From Paenisporosarcina sp. HGH0030 (GTDB lineage: Bacteria; Bacillota; Bacilli; Bacillales_A; Planococcaceae), in contig NZ_KE150421.1 of assembly GCF_000411295.1 (NCBI RefSeq), positions 1,618,835 to 1,682,834 on the forward strand: a DNA stretch of 64,000 bases, written 5' to 3'. A program made the translations under genes and the position numbers. Below, in pieces: positions 1-64,000 of the stretch (the first letter of the stretch is position 1; the number at the start of each line of letters is the position of its first letter). Below the pieces are notes generated by a model. It was not told the origin of the DNA. It ran no database searches and worked only from the letters and a program-made list of their open reading frames with translations.

Positions 1-437
1 AATTGAGTTCCATATGTAAGGATCAGTGAAAGGACAACAGCACTTGACAACAATGAGATTAATATAATAGATATCACCGTTTCAAAAATTAAAAGTGCGC
101 TATTTCTTTCATTCATCGTTACAGGAAGAGTGGTTGTCATCTTAAGAAAACTGTTGGACTTCATAAAAAGTATTTTGACAAACATAAAAATAATTAAAGA
201 CCAAAACATGATTGTCATACTATACACTCTTAAGATAAGTGGAACTTCAAGGTTTTCATTCCCAATTAGATTAAAGAATGAATAAAGCATAAAAGTGAAA
301 ATACCGAGCATCATCACTAAGACTAATAGAAAGATAACCCTAAATGCTTTGCTTTTTAGAGGACCGATATTAAAAACCTTTCTGGTGAAATATAAGCTAA
401 TCAGATGTACTAAATTGAAAACTTGTGCGGATCTCAT
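1..437 (-). CDS. ABC transporter permease, N-terminal part (runs off the window)
   Basis: The minus-strand frame opens at ATG 437 behind a clean GAGGAGG ribosome binding site and stays open to base 1, about 145 codons. The translation begins MRSAQVFNLVHLISLYFTR and contains several long hydrophobic stretches (for example VIFLLVLVMMLGIFTFMLY) typical of a multi-spanning membrane protein. It overlaps the end of the upstream ATPase gene by 41 bases, so the two are translationally coupled. I infer the membrane half of the same ABC exporter. The family cannot be named from the fragment, and the C-terminus lies outside the window. Confidence 0.7.
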   Translation of the reverse strand, partial: MRSAQVFNLVHLISLYFTRKVFNIGPLKSKAFRVIFLLVLVMMLGIFTFMLYSFFNLIGNENLEVPLILRVYSMTIMFWSLIIFMFVKILFMKSNSFLKMTTTLPVTMNERNSALLIFETVISIILISLLSSAVVLSLILTYGTQ

Positions 438-1140
438 TTTTCACCTCCTCTAAATTCATCAACTCTTTAAATGAATCTGAGAGTGATCGTGTAAGATTGC
501 TTACGCGATTGTCCAGATATACTTCCCCTTTATATAAAAGAATCACCCTATTGCTTATCTCCTGCATCAACTCTAAATCATGTGAACAAATTATAATGGT
601 GCCACCATTTTTCGTATACTCATTGAGTAATATTTTTATAATTTCTTTCGCCTCAACATCAATGCCATTTAAGGTTTCATCTATAATCATTAATGGAGGA
701 TTTAATAAAAGAGCATTTATTAATTGAAGCTTTTTTTTCATTCCATGGGAATAGGATTCCACCATCTCCGAAAGTTTCTTATTCATGCTTAAGTGAGATG
801 AAATTACTTGTAAATTTTGTTCGTCTATGTTCTTTTTATATAACTTGGACATTAACATAATATACTCTCGACCTGTTAAAAATTCGGGAATATAATCGTC
901 ACTAGGTAAATAGACAATTTTACTCTGTACAGACAAAGAAGTATGAGATGTTCCATTGAAAGTGATGGAACCCTTTTGTAGCTTCAGTAAATTGCATACC
1001 AGTTTAATTAAAGTGGTTTTTCCTGATCCATTGGGTCCAGCAATTGCTACAAATTCTCCTCTCTTAATTTCCAAATTGATATCATTAAAAATTGGCTGTT
1101 CTTTATCATAAGAATGGTGAATTTTTTGAATAGATAGCAT
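397..1140 (-). CDS. ABC transporter ATP-binding protein
   Basis: A 247-residue single nucleotide-binding domain that would energise the membrane protein encoded immediately downstream. Visible motifs are Walker A GPNGSGKTT (residues 35-43), a degenerate signature SHGMKKK near 131-137, Walker B LMIIDE (150-155) and the H-loop histidine in SHD near 187. The signature lacks the usual LSGGQ, as is common in the exporter-type CcmA/drug or bacteriocin efflux ATPases. The gene ends inside the start region of the permease (41-base overlap). The substrate is unknown; export of a drug, peptide or lipid is the usual role of this type. Confidence 0.85.
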   Translation of the reverse strand: MLSIQKIHHSYDKEQPIFNDINLEIKRGEFVAIAGPNGSGKTTLIKLVCNLLKLQKGSITFNGTSHTSLSVQSKIVYLPSDDYIPEFLTGREYIMLMSKLYKKNIDEQNLQVISSHLSMNKKLSEMVESYSHGMKKKLQLINALLLNPPLMIIDETLNGIDVEAKEIIKILLNEYTKNGGTIIICSHDLELMQEISNRVILLYKGEVYLDNRVSNLTRSLSDSFKELMNLEEVKNEIRTSFQFSTSD

Positions 1141-1741
1141 TTTTTACCCCCCGCAAGACATATTAAAATCCATTTATTGGTAATAAGTAAATTTTAAGTT
1201 AAAAAATGGTATTTTTAATGTAACATAAAGGAAAAATTAGTCAATGATTCATTTCAGAATATTTAAAATTTATTATAAAAAACTTTAAAAAATGCTTTTT
1301 GTTTATTTAACTGAGAAATGTAAAATGACAAATAGGAAAAATTCTTGATGGCTACTCGTTTTGTAATCTATATACTTATTTTACTATTATAGAAAAAAAA
1401 GGCTACTTATTTAAGTTGAGAAACTTTTTCCGAAAAAGCATTATTTTCCATAATTTTATAAATAAATTTCCCATTTTTTACTCTAAATTTAGTTATTAGA
1501 AATAGTAGGTATTACGATTACTTTTCACAAGTGGCTATAATATGCATGCTTAGATTATTGAATATAAAACGTGAGAGTGTATTACGCCTTGCATGCCGCA
1601 AGTGCGTGAAGAATGAGACCCACAAGTATGTGGTCTTCATACTTGTGGGCTCACGCGGAACATGCGGCTTAGCATAAATGTAGGATTACAACACATTAAT
1701 GTTTACATATCCAATTACAAAACAAACACCGTAGCTTTTCG
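1141..1741. other. Non-coding interval between the ABC operon and pcp
   Basis: Very AT-rich. I see no supported gene. It holds the promoter side of the ABC operon (near 1141-1250), the composite inverted repeat at 1591-1665 and the pcp terminator at 1716-1757. Confidence 0.6.
1591..1665. repeat. Composite inverted repeat (three nested stems)
   Basis: The inner arms CCCACAAGTATG (1619-1630) and CATACTTGTGGG (1638-1649) are perfect over 12 bp with a 7-base loop. Outside them GCGTGA (1604-1609) pairs with TCACGC (1651-1656) and GCATG (1591-1595) with CATGC (1661-1665). There is no T-run on either side, so this is not a standard terminator. It could be a cruciform, a protein site or part of an RNA. 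Confidence 0.65.
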
Positions 1742-1757
1742 CTATGGTGTTTGTTTT
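1716..1757 (-). terminator. Rho-independent terminator of pcp
   Basis: A 16-bp stem with one mismatch (arms 1720-1735 and 1741-1756, loop of five bases) overlaps the pcp stop codon and is followed on the minus strand by a T-rich stretch. Confidence 0.75.
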
Positions 1758-2377
1758 GATTTAATAGATTTCTCGGATAGCACTGTAATGCAAATCGATA
1801 TCGCCTTTTTCAAATCTTTGTGCGACCAGCTTGGGATGTTTCCATGTTGGATGGCTAAATCATGGGAAGCTGGTATATGAATAAATCCGGATGGGATATT
1901 TAAGTTGGTTGTATGAATTGTATGTAGTCCTTCGTACATCACGTTATTGCACAAATATGTACCCGCAGTATTTGAAATGGATGCAGGAAATCCGGATTCG
2001 TTTAATTTTTCTACCATCCCTCGAATCGGTAACGTGGAAAGGTAGGCTGCTGGACCTTCAGGATGAATAAGTTCGTCCACAGGTGTATGTCCTTCGTTAT
2101 CTGCAGCACCATCTTTCACATTGATCGCGATGCGTTCTGGTGTTATTTTTGAGCGACCTCCTGCCAATCCCAATGAAATGACTGCATCCGGCTGTAACTC
2201 TTCTATCAATGCGACTAATTGGTCCCCTGATGACTTAAAATCAACCGTCATCGTTTTCCCTATAATTTGATAATCTCCAATCGTTTGTCCGTTTAATTCC
2301 TCCACTATTTTCATAGTTGGATTCACCGTGAACTCTAAAAATGGTTCAAAACCTGTCAGTAACAATGTTTTCTTCAT
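1742..2377 (-). CDS. pcp: Pyrrolidone-carboxylate peptidase (pyroglutamyl peptidase I)
   Basis: A cytoplasmic cysteine peptidase (MEROPS C15) that removes N-terminal pyroglutamate from peptides. The 211-residue length is normal for the family. The start motif LLTGFEPF is at residues 6-13. The catalytic triad can be placed at Glu81 (PERIAINV), Cys143 (AGTYLCNNVMY) and His167 (FIHIPAS). The gene stands alone, with an upstream AGGAGG-like site and its own terminator. Family assignment is confident; nothing unusual is seen in it. Confidence 0.93.
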   Translation of the reverse strand: MKKTLLLTGFEPFLEFTVNPTMKIVEELNGQTIGDYQIIGKTMTVDFKSSGDQLVALIEELQPDAVISLGLAGGRSKITPERIAINVKDGAADNEGHTPVDELIHPEGPAAYLSTLPIRGMVEKLNESGFPASISNTAGTYLCNNVMYEGLHTIHTTNLNIPSGFIHIPASHDLAIQHGNIPSWSHKDLKKAISICITVLSEKSIKSKQTP

Positions 2378-2839
2378 AAGCTAGCAACCTCCTTTTCACA
2401 TGATTTTATTGTACCGTATAGCTTCTTTTATTTCGAAAAGCAAACAATTTATAGATAATATTATTTGGAATTTTATCGATTTCAGTCCAAATAGATAGAC
2501 CACTCCATTGGTATTTCTTCGTATAAAATGAAATTCAATTAACAAATCTGAGTAATAAGTATCACTCTGTAATGTTCATATAAATTCGAAAGATATTTTT
2601 ACGCATAATTATTAGAAGTACAATTTTGATTTTGAGTTGAATTAAAGTTATTCAATTCAAAAAGATGTACAACACGAAATCTCCTAAATACCATCGTATA
2701 TACCTTTCATCCTTACGATTAAATAGTATCCATCAGAATTATTTTAGGAAAGCAAATTGGAATTATGAAAGAAAATGTGTGATTGTTTGTGAAAGTGGGT
2801 ATCATATAAGATAACTGATTTTTAACAACAATTGGAGGG
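2378..2839. other. Intergenic, divergent promoters only
   Basis: An AT-rich 460-base interval between the divergent pcp and the 2846 gene. It should hold both promoters. I see no further gene, hairpin or repeat in it. Confidence 0.5.
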
Positions 2840-2845
2840 ATGACG

Positions 2846-3256
2846 ATGTCTAGAGGAAATACACGTTCATTATTAATTGGAGGTCTTGCAGCTACGGCTT
2901 ATATGTTTCTACAGAAAGCAGAAAATCGTGAAAAAGCCAAAATCATGATGAATAATACGATGACAAAAGTGTCCTCATTCATGGATTCAAAAAATGTAAA
3001 ACAATGCCAAATGACAAAATCAGGTTTCTCAGATCCTAACGATCCGGATGACAATCGTATGGTGGAAGAAGGCGCCATGACCAGTGTTCAATATTATATC
3101 GAAAGTGTACTAAGCAAGGACACTAAGAAAGAAGCAAAACAAGCTTTCCCAAAATCTCAGCATAAAGCTGCACCAAAATCAAAAGAATCACTGCCTGAAG
3201 ATAACAATGACTCACCAGCGAAACAAGAAAATGCAAAAAGATTGCCAAATGAATAA
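2846..3256 (+). CDS. Small membrane-anchored hypothetical protein (YtxH-like N-terminus)
   Basis: The 136-residue product begins MSRGNTRSLLIGGLAATAYMF, a short hydrophobic segment after a few residues, followed by a charged, probably extended C-terminus rich in Lys, Glu, Pro and Asn. An ATG also occurs at 2840, but the GGAGG at 2834-2838 is only one base from it and seven bases from the ATG at 2846, so 2846 is chosen. The N-terminal layout recalls YtxH-type general stress proteins of Bacillales. No catalytic motif is visible and the function is unknown. Confidence 0.65.
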   Translation: MSRGNTRSLLIGGLAATAYMFLQKAENREKAKIMMNNTMTKVSSFMDSKNVKQCQMTKSGFSDPNDPDDNRMVEEGAMTSVQYYIESVLSKDTKKEAKQAFPKSQHKAAPKSKESLPEDNNDSPAKQENAKRLPNE

Positions 3257-3258
3257 AC

Positions 3259-3293
3259 AAAAACCGTGATCCTTATGGGATCACGGTTTTTTG
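3259..3293. terminator. Bidirectional terminator between convergent genes
   Basis: AAACCGTGATCC (from 3261) pairs with GGATCACGGTTT, loop of about three bases, with a T-run on the plus side and a matching A-run on the other. It lies between the stop of the 2846 gene and the stop of the convergent 3295-3453 gene and can serve both. Confidence 0.85.
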
Positions 3294-3294
3294 A

Positions 3295-3453
3295 TTAGTA
3301 CCCTCCACGCTCATCCAAGTGATGGTTATTCTGACCATCTTTCACTTGAAGTTTTTCTTTTTCTTCTTTACTTAGCTGGTCTTCTTTTTGTGTTTGTTCA
3401 GTAGCTGATTGATTTGCAAATTCTTTTGCAGATTGTTTTTCATTGTCTTTCAC
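3295..3453 (-). CDS. Small hydrophilic protein, 52 residues, GTG start
   Basis: A minus-strand frame starts at GTG 3453 with GGAGAGGTG just upstream and ends at TAA 3295, two bases from the shared terminator. The product (VKDNEKQSAKEFANQSATEQ and onward, ending LDERGGY) is highly charged, lacks hydrophobic segments and is probably disordered, similar in character to small sporulation or stress proteins of Bacillales. The ribosome binding site, the tight fit to the terminator and the absence of frame breaks support a real gene. No family is recognised. Confidence 0.6.
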   Translation of the reverse strand: MKDNEKQSAKEFANQSATEQTQKEDQLSKEEKEKLQVKDGQNNHHLDERGGY

Positions 3454-3569
3454 TTTTTTTCACCTCTCCATTATAAAATTTCCGTCATAGTTGATTTTCC
3501 CCTAATAATCAAACTTATAACATGAAATTTAAATATTTATGTATGAAGAGTTAGATTACATCGAAAGTA

Positions 3570-4097
3570 CTATTCGTTTACAAACGGTTTAATTTCACAA
3601 TAATCCATGCAATTTTGATTTTTGTTTGTCAATGAATAGCTCATATTTTCTTTCAACAATTCACTCATGAATCCTGTCCAATAACTCAGCATTATAATAC
3701 ATTCTTGATCTTTATTAATTGATTTGAAAACCCTATGTTCCCAGCTATTGTGAAGTTCAATAATCACCTTTCTATCTTCTTTGGAAAACTTAGTGATTTT
3801 TCACATTTCCCCAACCGGCATTGCGATAATATCACTGAATTGAATTAAAATATTTTCAAGATCCATCCGTTCAGAATAGTACTTACTTGCTATTGCTCCC
3901 ATGCGAAATCCAAAGTCCTTCAATATTGTATTGCTCTTTTCGATATCCAAGTGTTTATCCAAAGTTTGCAATAAGATTTCAATTTCTAAGTCCCATAATA
4001 CGATTGCAGAGGCATCATTTTGAAAGAATAGTCCTCTTTCCATTTTCCATATAAACTCATCTCTGTTAATACTAAATTCTGTGATAGAGTCTGTCAT
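3570..4097 (-). pseudogene. V4R-like domain protein split by an in-frame TGA
   Basis: Two open stretches lie in the same frame and are separated only by a TGA at 3801-3803: 98 codons from ATG 4097, then 77 codons to TAA near 3570. Joined, they give about 175 residues, the size of a single V4R (4-vinyl-reductase-like) sensory domain. A GFRMGAIAS motif is in the first half; WTGFMSELLKE and a C-terminal C...C.I.P stretch are in the second. The downstream half has only a poor GTG start overlapping its own possible binding site. The simplest reading is a gene broken by one nonsense change. The V4R assignment is tentative. Confidence 0.5.
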
Positions 4098-4456
4098 TCA
4101 CGAACTCCCCTTAAAATAAATTTTTCCTACAACAGTTTAATAGATAATTTCAAACATTCAATGCGGAATTTCCTGATTTTTTAACTTATTCATAGAGAAA
4201 ACCGATTCTATTAGCTTTACGAAAAAATTACATATTTACTCAAATTTCAAAAAGTAGTCTTAATTGCACGTGAAACTTAGTTGTTTCAACATTGTTAAGA
4301 AGTAAATTTTGTAAACTTTCGAATGAATTACCCTTTTAATAGGTTAATAGTCTTGTATCTTTAGTTAGCTATTATGATAATAGTAGTGTTAAAATGATAA
4401 TGTGATGGAATATTCATATATTTCTAAACAAAAATAACCAAACGGGGGATTGACGA
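4098..4456. promoter_or_regulatory. Upstream region of the S-layer nucleotidase gene
   Basis: A 360-base AT-rich interval between divergent genes. TTCAACA (4285) and TTAAGA (4295) faintly resemble PhoP half-sites, but the spacing is irregular. The gene downstream has a strong GGGGGA ribosome binding site at 4443-4448. Nothing else stands out. Confidence 0.3.
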
Positions 4457-7400
4457 ATGTCTATTCATGTTAAAAGGTATCAAAAGTTCGTTGCTACAGC
4501 AGCCACAGCAGCTTTAGTCGCATCTACACTTCCGATTGCCGCTTCTGCAGCATACAGTGACGTACCAAGTACACTTAAAGCAGCAGTCAATTACGTAACA
4601 ACCGAAAGTATCTCACAAGGGTATAGCGAATCAACATTTGGAACAAACGATTCATTAAAACGTGGAGATGCGGCAATCATGATTGCTAAAGCAATCGGTC
4701 TTAATGTGGCCACCGCACCAAAATCTACTTTCACAGATTTAAATGTACGAGTTGAAGGTTCAGTTAACGCTCTATTTGCAGCTGGAATAATTAATGGGAA
4801 AACGAAAACATCTTTCGATCCAGATGCTAAAATCACTCGTGGCGAAATGGCTAAAGTTTTAGCAATTGCATACAAGTTAGATGGCACGGGGGTTAACAAC
4901 ACATTTACAGATGTAAATAATCGCTGGGATTCATATGTAAACGCACTATTAAAAGCTGGTTTGACTGAAGGGAAAACAGACACTACATTTGGTTCAAACT
5001 TAGCGGTGACTCGTGGCGAAATGGCTATGTTCCTATATCGTGGTAAAGACATGAACCAAACAACTGACAAAGTAGCACCTACTTTCACTTACACAGGAGC
5101 TACATCTATAAATGTTGCACACAATGGCCAATTTGCTGTTCCAGTTGTTACAGCTACTGATAACAAAGATGCTAGCGTTCCCGTTAAAACAACAATTCGT
5201 AACAGTGAAGGTGCTGAAATCAGCACGATTAACACAGCTAACTCAGGTACGTACACGATAACATATAGTGCGGAAGATAAAGCTGGAAACAAAGCAACTA
5301 ACTTAGTGTTAACAGTTACTGTTGCGGCACCAGTAGTGGTTACACCACCAATAACACCCGGTAATCCAAATCCTTTCACACTATCACTAATGCATACAAA
5401 CGATACACATGCAAATTTGGATAATGTGGCAAAACGCATCACGGCAATAAAAGAAGTGCGCGCTGCGAAGCCAAACGCTCTATTACTTGATGCTGGGGAT
5501 GTTTTCTCGGGAACTTTATATTTCAATAAGTTCCAGGGAAAAGCAGACTTAGATTTCATGAATTTAGCTAAATACGACATGATGACATTAGGTAACCATG
5601 AGTTCGATCTTGGTTCTACTCCAGAAGGTCACAAAGCGCTTGCTGATTTCATCAAAGATGCTGAATTCCCAATTGTCAGCAGTAACGTTGATTTCTCAGC
5701 AGATGCTAACTTAAAAGATTTAAAAAATAGCGGCGTTGGAATTAATCCTACAGGCGGCAAAATGTATAACACAGTTATTAAAAATGTAAATGGAGAACGT
5801 ATTGGATTCTTCGGATTAACAACAGAAGAAACGGCTGAAATTTCAATTGCAAAAGATGTGAAATTTAAAAATTACATTACATCTGCAAACTCAGCTGTAG
5901 ATGAGTTGACACGTCAAGGTGTAAACAAAATCATCGCAATCACTCACCTTGGCTATGATGACAATCCTGCATTCGACAATGATCTACTTCTTGCGAAATA
6001 TGTTGATGGAATTGACGTAATCGTAGGCGGTCACAGCCATACAAAATTGGATGCACCAGTTCAAGTAAACTTGGATGAATATGGTGTAGCGAAGAGCCCG
6101 ACAATTATCGTACAAGCCTACCAATACAGTGAATTCCTTGGAACACTGGATGTAACGTTTGACAAAAACGGAATTGTAACAGGTAAAACAGGTGGATTAA
6201 TCACGATCTCTTCAAAAACTGAAGATGCTGAAGCGAAAGCTTTGCTGCAACCTTATGCTGATCAAATCGCAACAATTAAACTCGAAGAAACTGGAGCTAC
6301 AGCTGTTTCAGCTTTAGACAACCCACGATCAAGTGATACCGGTCCAAGTGTTCGTTCAAACGAAACTAAATTAGGTAACTTGATTGCAGACGGTATGCTT
6401 TGGAAAGCAAAACAATTCAATCCAAACGTGGTCATATCAATGCAAAATGGTGGCGGTATTCGCGCTCCTATCAACTCTGGTCCAATTACAGTCGGTGAAG
6501 TATTAACAACTTTGCCATTCGGTAACACATTGGCAACAATGAACCTTTCTGGTACTGAAATCAAAACAGCTTTAGAGCACAGTGTTAGCCAATCACCGAA
6601 AGAAAGCGGTGGATTCTTGCATATTTCTGGTATGAAATTTACTTACGACAGCACACTTGCAGTCGGTAGCCGTGTTACTTCAATGAAAGTTGAAAATACT
6701 GACGGTTCATTCTCAGATATTGTTCCAGCAAGCAACTATGTAATCGCGACAAACGCATTTACAGCTAAAGGCGGAGACGGCTACACAGTTTTCAAGAATG
6801 CATATGAAGCAGGCCGCGTAACCGACCTTGGCGCTGCTGACTGGGAGAACCTTCGTGACTACGTTAAAAACTTAGGCACAGTCGACCCTCAAATTGAAGG
6901 TCGTATCGTAAACACAGCATCAGTAGTTATTCCAGGTCCTTTTACGTTGTCATTGATGCACACCAATGATACTCACGCTCGTTTAGACAATGCTGCAAAA
7001 CGCTTAACCGCCATTAAAGAAGTTCGTGCAGCAAAACCTGATGCATTGTTACTTGACGCTGGGGATGTCTTCTCTGGAACATTATATTTCAACAAGTTCC
7101 AGGGACAAGCGGACCTTGCTTTTATGAATTTGGCCCAATATGATTTCATGACTCTTGGAAATCACGAATTCGATCTTGGCTCATCACCTGATGGCCATCA
7201 AGCACTGGCTAATTTTATTAAAGACGCAGAATTCCCGATTGTCTCAAGTAACGTGGACTTTTCGGCAGATGCAAACTTAAAAGATTTGTTCAACGATTCG
7301 ACTGGTATTGATCCGGTCGGCGGTAAAATGTACAACACGATTATTAAGAATATTAATGGTCAGCGAGTTGGATTCTTTGGTTTGACAACGGAAGAAACAG

Positions 7401-8773
7401 TTCAAATTTCAAGTGCCAATGATGTGACGTTCAAAAATTACATCACTTCTGCAAATGAAGCAGTAGAAGAACTGGAAAGCCAAGGCGTAAACAAAATCGT
7501 GGCAATTACCCACTTAGGTTTTGATGATAATCCTGCCTTCGATAACGATCAATTATTAGCGAAGCATGTAGATGGCATTGATGTAATAGTCGGTGGCCAT
7601 AGTCATACACAATTAAAAGCTCCTGTCGAAGTGGCAGTAGACGAAAATGGTGTGGCAAAGGACTTAACAATCATCGTACAAGCCTACCAATATGGTGACT
7701 TCTTAGGCACGCTGGATGTGACTTTTGATAAATCAGGTATCATTACTGCGCACAATGGACAATTGATCGCAACTGCTGGCAAAGCGGAAGATGCGCAAGC
7801 AAAAGAATTGCTTCAACCTTACGCTGATGAAGTTGCCACAATTAAAAATGAACCGACAGGCGCTACTGCACTTGAAGAACTAGCGAACCCACGCCTTGGA
7901 CCTACTAGTATGGAGAGTGTCCGGGCAAATGAAACAAAACTTGGAAATCTAATCACTGACGGCATGCTTGATAAAGCGAAAGAATATAACTCCAAAGTTG
8001 TGATTGCAATGCAAAACGGCGGAGGAATTCGAAATCCAATAGACGCAGGACCAATCACAGTTGGCGAAGTGTTGACTACCCTTCCATTCGGTAATACGCT
8101 TGCAACCATGACACTGTCAGGTGCGGAAATCAAAATGGCACTTGAACAAAGCGTCAGTCTAGCACCAGGCGAAAACGGTGGATTCTTGCATATTTCTGGT
8201 ATGAAATTTACTTACGACAGCCGCCTAGCAGCTGGAAATCGTGTTACTTCGATGAAAGTCAAAAACACAGATGGCTCTTTCTCGGATATCAATTTAACAT
8301 CTGATTATGTAATTGCGACGAACGCATTCACTGCAAAAGGTGGAGACGGCTTTACAATTTTCAAAAATGCTTACGACCAAGGTCGTGTTACAGATTTAGG
8401 TTTATCAGATTGGGAAAATTTACGAGACTATGTTCAAAAATTAGGTACTGTAAATCCACAAATTGAAGAACGTATTTTGGACGATGCTAAAGCTCCTGTT
8501 GAACCGACTGGACCATTTGAAGTTACTCCGGAAGAATTTTCTGGATCTGCTGAGACACCAAAAACATTTATTGGCGATGTTATTGTAACCATGGAAAACG
8601 CTCAATTACTTCAACATGCAACAATTACAGGCGACCTGGTGCTCAAAGGAACTTCTTCAACTAACTTGTCATTCTTGAACATTCAAGTTGAAGGCAATAT
8701 GGACCTTTCTGGACTAGATTTAAACAATGTTAGCCTTGATGGCATTCAAGTGGATGGCGACATCATTTTCTAA
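4457..8773 (+). CDS. S-layer-anchored tandem 5'-nucleotidase / phosphoesterase
   Basis: A 1438-residue exported protein. The order is: signal peptide ending near AASAA (about 31); three SLH domains (about 33-200, with repeats of FTD...TRGEMA); an Ig-like linker (about 205-290); then two complete 5'-nucleotidase units of the UshA/CpdB/YhcR family at about 305-810 and 825-1330; and a C-terminal beta-helix-like tail. Each unit shows the metallophosphatase signatures: NDTH near 315 and 836, GNHEFD near 378 and 901, GGHSHT near 523 and 1045. Each also has the C-terminal substrate domain with NGGGIR and LPFGNTL. It should release phosphate from nucleotides at the cell wall. The secreted nuclease follows after 38 bases. 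Having two catalytic units is unusual for the family. Confidence 0.92.
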   Translation: MSIHVKRYQKFVATAATAALVASTLPIAASAAYSDVPSTLKAAVNYVTTESISQGYSESTFGTNDSLKRGDAAIMIAKAIGLNVATAPKSTFTDLNVRVEGSVNALFAAGIINGKTKTSFDPDAKITRGEMAKVLAIAYKLDGTGVNNTFTDVNNRWDSYVNALLKAGLTEGKTDTTFGSNLAVTRGEMAMFLYRGKDMNQTTDKVAPTFTYTGATSINVAHNGQFAVPVVTATDNKDASVPVKTTIRNSEGAEISTINTANSGTYTITYSAEDKAGNKATNLVLTVTVAAPVVVTPPITPGNPNPFTLSLMHTNDTHANLDNVAKRITAIKEVRAAKPNALLLDAGDVFSGTLYFNKFQGKADLDFMNLAKYDMMTLGNHEFDLGSTPEGHKALADFIKDAEFPIVSSNVDFSADANLKDLKNSGVGINPTGGKMYNTVIKNVNGERIGFFGLTTEETAEISIAKDVKFKNYITSANSAVDELTRQGVNKIIAITHLGYDDNPAFDNDLLLAKYVDGIDVIVGGHSHTKLDAPVQVNLDEYGVAKSPTIIVQAYQYSEFLGTLDVTFDKNGIVTGKTGGLITISSKTEDAEAKALLQPYADQIATIKLEETGATAVSALDNPRSSDTGPSVRSNETKLGNLIADGMLWKAKQFNPNVVISMQNGGGIRAPINSGPITVGEVLTTLPFGNTLATMNLSGTEIKTALEHSVSQSPKESGGFLHISGMKFTYDSTLAVGSRVTSMKVENTDGSFSDIVPASNYVIATNAFTAKGGDGYTVFKNAYEAGRVTDLGAADWENLRDYVKNLGTVDPQIEGRIVNTASVVIPGPFTLSLMHTNDTHARLDNAAKRLTAIKEVRAAKPDALLLDAGDVFSGTLYFNKFQGQADLAFMNLAQYDFMTLGNHEFDLGSSPDGHQALANFIKDAEFPIVSSNVDFSADANLKDLFNDSTGIDPVGGKMYNTIIKNINGQRVGFFGLTTEETVQISSANDVTFKNYITSANEAVEELESQGVNKIVAITHLGFDDNPAFDNDQLLAKHVDGIDVIVGGHSHTQLKAPVEVAVDENGVAKDLTIIVQAYQYGDFLGTLDVTFDKSGIITAHNGQLIATAGKAEDAQAKELLQPYADEVATIKNEPTGATALEELANPRLGPTSMESVRANETKLGNLITDGMLDKAKEYNSKVVIAMQNGGGIRNPIDAGPITVGEVLTTLPFGNTLATMTLSGAEIKMALEQSVSLAPGENGGFLHISGMKFTYDSRLAAGNRVTSMKVKNTDGSFSDINLTSDYVIATNAFTAKGGDGFTIFKNAYDQGRVTDLGLSDWENLRDYVQKLGTVNPQIEERILDDAKAPVEPTGPFEVTPEEFSGSAETPKTFIGDVIVTMENAQLLQHATITGDLVLKGTSSTNLSFLNIQVEGNMDLSGLDLNNVSLDGIQVDGDIIF
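5377..8490 (+). repeat. Internal tandem duplication of the nucleotidase unit
   Basis: The coding stretches from about 5377 to 6912 and from about 6937 to 8490 are diverged copies, mostly differing at third codon positions. A 46-base block (6607-6652 and 8176-8221) is identical in both, far more similar than its surroundings. Confidence 0.85.
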
Positions 8774-8811
8774 GCACCCAGAAAAAATTCAAATAGACTG
8801 GAGCGTACTTA

Positions 8812-10623
8812 ATGACTTACTTAAAACGTAAAAAGACTAGTCTCCTTGGACTGGTTTTCATCTTATTACTCAGTATGGTCATACCTTACACATTACAAGT
8901 GGCAAAAGCCGAAGAAGTTAAGACAGTGTCAGATGCCATTGCCAACAACAGCGGTAAAGCAACCGTTCGCGGCTATATTATCGGACATATTAACAGTGCC
9001 ACAAATGTCTCCAAAACTAATCTGCCTGACGATTTCAACTTCGCTATTGCAGATCGTGCAGACGAGACAAATGTAAATAACATGCTTTTCGTAGCTGTAA
9101 CTTCTAGTTTCCGAAGTGATTGGGGATTAAACTCAAACCCTTCACTTATCGGAAAACAAGTTGACATTTCAGGTGACCTGACAGCGTACTTTACAAAGCC
9201 TGGTTTGAAAAACCCTTCAGCTATTGCATTTTCAAACATTGAAGAACCAATTGAGGTAACACCGATTACACCAGAAAAAACATTCAATTTCACAAATATA
9301 CAAACGAATAAAATCACTATCGATGACCCAAGTATTTCCGTTACGATGGACAGTTCTTCGAAAATCACAGAAGGCCTCTTTGTAATAGGAGCATATGGTG
9401 AATTTCATGGACAAGGATTCTCGTCGAACAAACTGACACTTAATCCAGTATCTGCAGAAGCAATTTTTGATTTCAAAGGTAATATTGCTTCCAAAGTTGT
9501 GGTGGATGGACCGAACGTCAAGGAAATCCGTGGCGCTGAAAACATTCAAGCCCTAACTTTCATTAACGGTGCTAATCCTGAAACAATCGCATATACGAAC
9601 GTAAAAGGCGAGGTAATTGACTACCCTGCAGATCCGAATGCAAACCATTCACCAATCCTGGCAAATACATTCACGAACAAATCAGTGAAAACAGGTGAAA
9701 CCATCACCATAAACCTAGCTGAACATTTCACAGATGTGGATAACGATGAGTTAACCTACACGTCTACACTTGGTACAATTACAGATGGCGTATTGACATT
9801 ATCACTAGCTGAAGGCTCGTATATTGTCGGAGTTACAGCAACTGATGGCGAATTCGAAGTAACAGGAAGCTTCTCAGTAACTGTATCAGATACTGAAATC
9901 CCACCTACCGCTGGTGATTATTACAAAGATGCAGAAGGTAAACAAGGTCAAACGCTAAAAACAGCTTTACACGATATCATAAAAAATCACAAAGTCCTAT
10001 CATATGACGCGGTTTGGGCAGCTCTCCGCGAAACAGACGAGGATCCGAACAACCCGAACAACGTCATCTTGTTCTACTCAAAAGTATCAAGCCCGAAAAG
10101 CAATAACGGCGGGAACACAACTAACTGGAACCGGGAACACGTTTGGGCAAAATCACATGGCAACTTCGGCACAAGCAACGGCCCAGGTACTGATATCCAT
10201 CACTTGCGACCAACCAACGTTCAAGTTAACAGCTCCCGAGGAAACCTTGACTTCGATAACGGCGGAAGTCCAGTAAGTGGCTGTAATGGTTGTTTAAAAA
10301 CAGGCAGTTCATTCGAGCCACCTGATAGCGTCAAAGGCGACGTTGCTCGCATGCTCTTCTACATGGCAACACGCTATGAAAAAGGAGATAAAGTGGATTT
10401 AGAACTGAACAACAATTTAAACAATGGTTCAGCACCATACCATGGTAAACTGTCCATATTGCTACAATGGCACAACCAGGATCCTGTTGATGCATTCGAA
10501 GCGAACCGCAACAATGTCATTTACAGCATCCAAGGAAACCGCAATCCTTTCATCGATAACCCACAATGGGTAGAATCAATTTGGAATGCAGCTAATCCAA
10601 ACGAATTGGAAGAAGCATCATAA
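8812..10623 (+). CDS. Secreted endonuclease I family nuclease with OB-fold and cadherin-like domains
   Basis: A 603-residue exported protein with a signal peptide (about 1-34, ending KAEE). A DUF6359/OB-fold-like region follows (about 35-135, with VRGYIIGHINSAT), then a beta-rich stretch (160-270), a cadherin/Ig-like domain (about 275-365) and a C-terminal endonuclease I domain (about 370-600). The nuclease signature NREHVWAKSHG is near 440-450, followed by DIHHLRPT, both typical of EndA/NucM beta-beta-alpha metal nucleases. It probably degrades extracellular DNA or RNA to feed the nucleotidase encoded just upstream. It lacks SLH domains, so it is released or held by other means. Confidence 0.88.
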   Translation: MTYLKRKKTSLLGLVFILLLSMVIPYTLQVAKAEEVKTVSDAIANNSGKATVRGYIIGHINSATNVSKTNLPDDFNFAIADRADETNVNNMLFVAVTSSFRSDWGLNSNPSLIGKQVDISGDLTAYFTKPGLKNPSAIAFSNIEEPIEVTPITPEKTFNFTNIQTNKITIDDPSISVTMDSSSKITEGLFVIGAYGEFHGQGFSSNKLTLNPVSAEAIFDFKGNIASKVVVDGPNVKEIRGAENIQALTFINGANPETIAYTNVKGEVIDYPADPNANHSPILANTFTNKSVKTGETITINLAEHFTDVDNDELTYTSTLGTITDGVLTLSLAEGSYIVGVTATDGEFEVTGSFSVTVSDTEIPPTAGDYYKDAEGKQGQTLKTALHDIIKNHKVLSYDAVWAALRETDEDPNNPNNVILFYSKVSSPKSNNGGNTTNWNREHVWAKSHGNFGTSNGPGTDIHHLRPTNVQVNSSRGNLDFDNGGSPVSGCNGCLKTGSSFEPPDSVKGDVARMLFYMATRYEKGDKVDLELNNNLNNGSAPYHGKLSILLQWHNQDPVDAFEANRNNVIYSIQGNRNPFIDNPQWVESIWNAANPNELEEAS

Positions 10624-10630
10624 ACAAGCC

Positions 10631-10668
10631 TCCTCCCCTTCATCATCATGATGAAGGGGCTTTTTTTG
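10631..10668 (+). terminator. Rho-independent terminator after the nuclease
   Basis: CCCCTTCATC pairs with GATGAAGGGG around a short loop, followed by a run of seven T. It closes the nucleotidase-nuclease transcription unit. Confidence 0.92.
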
Positions 10669-10691
10669 CAATGTAAGACTCAAAATTCTTA

Positions 10692-10708
10692 CCCCCTCCC
10701 TCCCTCCC
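10692..10708 (-). other. Potential G-quadruplex motif
   Basis: The minus strand reads GGGAGGGAGGGAGGGGG: four G-tracts of three or more separated by single A bases, the most stable class of G4 motif. It lies in the AT-rich interval after the nuclease terminator and about 300 bases before the next gene. Confidence 0.8.
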
Positions 10709-10858
10709 TCTCTGTCGTATTGGACATGCTGCCTATTTACATAGAAGAAACTCATTTCACATATTAAATTTTCCCAAGGATTGTTCCGTTTTTATATTGG
10801 AACAATTCTTTTTACAATCTATTGCTACTGTAATTCTTAATAAAATCCGTATGATATT

Positions 10859-10911
10859 TTTACAATTTTCACACAAAAAATCACACCAGCTTAATATAAC
10901 CAGTCTACAAT
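10859..10911 (+). promoter_or_regulatory. Candidate PhoP-type promoter of the pst operon
   Basis: TTTACA (10859), TTCACA (10868) and ATCACA (10880) resemble the TTAACA-like direct half-sites bound by PhoP in Bacillus. They lie about 30-55 bases before a TACAAT (10906-10911) that could be a -10 box. The spacings of 9 and 12 depart from the usual 11. The phosphate theme of the genes is the main support. Confidence 0.3.
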
Positions 10912-11001
10912 GACTTTAGTAGTGAGTAATTAGACTGGGAGGAGAGGTATTTACTGGTTTTTATTTATTTTATTTGAACTATAAAAGAGGAGGAAGAAAG
11001 A

Positions 11002-12792
11002 ATGAAGCGCCAAGTAACTAGTTTATTTATTGTATCCGCTGTTTTATCGGGTAGTTTATTTGCTCCCGTAGCAATTAATGAAGCACATGCTGCAGTCGTG
11101 CAACAAAATATGACTGTAAAAAAAGAAATGGTCTTAGTTGAGGGTATGGAAAAATCAGTTTCATTTATTGAGATCAACAAGATTAAGCTTCACTCCGTAC
11201 AAGAATTGGCTAAAATGATGTCTGCTTCCATCACTTACAATCAAAAAACAAAAACATATACGATTACAAAAGGAATCGGGAAAAACAAAAAAACAATCCA
11301 GTTAACTCAAAACTCCAATGTTTATGTAGTGAATGGTAAAAAAAGTAAGTTAGGGATTCCAGCAAAGCTAGAACAAAAAACATTATTTGTCCAAGCAACA
11401 CCCCTCGTTAAAGCATTAGGTGGAGATATATTAACAGATAAAAACCTATTAATCTCTGTAAATGGTAGTTTTAAACTTGGATCTTCCAAATTAATGGTAG
11501 ACGGTACCGGAAAACAAGTGAATACGTTCACTGTAAACGGCAAACAGCTTTATTCTGTTCAAGATATCTCAAAATTATTTTCTGCAACCACAACAATCGG
11601 AAAGAATAATGAAATCACTCTTTCTAAGCAAGGTAAAACTTTGAAATTTAAATTATTAAGCAAGGTATTACAAAATAATGGAACATCCATGAAGTTAGTA
11701 GCAAGTCCTGTCCACGTGAAAGGCATTGTTTACGCTGATCTGAACGATATTGTTACTGCATTTGGAGGTGATGTTCAAAAGTTAAATAGCAGTTTATTTG
11801 TTGCAACTTCTGGTTTAGTAAGTGGAGATACGTTTGCGCCACAATTCATTAATGAAAAAACACTGTTAGTTACTAATAATGATCGTTCAGTGCTATTAGA
11901 CACCCAAACTAAAAAAGCAAGCTGGACAATTAATGCAACAGATTTAATTGTTTCACCCAATGGCAAAAAAGCTGTTTATTCGGACGAAACAGGATTTATG
12001 CATTTAGTCGACTTTGAAACGAAAATGGATACTGTTGTAAATGCAGAAGATGACTCACTTAAAGTTGAATTTGTTTGGTCATCTGATGGAACAAAGGTTT
12101 ACTTCCTTCAAGGAGATAAAAACGAAAAAATTTCATATATGACAATTACTGATGGTAAGGTTACAAAAGTTTTTGAAGATAAGCTGACCTACAAGTCGGA
12201 TTTACATTTATCTTTTGATGGAAAAAAAGTTCTGTATGTAGTGGGTAAAGAAGGAACGACAAAATATACAGATGATGACAAAACAGATGTGGACTCTATC
12301 GATTTAACTGGCACTGAGCCTCAGATTTACTCTATAGACCTTGAGAGCAAAGAAGTGAAAGCAGATCAATTGACCACGACGAATGATAATAAAGTTTTCT
12401 CTATGTTCCTAAAAAATGCGGGCATCGTGTATTTAAGTGCTAAGACAGATAGTGAAGAGCTTCCAGAGTTAAAGATTTTATATGGAGTGGATGAAACGAC
12501 TGTACTTGTTAAGAACAAAGACATTATTTCATCTCTGGTAACACCACAAGGAAAACTAGTGATTCTAGTTGCTGAAGAAAACAGCATGAGCACACTTTAC
12601 GAAGTAAATACAGATACAAAAGGGTTAAGAAAATTAGCTCAAACTAACCTTCAATTAACATCATTCACAACTTCTCCTGACGGTAAGTCACTTGTTGCGA
12701 CTACACCGGGTGAAGACGGCGAAATTGTGGTTGTATGGAAAAACGGTCAATTTGAAGCATTAACGAAAAATAAAGGAGCGAATAACAAATGA
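11002..12792 (+). CDS. Secreted copper-amine-oxidase-N-like / beta-propeller protein
   Basis: A 596-residue exported protein with a signal peptide ending near AHAA (about 29-31). Repeated copper-amine-oxidase N-terminal-like (stalk) segments occupy about 35-275, such as FVQATPLVKALGGDI and YADLNDIVTAFGGDV. A TolB/WD40-like propeller region (about 280-590) has recurring SPDGK/SFDGK turns. There is no enzyme motif. Its stop overlaps the start of pstS by four bases (ATGA), so it is coupled to phosphate uptake. It may bind or sense an extracellular ligand. A protein of this kind is not a standard Pst component. Confidence 0.75.
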   Translation: MKRQVTSLFIVSAVLSGSLFAPVAINEAHAAVVQQNMTVKKEMVLVEGMEKSVSFIEINKIKLHSVQELAKMMSASITYNQKTKTYTITKGIGKNKKTIQLTQNSNVYVVNGKKSKLGIPAKLEQKTLFVQATPLVKALGGDILTDKNLLISVNGSFKLGSSKLMVDGTGKQVNTFTVNGKQLYSVQDISKLFSATTTIGKNNEITLSKQGKTLKFKLLSKVLQNNGTSMKLVASPVHVKGIVYADLNDIVTAFGGDVQKLNSSLFVATSGLVSGDTFAPQFINEKTLLVTNNDRSVLLDTQTKKASWTINATDLIVSPNGKKAVYSDETGFMHLVDFETKMDTVVNAEDDSLKVEFVWSSDGTKVYFLQGDKNEKISYMTITDGKVTKVFEDKLTYKSDLHLSFDGKKVLYVVGKEGTTKYTDDDKTDVDSIDLTGTEPQIYSIDLESKEVKADQLTTTNDNKVFSMFLKNAGIVYLSAKTDSEELPELKILYGVDETTVLVKNKDIISSLVTPQGKLVILVAEENSMSTLYEVNTDTKGLRKLAQTNLQLTSFTTSPDGKSLVATTPGEDGEIVVVWKNGQFEALTKNKGANNK

Positions 12793-13649
12793 ATATCTTG
12801 AAACGATTTACAGCAGCGGCACTAGTGGTTGTCGCATCAGTGGGTTTAACTTTTGGTGGAATAACAACAACAGCTCAGGCAGCAACAAGTGGGAAAATCG
12901 TCGTTGCAGGTTCTTCTGCTTTATTACCTTTAACACAACAAGCTGCAAAAGAATTTAAAAAAGCTAATCCTAAAGTTTCTATTTCGGTATCAGGTTCTTC
13001 TTCAATTGCTGGTCCTCAATCTGTTATGAAAGGTTCAGCAACAATAGGCGCAGCTGACTGGGATGCAACCAAAGCTGTTCCTGGATTCAGCGCATTTGAT
13101 AGTTTAAAAGCTCACAAAATTGCAGTTATTCCATTTGCAACAATCACTCACAAATCAAATCCGGTAAAAAATTTATCAACAAAACAGCTTCAAGATATTT
13201 TTTCAGGGAAAATTAAAAACTGGAAGCAAGTTGGTGGAGACGATTCAGAAATCGTTGTAGTAAATCGTAAACATGGTTCTGGTACACGTGTTAACTATCA
13301 AATGAAGGCTTTAGCTGGAAATGATTTTATGTCAAAAGGTGAAAATTATAAAGAAGTTAGCAGTAATGGAGATATGGTTAAAAATGTCGGAGCAAATCCA
13401 AATGCTATCGGTTATACAGATTTAGCTTATGTAAAAGGTGATATTAAGGCTCTTAGCTTCAACGGTGTATCTGCAACTACGACAAACGTTGTGAATGGTA
13501 ACTATAAAATTTGGGGTTATGGATACTTATTGACAAAAGGCACTCCTAAAGGTGCTGAAGCTGCATTTATTAAGTTCATTCAAAGCAGTAAATTCCAAAA
13601 TGGTTCTTTAAAGAAACTAAAGTTTATTCCTATTAGTGCAATGAATTAA
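12789..13649 (+). CDS. pstS: Phosphate ABC transporter substrate-binding protein
   Basis: A 286-residue periplasmic-type binding protein that captures phosphate for PstCA. The signal peptide ends at TTAQA-AT near residue 31. The mature part begins KIVVAGSSALLPLTQ and carries the phosphate-binding GSGTR motif near 163-167. Unlike most Gram-positive PstS proteins it has no lipobox and no cysteine anywhere, so it would be released by signal peptidase I rather than lipid-anchored. It is coupled to the upstream gene and separated from pstC by a terminator, which would raise PstS above the permeases. Confidence 0.9.
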   Translation: MNILKRFTAAALVVVASVGLTFGGITTTAQAATSGKIVVAGSSALLPLTQQAAKEFKKANPKVSISVSGSSSIAGPQSVMKGSATIGAADWDATKAVPGFSAFDSLKAHKIAVIPFATITHKSNPVKNLSTKQLQDIFSGKIKNWKQVGGDDSEIVVVNRKHGSGTRVNYQMKALAGNDFMSKGENYKEVSSNGDMVKNVGANPNAIGYTDLAYVKGDIKALSFNGVSATTTNVVNGNYKIWGYGYLLTKGTPKGAEAAFIKFIQSSKFQNGSLKKLKFIPISAMN

Positions 13650-13655
13650 GTTAAA

Positions 13656-13708
13656 TCTATGTTTACCATAAACATAGAAAGCCAGCTCTAATCAGAGCTG
13701 GCTTTAAA
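13656..13708 (+). terminator. Intra-operon hairpins between pstS and pstC
   Basis: A small hairpin (CTATGTTT/AAACATAG) is followed by AAAGCCAGCTCT (13678-13689) pairing with AGAGCTGGCTTT (13694-13705), then AT-rich sequence. It probably acts as a partial terminator and 3' stabiliser giving more PstS than PstCA. Confidence 0.75.
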
Positions 13709-13726
13709 TTAGTTTGGAGGATTTTT

Positions 13727-14656
13727 ATGGCAAAGATCGCACATCCACTACCCACTGTAAATGTTTCATTTGCAAAAAATCAAATGAAGAAAATGAAACT
13801 TAACTACTTTAATAATCGATTATTTCAAGTCTTCTGTTTTACTAGCGCACTTTTCATGGGACTTGTTCTTTTCGCTCTTGTTCTTTTTATCGGGCGGACA
13901 GGATTTTTAGTCTTTAATGATGTTTCTCTGACTGAATTTCTCTTTTCTACGACTTGGGAGCCTTATGAAGAAAAGTATGGTGCTGCCGTCTTTATCATAG
14001 GTACACTTTCTTTGACCGCATTAACCCTGTTGTTTGCTGCACCGATTTCCATAGGACTAGCAATATTCACGGTTGAAATCGCACCAGAATCACTAAAACG
14101 TATAATTCGGCCTGTTTTGGATTTACTCGTGGGGATTCCGTCTATTGTCTATGGCTACTTAGGTTTGACCATTCTTTTGCCGTTTTTAAGACAAGTGACT
14201 GGAAGTCTGTTAGGAGATGGTTTGTTAGCTGCAGCGATTGTTTTGACGATTATGGTATTACCTACGATTTCAAGAATTAGTGATGATGCGATCACTGCTG
14301 TTCCTCGGGAGCTAAGAGAAGCGAGTTATGCTATGGGGAGCACAAGATTTCAAACAGTGTTTGGGATTGTTTTGCCAGCAGCAAAATCGGGGATATTTAC
14401 TGCAATCATTTTAGGGATGGCTCGGGCCATTGGTGAAACGATGGCTGTTGTTATGGTGATAGGGAATACAGCACAACTACCAACTGATTTGGTCACACCA
14501 ACCGCTGTACTTACCAGTAATATCGTTAACCAAATCATTGATGTTGAATTTGAATCAACATGGAGTAATGCCTTGTACATGATGGCTTTCATTTTATTAA
14601 TTATCTCGTCACTTATGATTGTCCTAATCCGCAAACTTCGTCCAAAAGGGGTATAA
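13727..14656 (+). CDS. pstC: Phosphate ABC transporter permease
   Basis: A 309-residue membrane protein of the PstC type with about six transmembrane segments. The inner-membrane coupling loop reads VPRELREASYAMGSTRFQT (about 190-208), the EAA motif of importer permeases, and the family motif ARAIGETMAVVMVIGN follows near 230-245. With pstA it forms the phosphate channel. The start has a GGAGG site. It comes after the hairpin downstream of pstS and two bases before pstA. Confidence 0.93.
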   Translation: MAKIAHPLPTVNVSFAKNQMKKMKLNYFNNRLFQVFCFTSALFMGLVLFALVLFIGRTGFLVFNDVSLTEFLFSTTWEPYEEKYGAAVFIIGTLSLTALTLLFAAPISIGLAIFTVEIAPESLKRIIRPVLDLLVGIPSIVYGYLGLTILLPFLRQVTGSLLGDGLLAAAIVLTIMVLPTISRISDDAITAVPRELREASYAMGSTRFQTVFGIVLPAAKSGIFTAIILGMARAIGETMAVVMVIGNTAQLPTDLVTPTAVLTSNIVNQIIDVEFESTWSNALYMMAFILLIISSLMIVLIRKLRPKGV

Positions 14657-14658
14657 GT

Positions 14659-15558
14659 ATGAGAAGTGGTATTTCAAACGAACTGATAAAAAATAAAAAA
14701 TCAAGATACCTTGTTGATCGTATACTGACAATTAGCTTATGGATATTAACAGTGATCGTTCTTTTTCTCATCGCTGCGTTACTTCTATTTATTCTTTCAA
14801 AGGGTTTACCAAAATTGACTCCTCACTTTTTCTTTGGATTACCAGATGAAATTTTAGCTGGAGGAGGTGTTGGGCCGTTTCTGATTAACTCCTTTTACGT
14901 CTTATTTATTTCATTGGTCATTTCGATTCCAATTGGTGTTGGTTCAGGGATTTATCTATCAGAGTACGCGCCAAATAATCGATTAACTGAATTTATACGA
15001 ACATGTGTTGAGAGTTTAGCAACCGTACCTTCGATTGTATTTGGATTATTTGGCTATGTTGTATTTGTAGATATCTTTAATATAGGTTTAACCATTTTAG
15101 GAGCTGGTGTTGCCTTATCGTTGCTTAATTTACCTGTTATTACACGAGTAACAGAGGTGTCGCTTCAAGCTGTTCCAGCCGAGTTAAGAGAAGCATCCTA
15201 TGCGTTAGGATCAACCAAATCAAAGTCGATTGTCAATGTAGTCGTTCCTGTGGCCATGGGTGGGATATTAACTGGATTAAGCTTGGCCACCTGCCGTGCT
15301 TTCGGTGAATCTGCTGTTATTTTACTTGTTGGTGGAACGGGGACATCGGGGAATATGTGGGACTTTAACTTGCTTTCGCAAGGTGGGACCTTACCTGTCC
15401 ATCTTTGGTATCTTCAATCAAGCGCGATTGTAGAAGATGCTGCAGATATTGCAGACATGTCTGCAGCGGTTCTAGTGTTAATCGTCTTAATAATTAGTTT
15501 AACGATGAGATTTCCACTCTGGTTGAGAGATTACAAAATGAGAAGTCGTATGAAATAG
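14659..15558 (+). CDS. pstA: Phosphate ABC transporter permease
   Basis: A 299-residue PstA-type permease with six predicted membrane spans. Its coupling loop VPAELREASYALGSTKSKS (about 173-191) and the motif CRAFGESAVILLVGGTG (about 213-229) mirror those in PstC. The gene follows pstC with a two-base gap. In most Bacillales pstB (one or two copies) and often phoU follow; here the operon ends with a terminator and the next genes are unrelated minus-strand genes, so the ATPase must come from elsewhere. Confidence 0.93.
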   Translation: MRSGISNELIKNKKSRYLVDRILTISLWILTVIVLFLIAALLLFILSKGLPKLTPHFFFGLPDEILAGGGVGPFLINSFYVLFISLVISIPIGVGSGIYLSEYAPNNRLTEFIRTCVESLATVPSIVFGLFGYVVFVDIFNIGLTILGAGVALSLLNLPVITRVTEVSLQAVPAELREASYALGSTKSKSIVNVVVPVAMGGILTGLSLATCRAFGESAVILLVGGTGTSGNMWDFNLLSQGGTLPVHLWYLQSSAIVEDAADIADMSAAVLVLIVLIISLTMRFPLWLRDYKMRSRMK

Positions 15559-15565
15559 GCAGTAA

Positions 15566-15614
15566 CACCTCATTACTCCATAAAAAAAGCTCCCTCTTAA
15601 GGCAGCTGGTTCTT
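15566..15614. repeat. Short hairpin repeat, copy 1 (partner at 17248)
   Basis: CATTACTCCATAA followed by an AGCT...CCC...AAGGCAGCTGG hairpin. A second copy with a perfect stem lies at 17248-17293. It is not part of the main cassette repeat. Confidence 0.6.
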
Positions 15615-15648
15615 CTTACTATGGATGACAACTTCACTTATGAAGAAG

Positions 15649-15692
15649 TAACCCATCTTTTGCGTCTAACTAAAGGATGGGTTATTTGTTTC
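15649..15692 (+). terminator. Terminator of the pst operon
   Basis: AACCCATC (15650-15657) pairs with GATGGGTT (about 15676-15683) and is followed by ATTTGTTT. It lies 90 bases after pstA. Between it and the 15890 gene only one cassette-repeat hairpin is seen. Confidence 0.7.
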
Positions 15693-15800
15693 GGGGTAAA
15701 TGACAGAAATGACACGATTAATGCTGCAAATGTTACCGCAAACATCTTATCAAGACTAATCTTAAAAATTTAAGTTTCTCTAATTCTTCCTAACATCCTT

Positions 15801-15832
15801 CTTACGCTAACCTGCTGCGTTAGTTTAACAAG
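15801..15832. repeat. Cassette repeat, partial copy (single hairpin)
   Basis: CTAACCTGCTGCGTTAG with flanking TTTAACAAG is one arm of the repeat described at 27278. The terminator and second hairpin are absent. It sits 3' of the 15890-16315 gene. Confidence 0.55.
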
Positions 15833-15889
15833 AGTTTATTAACAAATCTTGTGTAGCACTTTTTTTAAAAAAATAGTTCGGAAAATAAA

Positions 15890-16315
15890 CTACTTAATAT
15901 TTTTATTACTTTCTAATTGTTTTTGAATACCTGACCTATCAATCTGAATCCAATACTCTGCAATTTTTTCATTTTCTATTTTATATACAGCACTCGCAAT
16001 TTCAATTACTGGCAGACCCGTTGGGGGAAAACCATCGATTTCTCCTACGTGTTTACCTACTTGTTTCCAACGTACATATACTTTATTTCCTTGTACTAAA
16101 AATTCTTGAATTTCTAAAGAAAAATTACCATATGCTTCAATCATTTCTCTTACGTGTTCAGCATAATCTTTAGGTGTCCTCAAAACTGTTTGTTCTACTT
16201 CAGATACAATTTGATGTGCCAATACTTGTTCTGCCATTAATTGATTTGAGTAATCAGGATTATTACCTGAACGTACTTCTTCAAAAAATTCTCTAACAAT
16301 TTGTTCTGGTGTCAT
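15890..16315 (-). CDS. SnoaL-like / NTF2-fold ester cyclase family protein
   Basis: A 141-residue single-domain protein. The start MTPEQIVREFFEEVRSG, the central PKDYAEHVREMIEAYGNFSLEIQEFLVQGNKV (shown here only as the family landmark near 50-80) and KIAEYWIQID near the end match the SnoaL-like polyketide-cyclase/NTF2 fold, a small barrel used by many enzymes and binding proteins. The start has a GGGGG site. It is a lone gene between two cassette repeats, like the members of the 27-31 kb array. The substrate cannot be inferred. Confidence 0.75.
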   Translation of the reverse strand: MTPEQIVREFFEEVRSGNNPDYSNQLMAEQVLAHQIVSEVEQTVLRTPKDYAEHVREMIEAYGNFSLEIQEFLVQGNKVYVRWKQVGKHVGEIDGFPPTGLPVIEIASAVYKIENEKIAEYWIQIDRSGIQKQLESNKNIK

Positions 16316-16376
16316 TTAAAAACCCCCTTGTTAATAAATTCAAAACTAATAATATCATAGGTGATTTTATTCTAAC

Positions 16377-16468
16377 TATTAAACTAGCGAGTGCGTTAGT
16401 TTAACAAGAAAAAAGAGCCGTCTATGCAGCTCATTGATCTTCTACTAACGCACCCGATAGTTTAAGTG
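16377..16468. repeat. Cassette repeat, full copy (divergent sequence)
   Basis: Same layout as the 27278 element: hairpin with GTTAGTTTAACAAG, then A-run and GAGC/GCTC stem, then CTAACGCACCCGATAG. It separates the SnoaL-like gene from the DUF3291 gene. Confidence 0.65.
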
Positions 16469-16596
16469 TAATACTTCACAATTCCCTCCAGAATAAATAA
16501 AAATGGCGAGAAAAATGTCACAGGAAGGTGTATTACTCCTTAACTTCACCATTAATTTAAATGGATAATTTCCCAATTAATAAAGGGTCCCCCCTG

Positions 16597-17061
16597 CTAC
16601 TTAATCAAGAACATCTCCCCTTTTTCATCAAATGCATGCTTAAAATCAAATGCAAAAGGAGTGGGACCATGCTGAATATAATAGTTGTATCTCTTGAATG
16701 CCTCCTCCCATGAGACATCATTAACCTTTTCTGTCCACCAAACTACATAAGAAAGGTGTTTCTTTGGATACGGCTCGATCCATCTGCTTCTATCTCGTAA
16801 TGCTTGCATATGCTGTCCTGAATAGGTAAAGCGATATAAGGATTGAAGGCTTCTCCATACTGTTAGTGTAAGAATAGGAGAACCAATTCCCTTTACGGTT
16901 TCTTCAGGGAAAGGGACTCCTTCAGGTGAAAACGCCTCAATAAGTCCTGACTTAGTTGCCTGACGATATACTTCATTTCCCACTTGAAAAAATTCACGAG
17001 AGGCAGGGTGGTCATTGTGGTGGTTTAGCCTACCAACAGTATAGATTGAAACTAATGCCAT
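16597..17061 (-). CDS. DUF3291 family protein
   Basis: A 154-residue protein beginning MALVSIYTVGRLNHHNDHPA. It contains LTLTVWRSLQSLYRFTYSGQHMQALRDR (family landmark near 85-112) and LSYVVWWTEKVNDVSWEEAFKRY, the pattern of DUF3291 proteins. These are related to antibiotic-biosynthesis-monooxygenase-like ferredoxin folds and often described as monooxygenase-like without a known substrate. It is a single gene flanked by cassette-repeat copies on both sides. The function is unknown. Confidence 0.75.
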   Translation of the reverse strand: MALVSIYTVGRLNHHNDHPASREFFQVGNEVYRQATKSGLIEAFSPEGVPFPEETVKGIGSPILTLTVWRSLQSLYRFTYSGQHMQALRDRSRWIEPYPKKHLSYVVWWTEKVNDVSWEEAFKRYNYYIQHGPTPFAFDFKHAFDEKGEMFLIK

Positions 17062-17118
17062 AAACAGCCCTCCATCTATAGTCTTTTCCTAGATATATTC
17101 AAGTAAAAATGTGAAAAT

Positions 17119-17157
17119 TCCTTCTTCAGCTAACCTGCCTCGTTAGTTGAAGAAGAA
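17119..17157. repeat. Cassette repeat, single hairpin
   Basis: CTTCTTCAGCTAAC pairs with GTTAGTTGAAGAAG around CTGCCTC, a 12-14 bp stem. The terminator and second hairpin are missing. It lies just upstream of the DUF3291 gene. Confidence 0.7.
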
Positions 17158-17247
17158 ATACGATCTGTAACATATCTATTCTATCGCTGAACGAGTGTGC
17201 TGCATGCACTCCTAGTAGACATAACACCCGGATTGGGAAGTATTCGA

Positions 17248-17293
17248 TTTCATTACTCCATAAGAAAAGCTGCCCTTTAAAGGCAGCTGGCTT
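17248..17293. repeat. Short hairpin repeat, copy 2 (partner at 15566)
   Basis: CATTACTCCATAAG followed by AGCTGCC/GGCAGCT, a perfect 7-bp stem around CTTTAAA. Confidence 0.6.
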
Positions 17294-17333
17294 CACATTT
17301 GTATATATACCAACTGACATAATGTTAAATAAA

Positions 17334-17366
17334 AAAATCGTCCGTTCTATCGGACGATTTTTTCTT
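17334..17366 (-). terminator. Terminator of the 17365-17916 lipoprotein gene
   Basis: AAAAATCGTCCG pairs with CGGACGATTTTT around six bases. The T-run is present on both strands; the minus-strand gene stops at its edge. Confidence 0.88.
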
Positions 17367-17916
17367 ATTGTGCTACTTCGCTGGCAATGCTTGATTCTGC
17401 TAAGCCAACTTCTTTAAGTACCTCATTTAATTCAGCTTCAGCCTCTTCAAATTTAGCATTTGCCTCATCTAATACAACGTCACCTTCTGCAGCTAATGCG
17501 TCTGCTTTCATTGTATAAGCTTCTTGCATTTTGTTTAATGCTGAGTCAATTGTTTCTTGGTGATCTTTTAATTCAGCAGGAACTTCTAATTCTTCTACTT
17601 TAACCGCAGTATTTGCAGCAGCTGTTTTTGCAGCATCCCGCATTTTTTTTAGCTCAGCAGCTTCTGGAGGTGCTTCTACATCTACATTTTCAAAAGCATT
17701 TAGATCTGCATCTACAGCATTAATAGATTGAGAGATTGATAAGTAAAACTTCATCATATCTCCAGCAGGGTTCGCTTTTTCTTCAGATGCAGTTTCTTCA
17801 GATTTAGTTCCTACAGTCGTTGTAACTTTTTTCTCTTCTTTGTCTTCTTTGTCTTCAGTACAAGCTGCAAGCACTAAAGAAAGTGAAGCAATAAGCAATA
17901 ATAGTTTTTTCATCAT
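17365..17916 (-). CDS. Hypothetical lipoprotein with helical domain
   Basis: A 183-residue protein starting (M)MKKLLLLIASLSLVLAACTED. The lipobox LAAC places the lipidated cysteine near residue 19-20, so it sits on the outer face of the membrane. A charged linker full of Glu and Lys follows. The rest (about 55-180) is alanine/glutamate-rich and probably all-helical, with a possible coiled coil (FEEAEAELNEVLKEV). The start has a GGAG site and a strong terminator follows. No family is recognised with confidence; a cell-wall binding role is possible. Confidence 0.7.
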   Translation of the reverse strand: MMKKLLLLIASLSLVLAACTEDKEDKEEKKVTTTVGTKSEETASEEKANPAGDMMKFYLSISQSINAVDADLNAFENVDVEAPPEAAELKKMRDAAKTAAANTAVKVEELEVPAELKDHQETIDSALNKMQEAYTMKADALAAEGDVVLDEANAKFEEAEAELNEVLKEVGLAESSIASEVAQ

Positions 17917-18334
17917 TCAATCTCCTTTAATCTTGGGAATATTTAGTTATATTACCACAGATAAACTCCCTTGTAAATGAATTACCAAATAATTCGCCAT
18001 TTAGTAACGTTTTCAAAGATCTTATAAAGACCGATTCAATCACTGAACCGAAGGGTTTTGTTCAGTAAATCAGGAGTTAATGAACACCCTATATTTACAG
18101 TGTTTTGTGAGGTTAATTCTTTTATTAATGTTCAAGAACTCGTTCAATAATCTAAGTTCAGTAACCTATACGACACCTAAGTATAGTTACACGATTAAAT
18201 CTAGGCCATAAGAAAAAACCGCCTTGTAAGGCTGTCGGTTATTCAACTAAAGCGCCCGTTAGTTGAATATGAAAAAAGCAATTTATCACATATTAAATTT
18301 AGGAGTCTTCATTAATCTTTGGAAAAAGTAGTCC
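17917..18334. other. Non-coding interval with one cassette-repeat copy
   Basis: It contains the promoter side of the lipoprotein gene and the repeat at 18207-18271. No gene is seen. Confidence 0.5.
18207..18271. repeat. Cassette repeat, lacking the first hairpin
   Basis: The terminator-like stem AACCGCC/GGCTGTCGGTT is followed by TTCAACTAA...TTAGTTGAA around AGCGCCCG (18242-18267). It is the last copy before the GC-rich operon. Confidence 0.7.
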
Positions 18335-18618
18335 CGTCCAGTCGGAATTGGCTGATGGCTGCTTTATAGCAAGCTGCATCACCAGTGAAGCATCGATTCC
18401 AGGAGTCGTTGCAGTAGGCGATTTATTGAAACATGACTGCATTTAATTTGATTGCAGGTACATTTCAAGACGCAGCCAACACCATTAACAAAGTTAAGCA
18501 ATACATCCAACCGGATGCTGCTAGTCTGGGGATGATTTCATCTCACAATGAGGTCTTTAAAACTCGTAATAAAGAATTAATAAAAGATTTGATTAAAGAA
18601 AAATACAAGTTTGAATGA
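18335..18618 (+). pseudogene. C-terminal remnant of a YumC-type ferredoxin-NADP reductase
   Basis: One frame reads ASIPGVVAVGDLLKHDC then hits TAA. Shifting frame at about 18435 continues FNLIAGTFQDAANTINKVKQ ... SSHNEVFKTRNKELI to a stop at 18618. Together these match the end of thioredoxin-reductase-like FNRs (PGVFAVGD, then KLIAGTFxDA). The NADPH/FAD N-terminal two thirds are absent and the remaining end carries a frameshift, so the gene is dead. It points the opposite way to its neighbours and sits directly at the edge of the GC-rich operon. Confidence 0.65.
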
Positions 18619-18652
18619 ACCACGAAAATGCATCAAAGAAGAATGTATTCAC

Positions 18653-19354
18653 TTACACATAGCCTTTCACACTTAGCAGACTGTATTTTCTCTTGAAGCG
18701 TTCCAAGATTTTCGTCCAGCTTGCCCCGAAAACTAAAATGAAAAATACATTCGATAATCCATGCGCCAAATCGAAATAGATGCTGGAGACATAGACACCG
18801 ACAAAAAATTCCCTTGTCAAAATCTCCATGTTGCTTACAATGATCCACATGTTCATGAACCAACCGAATAAATATCCCCAAAGGAACCCGAAGATGCACT
18901 TACCCCACATTTTCTTCATCCACCAAACGTTACGCAACAGACCGGCACTCATCCCAAGCATTCCCCACGCATACATTTGCCATGGAGTCCAAGGTCCTTG
19001 TCCCAAGAAGATGTTGGAAACGACCGCTGCGACAGCCCCTACGATGAAGCCCGATTCCGCCCCGAAAACAAGACCGGCCATCATGATGACGAATGAGGTG
19101 GGCTGGACACTGGGCAGGCCCGCAAAAGGAACGCGGCTAACCGCCGCAATGGCCGCGAGCATCGCCAAAATGACGATTTCCCGCCCTGCCAATTCCCTGA
19201 ATTCAAAACGGGAAAAGAAGGGGAGCATGGTACACGCGATAATCGCAAGGCTCAGCAGCAGATAGGCATTGTAATCGAAATAAACGATGGAAACAATGAG
19301 CATGGTGAGCACAATAAAAGAAGCGGCCATCAAGTAAATGTGGGAGCGGGCCAT
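18653..19354 (-). CDS. ECF transporter substrate-specificity (S) component
   Basis: A 233-residue membrane protein with about six hydrophobic segments. AMLAAIAAVSRVPFAG (about 65-80) and the glycine-rich GLVFGAESGFIVGAVAAVVSNIF region (about 93-115) are typical of S components, which bind the vitamin. It is the last gene of the riboswitch-controlled operon and overlaps the ATPase gene by 25 bases. Because the operon lies under a cobalamin riboswitch, the likely substrate is cobalamin or a precursor, by analogy with CbrT-type S components. Specificity is inferred from context only. Confidence 0.82.
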   Translation of the reverse strand: MARSHIYLMAASFIVLTMLIVSIVYFDYNAYLLLSLAIIACTMLPFFSRFEFRELAGREIVILAMLAAIAAVSRVPFAGLPSVQPTSFVIMMAGLVFGAESGFIVGAVAAVVSNIFLGQGPWTPWQMYAWGMLGMSAGLLRNVWWMKKMWGKCIFGFLWGYLFGWFMNMWIIVSNMEILTREFFVGVYVSSIYFDLAHGLSNVFFILVFGASWTKILERFKRKYSLLSVKGYV

Positions 19355-21009
19355 GTTTCGATCGCCTCCTCTAACGTAAGTGCTTCATATACATTGCTTG
19401 ACCTTGTCGCCCGGTTGATTGCCGTGGTGTAGAAGTAATTCCCTTTGAATAATTGATCCGCCGTGCCGGCAACCGTTATTTCCCCATCAAACATGATAGC
19501 GCATCTTTGTGCATTCCGGGCAGCGAACTCGATGTCATGCGTCACCATCATGATGGTCAATCCTTCACGATGGAGCCTATAGAGCACTTCGGAAAAGCGC
19601 TTTTTCGAGATGGGATCCAGCCCTTTTGTCGGTTCATCGATGAACAGGATATCAGGAGAGCCAATCAGCATGCAGGCAAGTGCCGCCCTTTGTATTTCTC
19701 CGCCTGAGCAATCATACGGATGGCGATCCCGCAGATGTGTGATATTGAATGCCTTCATCAATTCCTCCATTTTGGCAGTGCCGTTTTTCACATCGTGTCG
19801 CACGACCGCTTCTTCCAATTCCTTCACAATGGTATCATGGACGAAATAGGTCCGTGGATTTTGGGGAAGGTAGGCCATTCTTTCATACAGTTTCCTGCCC
19901 TTCAGCTTACTTACTTCCATTCCTTCATAGCATACTGTTCCCCGTTTCGGCTTGATGCTTCCAATGCACGCCTTCATAACAGTGGATTTTCCTGAACCGT
20001 TCCCTCCGACCAATGCAAAGAATTCCCCTTTGAAAATATCCAGCGAAAGACTTTTCAAGATCATCGATCCTTTTTTCTCGTATTGGAAATATACATCCTT
20101 CATTTCCAGTACCCGCTGCCTCCCAGTTCCCTTAGTGGCATCGGCATCCGCAACTTCAAGTGCAGGATATACCGGCAGTGTTCGGATCCACTCTTTGCTT
20201 TCCTTCACGTTCAATGGTATGCCATCCAGTCTTGGCCAAACTTCTTTTTCCATATAAAGCCTAGATATTGAAGGTACGTAAGGGATGAATCGTTCGTCTC
20301 CCCGCGCATATAGTTCGGTGATGACCGCTTTGCTGTTTCCATCATAAACGATTTTCCCGTCCTCCATCATAAGTACCCGATCCGCAACCCCGAACAGTTC
20401 TTCCAACCGATGTTCGACAAGAATGACCGTCATGCCCATTTCCTTGTTCAACCTTTCCAGAATGAGAATCAACTCTTTGGCCGCAATCGGATCAAGCTGG
20501 GAAGTCGGTTCATCCAGTAGCAGCACCTTGGGCTTCAATAACAGAACGGAAAGCAAATTCAGCATCTGCTTCTGGCCACCGGATAGTTCCGATGGCTTCA
20601 ATCTCAGCAATCCTTCCACTCCAAAAAAATGGACCATCTCTGCAACCCTTTTGCGCATTTCGAAATTCGAGTAGCCCAGATTTTCCAAGCCGAACACAAT
20701 TTCCTGCATCACTTCATCCATGACGATTTGATTGTCGGGATCTTGAAAAACAAGGCCAATTTGTTCAATCAATAACCTTTCTTCCCAGTCCTCCAAACGC
20801 TTTCCTTCGTAATAGATTTCCCCTTTCCTCCTGCCTGCAGGGGCAAGCTCTTTTTTCAAAAGACGCAGCAATGTCGTCTTGCCGCAGCCGCTCGGGCCGC
20901 ATAGCACTACAAATTCCCCTTCCCTCACACTTAAATGGATATCCTTCAGCGCTTTCCATTCCATGTCGGGAAAGCCGAATGTCATTTCTTCTATACGGAA
21001 AATTTCCAC
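19330..21009 (-). CDS. ECF transporter ATPase, two fused nucleotide-binding domains
   Basis: A 559-residue fusion of the two EcfA-type ATPases. Domain 1 (about 1-240) has Walker A GPSGCGKTT near 38, signature LSGGQKQ near 142 and Walker B VLLLDEPT. Domain 2 (about 300-555) has GGNGSGKST near 335, signature CSGGEIQ and ILFIDEPT. In many Bacillales the shared EcfA and EcfA' are separate genes near ribosomal protein genes; a dedicated fused version in a vitamin operon marks a group I-like, self-contained ECF system. It overlaps ecfT by 19 bases and the S-component gene by 25. Confidence 0.9.
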   Translation of the reverse strand: MEIFRIEEMTFGFPDMEWKALKDIHLSVREGEFVVLCGPSGCGKTTLLRLLKKELAPAGRRKGEIYYEGKRLEDWEERLLIEQIGLVFQDPDNQIVMDEVMQEIVFGLENLGYSNFEMRKRVAEMVHFFGVEGLLRLKPSELSGGQKQMLNLLSVLLLKPKVLLLDEPTSQLDPIAAKELILILERLNKEMGMTVILVEHRLEELFGVADRVLMMEDGKIVYDGNSKAVITELYARGDERFIPYVPSISRLYMEKEVWPRLDGIPLNVKESKEWIRTLPVYPALEVADADATKGTGRQRVLEMKDVYFQYEKKGSMILKSLSLDIFKGEFFALVGGNGSGKSTVMKACIGSIKPKRGTVCYEGMEVSKLKGRKLYERMAYLPQNPRTYFVHDTIVKELEEAVVRHDVKNGTAKMEELMKAFNITHLRDRHPYDCSGGEIQRAALACMLIGSPDILFIDEPTKGLDPISKKRFSEVLYRLHREGLTIMMVTHDIEFAARNAQRCAIMFDGEITVAGTADQLFKGNYFYTTAINRATRSSNVYEALTLEEAIETWPAPTFT

Positions 21010-21869
21010 TTCAATTGTTCTCTCCCTTCAACGAGCAATGGAAATGATACCAATAACATCATACAAATAAGCAGGACCCAATCCAGGAAATAAAGGTGCA
21101 ATGTCCCCAGAGCTGGATAGATAATGATTTTGCCGTACCCAAGCATCCCGCCTGTTACACATAGCGCAAAAAGAGCAGTCATTGTCACGAGCCACCCCTT
21201 ATCCCGTTTGTTCATTCTGTAGGGAATATAAGGATTCCGCTTGCCCGTCCCGTATCCCCTCGCCTTCATTGAATCCGCCGTGTCCAATGATTCTTGCAAG
21301 GACCATGTCAACAAAATCTGCAGCATGGTCATCCCATTTCCCACTCGCTCCCATACGGTTCCTGTCGAGGCTGTCGTCCCTTTGATGCGCTGCACGTCGC
21401 TTATTTCATCCAGCCTTCTTTTCAAAAGGGGGACGAAACGGATGGCCAGCATGGTCAAAAAGGCGGTTCTTGGCAAGAATGAAGAAAAAACGAACAGAAA
21501 TTTATTGCCGTTCAAAATGATGTTGAATGAAATGAACATCAGCAGGATCATGACAATCGACTGCGCCATTACGACACCGTACATCGTGGCTTCCAGGGTA
21601 ACCTGCTTCCCTCGAAAGTAGAAGAAAATGTGCGTACCCCTCGAATTCAACAATGGATTCAAGACAATAATGGCAACGCTCATCCAGACGAGTGATGGAA
21701 TCCATTTCCTGAGCGCTTTGCCGCCGCCATGGGCAAGATTGGCCCCAAACAGCAGCAAGCACGCCACAAGCAGAAATGCTGGATGATTGAAATACATGGC
21801 GAGAAAGCCGACACATAAATAATAGAAGAAAACCACGAATGGGTGGCAGCTGCGAAAGCCACTTTCCAT
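20991..21869 (-). CDS. ECF transporter transmembrane (T) component
   Basis: A 292-residue membrane protein of the CbiQ/EcfT family. Several membrane spans are followed by the cytoplasmic coupling helices carrying DVQRIKG (about 167-173) and DSMKARGYG (about 210-218), the two Ala/Arg-Gly motifs that contact the ATPases. It lies between the DUF4430 lipoprotein gene and the ATPase gene in one operon. Confidence 0.9.
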   Translation of the reverse strand: MESGFRSCHPFVVFFYYLCVGFLAMYFNHPAFLLVACLLLFGANLAHGGGKALRKWIPSLVWMSVAIIVLNPLLNSRGTHIFFYFRGKQVTLEATMYGVVMAQSIVMILLMFISFNIILNGNKFLFVFSSFLPRTAFLTMLAIRFVPLLKRRLDEISDVQRIKGTTASTGTVWERVGNGMTMLQILLTWSLQESLDTADSMKARGYGTGKRNPYIPYRMNKRDKGWLVTMTALFALCVTGGMLGYGKIIIYPALGTLHLYFLDWVLLICMMLLVSFPLLVEGREQLKWKFSV

Positions 21870-21904
21870 ATTTGTACACCTTCTTTCATTTAACGTTTCT
21901 CATG

Positions 21905-21940
21905 CAGAAAACCGGCCGCATTGCACTGGCCGGTTTTCGC
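21905..21940 (-). terminator. Internal terminator-like hairpin in the cobalamin operon
   Basis: GAAAACCGGCC pairs with GGCCGGTTTTC around a 9-base loop, between the DUF4430 lipoprotein gene and ecfT. With only about 36 bases between it and ecfT it is likely to attenuate the transporter genes relative to the two binding proteins upstream. Confidence 0.75.
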
Positions 21941-21949
21941 TTGGCTGAA

Positions 21950-22819
21950 TTAACGGCGAAAAGGTTTCAGGTCGGCTTTCAGGTCCTCCCCAAGACTGGT
22001 CGTATAGAGCCATTCGACATGATCATCCACCATTAACGGGACCGTGCCTGCCCCACGATCCGGAAATACCCCATTTACACGGTACATCCAGCCGCTCCCC
22101 TGTCCACGATCAAATTCATAGACATTGGCGATACCTTCCACGTAAGCACTGGCGCCTTTCCCGCCACGGTAATCCATTTGGATTTTATGTTTTTTCGTGA
22201 TTTGGATCAATGCGTCCAGTACGGTATCCCCTTCCTTGAATTCCATTTTTACAGGAGTCAGAGGGACCTCACTTGACGAGATGACGATTGAGAAGACGAT
22301 TGTGGATGCTTGCTCTTCAGGTTCCTTTTCTTTTTCAGCGGGGCTTTCCACAGGCGGTGCCGGTGGCTTGGAAGGGACCTGTACGGGTGCTGCCGTTTTT
22401 GGGAGATTGCCGGCAGTGGCGTTTGAAGGTTGCTTGCCATCTTCCCCTAAAGGCCCTGACGTATGATTTTCGGCTTGTCCTGGCTGCTTTTTAGCCTGCT
22501 CCTTTGCATGAGTAGGCTGCTGCACTTCTTTCTTTGCCGACGCAACCGTTTTTTCCTGCTCATTTTCCACCCGTACCTTGGTTTCTCCTGCTTTTTCTTG
22601 CTCTTCCTTGCGGGAATCCGTTATTGATTCTTCAGAGATGCCCTCGTTCTCTTCTACGGGTTCCTGTTCCGTCAGCTCCTCGCTTGCATCCGTTTCCTGG
22701 CTGCTCTGCGGTTTTTCCAGCCCTGTCGGTTTCTGCAGTGACGATCCGCATGCGCCCAGCAAAAGAACCAATACAAAAGCGGCGGCCAAATTTCCGAAGA
22801 ACTTCACATGGTTCCTCAA
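21950..22819 (-). CDS. DUF4430 (transcobalamin-like C-terminal domain) lipoprotein
   Basis: An ATG at 22876 would give a long N-terminus, but TTG at 22819 follows an AAGGGGG site and gives a normal lipoprotein signal: MRNHVKFFGN..., lipobox LLGAC about 24 residues in. A long Glu/Pro/Lys/Ser linker follows. The C-terminal 120 residues are a DUF4430 domain with DTVLDALIQI, YVEGIANVYEFDRGQGSGW and MYRVNGVFPDRGAG. DUF4430 is related to the beta domain of transcobalamin and intrinsic factor. I infer a membrane-tethered cobalamin-binding partner of the ECF transporter. Confidence 0.82.
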   Translation of the reverse strand: MRNHVKFFGNLAAAFVLVLLLGACGSSLQKPTGLEKPQSSQETDASEELTEQEPVEENEGISEESITDSRKEEQEKAGETKVRVENEQEKTVASAKKEVQQPTHAKEQAKKQPGQAENHTSGPLGEDGKQPSNATAGNLPKTAAPVQVPSKPPAPPVESPAEKEKEPEEQASTIVFSIVISSSEVPLTPVKMEFKEGDTVLDALIQITKKHKIQMDYRGGKGASAYVEGIANVYEFDRGQGSGWMYRVNGVFPDRGAGTVPLMVDDHVEWLYTTSLGEDLKADLKPFRR

Positions 22820-22961
22820 CGATAGTCCCCCTTTACTTACATTCTTTGAATTGAATGTCCTCCATATTGCAGACAATCCAGCACCTTAGTGGAGGAATGC
22901 TGGACCGTCCTTGAAATACGATATTTAATGTGAACACTTGATAAAATGAACGCGACACTGT

Positions 22962-25900
22962 TTATTTCTTGTTGTTCAGTGAACGGGAAAGGAACACGGC
23001 AAAATGCGCGCGGGAGACAGACCCTTTAGGATCGAAATTTCCGTTCCCATTCCCAAGCGTGATACCATTTTGATATAAAATTTCTGCATCTTTCCGATGT
23101 GCATCCGACACACTGTCCAGATCAGCCAATTTCACTTTTTCATTTGTGGCTTTCAATCCAAAAGCTCTGACAAGCACGGAAGCCATTTGTTCACGATTCA
23201 GTTTTTCACCAGCACCGAAAGTTTCCCCGATCCCCTGACCTCTGAAAATGCCTGCCGCTTTCGCAGCATGTGCGGCTTCATAGAATACGCTAGATTTGGC
23301 TACATCCTTGAATCCTGCCGGCGACTCCGGAGCTTTCAAATCCAGTGCTCTGGCAAATAAAATCGCCGCTTCCCCTCGGTTCAATTCTAGGTTTGGCTTG
23401 AACGTCCCATCCAAGAAGCCAGCAATTACACCTTTTTCAGCAAGCTCCTGTATTTCTTTTTCCCCAAAAGATCCTTTCTTGACATCCGGGAATGAAAGAT
23501 TCGGGGCCGATGCCTTTACGTCTCCCATATCATACAGGCCGGTTTTGCCAGTTTTGAGACGGTCATAGGCGACCAAAGCCATCATCCCTTGCTGGGTGGC
23601 CATGTAGTTGCTTTCCGCGCCTTTCGTATGGGAAATCCCCCCGTCCATATTGACAAAGGTTTGAAGTGCCGAAAGCAAATCGCCTTTCTCTTTCTTGAAG
23701 CGATTGTCTTCCAAGTCAATCCCAAGACTTGACAGCGCAATGATTACTTGCGAAACGCTTTCACTGTTGACTGATCCTGCCGACTGGAATCCACCTTCAG
23801 CCAGTTGTTGCTTGGACAGCCAATCCAATCCTTTATTCGTTGCATCCTTTGCTTCTTTCGTTTGCTGGTATTTCGCTAGAGCTTGCAGCGCCATGGCAGT
23901 CATGTCGATATCACTTGCAGCTCCATCCGTCAGCGGAAAGCCACCATCGCCGTTCTGTTCCGCAAGCAGCCAATCCACCAGCTTTGCTTTCGTCCATACC
24001 GCATTCGCAGGAACTTCGTAATTTTTTGAGTCCAAGGCAAGCAAAGCGAAAATGACACCGTTTGTCCCTTGCATCGTCATGCGTTCATTGTTGTAGATTT
24101 TTTCAATGAAGTCATATCCCGCGATATTTCTCGGATTTTTCCCGATCGAGGTGATGGCCAACGCCATCCGCTCATAGTCGGTGACTTTCCTGAACTCTCC
24201 TTTTTCCGCCTTTACATAGCTCTCGAACGCAGCGTAGTAAGAAGCTGGAACTTTTTGAGCCGCCCTCGCCAAACCAAGTACATCCCAATCGATGAAATGA
24301 TCATAATTAGTGAAATCACGGGTTTTTTCGATCCATTTTGCTGCATTGGCAATTGATTTTTGTATCTCGATCTGGTTGTTTCCATTGCTATTGCCGTTTC
24401 CGGGACTGCCGCCCCCTCCGTTATCCGGAATATTTCCTTGTCCTAGATCATGCCCAAGATCCTTCGTATATTGCCAGCGGAGAACATCTCCGTCTTTCAA
24501 CACATAGTTCCCTGCACTGTATTCCGGGAAGGTTCCGTTGACCGAATACATCCAACCACTTTGTGAACCATGGTCAAACTCCCCAAGATTTTCTATCGCC
24601 TGAACGTAAAGCCCAGCCCCGGATCCAATATAATCAATGGATACCCCTTTTTGGTCGGCCACTCTTTTCAATAATGTGAACGCAGTATCACCATTTTGCA
24701 GTGCCACTTCCATAGGCACGATGATATCTCCCAGACCTATTGTGCGCTTCTCGACGGACAGTGTGACCGTTTTGTCCGACGGGATGGCACCGCTGTCGGG
24801 GTCTTCCTCAATGATGATCTTACTTGATTGGCGCAGGAGCCTTGGATAACTACCGTTAATGTCTTTCGTGACCTTCAGCTCATACGTCCCGACCCTTGCT
24901 TTTTCACCAGGTATGCGTGCGACTCCGTTGGCATCCGTTCTGAATGTCTCCCCATTGAAGTGGATGGCCGCGTCCTTGATCTTCGCTACCTCGTTCTCTT
25001 TTTCCAGTTCCCAGGAACGGTTGTACACATTGTATTCTGCCGTCACCGTAACTTCAATTTCATCGCCTTCAAGTAATTTCGGCGCAATTGAAATGTTTGG
25101 GCGGAGGGTCAATTCCTCCACTTCATCGGCTATATCGATATCTTGGTAAATGTCCCCCACGTTCCCGTAAAACCAGACGATTTCATCTCCGTCTTCAATC
25201 GGGTACTCTCCGACAGACACACCCGGATAGTCATCATTCACTATATACTGCCAGCCATCCCAGGCCCCGAACGTCGCTTGTTCCTCTGGCCCTATTTTGG
25301 CAATATAGGAACTCGATCCTTCAAACGGGATGCTTGCTTCGGCAAGCGCCTGCTCCGTCGCATCGAAAGCATCGGCGGCTTCCATGAATGTCTCCACTTG
25401 GACATCTTTATTCATGAGTAGCGTATCGTTGATTCCTTCCACTCTTACCGAGACATTCGTTTGCTTGTCCAGTTCTTGCTCCTTGTAGTCTTTCAGCCGC
25501 ACGAAAGTCGACTTTCCTGCAACGGCATCAGAGATGGCAAGCAATCCTTGCTCGGTTGCCAACTGCCAGGAGCCCAAAGTGTTCTCCTGCCAAGTAAATC
25601 TGCCATCAGCCATTTGATAGCGGTCCACAAATCGTTCAATCAGGTTGACCGATCCGAGCTGCGTCGTTTCCATGGTCCACTTTTCCGAGAAGAGGTCCTC
25701 GCCTACCGCCGCCAAGCCATTGATGATAGGCGCGACGCTATTGGAGTTTTCCCCGAACATCTGCCCCATGACTTCGCCCGTGGCTTTGTTCCGGTTGTCA
25801 TGTATCCCTTGGACCGCCTTGTCGACAGCGGCTTTCACATCCGGCCGGTCCAAATGTGGGGCTAGGGCGATCAGTATCCACCCTGTCACATCGGAATCGC

Positions 25901-26582
25901 CAAAGTATCCTGTCGTGGCATTTTGCTTACTCAATATATATTGGATATGTTTATCCTGGTCATACTCCGCTTCCATCAGATCAAGCGCGACCATTGCCCA
26001 AGGCTCTCCCCAAATAGTAAAGAAAGATCCGTTCTCTTTCTGCTTCGCAACTAAATCATGCACAATGTCCCGTGTCCCGAATTTATATGGGTTTTTGCCC
26101 AAAACGATGGAACCGATAACAATTCCTGCATCCTCGTTCGAGGAAGTAGTCACCTTTTCCTTGCCGACGGTCCAATAAGACGCTGGATTCCATGGGGAAG
26201 CATTTTCTTTCCATGGAACGTCGTTTTCCAAGTCCGTCCCTGCACCCCATAAAGCGGACATCAGCCAATAATTGCTATGTGAAGTCCCTTTGGAATAGTC
26301 AGGGGGGTTCTGTATGTAGTAGTTTTTCGTTTTCTCGATTGCTTGTTCCACTTTTGCTCTTATCTCGGCGCTACGGTCGGTTTGTGTCGACTGCGTTTGT
26401 GTATTAATTTGCCCTTCGGCAAGCTGGCCTCTCGTCTCCTGAGGCAGCGAAGCATTTCCGCTTTCCCCTATGGCTCCTGCCTGGATCGGTGAAATCAAGG
26501 ACCCGAGCATAATCAATGCCAATAATGCAGGAAGAAGGCGTCGCAATTTCTGTGTGTAGGTAGTCAAGTGATGATTCTCCAT
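22962..26582 (-). CDS. Giant SLH-anchored protein with alpha/alpha-toroid and DUF4430 domains (transcobalamin-like)
   Basis: A 1206-residue exported protein. The signal peptide is at about 1-36. A prenyltransferase/squalene-oxidase-like alpha/alpha-toroid follows (about 60-360, with FFTIWGEPWAMVALDL and DVTGWILIALAPHL), then DUF4430 no. 1 (about 385-475), an Ig-like spacer (about 480-600), DUF4430 no. 2 (about 620-715, GEFDHGSQSGWMYSVNG), a second toroid (about 735-1025, GDGGFPLTDGAASDIDMTA) and three SLH domains (about 1035-1206). Animal transcobalamin and intrinsic factor pair exactly these folds, an alpha6/alpha6 barrel plus a DUF4430-like beta domain. The gene lies behind a cobalamin riboswitch. 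TTG 26567, nine bases after GGAG, is an alternative start. Confidence 0.85.
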   Translation of the reverse strand: MENHHLTTYTQKLRRLLPALLALIMLGSLISPIQAGAIGESGNASLPQETRGQLAEGQINTQTQSTQTDRSAEIRAKVEQAIEKTKNYYIQNPPDYSKGTSHSNYWLMSALWGAGTDLENDVPWKENASPWNPASYWTVGKEKVTTSSNEDAGIVIGSIVLGKNPYKFGTRDIVHDLVAKQKENGSFFTIWGEPWAMVALDLMEAEYDQDKHIQYILSKQNATTGYFGDSDVTGWILIALAPHLDRPDVKAAVDKAVQGIHDNRNKATGEVMGQMFGENSNSVAPIINGLAAVGEDLFSEKWTMETTQLGSVNLIERFVDRYQMADGRFTWQENTLGSWQLATEQGLLAISDAVAGKSTFVRLKDYKEQELDKQTNVSVRVEGINDTLLMNKDVQVETFMEAADAFDATEQALAEASIPFEGSSSYIAKIGPEEQATFGAWDGWQYIVNDDYPGVSVGEYPIEDGDEIVWFYGNVGDIYQDIDIADEVEELTLRPNISIAPKLLEGDEIEVTVTAEYNVYNRSWELEKENEVAKIKDAAIHFNGETFRTDANGVARIPGEKARVGTYELKVTKDINGSYPRLLRQSSKIIIEEDPDSGAIPSDKTVTLSVEKRTIGLGDIIVPMEVALQNGDTAFTLLKRVADQKGVSIDYIGSGAGLYVQAIENLGEFDHGSQSGWMYSVNGTFPEYSAGNYVLKDGDVLRWQYTKDLGHDLGQGNIPDNGGGGSPGNGNSNGNNQIEIQKSIANAAKWIEKTRDFTNYDHFIDWDVLGLARAAQKVPASYYAAFESYVKAEKGEFRKVTDYERMALAITSIGKNPRNIAGYDFIEKIYNNERMTMQGTNGVIFALLALDSKNYEVPANAVWTKAKLVDWLLAEQNGDGGFPLTDGAASDIDMTAMALQALAKYQQTKEAKDATNKGLDWLSKQQLAEGGFQSAGSVNSESVSQVIIALSSLGIDLEDNRFKKEKGDLLSALQTFVNMDGGISHTKGAESNYMATQQGMMALVAYDRLKTGKTGLYDMGDVKASAPNLSFPDVKKGSFGEKEIQELAEKGVIAGFLDGTFKPNLELNRGEAAILFARALDLKAPESPAGFKDVAKSSVFYEAAHAAKAAGIFRGQGIGETFGAGEKLNREQMASVLVRAFGLKATNEKVKLADLDSVSDAHRKDAEILYQNGITLGNGNGNFDPKGSVSRAHFAVFLSRSLNNKK

Positions 26583-26650
26583 TTCTCATAGAATTTTTGA
26601 TTAACGTGTTGTTGCGGTTCCGTGAAATCCTCCCTTTTTCGAAATCAAAC

Positions 26651-26688
26651 AAAAAAAGCGCTTACCCCCGGAAGAAAGGTAAGAGCCT
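26651..26688 (-). terminator. Riboswitch expression-platform terminator
   Basis: On the minus strand GCTCTTACC pairs with GGTAAGCGC (one mismatch) and is followed by seven T, about 70 bases before the start codon of the SLH protein. It is the likely OFF switch when cobalamin is bound. Confidence 0.75.
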
Positions 26689-26765
26689 TTGTATTCTCAC
26701 AAATTCAAAAAGAAATTCAATGATCCACAATGCAACCTTTTCCCGGAAGGTATTCTACATCTATA

Positions 26766-26930
26766 TTTAGGCAAGTCTCCTGACTTATGAGGTTGGTACG
26801 TTTCTTCCGCCTTCCCAGTTTTTCAACTAGTGGCTCATGGAAGTCACTCCCTCAATTACAGTGGCCGGACCGTCCAGGATTTTAACCTGGTTCCTTTTTA
26901 ATCTTTACCCGCAAGTAAAGAACCAAAATA
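26766..26930 (-). promoter_or_regulatory. Cobalamin riboswitch
   Basis: On the minus strand the conserved pieces occur in order: GGTTAAAATCC, then ACGGTCC, then the B12-box core GCCACTGTAA, then a variable arm, and AGTCAGGAGACTTGCC at the 3' end. Spacing and order fit the adenosylcobalamin-class aptamer. A terminator follows downstream. It should repress the five genes between 26582 and 18653 when the vitamin is plentiful. Confidence 0.93.
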
Positions 26931-27031
26931 TATAACTATTCAATTATTAAATCGCTTTCATTATAGTTTAATGGAAATAGAATTACAATAATTGAATTGG
27001 TAAAGTTTGCCTACAAAAAACGGATGATTTT

Positions 27032-27217
27032 TTATATAGAGATAAAGTGGGGGTTATCGCTCCTACGATTAAAAAGTCTCCAGGACTCATCATCCTCTTC
27101 TGAAGTGTCTGGGAATAATTCCAATATATAACTTTTCGATAAATAGACCTTTAGCCCACCTACTTCATCTGAGTCAATGATTTCAACAATCAAATGTTCT
27201 TTTCCTAAAATATCCTG
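27032..27217 (-). pseudogene. C-terminal fragment of an immunity-type hypothetical protein
   Basis: An open minus-strand stretch of 61 codons ends at TAA 27032 and is bounded upstream by TAG 27218-27220, with no start codon or ribosome binding site. The reading (DILGKEHLIVEIIDSDEVGG ... LELFPD ... ESWRLFN ... PHFI) looks like the end of small acidic proteins common among orphan immunity genes. The N-terminus is missing. It lies next to the riboswitch, at the inner edge of the cassette array. Confidence 0.5.
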
Positions 27218-27277
27218 CTATGCGTTGGTAGTACCATTAGTTCAAAATGCTTCTTATTCATTTGGTAAATTAATCCT

Positions 27278-27370
27278 CTTATTGAACTAACCTGCCTCGT
27301 TTGTTCAATAAGAAAAAGCTGCCTAAGCAGCACGAGGATCTTCAACTAAAGCACCCGTTAGTTGAATAAG
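27278..27370. repeat. Cassette repeat, full reference copy
   Basis: A three-hairpin element. Read on the strand of the genes: hairpin B (TTCAACTAA / TTAGTTGAA around an 8-base CCCG-containing loop), then a stem ending in a T-run (here GCTGC/GCAGC), then hairpin A (TTGAAC...GTTCAATAAG). The middle stem with its T-run is a rho-independent terminator for the gene on the 3' side of the preceding cassette. At least twelve full or partial copies occur from 15.8 to 31.4 kb, all in this orientation. Confidence 0.85.
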
Positions 27371-27372
27371 CT

Positions 27373-27654
27373 CTAACGACTATTTAACAGGTTATTTAAT
27401 TTAATTAATGCTTCATTTATTTCTTTTCTTAGTTGTTGTTCTGATATTTCGAATGGAGTCTCTTGTCCAGGAAGACACTCATGCCAGTAACAATCTGCTG
27501 ATTCAAATACCCCATTCAGAATTTCAAATAAGGGTTTGCCCATTATATCATCCGATCCTTTAAACACTTTAAAATATTGTGTTTGAAATTCATCTGCTGA
27601 CATCTTCTCTTCTAAAAAATCCACCATCAATTTTTTGTATTTGTTTACGTCCAT
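27373..27654 (-). CDS. Colicin-immunity-like small protein
   Basis: A 93-residue acidic protein from ATG 27654 (GGGGA six bases upstream; an in-frame GTG at 27666 overlaps that site). The reading MDVNKYKKLMVDFLEEKMSA, then ILNGVFESADCYWHECL and a helical end resembles the bacterial self-protective colicin-like immunity family, small four-helix proteins that bind and block nuclease toxins. No cognate toxin gene lies nearby. It stands alone between two cassette repeats. Family assignment is moderate. Confidence 0.65.
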   Translation of the reverse strand: MDVNKYKKLMVDFLEEKMSADEFQTQYFKVFKGSDDIMGKPLFEILNGVFESADCYWHECLPGQETPFEISEQQLRKEINEALIKLNNLLNSR

Positions 27655-27710
27655 TTTTCCCCTCACAATAAGTAACTTTTAATTTTCTTCTCTCTACTGC
27701 TTTACTTGCT

Positions 27711-27799
27711 TTATTATTGTACTAAACTGCCCCTTTAGTTCAATAAGAAAAAAGGTTCACTCCTTATTGAAGTAAAGCACTTCGTTAGTTGAATAAGAT
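27711..27799. repeat. Cassette repeat, subtype 2
   Basis: Hairpin A with CTAAACTGCCCCTTTAG, then AAAAAAGG-TTCACT-CCTTATTG as middle stem, then GTAAAGCACTTCGTTAG. The middle segment differs from the reference copy but matches the copy at 30829, so there are at least two subtypes. Confidence 0.8.
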
Positions 27800-28237
27800 T
27801 TATTCGTCCTCAAAGTCATCCTCGGCCTCTTCTTCTGATATTAAAATAATAAATTCTTTCAAATTAAGGGCATATTCTTCAAGTTCTACATCTTCGTGAT
27901 ACCAAATATAAATCTCATTCTCCATTCTTCCGTTATTTACTTTAAAACATAATTTATCTCCCGAACCATCTTCACCGATTGAAATAAGGTCTTTCGACAT
28001 ATCTTCTTCTCTGACTTCGTTGTTTTGTCTAACAACATCATCCCAAGTCTTTCTTGAATTTCTATGGTCTTTGATAGGATAAAGTGTCCATTCACCTATT
28101 TCTGCATTATTGATTAACTTGAAAAGTTCCTTATATTGTTCTGGGAAGACTGCATCTAACTTATTTTCTGTTGCCTTTATGTCTGATTCATCAACGCCTA
28201 TTTTCCTTGTATGTATTAGTCCTATTACATCTTTCAT
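27800..28237 (-). CDS. SMI1/KNR4 family immunity-type protein
   Basis: A 145-residue acidic protein. The landmarks of the SMI1/KNR4 (SUKH) superfamily are present: an N-terminal helix (ESDIKATENKL), FPEQYKELFKLINNAEIGEW near 32-51, and LISIGEDGSGDKLCFKV near 85-101, with a Glu/Asp-rich tail. In bacteria these act mostly as immunity proteins against contact-dependent or secreted nuclease toxins. The start has a GGAGGT site. There is no toxin partner. The stop codon directly abuts a cassette repeat. Confidence 0.85.
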   Translation of the reverse strand: MKDVIGLIHTRKIGVDESDIKATENKLDAVFPEQYKELFKLINNAEIGEWTLYPIKDHRNSRKTWDDVVRQNNEVREEDMSKDLISIGEDGSGDKLCFKVNNGRMENEIYIWYHEDVELEEYALNLKEFIILISEEEAEDDFEDE

Positions 28238-28290
28238 TAAATAACCTCCCTGTTAGTTTTATGAAATATCCAAATTTTATAATGCATGTC

Positions 28291-28380
28291 CTTGTTCAAC
28301 TAACCTGTCCCGTTAGTTCTATAAAAAAAAGGGCTGTTTAAACAGCCCGATGAACTTTAACTAATGCACCCGTTACTTTA
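28291..28380. repeat. Cassette repeat, full copy
   Basis: CTTGTTCAACTAACC begins hairpin A; the middle stem is GGGCTG/CAGCCC followed (minus strand) by eight T; hairpin B has CTAATGCACCCGTTAC with a weakened stem. Confidence 0.85.
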
Positions 28381-28383
28381 AAA

Positions 28384-28461
28384 TCACTTTCCAAGATTTT
28401 GAGGATTCTCAACATATAAGCCTAACACATACCCACAATTCGAGCAGTAAAATGAGGAAAC
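28384..28461 (-). pseudogene. Short zinc-ribbon-like C-terminal fragment
   Basis: Twenty-six codons between TAG 28462-28464 and TGA 28384 read ...FYCSNCGYVLGLYVENPQ..., with a CxxC pair as in zinc ribbons. There is no start codon. It abuts the repeat at 28380. It may be the end of a gene cut by recombination; the evidence is thin because it is so short. Confidence 0.3.
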
Positions 28462-28741
28462 CTATTGCAACAGCTGTGCCGTCTTCTGATTATTAAAAAT
28501 ACCACCTATTTAGAATTCGTTGATCCAGCCATTAGTTACCGAAAAAATCTGTTGTGTATCTCTATTACGAATTTTGTACATGGTCATAAAAATAATCCAT
28601 CCTTTCTCTCTCTCAATAGATGTTTCCATAACTTATCTAATAGTTTTGACTATATAATATTCCTTTTAATTAATACGAGAATGTCTCATAATAGGATTTA
28701 GGGACTATTTAGAAGGAGATAATAAAAAGGAGATTGTGCCT

Positions 28742-28888
28742 ATGAATCTATTTAGTTACGAACTAACAAGATTAGTTGATGATTATTTCAAGTGTGACTG
28801 TCCTAAACTGAAGTCTCAGATACGGGAAGATATTCAATTGTTAACTGATGCTTTTATACAAACCGAAGAAAACAAACAACTTATATAA
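28742..28888 (+). CDS. Small 48-residue protein on the opposite strand
   Basis: The frame from ATG 28742 encodes MNLFSYELTRLVDDYFKCDC and 28 more residues, ending TEENKQLI. AAAAGGAG lies nine bases upstream and a second AAGGAG slightly further out. It is the only plus-strand gene within the 27-31 kb array. Predicted to be helical and acidic, with two close cysteines (CDC). Its end overlaps the convergent fragment at 28881 by eight bases. No family is recognised. Confidence 0.5.
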   Translation: MNLFSYELTRLVDDYFKCDCPKLKSQIREDIQLLTDAFIQTEENKQLI

Positions 28889-29075
28889 TAATCCAGTTTG
28901 CCTCACACTTCCTTTTATGATGACAGTAAGCATTATGGTGAGGGCAAACCTCCCATGTAGAATTATAAGGTTTTGTATAAAAACCTAAATTATCGAATCG
29001 TATTACGCTTACTTCCTTTTCCCCAAGAATTTTAGGTCCTATTTCAACATTTCCTTGTTCAACTAACCTGCCCCG
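28881..29075 (-). pseudogene. 5'-truncated gene fused to a cassette repeat
   Basis: Sixty-four codons run from just after a TAA inside repeat hairpin A (29076-29078) to TAA 28881, with no start codon. The reading (GNVEIGPKILGEKEVSVIRF ... NSTWEVCPHH ... CHHKRKCEAN) has a Cys/His-rich end that could bind zinc. The open frame continues into the repeat itself, so the 5' part of the gene seems to have been exchanged for the repeat. Confidence 0.5.
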
Positions 29076-29150
29076 TTAGTTCAATAAGAAAAAAGAGCTG
29101 CCAAAGCAACTCCACGATCTTTAACTAAAGCACCCGTTAGTTGAATAAGG
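29055..29150. repeat. Cassette repeat, full copy
   Basis: CTTGTTCAACTAACC...CCCGTTAG, then AAAAAAGAGCTGCC/GCAACTC as an imperfect stem, then CTAAAGCACCCGTTAG. Hairpin A overlaps the truncated frame at 28881-29075. Confidence 0.85.
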
Positions 29151-29157
29151 AAAATGT

Positions 29158-29370
29158 TTATCTCTTTCGCTTTTCTAGCCAAGGTTGAATTTTCTTTTCA
29201 ATTAATTTAACTCCAATATAAGCATCCAAGACACCAACTAATAAAACAATAATTATCATACTTATACCAGTAGAATCAGCATTTACAATCGGTTTGAAAA
29301 TTCTAAAAACGACAGATAAAAGAATGGGTGATGTTATTACAACCCAAACAACTACAAAAATGTTAACCAC
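29158..29370 (-). CDS. Small two-span membrane protein
   Basis: A 70-residue protein with two hydrophobic segments (about 3-22 and 36-54) joined by a short loop and a basic tail (EKRKR). The start is preceded by GAGGCG. It lies between two full cassette repeats. Small membrane proteins of this type often serve as bacteriocin immunity proteins, but nothing in the sequence proves that here. Confidence 0.6.
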   Translation of the reverse strand: MVNIFVVVWVVITSPILLSVVFRIFKPIVNADSTGISMIIIVLLVGVLDAYIGVKLIEKKIQPWLEKRKR

Positions 29371-29415
29371 TTCAAACGCCTCTTTTAATATTTATTTTAG
29401 GATAAGATAAAAGTT

Positions 29416-29512
29416 TTCTTTAGCTAACATGCCCCGTTAGATGAAAAAGAAAAAAGGGCTACCAAAGCAGCCCAAAGATTTTTACAAAAGCACCCTTTAG
29501 TTGAATAAGAAA
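29416..29512. repeat. Cassette repeat, full copy
   Basis: TTTAGCTAACATGCCCCG opens hairpin A with a decayed arm; the middle stem is GGGCT/AGCCC with a T-run on the minus strand; the end is GCACCCTTTAGTTGAATAAG. Confidence 0.8.
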
Positions 29513-29521
29513 ATATCCGTC

Positions 29522-30358
29522 TTATTCAATAACCAAAAGCTTAACTTGCTTCCAACCTCTAATAAATATTAGTAGAAGGAAAAATGTAATAGCAAATGTA
29601 ATCGGTCCGTACAATGCTAATTCCCCTATCAATTGTTCTCTCGAGGGCATGGCTAAATCAGTCAAATTTGGAGAATCGAATGTACTCAAAAGAATAGCTA
29701 CAAGGTTTATTACTGCATGTAAAATAATTGGTATCCAAATGTTTTGTTTCAATAGATAAAAATAAGCTAACATACATCCCATAAGAAATGCATGAGCTAT
29801 TCCAATGAAACCACTATGTACTATGGCGAAAATAAGAGAAGAAATTAATATTGCAGTAATAGGCTTAAATCTTTTTGTTAACTTTCTTAGCACTATACCT
29901 CTAAAAAACAGCTCTTCCCATATTGGAGTTAATATCGCTGTAGAGATTATAGGTATTATTAAACTTAATGCACTCCTAGATACGGGTTCAATATTTTGTT
30001 CAGAAAGAAAGTTAATAAAATAATCAAAAAGTGATGGGAATAGAATAACGAACAGCGTAAAACTAATTGCTGCTATGAAAGTAAAATTAATTTTTAAAAT
30101 GATACTCAAAGAGACATATTTTGCCCATTTGATACCTGACATACTCTTTTTAAGAGAAACATTATTAAATTCAATTCTATACTTTTTAATTTGGTAGATG
30201 AAATAAATCAAGATGGCTATTTTTAAAACTAACACAAGTGTTCCGTTTGGATAATTCTTTAACATAAAACCAAAAAAAATTATTCCCGAAATCACTATAG
30301 ACATATAAAAAAGAACAAATGACGTAATATTAAATTTCCGATAATTGTCTACATCCAT
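29522..30358 (-). CDS. CPBP family intramembrane glutamic endopeptidase
   Basis: A 278-residue protein with about seven or eight membrane spans. The CPBP (Abi, CAAX protease and bacteriocin-processing) motifs are visible: EELFFRG near 162-168 (EExxxR), FAIVHSGF near 186 and ILHAVIN near 222-228. Members act as intramembrane proteases, and several protect producing cells from bacteriocins, which fits the immunity theme of the array. The gene is alone between cassette repeats, with GGGGGA upstream of the start. Confidence 0.88.
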   Translation of the reverse strand: MDVDNYRKFNITSFVLFYMSIVISGIIFFGFMLKNYPNGTLVLVLKIAILIYFIYQIKKYRIEFNNVSLKKSMSGIKWAKYVSLSIILKINFTFIAAISFTLFVILFPSLFDYFINFLSEQNIEPVSRSALSLIIPIISTAILTPIWEELFFRGIVLRKLTKRFKPITAILISSLIFAIVHSGFIGIAHAFLMGCMLAYFYLLKQNIWIPIILHAVINLVAILLSTFDSPNLTDLAMPSREQLIGELALYGPITFAITFFLLLIFIRGWKQVKLLVIE

Positions 30359-30400
30359 TTACAAATCTCCCCCACTAAATTTTACCACAAAAAATCTTAT

Positions 30401-30440
30401 CTCTTATTGAACTAACCTGCCCCGTTAGTTGAAGATGAAA
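30401..30440. repeat. Cassette repeat, hairpin A only
   Basis: CTTATTGAACTAACC...CCCGTTAGTTGAAG. The middle terminator and hairpin B are missing. Confidence 0.75.
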
Positions 30441-30453
30441 ACGGAATACTATT

Positions 30454-30768
30454 TCACCAATTTAATATCAACATTAAAATGCTTGAAATGAGGAATACAA
30501 CAAAAAAGGCAAGGATGTAATATGTTTTTCCTTGTTGCTGTGTCTTATGTTTCTTTTCATAATCCTTCCAACCAATAAACACACCCAAAAACATTCCTAT
30601 AATTCCAAAACGTAAAATCGCTATAAAATAATCAAGAAACGGTTTATACGTAATTAGTTGACCACCGTTATCTACCTCTTGAATTTCTTTGTAACTAACA
30701 AATAGAATGGAAACAGCCAATCCGAACACTAACCCATACAGACCTGATTTTCTTAATACTTTTTCCAT
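30454..30768 (-). CDS. Small membrane protein, three hydrophobic segments
   Basis: The 104-residue product starts MEKVLRKSGLYGLVFGLAVS; ATG 30768 follows a GGGAG site, preferred over an in-frame ATG at 30804. Hydrophobic segments lie near 9-26, 47-65 and 84-103, with a KKHKTQQQ cytoplasmic loop. No family is recognised. It is one gene per repeat interval, as elsewhere in the array; possibly a bacteriocin-immunity-type protein. Confidence 0.6.
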   Translation of the reverse strand: MEKVLRKSGLYGLVFGLAVSILFVSYKEIQEVDNGGQLITYKPFLDYFIAILRFGIIGMFLGVFIGWKDYEKKHKTQQQGKTYYILAFFVVFLISSILMLILNW

Positions 30769-30828
30769 AGTTCTCCCATCTCCCTTCTCCACAAAATGTC
30801 CCAATTGTTGAACAAAAGTTATACCACA

Positions 30829-30910
30829 CTCTTCAACTAACCTGCCCCTTTAGTTCAATAAGAAAAAAGGCTTCACCCCTTATTGAAGTAAAGCATCCGT
30901 TAGTTTAAGT
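30829..30910. repeat. Cassette repeat, subtype 2
   Basis: TTCAACTAACC...CCCCTTTAG, then AAAAAAGG-CTTCAC-CCCTTATTG, then GTAAAGCATCCGTTAG. It shares the subtype-2 middle segment with the copy at 27711. Confidence 0.8.
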
Positions 30911-30930
30911 ACAATTTTTCACAAACTTCG

Positions 30931-31251
30931 TTAATTATTTACTATATTTTGTTCCCCAAACTTTTCCTTCGTGTTTATTAAAACTAAAATCATATTTACT
31001 ACACTTAATAATAGAACAACTAAAAACATATAGAAGATAATTGGGTCTCCTCCAGATGGAACTTCATCCGCTATATATCCCGAAATAAACATATTTACTC
31101 CCGATACGATACAAGAAACAAATACCAACATACTGACTGAATATCCACTTATAACGGACTTTTTCAATAATATTAAAATTAATGTAACTAACAAACTAAA
31201 AATAAAAACACCAATTGAAAATTTAAGATAATAAAAAACATCTACTAACAT
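30931..31251 (-). CDS. Small membrane protein, three spans
   Basis: A 106-residue hydrophobic protein with spans near 8-28, 35-57 and 70-93 and a charged C-terminus (INTKEKFGEQN). AAAGGAG lies at a normal distance before the start. No family is recognised. It sits between a subtype-2 and a full repeat copy. Confidence 0.6.
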   Translation of the reverse strand: MLVDVFYYLKFSIGVFIFSLLVTLILILLKKSVISGYSVSMLVFVSCIVSGVNMFISGYIADEVPSGGDPIIFYMFLVVLLLSVVNMILVLINTKEKFGEQNIVNN

Positions 31252-31343
31252 TAATTCAGCTCCTTTTCAAATTTGACGTTTACACATATTACCAAGTTCC
31301 ACAATGATAACCCTACTCATTATTTTCATAATTCCTCGAGCAG

Positions 31344-31439
31344 TTATTCAACTAGACTGCCCCGTTAGTTCAATAAGAAAAAGGGCTGAATAATCAGCCC
31401 GATGATCTTTAACTAAAGCACCAGTTAAATAGTTGAAGT
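31344..31439. repeat. Cassette repeat, full copy (outer end of the array)
   Basis: TTATTCAACTAGACTGCC opens hairpin A; the middle stem is GGGCTG/CAGCCC with five T; hairpin B has a short insertion (CACCAGTTAAATAGTTGAAG). Confidence 0.8.
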
Positions 31440-31495
31440 GTAAAGTCATCAATTTAGTTTATATAGTGGTTCTGCAAGAAAAATATAAAGTTGTT

Positions 31496-31942
31496 TTAAC
31501 TTAAATTATTTCCCCATAAAGCATTTAGAAATACCATATATAACGTGAAGAATCCTGTTAATATAGTGAAGCTTAACGGGATAATTCTTAAGGTTTCGTT
31601 TTTTCTAATTGTTATTATAAAAATAGCAAAAGAAAGGATTGCAACAACATAAAAAAGATAAATCATAAGATAGTGAGTTAGTGGTCCCAAAAATAATCCA
31701 AGTACCGCAAATTGAATTAAAAAGGCTAATATAGAAATAGCAACCCACTTTAGTCTACTTTTGATGGATACTATATTTTTAATTGAGAAAAGTACTGAAA
31801 TTAATACAATTGCAACAAGCAGCCATTCATACAAGTAGAACAATGATTCTTTGTGGACGGCAAAATAATATCCAAGAGCGGATAATGGTATGATTGTGAG
31901 CAGTAAATATCCATTTAGTTTGAGATAAAAGGTTTCGTTAAT
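31496..31942 (-). CDS. Four-span membrane protein, probably with a non-canonical ATT start
   Basis: The best start is ATT at 31942: AAGGAGGAG lies seven bases upstream, an in-frame TAA precedes that site, and no ATG, GTG or TTG lies between them. It gives 148 residues (INETFYLKLNGYLLLTIIPL and onward). The next usable start, TTG 31843, has no ribosome binding site and would delete the first membrane span. Four or five hydrophobic segments are seen. The family is unknown. It is the outermost gene of the array. Confidence 0.55.
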   Translation of the reverse strand: MNETFYLKLNGYLLLTIIPLSALGYYFAVHKESLFYLYEWLLVAIVLISVLFSIKNIVSIKSRLKWVAISILAFLIQFAVLGLFLGPLTHYLMIYLFYVVAILSFAIFIITIRKNETLRIIPLSFTILTGFFTLYMVFLNALWGNNLS

Positions 31943-32489
31943 TTTCTTCTCCTCCTTTTAAATTCCCCATTTACGCCCAGTATTAAGATAACAGTCCAAT
32001 TAATTTTAACAGATAATTCCATAAATCAAAATAATTTCTTTTAGTAAACTGACCTCTAAGCCACCCATGCAGCGAATAATCACTGCACCACAAAGGATGA
32101 AAATTTGTTCTTAATGGGTATAAATCACTACGGATGACGAAGAAGGTCGATGAACTATGGTGCCATAGAGCCCAACCGTTAGTCTGACTCCAACGACCAC
32201 GGTGCATCACAAAACTGTCGCCCCAATATGAGTAGCACTTACGGGATATTTATCCTACTTTAGTTACTGCACCAGACTTGCCTTTATTCTTAGTAGATTG
32301 GAGATACTTCTCGATTTACTTACCAACTCCAAATAATTTCTCTTAAGGCTCAGCTTTTTTCGGGGTCCTTTTGATATGCACTATTATTGATTTTGAGCGT
32401 TTTTTAATTTTCATGTGAGTTCAATAAGTTAAAAAAAGAGCGTTATTCCTACTCGGATCATCGCAACTTTATTTCAAAACTACAATAGA
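31943..32489. other. Interval with no confident gene
   Basis: A 75-codon minus-strand frame (31983-32210) reads unusually rich in Trp and His (RGRWSQTNGWALWHHSSS) and has no ribosome binding site. It may be a decayed gene. The remainder shows no supported feature. The cassette repeats stop before this interval. Confidence 0.3.
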
Positions 32490-32530
32490 ATAAAAACCTC
32501 GTATTTTGTTTGATCAAAATACGAGGTTTC
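32490..32530 (-). terminator. Terminator downstream of the MFS gene
   Basis: AAACCTCGTATTTTG pairs perfectly with CAAAATACGAGGTTT around a 6-base loop, with a TTTTTA tail on the minus strand. Confidence 0.85.
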
Positions 32531-32648
32531 ACCTGTTAATTACTATTCATTTTTATTTAATAGCTCCCAGCTAAACTGGCCAAAAGCCTTTTCTGATTGT
32601 GACACCCTACGTTCATATTGTCGAACTAACCTATCGAACGCAATAAAT

Positions 32649-33833
32649 TCACTTCACAAATTGGATTGATTTCTGATTCCTCTGCCACACGACACTTACC
32701 AAGATTGTAATCCCTAGTACGACGAATCCTAGCAAGAAAGGATATATAATATTCACGTCATATAAAACACCAGCAAGTAGCGGTCCAACTACGTTACCAA
32801 TACTCATATAGGCGTTATTCATCCCCATCGCGAAGCCTTGTTCATTACCTGCTAGCTTTGAGATCAGCGTATTCAGCACTGGTCTCAAAATAGAAGTTGC
32901 AAGGAACACCACTAACGTAATCATAAAGAACAGCACATAGGTGGAGGCAAATAAAGATAAGAAGAAACATAAAGCTGTCAGGGCGATAAAGAAATTCAAA
33001 ATGATTCCTTCACCATACCTTCGAACGAGACGATCCACCACCAATAATTGCATCACAACGCTGACAATCCCTGTTGACGTCACCATCACTGCAATCTGTT
33101 TCGGTGTTGCGCCAAATTGATTATCCACAAACAGACCTAATACCGATTCATATGCCATCAACCCAAAACTCATGACGAGTGTAATAACAAGTGGGATAAA
33201 ATAAGGCTTTTGTACAGACTGTGCAAGTTTTTTCACCATTGATTCCTGTTTAACTGCGCCTAAAACATCTCCAGTTTCCCTGCTTTCCTTCAATACAATT
33301 ATTGAGAATATCACAGACAACAACGATACCAATGCGGAAACGAGTAATGGAAGCTTCAAGTCATAATCCGCCAAAAACCCTCCGATTCCAGGTCCAATGA
33401 CAATTCCGAGTGACATCGCTGCGGAAATGTAACTATTCCCTTTTGCACGCTGATCCATAGTCGTAATATCTGCTACATAAGCGAAAATCGCAGGAATTAA
33501 TAAGGCTGCTCCGATACCGCCTATCACTCGCGATGTATACAGCACCCATATTGAATCCGAGAAATAAAACACAAACATGGAAAGCGTTAATCCGCTTAGA
33601 CCTGCAATAATCATCTTCCGTCGACCAACTTGATCTGCCCACTTACCGGCAATCGGTGACATGACGAACTGTGCCCCCGCAAAGATGGCAATCATAAGAC
33701 CTGCCGCCATGCCCCCTTCACCAATCGACATTAGATAGGCTGGCAGTATCGGAATGATTATGCCAAAACTCCCTATTGCGATAAACATATTTATCATTAA
33801 AACAATTATTTTCTTTCGTTGATCTTGCATCAT
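32649..33833 (-). CDS. MFS drug efflux transporter (NorA/Bmr-like)
   Basis: A 394-residue, twelve-span major facilitator. Motif A GKWADQVGRRKMI (about 63-75) sits between spans 2 and 3. The antiporter motif C GIVIGPGIGGFLAD (about 147-160) marks it as a proton-coupled exporter of the DHA1 drug family. ATG 33833 has a GAGG site. The terminator lies about 120 bases beyond the stop. The substrate is not predictable from sequence. Confidence 0.88.
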   Translation of the reverse strand: MMQDQRKKIIVLMINMFIAIGSFGIIIPILPAYLMSIGEGGMAAGLMIAIFAGAQFVMSPIAGKWADQVGRRKMIIAGLSGLTLSMFVFYFSDSIWVLYTSRVIGGIGAALLIPAIFAYVADITTMDQRAKGNSYISAAMSLGIVIGPGIGGFLADYDLKLPLLVSALVSLLSVIFSIIVLKESRETGDVLGAVKQESMVKKLAQSVQKPYFIPLVITLVMSFGLMAYESVLGLFVDNQFGATPKQIAVMVTSTGIVSVVMQLLVVDRLVRRYGEGIILNFFIALTALCFFLSLFASTYVLFFMITLVVFLATSILRPVLNTLISKLAGNEQGFAMGMNNAYMSIGNVVGPLLAGVLYDVNIIYPFLLGFVVLGITILVSVVWQRNQKSIQFVK

Positions 33834-34140
33834 AACTATTCCTCATCTCATTTAACATACTTTCCTATCTAACCCTACCTACCAGTCAAACGTCAACTCT
33901 TTCGGTTCATTTACTTGAAATGTAATCTTTTTTTATGTTGGGTACGATTGTGACGAATTAAACAACTTTTTCGACTATATTCGACTTTATTCATTATTTG
34001 GTAGGTAAAATCCTTCTTATCAACTATAATAAAAAGGAGTACTAGCTACTATAATACAAAAATATTGTTATATATTGTAAAACCTTGAATTATTTACTTA
34101 AGACACTTTGCAAAAACCTTATTATAAAGGGGGGATTTGA
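33834..34140. promoter_or_regulatory. Divergent promoter region (MFS / GGDEF-EAL)
   Basis: About 300 AT-rich bases between divergent starts. The GGDEF-EAL gene has a GGGGGGA site just before its ATG. No clear operator is seen. Confidence 0.4.
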
Positions 34141-36393
34141 ATGCAAGCACAACAATTAAATTTACAGCTAATTGAACAGTCGAAAATGCGATGTGAAGAA
34201 TGGGGATTGGATCCGACGATTATTCCCGACCCTTTTGAAATTGGCCATGAACAACTACAACAAATTCAAAAAGAAAATAAAGAAGTCTTGAAAGTGGTGG
34301 AATTTTTTATTCCAGAATTTTTGAAGATGGTAAAAGGAACTCCACTTTTGATTGTTGTTACCGATAATCAGGGCATCGTTACCTATATGGAAGGTGACAA
34401 TACGATTAAAGATGTCATTCAACAACTTGGCTTCAGAACAGGCGTTCAGTTTACGGAGAAATACAATGGAACGAATTGTATCAGTCTTGCACTGAACCAC
34501 AATCAACCGGTGGAAGTAGTAGGCTCTCAACATTATCATGATTTCCTCTATCAGTCGGCTTGTTATTCCGTGCCAGTTACAGATCATCGTACGAACGGCA
34601 CTCTTGGAACAGTTTCCATTATGACCGCTTTGAATTTTGAAGACCCTCTACTCCTTTCCTTGCTTTCGATTGTCGGAACGAGTATCGAACGTGAAATCCA
34701 ATTGCAAGAACAAAACAAAGATTTGAATGTGCTGAACCAAGTGTTAACGGAATCCTCACATACTGCCATGATTTTGACGGATCATTATGGTCGTATTATG
34801 GAATTTAATCCATATGCAGAAAAACTGACAGGATTGAAACGCCAAGATGTGATTAAAAAGCCTGCGTCTGAGCTGGCTATTCTTAAGGATTGGATAGATC
34901 AAATCATCCAAACGAAAGAAAGCTTCTCCGATATCGAAGTGAAATTCCAAAAACCGGATTCGTCAAAAGAAACCATATGTCTATTTGACGGCCGTCCAAT
35001 TTACAGTGTGAATCAATATTTCATCGGGACAGTCTGCAGTTTCCGGGACATAACGGAACGCTATGAAAACCAATTGATCATGCAACATCACGCACATCAT
35101 GATGATTTAACAACATTGCCTAATAGACGCTATTTCCATAACTATATAAATGGCATTCTGGATTCATCCGATGGGAAAAATATTTCATTGGCGGTTTTCC
35201 TGCTAGATCTTGATCGTTTTAAATTAATCAATGATACATTGGGTCATGCAAAAGGTGATACGTTACTTGTTGAAATCGCTCAAAGATTAAATCATTATTT
35301 ACTCGACAAAGGAAAGCTGTTTCGAATGGGTGGCGATGAGTTTACCATCGCTTTGACAGATTTCAATTCAGTTGATGAAATAAAAAAAATTGCCGACGAT
35401 ATTATTGAAGTCGTTCGGAAACCATTTTTCCTTCAAAACCTGGAGTTTCATGTTAGCACGAGTATCGGTATCGCCCTCTATCCAAATGACGGGTCAGATA
35501 TCAATACCCTATTCCTACATGCAGATACTGCTATGTACCGTGCAAAAGATCAAGGGAAAAACGGTTACTGCATATACAATTCGGATATGAACGAGGAATC
35601 TCTCAAGAAACTGACGCTCGAATCGGAGCTCGAATTAGCCATAAAAAATAACGATCTTATCCTGCATTACCAACCGCAGATTGATTTGCACACTAAGCAA
35701 ATTGTGGGAGTTGAAGCCTTATTACGCTGGAATCATCCTGAACTCGGACTTATTCCTCCAGCTGATTTCATTCCACTAGCTGAAGAAATGGGATTGATGG
35801 TACATCTTGGTGAATGGGTACTCAATCACGGCTGCCGTCAAATGAAAAAGTGGCACGATCAAGGCATGACGTCATTGAAACTATCCATCAACTTGTCTCC
35901 TCAGGAATTTTTAAAGCAACGTCTTGTGGATAAAGTCAAACAAGTATTGCAAGAAACTGGGCTTGCACCACATGGTTTGGAACTGGAAATCACGGAATCT
36001 ATGACAATGGATGTTATTCGTTCCACATCAATCTTGGAAGAATTGCATGAGCTTGGTATCCAGATAGCCATGGATGACTTTGGTACAGGCTACAGTTCAC
36101 TTAACTACTTGAAGAACTTCCATATTCATCGTCTGAAAATTGATCGAAGTTTCATTCGTGACATGCTGAATGGACCGAAAGATGGCCAAATCGTTAGCAC
36201 CATCATTTCCATCGCACATGCGCTGAATCTAAAAGTCATTGCAGAAGGCGTAGAAACAAAAGAACAGCTTCATTTCCTTGAAAAATTACAATGTGACGAA
36301 ATACAAGGCTACTATTACAGCAAACCGTTATCAGCTACCGATCTCGAAAAAAAATATGAATTTAATTCATCTAGAGGTGTCATTCATCCATGA
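34141..36393 (+). CDS. GAF-PAS-GGDEF-EAL c-di-GMP signalling protein
   Basis: A 750-residue cytoplasmic protein. A GAF-like domain (about 55-190) resembles the sensor of AcoR-type activators, with the FTEKYNGTNCISLAL motif near 104-118. Next come a PAS domain (about 200-310), a GGDEF domain (about 315-480; intact GGDEF at 397-401) and an EAL domain (about 495-745; EALLRW at 524-529, ELEITES, DDFGTGYSS). Both catalytic motifs are intact, so it may make and degrade c-di-GMP under control of a small ligand. The stop overlaps the start of the TPP enzyme (ATGA), so the two are co-translated. Confidence 0.92.
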   Translation: MQAQQLNLQLIEQSKMRCEEWGLDPTIIPDPFEIGHEQLQQIQKENKEVLKVVEFFIPEFLKMVKGTPLLIVVTDNQGIVTYMEGDNTIKDVIQQLGFRTGVQFTEKYNGTNCISLALNHNQPVEVVGSQHYHDFLYQSACYSVPVTDHRTNGTLGTVSIMTALNFEDPLLLSLLSIVGTSIEREIQLQEQNKDLNVLNQVLTESSHTAMILTDHYGRIMEFNPYAEKLTGLKRQDVIKKPASELAILKDWIDQIIQTKESFSDIEVKFQKPDSSKETICLFDGRPIYSVNQYFIGTVCSFRDITERYENQLIMQHHAHHDDLTTLPNRRYFHNYINGILDSSDGKNISLAVFLLDLDRFKLINDTLGHAKGDTLLVEIAQRLNHYLLDKGKLFRMGGDEFTIALTDFNSVDEIKKIADDIIEVVRKPFFLQNLEFHVSTSIGIALYPNDGSDINTLFLHADTAMYRAKDQGKNGYCIYNSDMNEESLKKLTLESELELAIKNNDLILHYQPQIDLHTKQIVGVEALLRWNHPELGLIPPADFIPLAEEMGLMVHLGEWVLNHGCRQMKKWHDQGMTSLKLSINLSPQEFLKQRLVDKVKQVLQETGLAPHGLELEITESMTMDVIRSTSILEELHELGIQIAMDDFGTGYSSLNYLKNFHIHRLKIDRSFIRDMLNGPKDGQIVSTIISIAHALNLKVIAEGVETKEQLHFLEKLQCDEIQGYYYSKPLSATDLEKKYEFNSSRGVIHP

Positions 36394-38015
36394 AATCAAT
36401 TGCATCATTATTGGTCGAACACTTAAAATCATTTCAAGTAACTCACGCATTCGGTATTCCCGGTAAAGCGGTTGTTCCTCTTCTCCTTGCAATGGAAAAG
36501 AACGAACTTGAATTCGTATTAAGCAGACACGAATCTGGCGCTGGCTTCATGGCTGCAGGTTATGCACGCCAGAACAATACGCTTGGGGTCGCGGTCGGAA
36601 CTTCAGGACCAGGTGGCACGAACTTGCTGACTGCTGCTGGACAAGCAAAAGCCTTCCACCTGCCGGTACTTTTCATTACTGGACATCCTTCAGTCAAAGA
36701 TTCAGGACGTGCCATGGGTCAGGATTCCAGTATTTTCGGGACAGATCTTGTAAAAATGTTTGAACCAGTTACTCTTTTCAGCGCAAGAGTCGAACGAGCT
36801 GATCAGTTCCAAGTATACTTCCAGCATGCACTTCAAAAAGCACTGACTGGAACAAAAGGTCCTGTTCATCTTTCCATCCCTGCTGACGTGTTGATGGAAG
36901 AAATCGAGCCCTTTACATTATCGCTTCCGGCCTTGGAACCGGCGGTCTCGCCATACATGGGAGAAGTGAAATCCTTGCTGGAGCAAGCGAAAAGACCTCT
37001 CCTGTTCCTAGGGAAAGGTGTGCATATTTCACAGGCTTATGACGAAGTTAGCCAACTTTCACTTCAATACAATGTGCCCGTCATCACTACACCGGGCGGA
37101 AAAGGAACAATTCGCACTGACCATCCGGGTTACCTCGGTCCTTTCGGATTGGGGGGAACGCAAGCTGCGACTGATTATTTAAATGAAGGCGTTGACTTGT
37201 TAATTGTCATCGGAACGAAACTGACGGATATGACGTTAGCCGGTTTCACTCTGGACATGGCGCCTGAACAAATCATTCAATTTGATATTGAAGCGACATT
37301 TATCGGCCGGTCACTACCTGTTCCTACCCTGCCTGTCATTGGGGATGCAAAAACGAATCTACATGCCATTCTTGACCCGGCATTTCGTGAAATTGCGGCA
37401 ACAACTTTCGCTGAGAAAGAAGCAATTGAAGTTGACATTCTTCCTTCAACTACCGAAAGATTGTCAGCAGTTACTGCTGTCCAATTGATGCGCAAACATC
37501 TGCCCTCAGAGACCATACTGTATGGGGACGATGGAAGTCATACTTTCTACGCAATCGAGAATTTCACGATTGAACAAGAAGGTACATTCTTTATGGATGA
37601 TGTCTTCGGGACAATGGGACATGCAATCGGCTACGCCATCGGTGCTAAATTTGCAGATCCCAACCAAGCCATCGCCTGTCTGACTGGCGACGGCTGCATG
37701 ATGATGCACGGCACAGAAATATCAGCCGCTGCATGCCATGACCTGCAAATTCCATTTATCATCCTGAACAACGGTCGCTTAGACATGGTCGACAAAGGCA
37801 TGCGCTATAATTTAGGGCGATCAGTCGGAACGGTTTACGAATACCCAGCAAACTTAAGCCTATTCGGCGAATCACTGGGTGCAGCATCTTTCCGTTGCTT
37901 CACTGCTCAACAAGTTGAAGAAGCCCTGACCTTCGCAAATGTTAACAAAGGGCCAACCGTCATCGAAATAATGGTGGACCCTGAAGAAATCCCACCTACT
38001 CTGAAACGCGGTTAA
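36390..38015 (+). CDS. Thiamine-pyrophosphate enzyme, acetolactate-synthase-like
   Basis: A 541-residue protein of the AHAS/POX family. The N-terminal PYR domain has GIPGKAVVPLL and the catalytic RHESGAGFMAAGYAR glutamate (Glu48). A central domain follows, and the C-terminal PP domain has the TPP/Mg signature starting TGDGCMMMHG (about 431-440) and ending in NN about 27 residues later. Biosynthetic AHAS normally lies beside ilvN/ilvC; here the gene stands alone behind a c-di-GMP protein, so a role outside branched-chain synthesis is likely. Candidate activities are acetolactate, oxalyl-CoA or sulfoacetaldehyde chemistry; the sequence does not decide. Confidence 0.82.
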   Translation: MKSIASLLVEHLKSFQVTHAFGIPGKAVVPLLLAMEKNELEFVLSRHESGAGFMAAGYARQNNTLGVAVGTSGPGGTNLLTAAGQAKAFHLPVLFITGHPSVKDSGRAMGQDSSIFGTDLVKMFEPVTLFSARVERADQFQVYFQHALQKALTGTKGPVHLSIPADVLMEEIEPFTLSLPALEPAVSPYMGEVKSLLEQAKRPLLFLGKGVHISQAYDEVSQLSLQYNVPVITTPGGKGTIRTDHPGYLGPFGLGGTQAATDYLNEGVDLLIVIGTKLTDMTLAGFTLDMAPEQIIQFDIEATFIGRSLPVPTLPVIGDAKTNLHAILDPAFREIAATTFAEKEAIEVDILPSTTERLSAVTAVQLMRKHLPSETILYGDDGSHTFYAIENFTIEQEGTFFMDDVFGTMGHAIGYAIGAKFADPNQAIACLTGDGCMMMHGTEISAAACHDLQIPFIILNNGRLDMVDKGMRYNLGRSVGTVYEYPANLSLFGESLGAASFRCFTAQQVEEALTFANVNKGPTVIEIMVDPEEIPPTLKRG

Positions 38016-38021
38016 TAGATA

Positions 38022-38060
38022 CCCCACCAACTTTTTTCGAGTTGGTGGGGCTTTGTTTTG
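38022..38060 (+). terminator. Terminator after the TPP enzyme gene
   Basis: CCCCACCAAC pairs with GTTGGTGGGG around TTTTTTCGA, followed by CTTTGTTTTG. Confidence 0.92.
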
Positions 38061-38141
38061 TTAACTAAAGAAGTGTCACGTTAATTTTGATAAAAGGTTG
38101 CTGTTGTTTGTTGGAAAATGCCGTTTCAAACAAAAGTTGCG

Positions 38142-38202
38142 TTTTTTCCAACTAACATTTCAGATTCCCTAACTAACAATCAGAATTTTCCGACTAATTA
38201 GC
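38142..38202. repeat. 21-bp periodic array, three units
   Basis: AACTAAC at 38150, AACTAAC at 38171 and GACTAAT at 38192 recur at exactly 21 bases, each preceded by a TTTTCC-like stretch. The intervening bases differ. It belongs to the same family as 47488, 54286 and 55728. Confidence 0.7.
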
Positions 38203-38327
38203 AGTGGTTATGTTCGGAAGTCTATAATGGGTGTCTGGTATTTTTCTTTATATTAGAATTATAAAAGATTCCATAAATACAAAGAATTTCATGATAAACT
38301 AGAATTATCAGAACAGGAGTGATCACA

Positions 38328-38990
38328 ATGCGCGTAGCCATTTTCGACTTTGACGGTACACTGTACCCGCAAGAAACATTTACATTAATGATGAACTATA
38401 TGAAGAAACACCCTGTCCACTCATCAAAATATCAATCATTTTACCGAGCGCTTATGAAGCCATACCTTGCCTATAAAATGAAAATATACCCTGAAAATAA
38501 AATGAAAGCCAAATCAATGCAACTCTATCTAGACGCATTCAAAGGTATGTATCAACGTGAAATCGAAAAATACTTTGAGGATATGTCCCGTGATATGCAC
38601 AAAGACCTTAACTGGAATGTTGTCGATCGTTTGCAAAAGCATTTAATCGAAGGTGACCATGTCCTTCTCGTGTCAGGTGCTTTCACTCCCATGCTAAACG
38701 AAGTTACCCGTGACTTTGCTATTCACGATGTCATTGGTACAGAAATTCCAATGCGAAACGGCAAAATCGATACAGATACTGGCATTTACCATATCCAAGG
38801 AGAACGAAAAAACGAAATGATAGAGAAAGCACTTGAAGGCATGGAGATTGACTGGGAAAACAGTTCAGCTTATGGCGACAGTATTTCAGACATCACCGTT
38901 TTGGAACTTGTTGGAAATCCGGTGGCGGTCCGTCCCGAATCCCGACTGAAAGCAGTAGCTGAAGAACGCAAATGGGAGATTATTTGGTAG
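38328..38990 (+). CDS. HAD superfamily IB phosphatase (SerB-like)
   Basis: A 220-residue protein. ATG 38328 is chosen because AGGAG (38315-38319) lies eight bases before it; the in-frame GTG at 38319 overlaps that site. HAD motif I DFDGTL is at residues 7-12, motif II VLLVSGAF in the middle, and motifs III/IV in GERKNEM and YGDSISDITVL. A helical cap follows motif I (subclass I, type B). The substrate could be phosphoserine or another small phosphomonoester. A structured region and terminator follow. Confidence 0.85.
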   Translation: MRVAIFDFDGTLYPQETFTLMMNYMKKHPVHSSKYQSFYRALMKPYLAYKMKIYPENKMKAKSMQLYLDAFKGMYQREIEKYFEDMSRDMHKDLNWNVVDRLQKHLIEGDHVLLVSGAFTPMLNEVTRDFAIHDVIGTEIPMRNGKIDTDTGIYHIQGERKNEMIEKALEGMEIDWENSSAYGDSISDITVLELVGNPVAVRPESRLKAVAEERKWEIIW

Positions 38991-38994
38991 ACAG

Positions 38995-39180
38995 AAAAGT
39001 GGAGAAGCCCACTATAGCTCGACTCCAACGCTGGAATGGCCGAATCGAAAAACCTGTTTTCAAATGTTGTTAGGAAGGAAGGCTAAGAGCCCGACATCGT
39101 GTCGGAACGCCTTCATGATCAACATCCGATTGAACCAAGCTTAGGTGCGGGCTGGCACTTGTAGCTGGACCGCACAATTA
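38995..39180 (+). ncRNA. Candidate structured RNA or 3' leader-like element
   Basis: This 190-base stretch is GC-richer than its surroundings and holds several non-overlapping stems: AGTGG/CCCACT, TCCA/TGGA, GAAGGC...GCCTTC enclosing CCGACA/TGTCGG, and GTGCGG/CCGCAC. It contains no convincing frame. It lies between the HAD gene and the terminator at 39184, so it could be a 3'-end RNA or a small RNA with its own promoter. No Rfam family is recognised. Confidence 0.4.
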
Positions 39181-39183
39181 ATG

Positions 39184-39222
39184 TAAAAGCGACTGAAGAT
39201 ATAATTTCAGTCGCTTTTTCTT
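39184..39222 (+). terminator. Terminator, GACTGAA hairpin family
   Basis: AAAAGCGACTGAA pairs with TTCAGTCGCTTTTT. It is related to the GGCGGCTGAA hairpins at 55810 and 63137. Confidence 0.88.
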
Positions 39223-39386
39223 TTCCCGAAGCCTACTCAAGAGTGTTTCAGACGCGAGTGATGATTTTTCCGATGTCACCATCTTTTCCTCAAACTGAGA
39301 TTTCGCACTAGTAAAGTTCAATGAATAGCCACCCCCGTGCACTGGTACGTATGATACACTTAAAAGAAAAAAGGAAGTATTCATAA

Positions 39387-39605
39387 ATGAAACGTTTTAA
39401 ATTTATCATTCCGATTATGGTAGTCGTCGCGGTTCTTTCGTTATGGCACTTAAGCACAGATTATTCAGAGGTTCCTCTTGCAACACGTATTTTGATTGCA
39501 GCAGGCGGTTCCGTCGTGTCAGGCATTATCTCCTACTTTATGCTGAGAAAAGATGTTCATAAAGTCGACCCAAAACCTGCAGAACCTACCAATAAAAAAC
39601 GCTAA
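39387..39605 (+). CDS. Small two-span membrane protein
   Basis: A 72-residue protein with hydrophobic segments near 6-22 and 32-51 and a basic, proline-containing tail (DPKPAEPTNKKR). AAAAGGAAG lies before the ATG and a TATGAT that could be a -10 box lies about 30 bases upstream. A hairpin follows at 39645. The family is unknown. Confidence 0.6.
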   Translation: MKRFKFIIPIMVVVAVLSLWHLSTDYSEVPLATRILIAAGGSVVSGIISYFMLRKDVHKVDPKPAEPTNKKR

Positions 39606-39644
39606 ATATATTTACGTGCACTATAAATATGGACAACAAATACT

Positions 39645-39680
39645 ACCTCCAATTGTTAGTTGTGTCTAACAATTGGAGGT
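39645..39680. terminator. Hairpin downstream of the 39387 gene
   Basis: ACCTCCAATTGTTAG pairs perfectly with CTAACAATTGGAGGT around six bases. There is no clear T-run, so termination is uncertain. Confidence 0.55.
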
Positions 39681-39815
39681 GCAGTTCATTTTGACGGTGC
39701 TTTCTCTTTCCTTTCGAGACTTCTTAAAAATCTCATAGACACCTTTTACCTCAAAATTTATCGCTCAAGCACATCTCAACACCAACTTCACTTGTTGAGA
39801 CACCTCTCACCTCAA

Positions 39816-39847
39816 AACAAAAAAACCTTCCCTAATCGGGAAGGTTC
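39816..39847 (-). terminator. Terminator of the first GH13 glucosidase gene
   Basis: On the minus strand ACCTTCCC pairs with GGGAAGGT, followed by seven T, just after the stop at 39852. Confidence 0.92.
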
Positions 39848-39851
39848 ATAA

Positions 39852-41519
39852 TTATTTCATTTGATATATACGTGTTTCAAATGGTGCCATCTCGAAACTA
39901 TTCATTTCTTCGTGAGGTTGCACGTCTTTGTTCGCCAATAATAAGTTATCGAAATTAAATGCGGACTCCGCCATTTTTTCAATGGACACGGTATTTGCTC
40001 CCAAATTGGAAATGACAACTACTTGTTCGTCACCCAAAGTACGCGAATAAGCATATACGTATTCATAATCAGGCAGCAATAAATCGTACGTGCCATACGT
40101 AAAAACATCGTGTGATTTTTTCAGTTGAATCATTTTTTTGTAAAAATGATAGATGGACTGTTCATCTTTCAACTGGTTTTCAACGTTGATGTCAACATAG
40201 TTTGGATTGATGCCAATCCAAGGAGATGCTGTAGAGAAGCCAGCGTTTTGTTCAGACGACCATTGCATCGGGGTACGTGAATTATCACGGCTTGATGACC
40301 AAATGATGTCCATGATTTCTTCATGCGTCTTGCCTTCACTTATCTTAGAAGCGTACATCCCTTTGATGGCCACATCATTATAATCTTCAATCGATGCGAA
40401 CTGTACATTGGTCATGCCGATTTCCTGACCTTGATAAATGAATGGCGTTCCTTGCATGAAGAAATACATAGCTGCGATAGATGTTGCACTTTCGTACCAG
40501 TACTCTTTGTCGTTCCCCCATGTGGAGACGATGCGGGCTTTGTCATGATTTTCGATGAACAATGCGTTCCAGCCATTGTTCTCAAGCCCCTTCTGCCAAC
40601 GCGTCAACACTTCTTTAAGACCTTGGATATCCAGTGTTTTCTTACCTTCAGCATCCCATAATCCCAAGTGATCGAATTGGAACACCATATTGAACTTACC
40701 GTTCTCTTCTCCAACCCATTGATCGATTTCGTCGACACTGACACCGTTTGCTTCGCCAACAGTCATGATATCATATTTTGAAAACGTCTCTTGCTTGAGT
40801 TCTTCAAGGAATGGTTGGATTCCCTCGACGTTCATATATTTTTCCCATGCGTGAATATATGGTTGATCCGTAACGTTTTCCATATCTGAAAACGTTTGGT
40901 CTTTTTTAATATGGCTGATTGCATCCACTCGGAAACCATCAATGCCTTGATCCAGCCACCAATTAATCATGTCATAAAGGGCTGTTCGCACGTCACCATT
41001 TTCCCAGTTCAGGTCAGGTTGTTTTGTCGAGAAGATGTGTAAATAATATTGCCCACTTTCTTCATCCAATTCCCATGTTGAACCGTTGAAAATACTTTCC
41101 CAGTTGTTCGGCTCTTTGCCATCTTTGCCGTCACGCCATACGTACCAATCACGTTTCGGATTGTCTTTTGACGATTTGGACTCGATAAACCATTGATGCT
41201 CATCACTCGTATGATTAATAACCAAATCAATAATCAGCTTCATCCCACGTGCGTGAACTTCTGACAACAATTGAGTGAAATCGGCCATCGTGCCAAACTC
41301 ATCCATGATGTCCTGATAATCGCTTATGTCATAGCCATTGTCATCATTTGGTGATTTGTACATCGGACAGATCCAGATAACATCAATGCCTAAATCTTTC
41401 AGATAATCCAATTTTGAAATGATTCCTTGAAGATCGCCAATGCCATCTCCATTTGAATCCATAAAACTACGAGGATACACTTGATAAACAATTGCTTCTT
41501 TCCACCAGTTTCTAGTCAA
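39852..41519 (-). CDS. GH13 alpha-glucosidase, probably alpha-1,4-preferring
   Basis: A 555-residue cytoplasmic GH13 enzyme of the oligo-1,6-glucosidase/maltase group. TTG 41519 is the start (GGAGG seven bases upstream). The catalytic residues are Asp199 (GFRVDAISH), Glu256 (TVGEANG) and Asp326 (ENHDKAR). The residue after the nucleophile is Ala200; in this group Ala, Gly or Thr there goes with alpha-1,4 specificity and Val with alpha-1,6. It is the last gene of the alpha-glucoside cluster; upstream lies a 600-base leader with two cre sites. Confidence 0.9.
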   Translation of the reverse strand: MTRNWWKEAIVYQVYPRSFMDSNGDGIGDLQGIISKLDYLKDLGIDVIWICPMYKSPNDDNGYDISDYQDIMDEFGTMADFTQLLSEVHARGMKLIIDLVINHTSDEHQWFIESKSSKDNPKRDWYVWRDGKDGKEPNNWESIFNGSTWELDEESGQYYLHIFSTKQPDLNWENGDVRTALYDMINWWLDQGIDGFRVDAISHIKKDQTFSDMENVTDQPYIHAWEKYMNVEGIQPFLEELKQETFSKYDIMTVGEANGVSVDEIDQWVGEENGKFNMVFQFDHLGLWDAEGKKTLDIQGLKEVLTRWQKGLENNGWNALFIENHDKARIVSTWGNDKEYWYESATSIAAMYFFMQGTPFIYQGQEIGMTNVQFASIEDYNDVAIKGMYASKISEGKTHEEIMDIIWSSSRDNSRTPMQWSSEQNAGFSTASPWIGINPNYVDINVENQLKDEQSIYHFYKKMIQLKKSHDVFTYGTYDLLLPDYEYVYAYSRTLGDEQVVVISNLGANTVSIEKMAESAFNFDNLLLANKDVQPHEEMNSFEMAPFETRIYQMK

Positions 41520-41754
41520 ATCTTTACCTCCTTCAGTCTTTCAAGATAACTGCACATTTCATTTTTCATTTAACTTTTTTCAACTTACCTGTTTTACTTC
41601 ACATCACCAGCCGCTTCTCCTAAGATCCCTCTCGGTCGAAAACTTATGAAGACTATTTATAACAATTTCATATGTATTAATCATTCTGTAAGGGGTCTCA
41701 ACTTTGCCCCATCGATGTTGATATTGAATTTCCAAAATACGAAGAACAATGGAA

Positions 41755-41898
41755 TCATGACTCATTGGAACGGATACCATAGACGCAACTTGCATAAAAA
41801 ACGTTACTTTTCTTATGAGAAAGTATGTATGCTGCCATCGAAGAGATAATGATGATAAGAATGATTACGCTCGGGGTCATAATCATGAGGGTATTGAA
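41755..41898 (-). pseudogene. Remnant of a sugar ABC transporter permease (MalG-like)
   Basis: Forty-eight codons read FNTLMIMTPSVIILIIIISS then MAAYILSHKKSNVFYASC, matching the span around the third transmembrane helix of MalG-type permeases (NTLIIxxPS...SSLAAYxLSR). There is no start, and frames break on both sides. Weaker hydrophobic pieces extend to about 42000 and a possible end lies near 41590. A permease gene seems to have decayed here, beside an intact MsmX-type ATPase gene. Confidence 0.5.
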
Positions 41899-42011
41899 AA
41901 AAATATTGGAACGAAATCCAAACGCTCTAAAATATCATTGTCATCATCCATATGAAAACAACGAAACATATAAAGTTCATTGTCCCAGCAAATAGAACAT
42001 TTCTTAAAATA

Positions 42012-42025
42012 TGAAAACGCTTGCA
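42012..42025 (+). promoter_or_regulatory. Catabolite-responsive element (cre) 1
   Basis: TGAAAACGCTTGCA matches the Bacillus CcpA consensus TGWAARCGYTWNCW at every position. Confidence 0.8.
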
Positions 42026-42044
42026 TAAACTTTTCAGGAATCTG

Positions 42045-42058
42045 TGCAAACGTTTTCA
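42045..42058 (-). promoter_or_regulatory. Catabolite-responsive element (cre) 2
   Basis: On the minus strand TGAAAACGTTTGCA also matches the cre consensus at every position. It is 19 bases from cre 1 in the opposite orientation. The pair lies about 500 bases before the first glucosidase gene and just after the msmX stop. A LacI-type local regulator is an alternative reader. Confidence 0.8.
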
Positions 42059-42134
42059 CAAATAGGTAAACTTATCGTATCACATGACGTTTCTTCATTC
42101 AATAACACTTTTTATATTATTCAATTACTTTATA

Positions 42135-43220
42135 TTACTTAATGCGTAATTCACTTTCTTTATCAAAGAAGTGTCCTTTTTCCAAGTTGAGTGCAAGATT
42201 GATTATATCGCCAGGCTGAACATTGCTGCTTGCATCTATTCGTGAGATGAATTCTTGATTGTCGATGTTCGAGTAAACCATCAATTCCGCCCCAGTAAGT
42301 TCTGATACTTCCACTTTTACAGGCAAAGTTGGTGATCCAACAGGTGCTTCATTTGAAATATGTTCAGGACGAATTCCTAAGATTACTTCCTTACCTTCGT
42401 AGCCTTGCTCTTTTAAGTAAGTTGCATGTGAAGCTGGAATTTCAAGAGAAGTTTCCCCAATCACAAAATGTCCTTTCACGACTTTTCCATTGAAGAAATT
42501 CATAGAAGGTGAACCGATGAAACCACCAACGAATACATTATCCGGCTTATCATATACTTCTTTTGGCGTGCCGATTTGCTGAACGAGCCCGTCTTTCATA
42601 ATGACAATACGTGAAGCCATTGTCATTGCCTCTGTTTGATCATGTGTTACATAAATAGTTGTTGTCTTCAGTCGTAAATGTAATTTGGCAATTTCAGCAC
42701 GCATTTGAACACGCAACTTTGAATCAAGGTTCGATAATGGCTCATCCATCAAGAATAGATTGGCATCACGGACAATCGCACGACCTAGTGCCACGCGCTG
42801 ACGTTGACCGCCTGATAGTGCTTTTGGTTTGCGATCCAAATAAGGTTCCAAACCAAGAATTTCAGCAGCATTTTTTACACGTTCTGCAATTTCATCTTTC
42901 GGGAACTTACGCAATTTCAATCCGAACGCCATATTTTCAAATACCGTCATGTGAGGGTAAAGTGCGTAGTTTTGGAAAACCATTGCAATATCACGCTCTT
43001 TTGGCGGAACATCGTTCATGCGTTTGCCATCGATATAAAAATTACCATGCGAAATATCTTCAAGACCTGCAATCATACGCAATGTGGTCGACTTCCCACA
43101 CCCTGAAGGACCAACGAAAACAATAAATTCTTGTTCTTCTACATGCAAGTCAAAATTTGAAACGGCAGTAACGTTGTTATCGTAAACTTTTGATATGTTT
43201 TCCAACACTAATTTTGCCAA
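42135..43220 (-). CDS. msmX: Sugar ABC transporter ATP-binding protein, MsmX type
   Basis: A 361-residue multitask ATPase that energises carbohydrate importers of the CUT1 class. TTG 43220 is preferred: it gives MAKLVLENISKVYDNNVTAV, the family's usual start, and an AAAGGA site lies about ten bases upstream. Motifs are Walker A GPSGCGKST, Q-loop, signature LSGGQ, Walker B FLMDEP and a C-terminal TOBE regulatory domain (about 235-360). It lies between two glucoside enzymes, with no intact permease in the window. Confidence 0.88.
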   Translation of the reverse strand: MAKLVLENISKVYDNNVTAVSNFDLHVEEQEFIVFVGPSGCGKSTTLRMIAGLEDISHGNFYIDGKRMNDVPPKERDIAMVFQNYALYPHMTVFENMAFGLKLRKFPKDEIAERVKNAAEILGLEPYLDRKPKALSGGQRQRVALGRAIVRDANLFLMDEPLSNLDSKLRVQMRAEIAKLHLRLKTTTIYVTHDQTEAMTMASRIVIMKDGLVQQIGTPKEVYDKPDNVFVGGFIGSPSMNFFNGKVVKGHFVIGETSLEIPASHATYLKEQGYEGKEVILGIRPEHISNEAPVGSPTLPVKVEVSELTGAELMVYSNIDNQEFISRIDASSNVQPGDIINLALNLEKGHFFDKESELRIK

Positions 43221-43238
43221 TCCATACACGTCCTTTAC

Positions 43239-44141
43239 TTATTTTTTCTCTTCTTCGCCTGACCATACCAGTAAAGCAGCACCAAGCATACCAGCTTCAT
43301 TGCCAAACGTCGCTCTTCTTACTTCCACCGGCTTCAGCAACAACGGTTCGAGTGCCTCCAGTAAGTGAGACCACCATCCATCTGCCGATTCGGAAACACC
43401 GCCGCCGATTACAACACAATCCATATCAAGGACTGCCTGTAACGAACTGATAACAATAGCCAAATCACCCGTGAATTTTTTCGTGATAGCTAATGCTTCC
43501 GTATGGCCTTCACCAGCAAGTTCAAACATTCGGTTCGGTGACACTAACTGATTTTGATTATCCACAATATTACGTTCAGCAATAAAGCGTCGCAGCGCCG
43601 TCCCTGAAACATATTGTTCACTGCAACCCGGTCGACCACATGCACAGATGTGACCATTCGGATATAAAATCATATGACCGACTTCCCCCGCACCGCCGTG
43701 GGCTCCATTCATAACGTGACCATCGATGACAAAACCGCCACCCAGTCCAGTACCAACCGTTAAACAAACCGTGCGTCGGAAACCTTTTGCTGCGCCAAGT
43801 CGATGTTCAGCAAGACCGGCACAGTTCGCATCATTATTGACCTCGACTCGAAGCCCTGTCGCTTTCTGTAAAAGCGCTTTCACTTCTGTGCCTTGCCAGC
43901 CGGGCAATGTCTCGGTTTCGAAAGTGATCACGCCTTTTTCCGCGTCCACCATGCCTCTCGTGCCAATCCCAATCGCCTCGATGTGAGGATGATTCTGTAA
44001 AAATTCGACTACCTTTTCTTCTAAATAAGGATACAAAGGGATCTGAGTTGGAACAACATGATCTTCAATCACTTGTCCCGTCGAATCGACAACGCCGAAT
44101 CGAATCTTCGTCCCTCCAATATCCACACCAAGGACTACCAT
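43239..44141 (-). CDS. ROK family sugar kinase (glucokinase-like)
   Basis: A 300-residue kinase. The ATP-binding GVDIGGTKIRFGVVD is at the N-terminus, with the VNNDANCAGLAE active-site region near 100-111, GTGLGGG, GEVGHMI and the zinc-binding CACGRPGCSEQYVSG. No N-terminal helix-turn-helix is present, so it is a kinase and not a ROK repressor. It would phosphorylate the glucose released by the two glucosidases on either side. ATG 44141 has a GGAGG site. Confidence 0.9.
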   Translation of the reverse strand: MVVLGVDIGGTKIRFGVVDSTGQVIEDHVVPTQIPLYPYLEEKVVEFLQNHPHIEAIGIGTRGMVDAEKGVITFETETLPGWQGTEVKALLQKATGLRVEVNNDANCAGLAEHRLGAAKGFRRTVCLTVGTGLGGGFVIDGHVMNGAHGGAGEVGHMILYPNGHICACGRPGCSEQYVSGTALRRFIAERNIVDNQNQLVSPNRMFELAGEGHTEALAITKKFTGDLAIVISSLQAVLDMDCVVIGGGVSESADGWWSHLLEALEPLLLKPVEVRRATFGNEAGMLGAALLVWSGEEEKK

Positions 44142-44244
44142 CTACTCTTGACCTCCATTATATTGAAATCTATTAAACGATGAAGTTATCTTTTTTATCA
44201 TACATGATTTTACCGATTCGTCTATATTTGATTTTTCACAAAAT

Positions 44245-45936
44245 TCATTCCGACGCAGATGAATAAAAAACCAATGCCTCATATGGTCGCAACTCAATTT
44301 TATCAAGCAGATCAACAGAAGGATAATTATGGCTGATCAGTTTACTATTACAAATATAGTTTTTCACGACATCCTCTTTTAGTAAAATTTCATCCTTACT
44401 GAAATTACATAACACCAACAGGCTTTCTTTCTCAGCTCTGCGTTCATAAGCAAATAGCTGTGCATGATCCTTGAATAATATTTTGAAGTCACCGATTGTG
44501 ATAACGTCCAGCTGTTTTCTCAACTTGATCAGCTGCTGATAATGTGCAAACACCGACTGTTCACTCTGTAAATCATTCGCCACATTAATTTCTGAATATC
44601 TCGGATTAACTTCGATCCACGGAGTCCCCGTTGTAAAACCACCATTTTTTTCAGATGACCACTGCATCGGTGTGCGTGCATTATCGCGACCTTTTGCATA
44701 AATGGATTGCATAACGGTATCGTGATTGGCACCCTGCTCCATTTTTTCATGATACATATTTAATGTTTCCAAATCTTTGTATTGGTCAATTGTTTCGAAT
44801 GCCACATTCGTCATGCCAATTTCTTCGCCTTGGTAAATATAAGGTGTCCCTTGCATCATATGTAAGCAAGTTGCGAGCATTTTTGCTGACTCCACACGAT
44901 ACTCCCCATCGTTACCGAAACGCGACACAATCCGTGGTTGATCATGGTTATTCCAATAAAGACTATTCCACCCTTTGTCTTGAAGCGAGATTTGCCACTT
45001 TTCAAGATTGTCCTTCAGATCGATTAAATTCAAAGGTTTTAGATCCCATTTACCATTAGAACCACTATCTAAATCCATATGTTCAAATGTGAAAATCATA
45101 TTCACTTCTTTATTTTCAGGGTTCGTGTAATCGATTGCTTCCTTTGGTGAAGCTCCTGGCATTTCGCCAACTGTCAAAACGTCATAATGCGAAAGCACTT
45201 CTTGATTCATCTCTTGTAAAAAGTCATGTATCTTCGGACCGTTAATGAAATAGGGACTGCCATCCCCGTAAGCTTGTCCTTCATTTTGGGCACCATTAGG
45301 CAAACCTGGCTCCTTAGAAATGAAATTGATTACATCCATACGGAATCCGCCAATCCCTTTATCCAGCCAAAAACGCATCATGTCATACACCGATTGTCGC
45401 AATTCATCATTTTCCCAGTTTAAATCAGGCTGTTTTTTAGAGAACAAATGAAGGTAATAATCTTGTGTTGCGTCGTTCAATTGCCAAGCGGACCCACCAA
45501 AAACCGATCCCCAATTGTTAGGCGGCTGTCCGTTTTTACCCTGTGCCCATATGTAAAAATCTCGTTTAGGATTATCTACACTCGACTTCGACTCAACAAA
45601 CCACGCATGTTCATCCGATGTATGATTGACGACCAGATCCATAATAATTTGGAGATTCCGTTCCTTTGCCGCTTCCAATAACTCATCAAAATCCGCCATG
45701 CTTCCGAATTCATCCATGATGGATTGATAATCCCGGATATCATAGCCGTTGTCATCATTTGGAGAATCGTATATCGGACTCAGCCAAATCACATCCACAC
45801 CAAGCTCCACCAAATAATCCAATTTTGAAATGATTCCTTGTAAATCGCCGATTCCATCACCATTAGAATCATAAAAACTGCGTGGATACACTTGATACAC
45901 AACACTTTTTTTCCACCAGTTAGTTTCAATATTCAT
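44245..45936 (-). CDS. malL: GH13 oligo-1,6-glucosidase
   Basis: A 563-residue GH13 enzyme, a paralogue of the one at 39852. Catalytic residues are Asp201 (GFRMDVINF), Glu258 (TVGEMPG) and Asp332 (NNHDQPR). The residue after the nucleophile is Val202, the usual mark of alpha-1,6 (isomaltose, panose) specificity. It is the first gene of the cluster, with a GGGGGA site before its ATG. The promoter lies within 45937-46100, where I see no cre site. Confidence 0.9.
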   Translation of the reverse strand: MNIETNWWKKSVVYQVYPRSFYDSNGDGIGDLQGIISKLDYLVELGVDVIWLSPIYDSPNDDNGYDIRDYQSIMDEFGSMADFDELLEAAKERNLQIIMDLVVNHTSDEHAWFVESKSSVDNPKRDFYIWAQGKNGQPPNNWGSVFGGSAWQLNDATQDYYLHLFSKKQPDLNWENDELRQSVYDMMRFWLDKGIGGFRMDVINFISKEPGLPNGAQNEGQAYGDGSPYFINGPKIHDFLQEMNQEVLSHYDVLTVGEMPGASPKEAIDYTNPENKEVNMIFTFEHMDLDSGSNGKWDLKPLNLIDLKDNLEKWQISLQDKGWNSLYWNNHDQPRIVSRFGNDGEYRVESAKMLATCLHMMQGTPYIYQGEEIGMTNVAFETIDQYKDLETLNMYHEKMEQGANHDTVMQSIYAKGRDNARTPMQWSSEKNGGFTTGTPWIEVNPRYSEINVANDLQSEQSVFAHYQQLIKLRKQLDVITIGDFKILFKDHAQLFAYERRAEKESLLVLCNFSKDEILLKEDVVKNYICNSKLISHNYPSVDLLDKIELRPYEALVFYSSASE

Positions 45937-46104
45937 GTCATTTCCCCCGTTAATTTTTGAAACTAGCGTACCATAATTTTCACTAGACCGAAAATTTTCA
46001 TTTTTCTCTTATCTTGAGGCATAAAAAAAGAACCTACAATGTTTAGACGCTTGAAGATTCTCTTTAACGATATTTTAATTGTATGACACAAAATTAAAGC
46101 TCAA

Positions 46105-46263
46105 TTATATTCCTTGGTATCTATTCAGTAATGAATCAAGCTCCTGGCTGCATGCGACTACGCTGGAATGCGTAAAACCAAAATGCTTTGCTTTGTAATA
46201 CATTACTCTCCTTTTAATATTGATTTGTCCAAGTAAAAACATTTTAAGGTGAATATTTGTCAT
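46105..46263 (-). CDS. Spo0E-like aspartyl-phosphate phosphatase
   Basis: A 52-residue protein. The C-terminal half has the family hallmark SQELDSLLNRYQ preceded by a helix (INIKRRVMYYKAKHFGFTHS). Spo0E-type proteins dephosphorylate Spo0A-P and delay sporulation. ATG 46263 has a GGAGGAAAGGG site; an internal ATG (codon 21) also has an AAAGGAG and would give a 32-residue product lacking helix 1. The gene is monocistronic. Confidence 0.82.
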   Translation of the reverse strand: MTNIHLKMFLLGQINIKRRVMYYKAKHFGFTHSSVVACSQELDSLLNRYQGI

Positions 46264-46493
46264 GATTACCCTTTCCTCCATTTAATAATTTTTGGTATTT
46301 TTTGTATACGAATTAGAGACGTTGTACACTCAAAGAACATCTTAACTAATTGGCTTTGTAAAAAAATGTCGCATTGTGGTGAGTTTTTAAAAATTCACTA
46401 ATTTGTCACATTCACTAAATTATTTGATGTTTAATATTGAAAAAACATGTTTTTTCTGATTCGCAATTTTAGTAATACGAAATAATATTTTGT

Positions 46494-46943
46494 TCATCCA
46501 GGTGCTTCATGAATTTTATTTGTATTTGAATTTCCGGCAAGAGATTTACACAGTAAAAATGCTAATAGGATACCAATCATATCAACGCCTACATCAAAAA
46601 GTCTCCCATTGCGTTGAAAATATAGCTGTAGGATTTCTGTAAAAAACGCAAACATACTGCATAACATAAACGCATGGCCAAACCTTTTGATCGTTGTAAA
46701 AAGGAAGAAAAACAGAAGTCCAAAAGCAGAAATGTGACCGATTTTTTGTATCACATAGAACTCTTTCTCGAGGTGAATATCATGTGTAATAAACAAGTCA
46801 CGAAAATTCGGTTTGACATCCAGATGAAAACTGATTGCTTGCTCATATAAAAAAGCGTGAGCATCCGCGGTACAGCCTGCGACTAATATCGTGACTATCC
46901 AGAATAACAGGAGGAGTGGTTTTAAACATGTGGAAAGCGCCAT
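46494..46943 (-). CDS. VanZ-like family protein
   Basis: A 149-residue membrane protein with spans near 8-22, 66-84, 87-103 and 118-138. The layout KIGHISAFGLLFFFLF (about 67-82), FFTEILQLYFQRNGRLFDVGVD (family landmark near 100-120) is that of VanZ-like proteins, linked in some species to teicoplanin resistance but mostly of unknown role. Confidence 0.82.
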   Translation of the reverse strand: MALSTCLKPLLLLFWIVTILVAGCTADAHAFLYEQAISFHLDVKPNFRDLFITHDIHLEKEFYVIQKIGHISAFGLLFFFLFTTIKRFGHAFMLCSMFAFFTEILQLYFQRNGRLFDVGVDMIGILLAFLLCKSLAGNSNTNKIHEAPG

Positions 46944-47121
46944 GTTAGTTCAACTCCAGCCCAGGTAGAAATATACTCTTAATAAAATTTTTAAGCTTTA
47001 TTAATAAATAAAACAAAACCGCACATCCTTTCATCGAATGTCATGTAAAGCGGATATGAGGAAAGACTATCTGTGGCTATTGAAAAGGTTGACCACAATT
47101 TCTATCAGTTATTCGCACAAA

Positions 47122-47154
47122 ATAAATAAAAGCCGACAGAATGAACTGTCGGCC
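47122..47154 (-). terminator. Terminator of the SASP gene
   Basis: GCCGACAG pairs with CTGTCGGC around six bases, with TTTTATTT on the minus strand. Confidence 0.88.
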
Positions 47155-47160
47155 CGTGTT

Positions 47161-47367
47161 TTATGAATTTTGGTTACCTCTTAATTGTTGTTGGGCTTGT
47201 GCTACTAATCGCTTAGTGATTTCTCCGCCAACGGAACCGTTAGCACGCGATGTAGCGTTTTCGCCTAATTGTACTCCAAATTCTTGTGCAATTTCATACT
47301 TCATTTGATCCAAAGCTTGTTTTGCACCTGGTACTGACAATTTGTTGCTTGAATTGTTGTTTGCCAT
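47161..47367 (-). CDS. Alpha/beta-type small acid-soluble spore protein
   Basis: A 68-residue DNA-binding spore protein that protects DNA in the dormant spore. ATG 47367 is preceded by AAGGAGGTGAGT. The two family signatures are present: [10 protein letters not shown] (24-32 region) containing the GPR protease-cleavage site, and [17 protein letters not shown] (39-55). The upstream region would be expected to have a sigma-G promoter. Confidence 0.95.
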
Positions 47368-47467
47368 GTTACTCACCTCCTTGTTGCATATAGAATGTCT
47401 CATTTTTAAAAAATCATACAAGAAGGTTATATATTTTGTTCAAGAATGGATGTTTTTTATGAAGCAA

Positions 47468-47582
47468 TTTAGGCTGACCATTGTTTTGTTGGAACAATTG
47501 AGGGTTTAGTTGAAAAAAAGTGTGGCTTAATTGGAAATAAGGAGATTTTAGTTGGAAAAATTGCAGCAATCGTTGGAATTAT
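47468..47582. repeat. 21-bp periodic array, five units (reverse orientation)
   Basis: GTTGG, GTTGA, ATTGG, GTTGG and GTTGG start at 47488, 47509, 47530, 47551 and 47572, each exactly 21 bases apart. On the minus strand each unit carries TTTTCCAACTAA-like sequence. It lies in the interval between the divergent SASP gene and the 47659 gene. Confidence 0.75.
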
Positions 47583-47658
47583 ACCTATAGTGAAATCTAT
47601 ATGTGCCTATATTATTAATAACTCCTTTCATATATATAGAAACAGAAGGAGGATTCCG

Positions 47659-48345
47659 ATGAACAAAGTGATGTATACCGTATATGAATGTTATAAAGAA
47701 GTTTTCAACCCACTTGAAATAGTGACGTCTATTTTTAGATACATTAAAATAACCAATTGGAAAAACCGTTTGATTCTTGCTACCATGCCAACTTCGTTAC
47801 TTGTCTGTCTATTTCTGTATTTCAATAATTATTTTGTCCTATCCACACTAACTATTTTCATGGGATATTTAGTATATGCCATATTTGAATGTTATTTAAA
47901 ACATGATATTTCCATTAACAACTCTATTTATCATTTCAAACAGGACTATGAAGAAGAAGTATCGACGTGGATTAACTTACTGGAACAGAAACTTCACTTT
48001 TCGCTTATGGATCTGAACAATCTCCAAATGCTAGAGGTCATTGTTCGAAATGAAATTGAAAATACCATGACCAAAAAATCGTTTGGAACCCGTATGAGTA
48101 GTTCCATTCAAATTTATTTAATTCCTTTACTAAGCTTTTTAGGCGGGATTCTCTTTTCCCAATCGATTACGATTCAATATTTGGACATGGTGTTCCTGGG
48201 AATTGTCTGGTTTTTCCTTCTCCTCGCAATTATTAATGTTATGGCACATACAATCTTTGACTTCTCGAGTCAAACGAAACTTCGGGATATTTTATCCTTG
48301 CTTTTGGAAATCAAACTCAACATTATTTCCTCACAGAAAAAATGA
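47659..48345 (+). CDS. Hypothetical membrane protein
   Basis: A 228-residue protein. ATG 47659 has a perfect AGAAGGAGGA site, so it is chosen over an earlier ATG at 47590. Hydrophobic segments lie near 42-60, 64-80, 155-172 and 176-196. A hydrophilic helical region (FKQDYEEEVSTWINLLEQKL) lies in between. No family is recognised. Confidence 0.6.
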   Translation: MNKVMYTVYECYKEVFNPLEIVTSIFRYIKITNWKNRLILATMPTSLLVCLFLYFNNYFVLSTLTIFMGYLVYAIFECYLKHDISINNSIYHFKQDYEEEVSTWINLLEQKLHFSLMDLNNLQMLEVIVRNEIENTMTKKSFGTRMSSSIQIYLIPLLSFLGGILFSQSITIQYLDMVFLGIVWFFLLLAIINVMAHTIFDFSSQTKLRDILSLLLEIKLNIISSQKK

Positions 48346-48362
48346 TATTCCACACGAATTTA

Positions 48363-48500
48363 ATTAGGCAATTCGATTGATTTTTAGATATGTTTGATTG
48401 ATTTCCAGATAAACCATGTTGATTTAGAGATATTACCATACGAAATATTGATATGTACGAATGAATTTCAGATATCCACTTGTGAATTTCAGATAATCTA
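48363..48500. repeat. 21-bp periodic array, six units, second motif family
   Basis: GATTTTTAGATA, GATTTCCAGATA, GATTTAGAGATA, GAAATATTGATA, GAATTTCAGATA and GAATTTCAGATA begin at 48379, 48400, 48421, 48442, 48463 and 48484, each exactly 21 bases apart, with unrelated 9-base spacers. Confidence 0.8.
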
Positions 48501-48674
48501 TAAAAGACCTATTTTTCAACACAAAAAAACTTTTTGGAACTCAAGCCAGAAGGTTTTTGCTTTGATTATAAGGAAATAATGCTTACATCGTTCTTCTGAC
48601 AAGGTAAGAGAGTTCTTAAGGTTAACCGAGAATAATAAAATAATGAAACGACACATTTACACAAGGAGGTACAT

Positions 48675-48863
48675 ATGAATGAACAAAATATCACTAATTT
48701 AGTTGCTATCCTGCAAGACATTCAAATTGAGCTACATCACATCAGTGATTCGTTACATACGTTAGCACACCATCCTCCCATCCACGATAAAAGTTTCAAC
48801 GGAATGGAAGAAAAATTAAGGCGCATCGCCTGTTTTCTGGAGGATATCTCATATAAAAAATAA
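48675..48863 (+). CDS. Small hypothetical protein, 62 residues
   Basis: It starts MNEQNITNLVAILQDIQIEL behind AAGGAGGT. The product is helical, rich in His (HHISD, AHHPPIHD), with no membrane segment. The repeated leucine/isoleucine spacing suggests a coiled coil. It shares a terminator with the convergent diguanylate cyclase gene. The function is unknown. Confidence 0.55.
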   Translation: MNEQNITNLVAILQDIQIELHHISDSLHTLAHHPPIHDKSFNGMEEKLRRIACFLEDISYKK

Positions 48864-48885
48864 ATGATATGTAAATTTTTTGATA

Positions 48886-48920
48886 CAAAAACCCACTAGA
48901 ACCAGCTCTAGTGGGTTTCG
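48886..48920. terminator. Bidirectional terminator
   Basis: AACCCACTAGA pairs with TCTAGTGGGTT. T-runs flank it on both strands and it separates two convergent genes. Confidence 0.88.
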
Positions 48921-48937
48921 TGCGTAAACTCCTATAT

Positions 48938-49882
48938 TCATTTCACAGATACGCGATTGCGACCTGCTCCTTTTGATAAATAAAGAGCTGCATCCGCTTT
49001 AGAAAATAATATACTGGAATCGTTGCCTTTTTCATACGTTGTCACACCAATGCTGACAGTCACACGTTTTTGAGTCCAGGAGCCATGATCGAGATTCAGT
49101 CGAATCCGTTCCGCCATCTCCCGTGCGCTTTCTTCATTCGTATTCGGAAGCAAGATTATGAACTCTTCTCCACCCATGCGGGCAACAACGTCGTGCTCTC
49201 TAGTCTCTCTTAAAAGCTTCCATGACAGCTCGCGAAGCACGGCATCGCCCATTGGATGGCCAAACGTATCATTGATCTGTTTGAAATGGTCGACGTCAAT
49301 CAGCAACAAGGAAAAAGTCTCATTCTCTGAACTCTCCGCTAACTGAACGAGATCCATTAGTTTTTTCTCCAAGAAACGACGATTCTTCAATCCCGTCAGT
49401 GCATCCGTCATTGCAAGTTCCTGCAATTCCACATTTAAATCCAACAATTCCTGTTGTTTCCCTTCGACTTCTTTCAGTAACTCTTGCAATTTTCTGTTGG
49501 CTTCATCTGTATCATGAAGAATCCGCTCAGCATTTCGTCGAGCAAGCAACAGCTCATTCTCATACTCATCGCGCACTGCCATCTGAACCAGTACACAAGC
49601 AAATTGGTCATTGTGTTTAATCGCATTCATCAAAACCGGAAGATGATGTTCTTTACCTTTTAACATCAAATACATCTCATTGACTTTTCCGTGCAACATA
49701 ATAGATGGAGCGAAGTAAGTTTGAAAATAAATGCGGGAAGGCACCGTCAAAATGTCATGTAAGTGAATAGGTGTATCTTCTACACCGAGCATATCACGCA
49801 AGGTACGATTCATTTCCACCACGTGAAAGCTTTGATTCATCACCAAATAACCACAAGGCGCCAAATCCAATTGCTCTTCCAT
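48938..49882 (-). CDS. PAS-GGDEF diguanylate cyclase paired with RsbQ
   Basis: A 314-residue protein with an N-terminal PAS domain (about 1-105; LDLAPCGYLVMNQSFHVVEMN), a coiled-coil linker (about 106-155) and a GGDEF domain (about 156-314) with intact active-site GGEEF (237-241). The product-inhibition site RxxD (Arg228-Asp231) lies five residues before it. It makes c-di-GMP. It starts 15 bases after the rsbQ-like gene, where B. subtilis has rsbP, a PAS-phosphatase. The PAS start resembles that of RsbP, so it is probably the RsbQ partner. Confidence 0.9.
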   Translation of the reverse strand: MEEQLDLAPCGYLVMNQSFHVVEMNRTLRDMLGVEDTPIHLHDILTVPSRIYFQTYFAPSIMLHGKVNEMYLMLKGKEHHLPVLMNAIKHNDQFACVLVQMAVRDEYENELLLARRNAERILHDTDEANRKLQELLKEVEGKQQELLDLNVELQELAMTDALTGLKNRRFLEKKLMDLVQLAESSENETFSLLLIDVDHFKQINDTFGHPMGDAVLRELSWKLLRETREHDVVARMGGEEFIILLPNTNEESAREMAERIRLNLDHGSWTQKRVTVSIGVTTYEKGNDSSILFSKADAALYLSKGAGRNRVSVK

Positions 49883-49896
49883 TTAATTTCCTCCCT

Positions 49897-50697
49897 TCAC
49901 TTCGTCAAATACGCTTTTATGCACGTCACAGTCTCTTCAGGATAACTAAGATGCGGATTGTGTCCTGTAGCTTCCATCAGCACAAACTCACTTGTAGTAA
50001 TTTTCGTATGTAGGTATTCGCCTACTGCCACCGGGGCAATAGCATCGAATTGTGTCTGTAAAATTAAGGTTGGTGACGTAATTTCACCAAGTATATCACG
50101 CGAATCGGAAGTAAACGTCACTTCAGCAAACTTCCGTGAAATGACAGGATCATTCGAGCACAACGTGTTCTCAAAATTCTTTGTTATTGTTGAATCCGAA
50201 TCTTCACCCATTACAACTGGCGCTAAATATTTCGCCCATTCCCGATAATTAATTTCCATCATATCTAGCAACGCATCAACATCCGATTTATCAAAGCCGC
50301 CAACATATCCTGGTTCATTCAAATAATGCGGTGAAGGACCAATCATTATTAATTTTTCTATTAGCCCGGGTCTCTCAATACTAGCCAATGCACCGATCAT
50401 ACTACTGACAGAATGCCCAACGAATACGATATTTTCCAACTCAAGTGCGTCACACACATCAATTACATCTTGGGCATACCCATTCAAAGAATCGTATCGT
50501 TCTGTCGAATACCTAGACTTATCACTGTTGCCAGAACCGACATAATCAAACAGGACTACACGATAATCCGTTGAAAATGCTGGTGCTACATCACGCCAAA
50601 CGGACTGATCACAGCCAAAACCATGAGCAAACAATATAGTCTTTTGACCTTCCCCAAACACTTTCACATTATTCCGTTCAACTATATCATTGTACAT
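49897..50697 (-). CDS. rsbQ: RsbQ-like alpha/beta hydrolase
   Basis: A 266-residue alpha/beta hydrolase. FAHGFGCDQSVWRDVAPAF lies near 23-41, the nucleophile Ser96 in GHSVSSMIG, the acid Asp218 in LQTQFDAIAP and the base His246 in ATGHNPHLS; these positions are within one residue of B. subtilis RsbQ. RsbQ supplies an unknown hydrophobic ligand or hydrolysis product to the PAS domain of RsbP in energy stress. It is also the bacterial relative of plant strigolactone and karrikin receptors. It is co-transcribed with the PAS-GGDEF gene. Confidence 0.9.
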   Translation of the reverse strand: MYNDIVERNNVKVFGEGQKTILFAHGFGCDQSVWRDVAPAFSTDYRVVLFDYVGSGNSDKSRYSTERYDSLNGYAQDVIDVCDALELENIVFVGHSVSSMIGALASIERPGLIEKLIMIGPSPHYLNEPGYVGGFDKSDVDALLDMMEINYREWAKYLAPVVMGEDSDSTITKNFENTLCSNDPVISRKFAEVTFTSDSRDILGEITSPTLILQTQFDAIAPVAVGEYLHTKITTSEFVLMEATGHNPHLSYPEETVTCIKAYLTK

Positions 50698-51028
50698 TTA
50701 CCTAATTTCTCCTTCGTGATGTATTCCATTATAGGTTAATTATACCATAATAAACTCCACAATATGGTAACTTACCATCTATTTTAACAACTTCAAATAT
50801 ACATCTATTTACTGCTTGCTTAACATAAAAAAATAGAATTAACAAAACAACAGAACCCAGCGAATAAAACCTGGCATGGAGAAAGCTGTATCTTTCCTAG
50901 AGTCTCGCAGGTATGGAGCGATGTTAGATGCGACTTCCGAGTTTAACAAGATGGAAGGAATTGCAGAAGATAGTAAAGCCTATATCGCAATATCTTGCAT
51001 TTTATTCTATGACGAATGTTACAACACA
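50698..51028. other. Interval with possible gene fragment
   Basis: It holds the rsbQ promoter. A plus-strand frame from 50876 (MEKAVSFLESRRYGAMLDAT and onward) runs over the downstream terminator and into the antisense of the next gene, has no ribosome binding site, and is probably a fragment or chance. Nothing else is seen. Confidence 0.35.
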
Positions 51029-51062
51029 AAAACACTTCCAGTTACATGCACCGGAAGCGTCT
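51029..51062 (-). terminator. Terminator of the 51064 gene
   Basis: On the minus strand ACGCTTCCGG pairs with CTGGAAGTGT (imperfect) and TTTTTG follows. Confidence 0.7.
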
Positions 51063-51063
51063 A

Positions 51064-52908
51064 TCAATCGCCTATCAACTTAAAAAATTCTACCTCGAGC
51101 TGTTCAGGACGAATCGGTTTACTGAAAAAATATCCTTGGCCCATCGGACAGTCCAATTCCGCAAGAAGATGAAGATGCTCCTCTTTCTCAATCCCTTCAG
51201 CAACAACATTGAGATTGAAGGTTTGTCCGATTGAAATGATGGTCTTAACCAGAGATAGGTCCTGGCTATTGCCAATCAAATCACGAATAAACGATTGATC
51301 GATTTTCAACGTATCAAATGGCAAGTTCTTCAGCATACTCAGCGACGAATACCCTGTACCGAAATCATCAATCGAAATACCTACTCCAAGAGCTTTCAGC
51401 GAATTAATTTTGGGCATAACCAAATCAATATTTTCGATTACACTTTCCGTTACTTCAAATTCCAAATATTTTGCTTCAATACTATAAGAATAAAGACACG
51501 ACTCGATAAAAGGAACGAAATTATTATCACGGAATTGGCGCTGGGATACGTTCACTGAAACTTTAACAGGCGAATACCCTTTGTCCTGCCATCTTCGCAT
51601 CTGGTACAGAACATCATTGATGATCCAGTTACCAATCTCATTGATCAACCCTGTATCTTCAGCTACCGGAATAAATTCCATCGGCGAAACCATGCCAAGA
51701 ACCGGATTGTCCCATCGTATTAAGGCTTCAATGCCTGCCAGTTTGGAATTGTGCAAATCAAACTTCGGTTGATACACCACATAAAGCTCCTCATTGCGAA
51801 TTGCTCTTCTCAATTCTATTTCTATGAGCGTTCTTCTTTCACGCTGCTCTTTTAACTCATTATTGAAGAATTTATAGGTGTTTTTTCCATCCAATTTTGC
51901 ATAATACATCGCAGTGTCTGCCATTGTAATTAATTCATTCATATCGTCCGTATGTTCTGGACTGCCGCTAATGCCTATACTGGCCGTCACAAAGATTTCA
52001 TTGCCTTTAAGATAGAAAGGCTCTTTTATGTATTCTCCAATGTCCATTGCGATATTTTTAACGAAATCCATGTTCTCTTTAAGAATCAGGACAACAAACT
52101 CGTCGCCACCTAAGTGATACGTCTTAATCATACGATTACTGAAGAAATTCAATCGTTCCGCTACCTCAATCAGTAATTTATCTCCCACTTCGCGGCCCAT
52201 TGTATCGTTGGTTATTTTAAATCGGTCCAAATCAATAAACAACAACGATGATTCTAAAGATTGTTCTTTGAATATTTCTAGATCTTGATTCAACTTGCGG
52301 CGATTTGGAAGATGAGTCAATTCATTATGTTCAGCTTTATACTTCACCATGGCTTCGTATTGTTTTTTCTTTGTTATATCTCGAATAATCACGAGTGTTT
52401 TTTGAGTTTCATTTAATAGTGACATCGTGATTTCCAAAGGAAACGTGGACCCATCACTTTTAAGTCCGGTTGCTTCACTTCTGTCATACCCATTTTTTTT
52501 AACTTCAGAAAAGAAATTTTCATGAAAGTAATCGATGGATTCTTGTGTAAAAAGTTTTTCCCAATGTATTGTTAAAAGCTCGTCCTTTTGATAACCATAC
52601 AATCTCGCCAATTCTTCATTGACAAATTCATGGTTTCCTTCTTCATTCGTTATCCCAATCGCATCAACCGACGAATCCAATGCATACGTATAATCAACCA
52701 ACACACTTTTCGTCGAATCAAGTTCTCTCTTCGAATGCAAATACTTATCAATCTGTAGCCCAACTACCCACCCTAAAAACAAATTAACCGGTAATTTAGC
52801 CAGACGCCACCACGAAAAGTTTTCTTGAATGACCAAGACGATTAAATTTAGGAGTAGTGCAATAGATGTAATTAATATTCGCCATTTAAATCGTTTTGAT
52901 ATACCCAC
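51064..52908 (-). CDS. Membrane-bound PAS-GGDEF-EAL c-di-GMP protein
   Basis: A 614-residue protein. Two membrane spans (about 10-28 and 35-53) anchor it. A PAS domain (about 70-185), a GGDEF domain (about 190-350; GGDEF intact in YHLGGDEFVV) and an EAL domain (about 365-610; EALIRW, EFEVTES, DDFGTGYSS) follow. Both catalytic centres are intact. Its 5' end overlaps the metallophosphatase gene by 37 bases. Confidence 0.92.
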   Translation of the reverse strand: MGISKRFKWRILITSIALLLNLIVLVIQENFSWWRLAKLPVNLFLGWVVGLQIDKYLHSKRELDSTKSVLVDYTYALDSSVDAIGITNEEGNHEFVNEELARLYGYQKDELLTIHWEKLFTQESIDYFHENFFSEVKKNGYDRSEATGLKSDGSTFPLEITMSLLNETQKTLVIIRDITKKKQYEAMVKYKAEHNELTHLPNRRKLNQDLEIFKEQSLESSLLFIDLDRFKITNDTMGREVGDKLLIEVAERLNFFSNRMIKTYHLGGDEFVVLILKENMDFVKNIAMDIGEYIKEPFYLKGNEIFVTASIGISGSPEHTDDMNELITMADTAMYYAKLDGKNTYKFFNNELKEQRERRTLIEIELRRAIRNEELYVVYQPKFDLHNSKLAGIEALIRWDNPVLGMVSPMEFIPVAEDTGLINEIGNWIINDVLYQMRRWQDKGYSPVKVSVNVSQRQFRDNNFVPFIESCLYSYSIEAKYLEFEVTESVIENIDLVMPKINSLKALGVGISIDDFGTGYSSLSMLKNLPFDTLKIDQSFIRDLIGNSQDLSLVKTIISIGQTFNLNVVAEGIEKEEHLHLLAELDCPMGQGYFFSKPIRPEQLEVEFFKLIGD

Positions 52909-53657
52909 TCACCCCTATCATGTTTTTCCTTAACAACAAAGAATTGATTAAATTCGCCTCCGTTGATTTCAAGGCAATTTAACTGATGCCCATATACACA
53001 AGCCCCATCTATGCCGATTTTCTTATTTCCATAATATATATCAGCCTTTTCATGTAAATAAATCGCTGGAGTATGACCATGAATAATCGTTTTGTCAAAC
53101 TTGTGATTGACGGTCAAAAACGGTTCCCTTATCCAAACTAGATCATACTCACTTGTCGTCTTCCAATCTTCGTACTCTGGATTAATCCCTGCGTGAACAA
53201 AGATAAATTCCTCTGTTTCAAAATAATATGGTAGGTCTTCGATAAAGTTAACAATCTCTTCGTTTGATTCTAAAATCTCCTTTGCCCACTTCTCATAAGT
53301 CGAATCAACAGGGTTATCTATATTAATTTTACCGAGAAAAGAAATAATGGTTTCCAATCCACCACTCCTAAAATAAGTATGTTGTTTACCGATTGGATCT
53401 TTTAACCAATCATAAAATAGCTGGTCATGATTCCCTTTTAATGCAATCGCTTTTTGACGCTCTACCAATTCTTTGACGAAATAGATGACGTCCTTACTAT
53501 ATCTCCCTCTATCCATATAGTCACCTAGTAAAATTAAGTCATCTTTAGCAGAATCATAATTCACCAATGTTAGTAATTCTTTAAATTCATCTAAACAACC
53601 GTGTATATCGCTAATGGCAAGTATTCTTTTGCTAATGGTAATCAACCTCATTTTCAT
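52872..53657 (-). CDS. Serine/threonine-type metallophosphoesterase (PPP family)
   Basis: A 261-residue calcineurin-like phosphatase. The full motif series is present: DIHG (17-20 region), GDYMDRG (about 46-52), GNHD (about 76-79), HAG (about 155) and HGHT (about 194). It is of the bacterial PrpE/ApaH-like type, acting on phosphoproteins or dinucleoside polyphosphates. It is co-transcribed with the GGDEF-EAL protein by a 37-base overlap, which suggests a linked signalling role. Confidence 0.88.
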   Translation of the reverse strand: MKMRLITISKRILAISDIHGCLDEFKELLTLVNYDSAKDDLILLGDYMDRGRYSKDVIYFVKELVERQKAIALKGNHDQLFYDWLKDPIGKQHTYFRSGGLETIISFLGKINIDNPVDSTYEKWAKEILESNEEIVNFIEDLPYYFETEEFIFVHAGINPEYEDWKTTSEYDLVWIREPFLTVNHKFDKTIIHGHTPAIYLHEKADIYYGNKKIGIDGACVYGHQLNCLEINGGEFNQFFVVKEKHDRGEWVYQNDLNGEY

Positions 53658-53743
53658 CGTAATTTCCCTGTTACATAAGATAGGAACTATAATTGCTTTA
53701 TTAATTCCGTAATCAACTTGTGCTTTAATTTAAGATAGCCAAG

Positions 53744-54013
53744 TTACTTGTCCACACTCTCAAAGTATTTTTTAACATATTCTCTTATAAAGCTGTCTCT
53801 CTTCAGCAAATCTTCTTCCTTACGGAAAAACCCGACTTTTTTCATCTTTTGCTCAATCGGCAGCTGGTTCCATTCTTCAATCGCTTTTCCTTCAATTTCA
53901 TAACACTTCCGAACGGAAGAAATCTATTTTTTGGCTCTAATTTCTTGGGCTGTTTTTGGTACTGGCAACCTGTTCAATACCTGTTGTTCAAGTTCCTTTT
54001 TCTCTATTATCAT
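53744..54013 (-). pseudogene. Small gene interrupted by an in-frame TAG
   Basis: From ATG 54013 the frame reads MIIEKKELEQQVLNRLPVPK ... EIRAKK, then TAG (53924-53926), then 59 further codons (ISSVRKCYEIEGKAIEEWNQ ... FIREYVKKYFESVDK) to TAA 53744. Composition and charge are consistent on both sides, so this was probably one 89-codon gene. No ribosome binding site is evident. The family is unknown. Confidence 0.45.
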
Positions 54014-54280
54014 AATTCATCAATCTGACAAAAGTCTATGTTTTCTAGCAATTTTGTAAATATCTTCATATGGTAGAGTGCGAAATTAAACACAAAAAAG
54101 TGGCCGTTCGAAACTGCCATCCTCTTAAAGCTATAAAACTACCTAACACTCAACCATATGCTTAGAATTATATATCATTATCATTTCATGTATTTTTTAC
54201 ATCTTTTAACATCTTAAATTGCATATTTAACCTATTGATGCTTCGCATCCATTTTTCAATTCAAAGGGGGTATTTTGTCA

Positions 54281-54360
54281 CATTTCCAACTAAACCTACA
54301 TTTTTTCCAACTAAACTTTTAATTACTCCAACTAAACCTGAGATTTTTCCAACTAATGCC
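54281..54360. repeat. 21-bp periodic array, four units
   Basis: The CCAACTAA core starts at 54286, 54307, 54328 and 54349, exactly 21 bases apart each time, usually after TTTT. The spacer bases vary. In one frame the units read as heptapeptides of the form FPTKxxx. The rest of 54014-54411 shows nothing else. Confidence 0.8.
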
Positions 54361-54411
54361 CATTTCTTACACAGAAGCCCCAGCGCCATTTGTAAAAACT
54401 TGTCTCTTCTA

Positions 54412-55359
54412 TTACGTAACAATCCTCTTAAAGTAACGATCCGTCACTAAACCAAACACCGAAGCCAATGTCTGTTGAAAAAGCATGCCCATGATAACTG
54501 GCACAGCAACTGCTGCCGGGAAGTATGAAATCGCGAGTACCGCACCCGCACTGATATTTCGCATGCCGCCATTAAACATTAGCGCAATCACAGTCTCTTT
54601 ATCCTGCTTAAACAATTTTCCAGCGAAAAAGGAAATCAAATATCCGCTACACGCTATGAAAAATACAACGACCGCTATGGCAATCAGCTTCCCGCTTACG
54701 TCAAGCAAATACGGCGCAACTACCGCTCCATTCAACATCACAACAAAACCCATCCCAATTTTTGAAAAAGGTGAAAGGCTATCACTTAATCTCTTCACCT
54801 TATCACCAGTCGTCAGTTGATTCAGCATCATCCCCACAATCGAAGGAATCACAATCATCAAAATCAATCCTTGGGTCATACTGATAACATCCATTTCGAT
54901 GTTTCCACCCACCAACAACGACATCGTAAAGGGTACAATCAACGGTGACAGCAATGTATCAATCAAAATAACTGATAGCGACAGCGCTATATTGCCTTTA
55001 TAAATAGCGACCCACACAACACTTGAAATTCCAGTTGGAATGGCCATCGACAACACCAAACCAGTTATGGTAAACATATCACCACTAAACACCACATTAC
55101 CTATCCCAAGCGCCCATAGTGGCATAAATACATGCAACACGAAGATTATTAGCACCAAAGGCAAAGGAGAAAGCATCGCTTGTTTCATCGATGCAAAATT
55201 CGAATTCAAACTGCCCGCAAACGTCATGAACGCAAATATCCATGGAATCAGTCCCGAAAAATCGTGAAGCGTCGTCGAAAAAATAACCCCAATTACCAAA
55301 CTGATTGGGATGAACAACGACATTATTTTTTCCAACTTTTTATTTATTCTAATTAACAT
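54412..55359 (-). CDS. Bile acid:sodium symporter family (BASS) transporter
   Basis: A 315-residue protein with nine or ten membrane spans. ATG 55359 follows an AGGGGA site and is preferred over an ATG 13 codons earlier. Family landmarks are the P-rich SMAIPTGISSVVWVAI (about 97-112) and LMFNGGMRNISAGAVLAI (about 256-273). BASS members import organic anions such as pyruvate, pantoate or bile acids with sodium; the substrate here is not predictable. Confidence 0.82.
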   Translation of the reverse strand: MLIRINKKLEKIMSLFIPISLVIGVIFSTTLHDFSGLIPWIFAFMTFAGSLNSNFASMKQAMLSPLPLVLIIFVLHVFMPLWALGIGNVVFSGDMFTITGLVLSMAIPTGISSVVWVAIYKGNIALSLSVILIDTLLSPLIVPFTMSLLVGGNIEMDVISMTQGLILMIVIPSIVGMMLNQLTTGDKVKRLSDSLSPFSKIGMGFVVMLNGAVVAPYLLDVSGKLIAIAVVVFFIACSGYLISFFAGKLFKQDKETVIALMFNGGMRNISAGAVLAISYFPAAVAVPVIMGMLFQQTLASVFGLVTDRYFKRIVT

Positions 55360-55522
55360 GCAACCAAATCCCCTAAAAAATACGAAGTCTTTACACATTA
55401 TAATCCCATTTAGTCTTTCGTGACCCTAAGAAAATATTTTTTTCAAAACTTCACATGATAATGCTGATTCAAACTCAAACTAATTCAAACTGAATAGGCA
55501 ACTTGATTAAGGAGGAATTCAC

Positions 55523-55708
55523 ATGGAACTGAACCGCATCAAACAAATCGTCAACTCGCCAAATGATATCGAAGTCACGTACAACGGAGTTTCCGTCTGG
55601 ATCGACCAAGTTCACGAAAACGGCAAACTCGCAACAGTCCATCTTCGTCGCTCACTCGAAGAGCGTTCTGAAGTCGACATCTCCGAACTAAACGAAGTGG
55701 TACACTAA
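55523..55708 (+). CDS. sspH: H-type small acid-soluble spore protein
   Basis: A 61-residue protein. The pattern MELNRIKQIVNSPNDIEVTY, then NGVSVWIDQV and HLR...EVDISELNEV matches the SspH family. AAGGAGG lies before the ATG. It is a minor SASP expressed in the forespore, probably from a sigma-G promoter. It stands alone in its operon. Confidence 0.9.
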   Translation: MELNRIKQIVNSPNDIEVTYNGVSVWIDQVHENGKLATVHLRRSLEERSEVDISELNEVVH

Positions 55709-55720
55709 TACGCCGATGTC

Positions 55721-55760
55721 TATTTTTCCAACTAACACGGAGTTTTTTCCAACTAAGCTT
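55721..55760. repeat. 21-bp periodic array, two units
   Basis: TTTTTCCAACTAA at 55723 and 55744, 21 bases apart, immediately downstream of sspH. Two further single motifs are elsewhere (for example 63198). Confidence 0.55.
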
Positions 55761-55805
55761 TACCCCCCTGCTGTAAACGAAAGAATTATCTCCATATTTC
55801 CATAA

Positions 55806-55840
55806 AACAGGCGGCTGAAGATGCAATTTCAGCCGCCTCC
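55806..55840. repeat. GGCGGCTGAA hairpin, reference copy
   Basis: GGCGGCTGAA pairs with TTTCAGCCGCC around GATGCAA. A near-identical copy lies at 63137 and related hairpins at 39184 and 63800; a half copy is at 60335. It may be a terminator or a small mobile repeat. Confidence 0.75.
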
Positions 55841-55845
55841 TCACT

Positions 55846-56280
55846 TTCTCCATAAAAAGAACCCAACAGCTTAAAGTTGCTGGATTCCATCATCACTTTC
55901 TTTATCCTTTAGCCCCCTCTCCCTCAAACAAAACATCAAAGAGCATAATGAAATCCATAAAAAAAGGCAGTCGAATATGAAATTACGACCGCTTTACTGT
56001 TAATCTTACAATCGATTACTGCCATAAACATCGAGTCTAAACCACAAAAAAACGACCGAAATAAAAATTTCGACCGTTCATTTCATTTATTTAACTTTCG
56101 AGAGTGAATCCAATTTTCTTTATTGATTTCACGTAAATTAAGCACGCTATATCCCCAATTCATCTCTCCTAATCTATTATTTTTTTATTAAATTTGTAAT
56201 ATTGATGACTTTTTTTCCATAAATTATATCTTATTATCATTATTACTATTATACTAAAACAAAAACACATAATTAGGAGT
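55846..56280. other. Interval with several weak hairpins
   Basis: Two loosely related hairpins (55965-56003 with GGCAGTCGAA, and 56045-56085 with ACGACCGAAA) lie here, plus the promoter of the deacetylase gene. No gene is supported. Confidence 0.45.
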
Positions 56281-57516
56281 TTGGACATCATTAAATTAAA
56301 TATTAGGCACTTCACTATGGTTTTTCTATTAATTATTACACTATTTTGTAATCCTTTTGAATCAAAAGCACAAGAATCACTTTCACAGGGTATCAAACCG
56401 TTATTCAATATCGGTGGATATGTACATATGGGCAATGAAAAAATGGGTTTTGCGACGTTTATGAAAGGACAAACATACTACATAGAGTCAGAGGATGAAA
56501 AATTTTATCACGTTTCATTTGGTAATGGATTTGTTAATGTAGATAAAAATCATGCTGAAAAAGTAGAGTTCCCAAATAAACAAGTTTTAGAAAAAGGTAC
56601 ATCTTCTGTCATCGCAAAGAATAGACTTGTGGTTTTTTCACAACCTAAAAGCTCACCTTCACTGGGATATGTGAATTCTAATGTTCGCATACCTATCATT
56701 AAAGAGGACAAAGAGTTTTATGAAATTAATTTCGGTGGTTCAAAAGGATATATCAAAAAGTTGCAAACACGCACAGATAATGGCATTCCTGTGTTGATGT
56801 ATCATCACATGATGCATAACAAAGCTCAATCTAATCAAGCTTTTAATAATATGACGATTGAATACAAGCAATTTGAGGATCAAATGCGCTACTTGAAAGA
56901 GAATAAGTGGAAAACAATATCCATGCAGCAACTAGATGATTGGCTGACTTATCAAACTAACCTTCCTGAAAAAGTCGTTGCCATTACGTTTGATGATGGA
57001 ATAACCTCAACTGTGGACTTAGCGTATCCTCTGTTAAAAGATTTGGACTTTCATGCTACGTCATTCGTTATTACAGGAAAAATTCGGCAATCTTCAGATT
57101 ACTGGATTGCGAGTGATTTGCAATATGTAGGGTTAAAAGAAATTAGAGAAACTTCCGATGTATATGACTACCAACATCATTCCAATGACATGCACCTATA
57201 CAAACCTGGTGCTAGATCGGGCATGTACACAACGGAATCTTATGACGCAATCTTAAAAGATATTCAAAAGGGAACTGCCCAATTGGGAAAAGCATTTTCA
57301 AATGACCTTCTCAGAACAAAATATCTTGCCTATCCATTTGGTCATTACAATCAAACGACCATACAAGCTACTCAAGATGCCGGCATACGATTGGCGTTTA
57401 CGACCATGACGGGAAATGTAAAATTAAGTGACTCTCCATACGAATTGAAAAGACAAGGCATTGCTCCCTATCATTCGATGGAAGACTTCATTCGTAAACT
57501 AGAAGGCACCTATTAA
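56281..57516 (+). CDS. Secreted polysaccharide deacetylase (PgaB/IcaB-like)
   Basis: About 411 residues: a signal peptide (to about 30), an SH3-like beta region (about 45-165) and a NodB-type deacetylase domain (about 170-410). Metal and catalytic motifs are TFDDG (near 236-240), HSNDMH (near 305-310, as in PgaB/IcaB-type HTxDLH) and LAYPFGHYN. It probably acts on poly-N-acetylglucosamine or peptidoglycan. The start is uncertain: TTG 56281 lies only one base after AGGAG, ATT/ATC codons a few bases later fit better, and ATG 56317 still leaves a signal peptide. Confidence 0.82.
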   Translation: MDIIKLNIRHFTMVFLLIITLFCNPFESKAQESLSQGIKPLFNIGGYVHMGNEKMGFATFMKGQTYYIESEDEKFYHVSFGNGFVNVDKNHAEKVEFPNKQVLEKGTSSVIAKNRLVVFSQPKSSPSLGYVNSNVRIPIIKEDKEFYEINFGGSKGYIKKLQTRTDNGIPVLMYHHMMHNKAQSNQAFNNMTIEYKQFEDQMRYLKENKWKTISMQQLDDWLTYQTNLPEKVVAITFDDGITSTVDLAYPLLKDLDFHATSFVITGKIRQSSDYWIASDLQYVGLKEIRETSDVYDYQHHSNDMHLYKPGARSGMYTTESYDAILKDIQKGTAQLGKAFSNDLLRTKYLAYPFGHYNQTTIQATQDAGIRLAFTTMTGNVKLSDSPYELKRQGIAPYHSMEDFIRKLEGTY

Positions 57517-57528
57517 AATTTTATGATA

Positions 57529-57567
57529 AACACAAAAAAGGCGGCCGGTAATTCGGCTGCCTTTGCA
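57529..57567. terminator. Bidirectional terminator
   Basis: AAAAGGCGGCCG pairs imperfectly with CGGCTGCCTTT. It separates the convergent deacetylase and YuiD genes. Confidence 0.8.
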
Positions 57568-57583
57568 ATTTATCTTATTCAAA

Positions 57584-58114
57584 TCAATCCCAGGAAACGC
57601 GGTCTGATCCTTCCAAGCGATGTCCATATTTACGTTTTTTCCGTCGCTCATCATTCTCAAGCTTCGCTGCAATAAGACCATAAGCGATTCCAAATAATGC
57701 GCCACCCAGTACTTCAATTGGTTGATGGCCAAGTAGTTCTTTAAGCTCGCCTTCACGCTCCGTGTACTGGAAACTTGGATAATCACCAGAAAATGCGACC
57801 AATTCATCTTCCAAATCATTCACGAGCTGTGCAATCTCACCCGTATGACGTCGAATTCCTTGCGCATCATACATAACGATAAAGCCAAAAACGACGGCAA
57901 GAGCCGTTTCAGTGTGACGAGTCCCTTTATTCGCTGCAACGTAAGAAGCAAGTGCCGCTACTCCAGCTGAATGTGAACTAGGCATGCCACCCGTCTGAAA
58001 CAATGGTCGCCAATCCCATACACCTGTATTTTTCTTATGTGTAAAAACCTTTAACCCTTGCGCAACGCCAATGGCAGATAGTGCCGTAATGATTCCACGA
58101 TTCATCTTTTTCAT
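57584..58114 (-). CDS. YuiD-like membrane protein (DUF212, PAP2-related)
   Basis: A 176-residue protein. ATG 58114 follows GAGGG by eight bases; in-frame GTG and ATG three codons earlier overlap the site. Landmarks are LFQTGGMPSSHSAGVAAL (about 35-52) and YDAQGIRRHTGEIAQLVN (about 80-97), the acid-phosphatase-like motifs of DUF212/YuiD. It is probably a membrane phosphatase acting on a lipid or polyprenyl phosphate. Confidence 0.85.
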   Translation of the reverse strand: MKKMNRGIITALSAIGVAQGLKVFTHKKNTGVWDWRPLFQTGGMPSSHSAGVAALASYVAANKGTRHTETALAVVFGFIVMYDAQGIRRHTGEIAQLVNDLEDELVAFSGDYPSFQYTEREGELKELLGHQPIEVLGGALFGIAYGLIAAKLENDERRKKRKYGHRLEGSDRVSWD

Positions 58115-58339
58115 TCTCATCACCCTCAGCTCTTTTATTGTTGAAAATGCTTTTAAATATTTTCTTCTTCCTTTTATTACCCCACTTGCTCATTTTTATT
58201 CTAATATTTTTTGGAAAGAAAAAATCCAGCAAAAAAATCTGCTGGATTTCTACTAACTCTATATTAGTTTTAACACCTTACTTTCATTCAACTGCAAAGT
58301 AGATTTTTTCAACACATATAGAAGTCCTTTTCAAATATG

Positions 58340-59410
58340 TTATCTAGATAATAAAGAGATGACCCACGTGAATGAACCGTCCATTTCCTGTGCAACTCCT
58401 ACGCCCATTTCTTTGCGACTTGCGTCATACAAATAAGGTTCATTGATTGCCTGAGATAATATTCGTTGTAATGCAGATTCCACTGAGCCATTTGCATAAC
58501 GCTCACTATAATCTCCGTTTAGTTTCTCTCCATATTTATCTTCATAAAATTTATATATGTCCATGACTCTCTCGTCAGATGGATATTTAGCCATCGCTCT
58601 AATTTTCAAACCAGCCATATCCTGTAAACGCTCATTTAAAACGATTGGTTCATACCCCTTTTTTATACGGGCATTGTTAATCAACGCAATCATTTCAGTT
58701 TCCATTGCATTCAATTGTTGTTCTGTCAGCCATGTCGTTTTCACCCGCTGCAGAGTGTCCGGGTCGTAATGAACATATTCCATATACATTGGGTTAAATT
58801 CTTTGTTTACTGTTCGTCCAAGGAATCCTGCAAACTCTTGTCGGGTAATTTTTGCATAGGGCTTAAAGTACAAATTTTCATAGCCAAATGATATTCCGCC
58901 ATTGAATAACGCATCGATTTCCTTCTTCCCAGTTGTAGTTGAAGAAACATCTTTAAAAGGAATGTCCCTACGATCTAGCGGAATATCATACGCACGTGCC
59001 AATATGATGGCCATTTCCGCACGAGTCAAGGAACCACTCGGATCAAAATAGCGTGTACCATCCTTGGCCACTTTCCCTTGAATCACACCATGTTCAACAG
59101 CTTCAGCTACTTCTGTATAAAAACCGTCACCTTTTTTAAAATCTGTAAAGCCTGGATCCTTAGCACCATCCCATCGTATTCCAAGTTCACGGACAATCAT
59201 CACTACGGCTTCGCCTCTAGAGACAGTTGCATTGACTCCAAACGTACCATTAGTATATCCTTTTGCCACATTGCGCATCGCCAAATACGTTATTTCTTTC
59301 TCAAAACGTGGTCCGACGTCCGAAAACTTTCCGGCTGCCCCTGCAGACAGTGGCAAGACAAGCGACAAAGACAATGCCGATAAAGCGATTTTCCATTTCC
59401 ACTTCTTCAA
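58340..59410 (-). CDS. SLH-domain protein with C-terminal CAP/SCP-like domain
   Basis: A 356-residue exported protein. TTG 59410 lies eight bases after GGAGG and gives MKKWKWKIALSALSLSLVLP, a good signal peptide; the earlier ATG overlaps the site. Three SLH domains (about 28-200) bind the secondary cell-wall polymer. The C-terminal part (about 225-355), with EMIALINNARIKKGYEPIVLNERLQ (landmark) and RKEMGVGVAQ, matches a compact CAP domain. It is a surface protein of unknown role. Confidence 0.82.
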   Translation of the reverse strand: MKKWKWKIALSALSLSLVLPLSAGAAGKFSDVGPRFEKEITYLAMRNVAKGYTNGTFGVNATVSRGEAVVMIVRELGIRWDGAKDPGFTDFKKGDGFYTEVAEAVEHGVIQGKVAKDGTRYFDPSGSLTRAEMAIILARAYDIPLDRRDIPFKDVSSTTTGKKEIDALFNGGISFGYENLYFKPYAKITRQEFAGFLGRTVNKEFNPMYMEYVHYDPDTLQRVKTTWLTEQQLNAMETEMIALINNARIKKGYEPIVLNERLQDMAGLKIRAMAKYPSDERVMDIYKFYEDKYGEKLNGDYSERYANGSVESALQRILSQAINEPYLYDASRKEMGVGVAQEMDGSFTWVISLLSR

Positions 59411-59698
59411 CGTTAAAACCTCCATTATTCGTTTATGTTGGAAGAGAAATCACCAAGAATGTAATTAAAATCCCCTAATTCCTAAACCTTCCATTTGAAG
59501 TATATAGGAAATTTCACTATAAATGGCAGTGCCCTTCCAAAACCATCCCTTATACCTACACATTTCTTTGATTCCCCCATTTAATTGGGATTGCACGCTT
59601 CGCTTTCTAATCTTTACTGTTGGCGTAATGTTTCACTTAATTATCCTACTTCTAAGTTGACAGAACGGGTCTCCAGTTTGCACAATACCTTATCATCA
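59411..59698. other. Promoter side of the SLH-CAP gene
   Basis: About 290 bases without a recognised gene or repeat. Confidence 0.4.
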
Positions 59699-59733
59699 AA
59701 AATGAGAGAAACGACATGGTCGCTTCTCTCATC
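59699..59733 (-). terminator. Terminator of the 59742 gene
   Basis: On the minus strand ATGAGAGAAGCGAC pairs with GTCGTTTCTCTCAT around CAT, followed by TTTTG. Confidence 0.9.
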
Positions 59734-59741
59734 CTCACTTC

Positions 59742-60221
59742 TTATAAATAAACCCTAAACGCTTCATACCCGAAATACACCGAAAGAACCGACAGTGCAG
59801 CGAGCACGAGTGATTCCACTGTGCCACCTGTTTTAGTCGTCAATGGGAATCGTACACGTATTTTGAATGGAAATAGCAACTTAATGCCATTACGTGTCAT
59901 CATGTCCAGCACATAATGACTGACCATCCCGACCAAAATTCCTTCTATCACTGCTTCATTTGTTACAAATGATTTCATTAGAATCGAAATGATGAATAAA
60001 AATAACAAGCTGTGAGTGAAAGAACGATGTCCGAAAATCACATTAATCATTTTCGAAATGAACGGGAATGTTCGTCCAATTTTACTGCCGCCATGACAAA
60101 TATCCGGAATCAACGCTCCGATAACCCCCGCCCCTACCAATAGTACGGGATCAGATGTTGTAAATTGTGCGTATGCAAGACTTGCTGTCAAACCGCCTAT
60201 GATGTGTGTCTTTCCTGTCAT
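59742..60221 (-). CDS. YdjM-like membrane-bound metal-dependent hydrolase (DUF457)
   Basis: A 159-residue protein with four membrane spans. GKTHIIGG at the start, then IPDICHGGSKIG (about 39-50), GHRSFTHSLLF (about 64-74) and SHYVLDMMTRNGIKLLFPF (about 100-118) are the His/Asp clusters of the LexA-regulated YdjM family. The natural substrate is unknown. Confidence 0.85.
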   Translation of the reverse strand: MTGKTHIIGGLTASLAYAQFTTSDPVLLVGAGVIGALIPDICHGGSKIGRTFPFISKMINVIFGHRSFTHSLLFLFIISILMKSFVTNEAVIEGILVGMVSHYVLDMMTRNGIKLLFPFKIRVRFPLTTKTGGTVESLVLAALSVLSVYFGYEAFRVYL

Positions 60222-60343
60222 GCTTTTGCTCCTTTTTCATTGGTTTCTATACAGAACCAAACTATTTCATCCAGTCGATGCCCTGTCCAAACTTTTCCAT
60301 CAATAACTCTACAACAAGTCAATTATTCGAAACAAGCGGCTGA

Positions 60344-60622
60344 AGATGCATTTTCAAGTTCTATGGCGAAAAAGTTAAATTTTACGGTAAGGTTATTCAA
60401 GTGATGGAAGGCGATGGTGAAACCCAAGTTCGAATTGCCGTCAATGACGATTACGATAAGATTATTTATGCAAGTTACGATTCATATATAGTAGATTCTC
60501 GTATTTTAGAAGACGACTTGATTACTTTGATGGGTACATCAGATGGTTTGTTAACTTACGAATCGACAATGGGTGGAGAAATCACAATCCCGAGCATCAT
60601 CATCGATAAAATCGAACAGTAA
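60344..60622 (+). pseudogene. 5'-truncated gene, beta-rich C-terminal domain
   Basis: An open stretch begins right after a TGA inside a GCGGCTGAAGATGCA half-hairpin and runs 92 codons to TAA 60622. The reading (FYGEKVKFYGKVIQVMEGDG ... SRILEDDLITLMGTSDGL ... TYESTMGGEITIP) is a complete OB-like domain found at the C-terminus of longer Bacillales exported proteins. The first ATG (60401) lies inside a strand of the domain and has no ribosome binding site, so the 5' part of the gene is missing. Confidence 0.6.
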
Positions 60623-60637
60623 CAACTCTTCTCAGAT

Positions 60638-60682
60638 TACCCACCACACGTAACAAATTACATGTGGTGGTGGGTTTTGTTA
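60638..60682 (+). terminator. Terminator after the truncated gene
   Basis: ACCCACCACACGTAA pairs with TTACATGTGGTGGTGGGT (one bulge), then TTTTGTT. Confidence 0.8.
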
Positions 60683-60701
60683 TGAAAAAGCAACTTAAAG
60701 A

Positions 60702-60738
60702 CAAAAATCCAGTAGCATGAAAAGCTACTGGATTTTCA
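60702..60738 (-). terminator. Terminator of the 60768 gene (usable both ways)
   Basis: AAAATCCAGTAGC pairs with GCTACTGGATTTT around ATGAAAA. Confidence 0.88.
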
Positions 60739-60767
60739 TTTCTATCATGTGTTTGAAAAGGGACCTT

Positions 60768-61412
60768 TTAGCTCTCAACTCGATAAACCAGTGTAAGAAT
60801 AAATTGATCCATATCCGATAAATATTCATATTTTTTCCCGTTCAATTCAAGTTCATAAATACCCGATTCCCTAATAGTAAAGGTGTTATCCCCTAAAAAT
60901 TCACCCGCACGGTCTGTCGGGATCTCGTCATCGACATAACTGATGAACATGCTCATTGTATGAAAAATGGCGGCACTATCCGGACCAGTATCATGACAGA
61001 TAAGCCTCATTTCAGTGATTTCTTCGGTTTCGTTATTTACCGTGTAGACCAAGCTGATTTTCACCGCAGTGTTGAACTCATGCGAAAACGTCGTAACTTC
61101 ATCATTGGAATTCGTTTCATCTTTCACTATCCGAGACGCATCAAACCCGAACTCAGGATACCTCTCTATGAACTCAGATGCTGTCGCATTCCATTTTGCA
61201 ACCTCGTTTTCCGCGTTCGGCAAGGTTTCCAACTGCTCGACTTTTTCAGGCTGTTCAACTACAGGCAATTCATCGTCTTCCTTAGGTACGTTCCCCTGTA
61301 CTTTTACAGTCTCTTCTTTCTTAGCCACTCGATCCAACGCAAAAAAACCAACAAACAACATCCCCATACTCATCATCATACCTACAATTATCGTCACTGC
61401 TTTACTTTTCAC
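60768..61412 (-). CDS. Hypothetical exported or membrane-anchored protein
   Basis: A 214-residue protein with one N-terminal hydrophobic segment (about 6-27), an acidic Pro/Glu linker (about 36-65), then a globular domain (about 70-214) rich in Glu, Asp and Thr. It shows no cysteine lipobox and no catalytic motif. It lies just downstream of the acyl-CoA synthetase gene on the same strand, 48 bases away, so both may share transcription. Confidence 0.6.
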   Translation of the reverse strand: MKSKAVTIIVGMMMSMGMLFVGFFALDRVAKKEETVKVQGNVPKEDDELPVVEQPEKVEQLETLPNAENEVAKWNATASEFIERYPEFGFDASRIVKDETNSNDEVTTFSHEFNTAVKISLVYTVNNETEEITEMRLICHDTGPDSAAIFHTMSMFISYVDDEIPTDRAGEFLGDNTFTIRESGIYELELNGKKYEYLSDMDQFILTLVYRVES

Positions 61413-61459
61413 AGGATTCCCCTAACTGTAAAACCTTCATTATCACGCCAAACTAAACA

Positions 61460-63025
61460 TTACAAAATACTGCCGCTTTCCACTCGCTGTTCCCGCAACA
61501 AGAACTTTTGAATTTTCCCACTAGCATTTCGCGGCAATTCATTAACAAACTGATAATGCCTCGGACGTTTATAACCAGCCAGTTTGTCGTTTCCTTTACA
61601 GAATTTTTCAAGCTCTTCCGCCGTAAGTTCAGGATTCTGCGTCACGATAAACGCCAGCACCGACTCCCCCCACTTCTCATCAGGAATCCCAAGCACCGCT
61701 ACATCCTGCACCGATTCGTGTTCATGCAGCACATCTTCCACTTCACGCGGATAAATATTTTCGCCACCACTGATGATCATGTCATCCACACGGTCTGCCA
61801 CATACAAATAGCCGTCTTCATCCATGTACCCCAAATCACTTGAATGGTACCAACCTTTATACAGCGCCTTTTCAGTCGCGTCCTCGCGATTGAAATAACC
61901 GGCCATCATGCAAGGACCTTTTACGATGATTTCGCCCACTTGGCCCGGTTTCAAAATAGCATCTGGCTCGGAAGGCCCATTCTCATTCGGCTGGACAATG
62001 CGGATTTCATGATTGTATGCAGGTTTCCCAGCTGAACCCACTTTAGTTAGCTGCTCGTCTTCCGCTAGAAACGTAATCGCCGGCCCCATTTCCGTCTGGC
62101 CATATGCCTGAATCAAATCGATACCCAGAACTTCTTTTACTTTCTTAACAAGAATGGGAGCCATTGGCGCAGCACCATACAACCCTCGTTGCAACGTCCC
62201 GACTTTCGACGCTGCCCCTTCAAGGTCCGCCATCATGCTCCACATCGTTGGAACCGCGAACATCACCGACACTTTTTCTTGCTCGATCGTATCAAGCGCA
62301 ACTTGCGGATGGAATTGATGCATAATAACGCTCTTCGCACCTGCCTGAATCCTCGGAATCACACAGCAATGCAGTTCAGCACAATGAAACATCGGTGCCG
62401 TTACAAGCCCAACATCATTTTTCGTATACTTCAACACCGCCGTGCAAATAAGACTTTGCTCCGCCATATCACGGTGACGGTGAATCACGCCTTTCGGACG
62501 CCCCGTCGTTCCACTCGTATACATGATGGCATACGTATCCGACTCGTCTACTTCCACTGCTGGAGCAGTCGATTGCGCACTGCCAACCTCCGAGTGATAG
62601 CTGATTGCGAAATCTGGTGTATTCTCATTAATAAACCAAAACTGAATCTCTGGAAACTGTGGCTGAATCACTGCCACCTGATCCTTCAAAATATCTTCAA
62701 ACATCACAACTTTTGGTTTTGCATCATTTAAAATATATGCCACTTCCTCCGACTTCAACCGGAAATTTATCGGATTAAAAATAGCCCCAATTTTGGCACA
62801 CGCAAATAAAGTCGTCGCAAGCTCACTCGTGTTGAACAAAAACGTCGACACCCGATCTCCTCTTCCAACCCCAGCCGAACTCAGCGCATTCGCCAAACGG
62901 TGTACTTCGTCCCGCCACTCCCCATACGTCCAACGCTGCCCCCGCTTCAAATCCACAAGCGCCTCTCGATTCGGAAAATTACTCACCGTCTGATCGAAAA
63001 TACTCCCTAAAGTCGCATACATCAT
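61460..63025 (-). CDS. Acyl-CoA synthetase / AMP-dependent ligase
   Basis: A 521-residue enzyme that activates a fatty or aromatic acid as the acyl-AMP and then CoA thioester. ATG 63025 lies five bases after GGGGG; an in-frame ATG at 63037 overlaps the site. Motifs are the P-loop-like YTSGTTGRPKGV (about 170-181), YGQTEMGP (about 309-316), HSSDLG...GYLYVADR (about 405-425) and the catalytic lysine in PRNASGKIQKF (about 500-510). Medium- or long-chain specificity is likely. Confidence 0.9.
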   Translation of the reverse strand: MMYATLGSIFDQTVSNFPNREALVDLKRGQRWTYGEWRDEVHRLANALSSAGVGRGDRVSTFLFNTSELATTLFACAKIGAIFNPINFRLKSEEVAYILNDAKPKVVMFEDILKDQVAVIQPQFPEIQFWFINENTPDFAISYHSEVGSAQSTAPAVEVDESDTYAIMYTSGTTGRPKGVIHRHRDMAEQSLICTAVLKYTKNDVGLVTAPMFHCAELHCCVIPRIQAGAKSVIMHQFHPQVALDTIEQEKVSVMFAVPTMWSMMADLEGAASKVGTLQRGLYGAAPMAPILVKKVKEVLGIDLIQAYGQTEMGPAITFLAEDEQLTKVGSAGKPAYNHEIRIVQPNENGPSEPDAILKPGQVGEIIVKGPCMMAGYFNREDATEKALYKGWYHSSDLGYMDEDGYLYVADRVDDMIISGGENIYPREVEDVLHEHESVQDVAVLGIPDEKWGESVLAFIVTQNPELTAEELEKFCKGNDKLAGYKRPRHYQFVNELPRNASGKIQKFLLREQRVESGSIL

Positions 63026-63136
63026 CCCAACCCCCATCAGTCTGAATCTTCATTCATTTCATTTTGTCAGAAAAGAATGAAGATTTCGATAACTTTTCAG
63101 TTTACTAAAGAAGCGTCACACCATTTCACAAAAGAA

Positions 63137-63164
63137 GGCGGCTGAAGATGCAATTTCAGCCGCC
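63137..63164. repeat. GGCGGCTGAA hairpin, second copy
   Basis: GGCGGCTGAA pairs with TTTCAGCCGCC, identical to the 55810 copy. It lies upstream of the acyl-CoA synthetase start and is not followed by a T-run, so it looks more like a repeat than a terminator. Confidence 0.75.
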
Positions 63165-63296
63165 CCCTTGCCTTAGATATATGCTCCACTTCTCCCATTT
63201 TTCCAACTAAGTTAACTCTAGATACAAAAAATGGCTTTTGTACCTATCCTCTTCTATTAAATTTTCAGTAAAATGGAAATATAGGGGGAAATAACC

Positions 63297-63797
63297 ATGA
63301 ATAACTGGAAACTCGCCACCATCATACTTGCTATCCTGCTCGGCATATCACTTATGTGGAGCGTTCAACAGCGCGACAACTTTGAAAAAACACAACTCAA
63401 AGCATATGTACTCGAGCACGCCCAGCTTGAATACGCTCTAAAGGATACGATTGAAAGTTACGAACATGGCGGAAGTCAAAAAGAGCTGGGAGAACGGCTC
63501 CACTGGTTGTCTGGATTTGTCGTTAACATTAATCCAGCAGGACAAACCGTAGCTTATCATAGCTTTGACTTCGATTATGACACTAACGTTGTTCTCAGCG
63601 AAGTCCACCGCAAAGCAAGAGGCAACCAAGCCACAGAAGAAGATATAGATCGCCTTAAAACATTGCATCAACTAATCAATAGATTCCAAAAATCCGCACT
63701 CGACAACGTCGAACACAAAACCGTCGACGATTACGAAGCCGACTTTATTGAATTTATGGAGTACTACGAAACCCAAAAAGAATACCTGTTTAAATAG
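63297..63797 (+). CDS. Hypothetical single-span membrane protein
   Basis: A 166-residue protein starting MNNWKLATIILAILLGISLM, one membrane span (about 5-23), then a hydrophilic domain with helical character (YALKDTIESYEHGG, NRFQKSALDN) probably outside the cell. GGGGGAAAT lies before the ATG. It ends with a terminator at 63799. No family is recognised. Confidence 0.65.
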   Translation: MNNWKLATIILAILLGISLMWSVQQRDNFEKTQLKAYVLEHAQLEYALKDTIESYEHGGSQKELGERLHWLSGFVVNINPAGQTVAYHSFDFDYDTNVVLSEVHRKARGNQATEEDIDRLKTLHQLINRFQKSALDNVEHKTVDDYEADFIEFMEYYETQKEYLFK

Positions 63798-63798
63798 A

Positions 63799-63835
63799 AA
63801 AGCAGCCGAAGATGTGATCTTCGGCCGTTTTCATC
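63799..63835 (+). terminator. Terminator of the 63297 gene
   Basis: GCCGAAGAT pairs with ATCTTCGGC around GTG, followed by CGTTTTCATC; it is related to the GGCGGCTGAA hairpins. The last 165 bases of the window show nothing further. Confidence 0.8.
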
Positions 63836-64000
63836 CCCCTTGCTATGTAAATTGTTGCATCCCCCGCCAGCATCAACTAGGATTTAATCGGCATCAAACC
63901 TGTGTTAATCTGTTTCATCCAGTTTCCCCCACCAAATATGATGTAACAACTAACATTCAAATATATTTCACCAGCCCTATCAAATACTGGCATGTCCCTG

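Follow-up and report, generated by a model that had tools for sequence, protein, structure and literature searches.

The systems most like the one described here are integrons, the rAID clusters of Bacteroidales and the pdif/dif modules of Acinetobacter. An integron integrase is defined by an additional domain specific to IntI (PMC9668308), and Firmicutes have almost no true integrons; IntegronFinder 2.0 found only one complete example in this phylum, in Limnochorda pilosa (PMC9024848). The rAID (recombinase-associated acquired interbacterial defence) clusters consist of orphan immunity genes that all point the same way, with a recombinase upstream of them (PMC12247911), and the pdif/dif modules are described as using the housekeeping XerC/XerD and dif-like sites (PMC11705084, PMC12907356). 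The locus analysed here probably represents (we would put it at about 80 %) one among several arrays of cassettes that belong to a gene-shuffling platform of the Bacillales, integron-like and with a dedicated XerA/D-like recombinase, a reading that is drawn from sequence comparisons. A search of the literature, with limited coverage of subscription journals, found no description of such a platform.

The array occupies 27-32 kb of the window, by which we mean the whole 64 000 nt stretch that was analysed, and contains seven single minus-strand genes with copies of one element between neighbours, the one-gene-one-repeat layout of the original prediction. Eight copies lie between 27285 and 31430, seven with both of the boxes (R and L) described below and one a half copy with R only, and all are in the minus orientation. 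In ascending coordinates, element E1 (27285-27363; R 27285-27305, hairpin 27318-27331, L 27344-27363) is followed by a gene for a 97 aa colicin-immunity-like protein (27373-27666; PF09204, E-value 9.9e-19), and the short variant E2 (27720-27790; R 27720-27740, L 27770-27790) by one for a 145 aa immunity-type protein of the SUKH (SMI1/KNR4) family (27800-28237; PF14567, E-value 2.8e-24, with a further match to PF09346). Beyond E3 (28298-28378; R 28298-28318, hairpin 28331-28348, L 28359-28378) the segment 28385-29054 is a degenerate cassette without an intact minus-strand gene, retaining one fragment that ends in CPHHNAYCHHKRKCEANWII; this gap is an exception to the layout of single genes between neighbouring repeats. 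E4 (29061-29142; R 29061-29081, hairpin 29094-29113, L 29123-29142) precedes a 70 aa membrane protein gene (29158-29370), and E5 (29422-29502; R 29422-29442, hairpin 29456-29473, L 29483-29502) precedes the gene for a 278 aa intramembrane protease of the CPBP/Rce1 type (29522-30358; PF02517, E-value 1.9e-23), so that all three of the protein families anticipated from the sequence were recovered by the Pfam search. The half copy E6 (30410-30430), an R box without L box and hairpin, is followed by a gene for a membrane protein of 116 aa with weak similarity to DUF6773 (30454-30804), the short variant E7 (30835-30905; R 30835-30855, hairpin 30870-30894, L 30886-30905) by one for a membrane protein of 106 aa (30931-31251), and E8 (31350-31430; R 31350-31370, hairpin 31383-31400, L 31411-31430) by that for another small membrane protein (31496-31957; the start is uncertain, the ORF being listed as 31496-31843). 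None of the four small membrane proteins has a Pfam match at the curated cut-off.

The repeat had been described as an element of 100 bases; a single recurring element is indeed present, but its length is about 71-98 bp, and its hairpin occurs in long and short variants. It is composed of two 20-21 bp sites, R (AACTAACGGGGCAGGTTAGTT) and L (AACTAACGGGTGCTTTAGTT), that flank a terminator hairpin, and each site has 7 bp inverted arms (AACTAAC/GTTAGTT) around a 6-7 bp spacer, GGGTGC in L and GGGGCAG in R. Since the two sites of an element have different spacers, each gene has an R site in front of it and an L site behind. Six terminator-like matches on the minus strand coincide with elements (nine in the region as a whole, against 2.4 in shuffled sequences). 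In the genome as a whole there are 132 element matches against two for a reversed-pattern control, far above chance, although site counts vary with the consensus chosen; the arrays are on the leading-strand side and spread over the chromosome. Among 280 non-redundant segments between sites the median length is 579 bp, the gene strand carries the longest ORF in 235 of 273, and the median distance from stop codon to L site is 26 bp. Complementarity of the two flanks of the same cassette, which concerns a single informative position, is 0.40 against 0.31, a value reached in none of 2000 shuffles; no covariation was seen between the flanks of one element, and the outer flanks of an element thus do not coevolve. 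The only Rfam match above the gathering score is a neighbouring cobalamin riboswitch, and the element is therefore not a described RNA family.

As the original prediction noted, the window encodes no tyrosine recombinase (no match to PF00589 in its 64 000 nt). The suggestion that one might be linked to the element elsewhere in the genome proved correct, since two near-identical copies of a gene for a 279 aa XerA/D-like tyrosine recombinase are present outside the window, each within an array and within an element. Residues R138, K162, H228, R231, H254 and Y263 are invariant columns in an alignment of seven sequences, and we take them to be the catalytic R-K-H-R-H-Y set of tyrosine recombinases (PF00589). 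Relatives of this integrase are found in six genera and on plasmids, within arrays and divergent to the cassettes; over 36 loci, 347 sites are antiparallel to the integrase gene and five parallel. In the array-linked relatives an L site directly follows the integrase stop codon, and nearly all array integrases of full length have an R-like site upstream, at a distance of about 100 bp, with its integrase-proximal side conserved and its far side variable. The main-type array-linked integrases form one supported clade (98/97), separate from array-less relatives and from host Xer proteins. Planococcaceae relatives at 60-68 % identity mostly lack arrays and the attI-like site, and were accordingly kept apart from this clade. 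On one plasmid, whose integrase is 68 % identical, the arrays share the arms but have the spacer TGATGC. Phage integrases reach 34-37 % identity only, and no exact R site was found in viral contigs.

These features invite comparison with integrons, with which the arrays share a divergent integrase gene, a site beside it that by its position is a putative attI, and cassettes of one gene in tandem, each ending in a probable recombination site composed of two simple sites; resistance-type genes, other genes of no recognized function and arrays without an integrase are further points of likeness. A true integron, with IntI acting on single-stranded attC sites, would account for this layout of one gene per cassette with the site after the gene, for the leading-strand orientation and for the attC-like long hairpin into which E4 and E8 fold. 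E1, on the other hand, folds into two separate palindromes, so that folding gives no clear attC, and the integrase scores 95.9 bits against the integron-integrase model TIGR02249 (cut-off 265), in a split match, but 224 against the XerA-type model NF040815, above its cut-off of 220. Judged by these model scores the enzyme lies outside IntI, and a true integron is most improbable. Integrons differ further in that the sites described here have arms of fixed sequence, two heterospecific spacers and a terminator hairpin between them, and in that the arrays are scattered over the chromosome. The pdif/dif modules likewise consist of genes between short duplex sites on which a Xer-type recombinase acts, but the present system has a dedicated enzyme, its own sites and large arrays, and in a comparison of the enzymes the host Xer proteins form a separate clade.

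A transposon-like family is another explanation for the integrase units. The two units in this genome are 1.27 kb long and >99 % alike, with the outer arms of L and R as the limits of their homology, and the integrase gene occupies the place of the hairpin between these sites; an autonomous L-integrase-R unit might therefore have given rise to short, internally deleted, MITE-like copies that inserted behind genes, the array appearance being secondary. We think this unlikely, as genes as well as elements shift as blocks between sites, and the variable far side of the R-like site across loci is what would be seen at a point of cassette insertion.

The sites also occur in many related soil bacteria, where a genome may hold as many as 146, and their number goes with the presence of the integrase. 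In the 38 genomes with this integrase the median number of sites is 25.5, and in 223 others it is 0 (P=2e-20, a value that ignores phylogeny). The association holds within one genus (g17; P=3e-6, again ignoring phylogeny), and no association of integrase and sites was seen in another (g8). Outside the family a class-level scan found single matches only; the order-level scan had the same sample as the family scan. Strain G075, of the same species, has 132 sites and an integrase fragment but no intact integrase gene.

Comparison with G075 shows that the segment 27274-29088 (minus strand) corresponds to 2521837-2523652 in that genome, about 250 kb from its flanks, and was reciprocally exchanged with a 1.1 kb block that belongs to the distant array. 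The 5′ junction lies in the R box of E4 and the 3′ junction in the L box of E1, and the exchange is R with R over 27 bp of identity and L with L over 34 bp. Both junctions could also be explained by homologous recombination through short identities. Between strains, homology ends at a site in 42 of 92 cases (46 %), compared with 3.4 % for random positions. A fully clean relocation of a single cassette, bounded on either side by the R core, was seen only once: an EamA cassette occupies opposite chromosome arms in the two strains, its junctions both falling within the R core and the shared core at the 5′ junction measuring only ~21 bp. A 2.76 kb strain difference at C1:97612 was set aside, having an R site at one end only. 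Gene order is thus not fixed and breakpoints occur in the repeat, in keeping with the proposed role of the repeat as both terminator and probable recombination site, and the repeats are not random terminators.

A simpler account is that the repeats are terminators which have multiplied in the genome and are rearranged by RecA-dependent homologous recombination, with the recombinase a passenger. The gene-strand hairpin in six elements, the 27-34 bp identities at the swap junctions and the abundance of sites in G075, which lacks an intact integrase, are all compatible with it. Terminators, however, have no need of two conserved palindromic boxes with arms more constant than a hairpin of two types; the number of sites tracks the presence of the integrase, the boxes flank the integrase itself on both sides, and the EamA cassette is in opposite chromosome arms in two strains that share only a ~21 bp core at its 5′ junction. 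We regard this account as quite unlikely.

In the cassette-platform reading, the XerA/D-like recombinase probably cuts and recombines the short L and R sites. Recombination of R with R would excise or insert a gene with its L site and hairpin as a cassette, presumably through a circle, and combined R with R and L with L recombination would exchange a gene segment between arrays and leave the hairpins in place, as happens when recombinase-mediated cassette exchange uses heterospecific sites. Each gene's transcript is predicted to terminate at the hairpin, and the R-like site upstream of the divergent integrase start may be the attI-like insertion site. There is perhaps an even chance that what Planococcaceae and their neighbours possess is a counterpart of the integron that evolved on its own, in which a Xer-type recombinase acts on two heterospecific duplex sites in every cassette, genes are swapped by a natural form of recombinase-mediated cassette exchange, and the spacer defines specificity groups that are incompatible with one another, the NEB 577 plasmid being an example. 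If so, the plan of the integron has more than one origin, cassette exchange through heterospecific sites has a natural instance, and hundreds of small genes of unknown function could be interpreted as mobile cassettes.

The cassettes contain antibiotic-resistance-type genes alongside immunity genes. Of 135 non-redundant cassette proteins only a minority belong to immunity families (SUKH, Imm53); the set includes nine GNAT, four NUDIX and two FosB/FosM-type proteins as well as CAT, APH and others, with many that belong to no family; transporters and lipoproteins are also encoded. With such broad content the integron-like part of the original prediction holds, but an array specifically of immunity genes is too narrow a description. 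A Firmicute counterpart of the rAID clusters, selected mainly for the collection of orphan immunity genes, is improbable for the same reason, and also because the integrase is divergent to the cassettes and a genome may have up to 146 sites; the colicin-immunity and SUKH genes of the window, the predicted tyrosine recombinase, the short co-oriented genes and the conserved intergenic motifs do recall rAID, which has SUKH immunity genes too (PMC12247911). As described, the two are set apart by the general content, the integron-like layout and the different phylum. Were the platform to work as proposed, a large soil and plasmid-borne group of Gram-positive bacteria would have a means of its own for shuffling cassettes, with as many as about 150 sites in one genome, and its cargo would comprise immunity genes, genes of the FosB, CAT and APH types and many of unknown function. 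The window itself contains a second small cluster on the minus strand (15805-18264), in which genes at 15890-16315, 16597-17061 and 17365-17916 lie among the sites R 15805-15825, L 16443-16462, R 17128-17148 and L 18245-18264.

At 27.3-31.9 kb of the window, eight copies of a single element set apart seven minus-strand genes, as the original prediction of a single repeat between single genes had it. On the gene strand the element consists of a short site L (AACTAACGGGTGCTTTAGTT) and a second site R (CTTATTGAACTAACGGGGCAGGTTAGTT), in that order, around a terminator hairpin that includes a T run; L and R have identical arms and different spacers, and the hairpin is of two types among the copies. 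The element matched no known family in Rfam, and its single-stranded folding is attC-like for some copies and not for others. The proposed Colicin_immun, SUKH and CPBP assignments were all confirmed, and the segment 28385-29054 holds only a gene fragment. Four further L/R sites lie around three minus-strand genes at 15805-18264, one of the three being paralogous to a lipoprotein cassette (L040) at another place in this genome, and a cobalamin riboswitch (26753-26942, 118 bits) precedes the SLH/DUF4430 gene adjoining the array.

The genome contains 132 site matches (≤2 mismatches; 2 for a reversed control), grouped in arrays. In G075, a closed genome of the same species, the strand of the sites goes with GC skew, plus in the half where the skew is positive and minus in the rest, with few exceptions, and the cassette genes thus follow replication. 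The element recurs in the family, with at least one match in 128 of 261 genomes and counts from 0 to 146 that spread widely even within a single genus; in a class-level sample of 301 genomes only scattered single matches occur outside the family.

A linked recombinase was found by a PF00589 search and inspection of flanks, which gave two nearly identical genes for a 279-residue tyrosine recombinase (C1:499 kb and C1:588 kb), both over 1 Mb away from the window. Each copy sits within an array and, there, within an element, in the order L box, integrase gene (opposite strand), R-like site, small gene and R box; the similarity of the two units spans 1.27 kb and ends at the outer arms. Relatives in other genera share this layout, with a hairpin and L-type box 3′ of the integrase stop codon and, some 100 bp ahead of the start, a site that reads CAACTAACCTGC-NN-CGTTAGTAAAA. 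Summed over 36 loci, 347 nearby sites are antiparallel to the integrase gene and 5 parallel. Such loci were found in Psychrobacillus, Paenisporosarcina, Lysinibacillus, Viridibacillus, Sporosarcina and Solibacillus, and also on plasmids; on a 266-kb Sporosarcina psychrophila plasmid (L168, NZ_CP146247.1), the integrase has mercury-resistance genes, group II introns and an IS110 transposase in its neighbourhood.

The median number of sites is 25.5 in the 38 genomes that contain an array-type integrase and 0 in the 223 others (p 2e-20), and at least five sites occur in 32/38 and 26/223 respectively, although these p-values treat genomes as independent, which they are not. The association is seen within genera g17 (p 3e-6) and g16 (p 0.009), and is absent within g8.

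The integrase exceeds the cut-off of the XerA-type model NF040815 and falls far under that of the integron-integrase model, and in sequence it is closest, among proteins of solved structure, to XerC-like/XerA and XerD; by its enzyme, therefore, this is not an integron, yet the platform appears to operate like one. The main-type array-linked integrases form one clade (support 98/97), separate from array-less relatives and host Xer proteins. Planococcaceae relatives at 60-68 % identity (L173-L187) mostly stand alone, without arrays or an attI-like site. One complete integron has been reported in Firmicutes (IntegronFinder 2.0; PMC9024848), and rAID systems, whose origin is open, combine a tyrosine recombinase with short co-oriented genes and intergenic motifs (PMC12247911). 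We found no description of a Bacillales system of this kind in the literature searched.

The content is broader than the proposed immunity array. The 135 non-redundant cassette proteins include GNAT (9), NUDIX (4), FosB/FosM-type (2) and SUKH (2) members and single cases of CAT, APH, Imm53, beta-lactamase-fold, EamA and others, with few PADLOC matches, and the immunity genes thus belong to a wider accessory set.

The predicted turnover between strains is evident in G075, where the window block 27274-29088 is found in another array some 250 kb distant, the array flanks remain in place (100 % identity) and a 1.1-kb block from that other array takes its position. The four aligned junctions show a reciprocal exchange, the common stretch being the R site (27 bp) at one end and the L site (34 bp) at the other, with the hairpins unmoved. 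An EamA transporter cassette, on opposite chromosome arms in the two genomes, moved together with its own odd hairpin, and both its junctions lie in the R core. Over the comparisons of these two strains taken together, 42/92 homology ends are no more than 12 bp from a site (R in 30 cases, L in 12), against 3.4 % at random. In the part of G075 compared, 38 of 83 cassettes of the window's genome were not found; the integrase is present in G075 as a fragment.

Tyrosine recombinases usually need matching spacers, so R×R and L×L exchanges should be favoured, and the junctions agree with this. An array on a plasmid deposited under the name Arthrobacter citreus NEB 577 (L169, CP053689.1) has the same arms with spacers TGATGC and GCATGC, and its integrase is 68 % identical and of Bacillales type; judged by the plasmid content, the host is probably a Bacillus relative and the label looks wrong. 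A cassette closing to a circle would join its right and left outer flanks into one site, and these should match. A single flank position varies clearly, and the complementarity there within cassettes (0.40 versus 0.31 expected; 0/2000 shuffles) lends this modest support, since ten positions were tested; within elements it is not raised.

We note that R sites of G075 are interrupted, each time at one and the same base, by an IS110-type element of 1756 bp, twice clearly (C1:2134889-2136644, L097; 3473194-3474949, L103) and a third time probably (~2158011-2159808); these insertions recall the IS1111-attC elements, which target integron attC sites.
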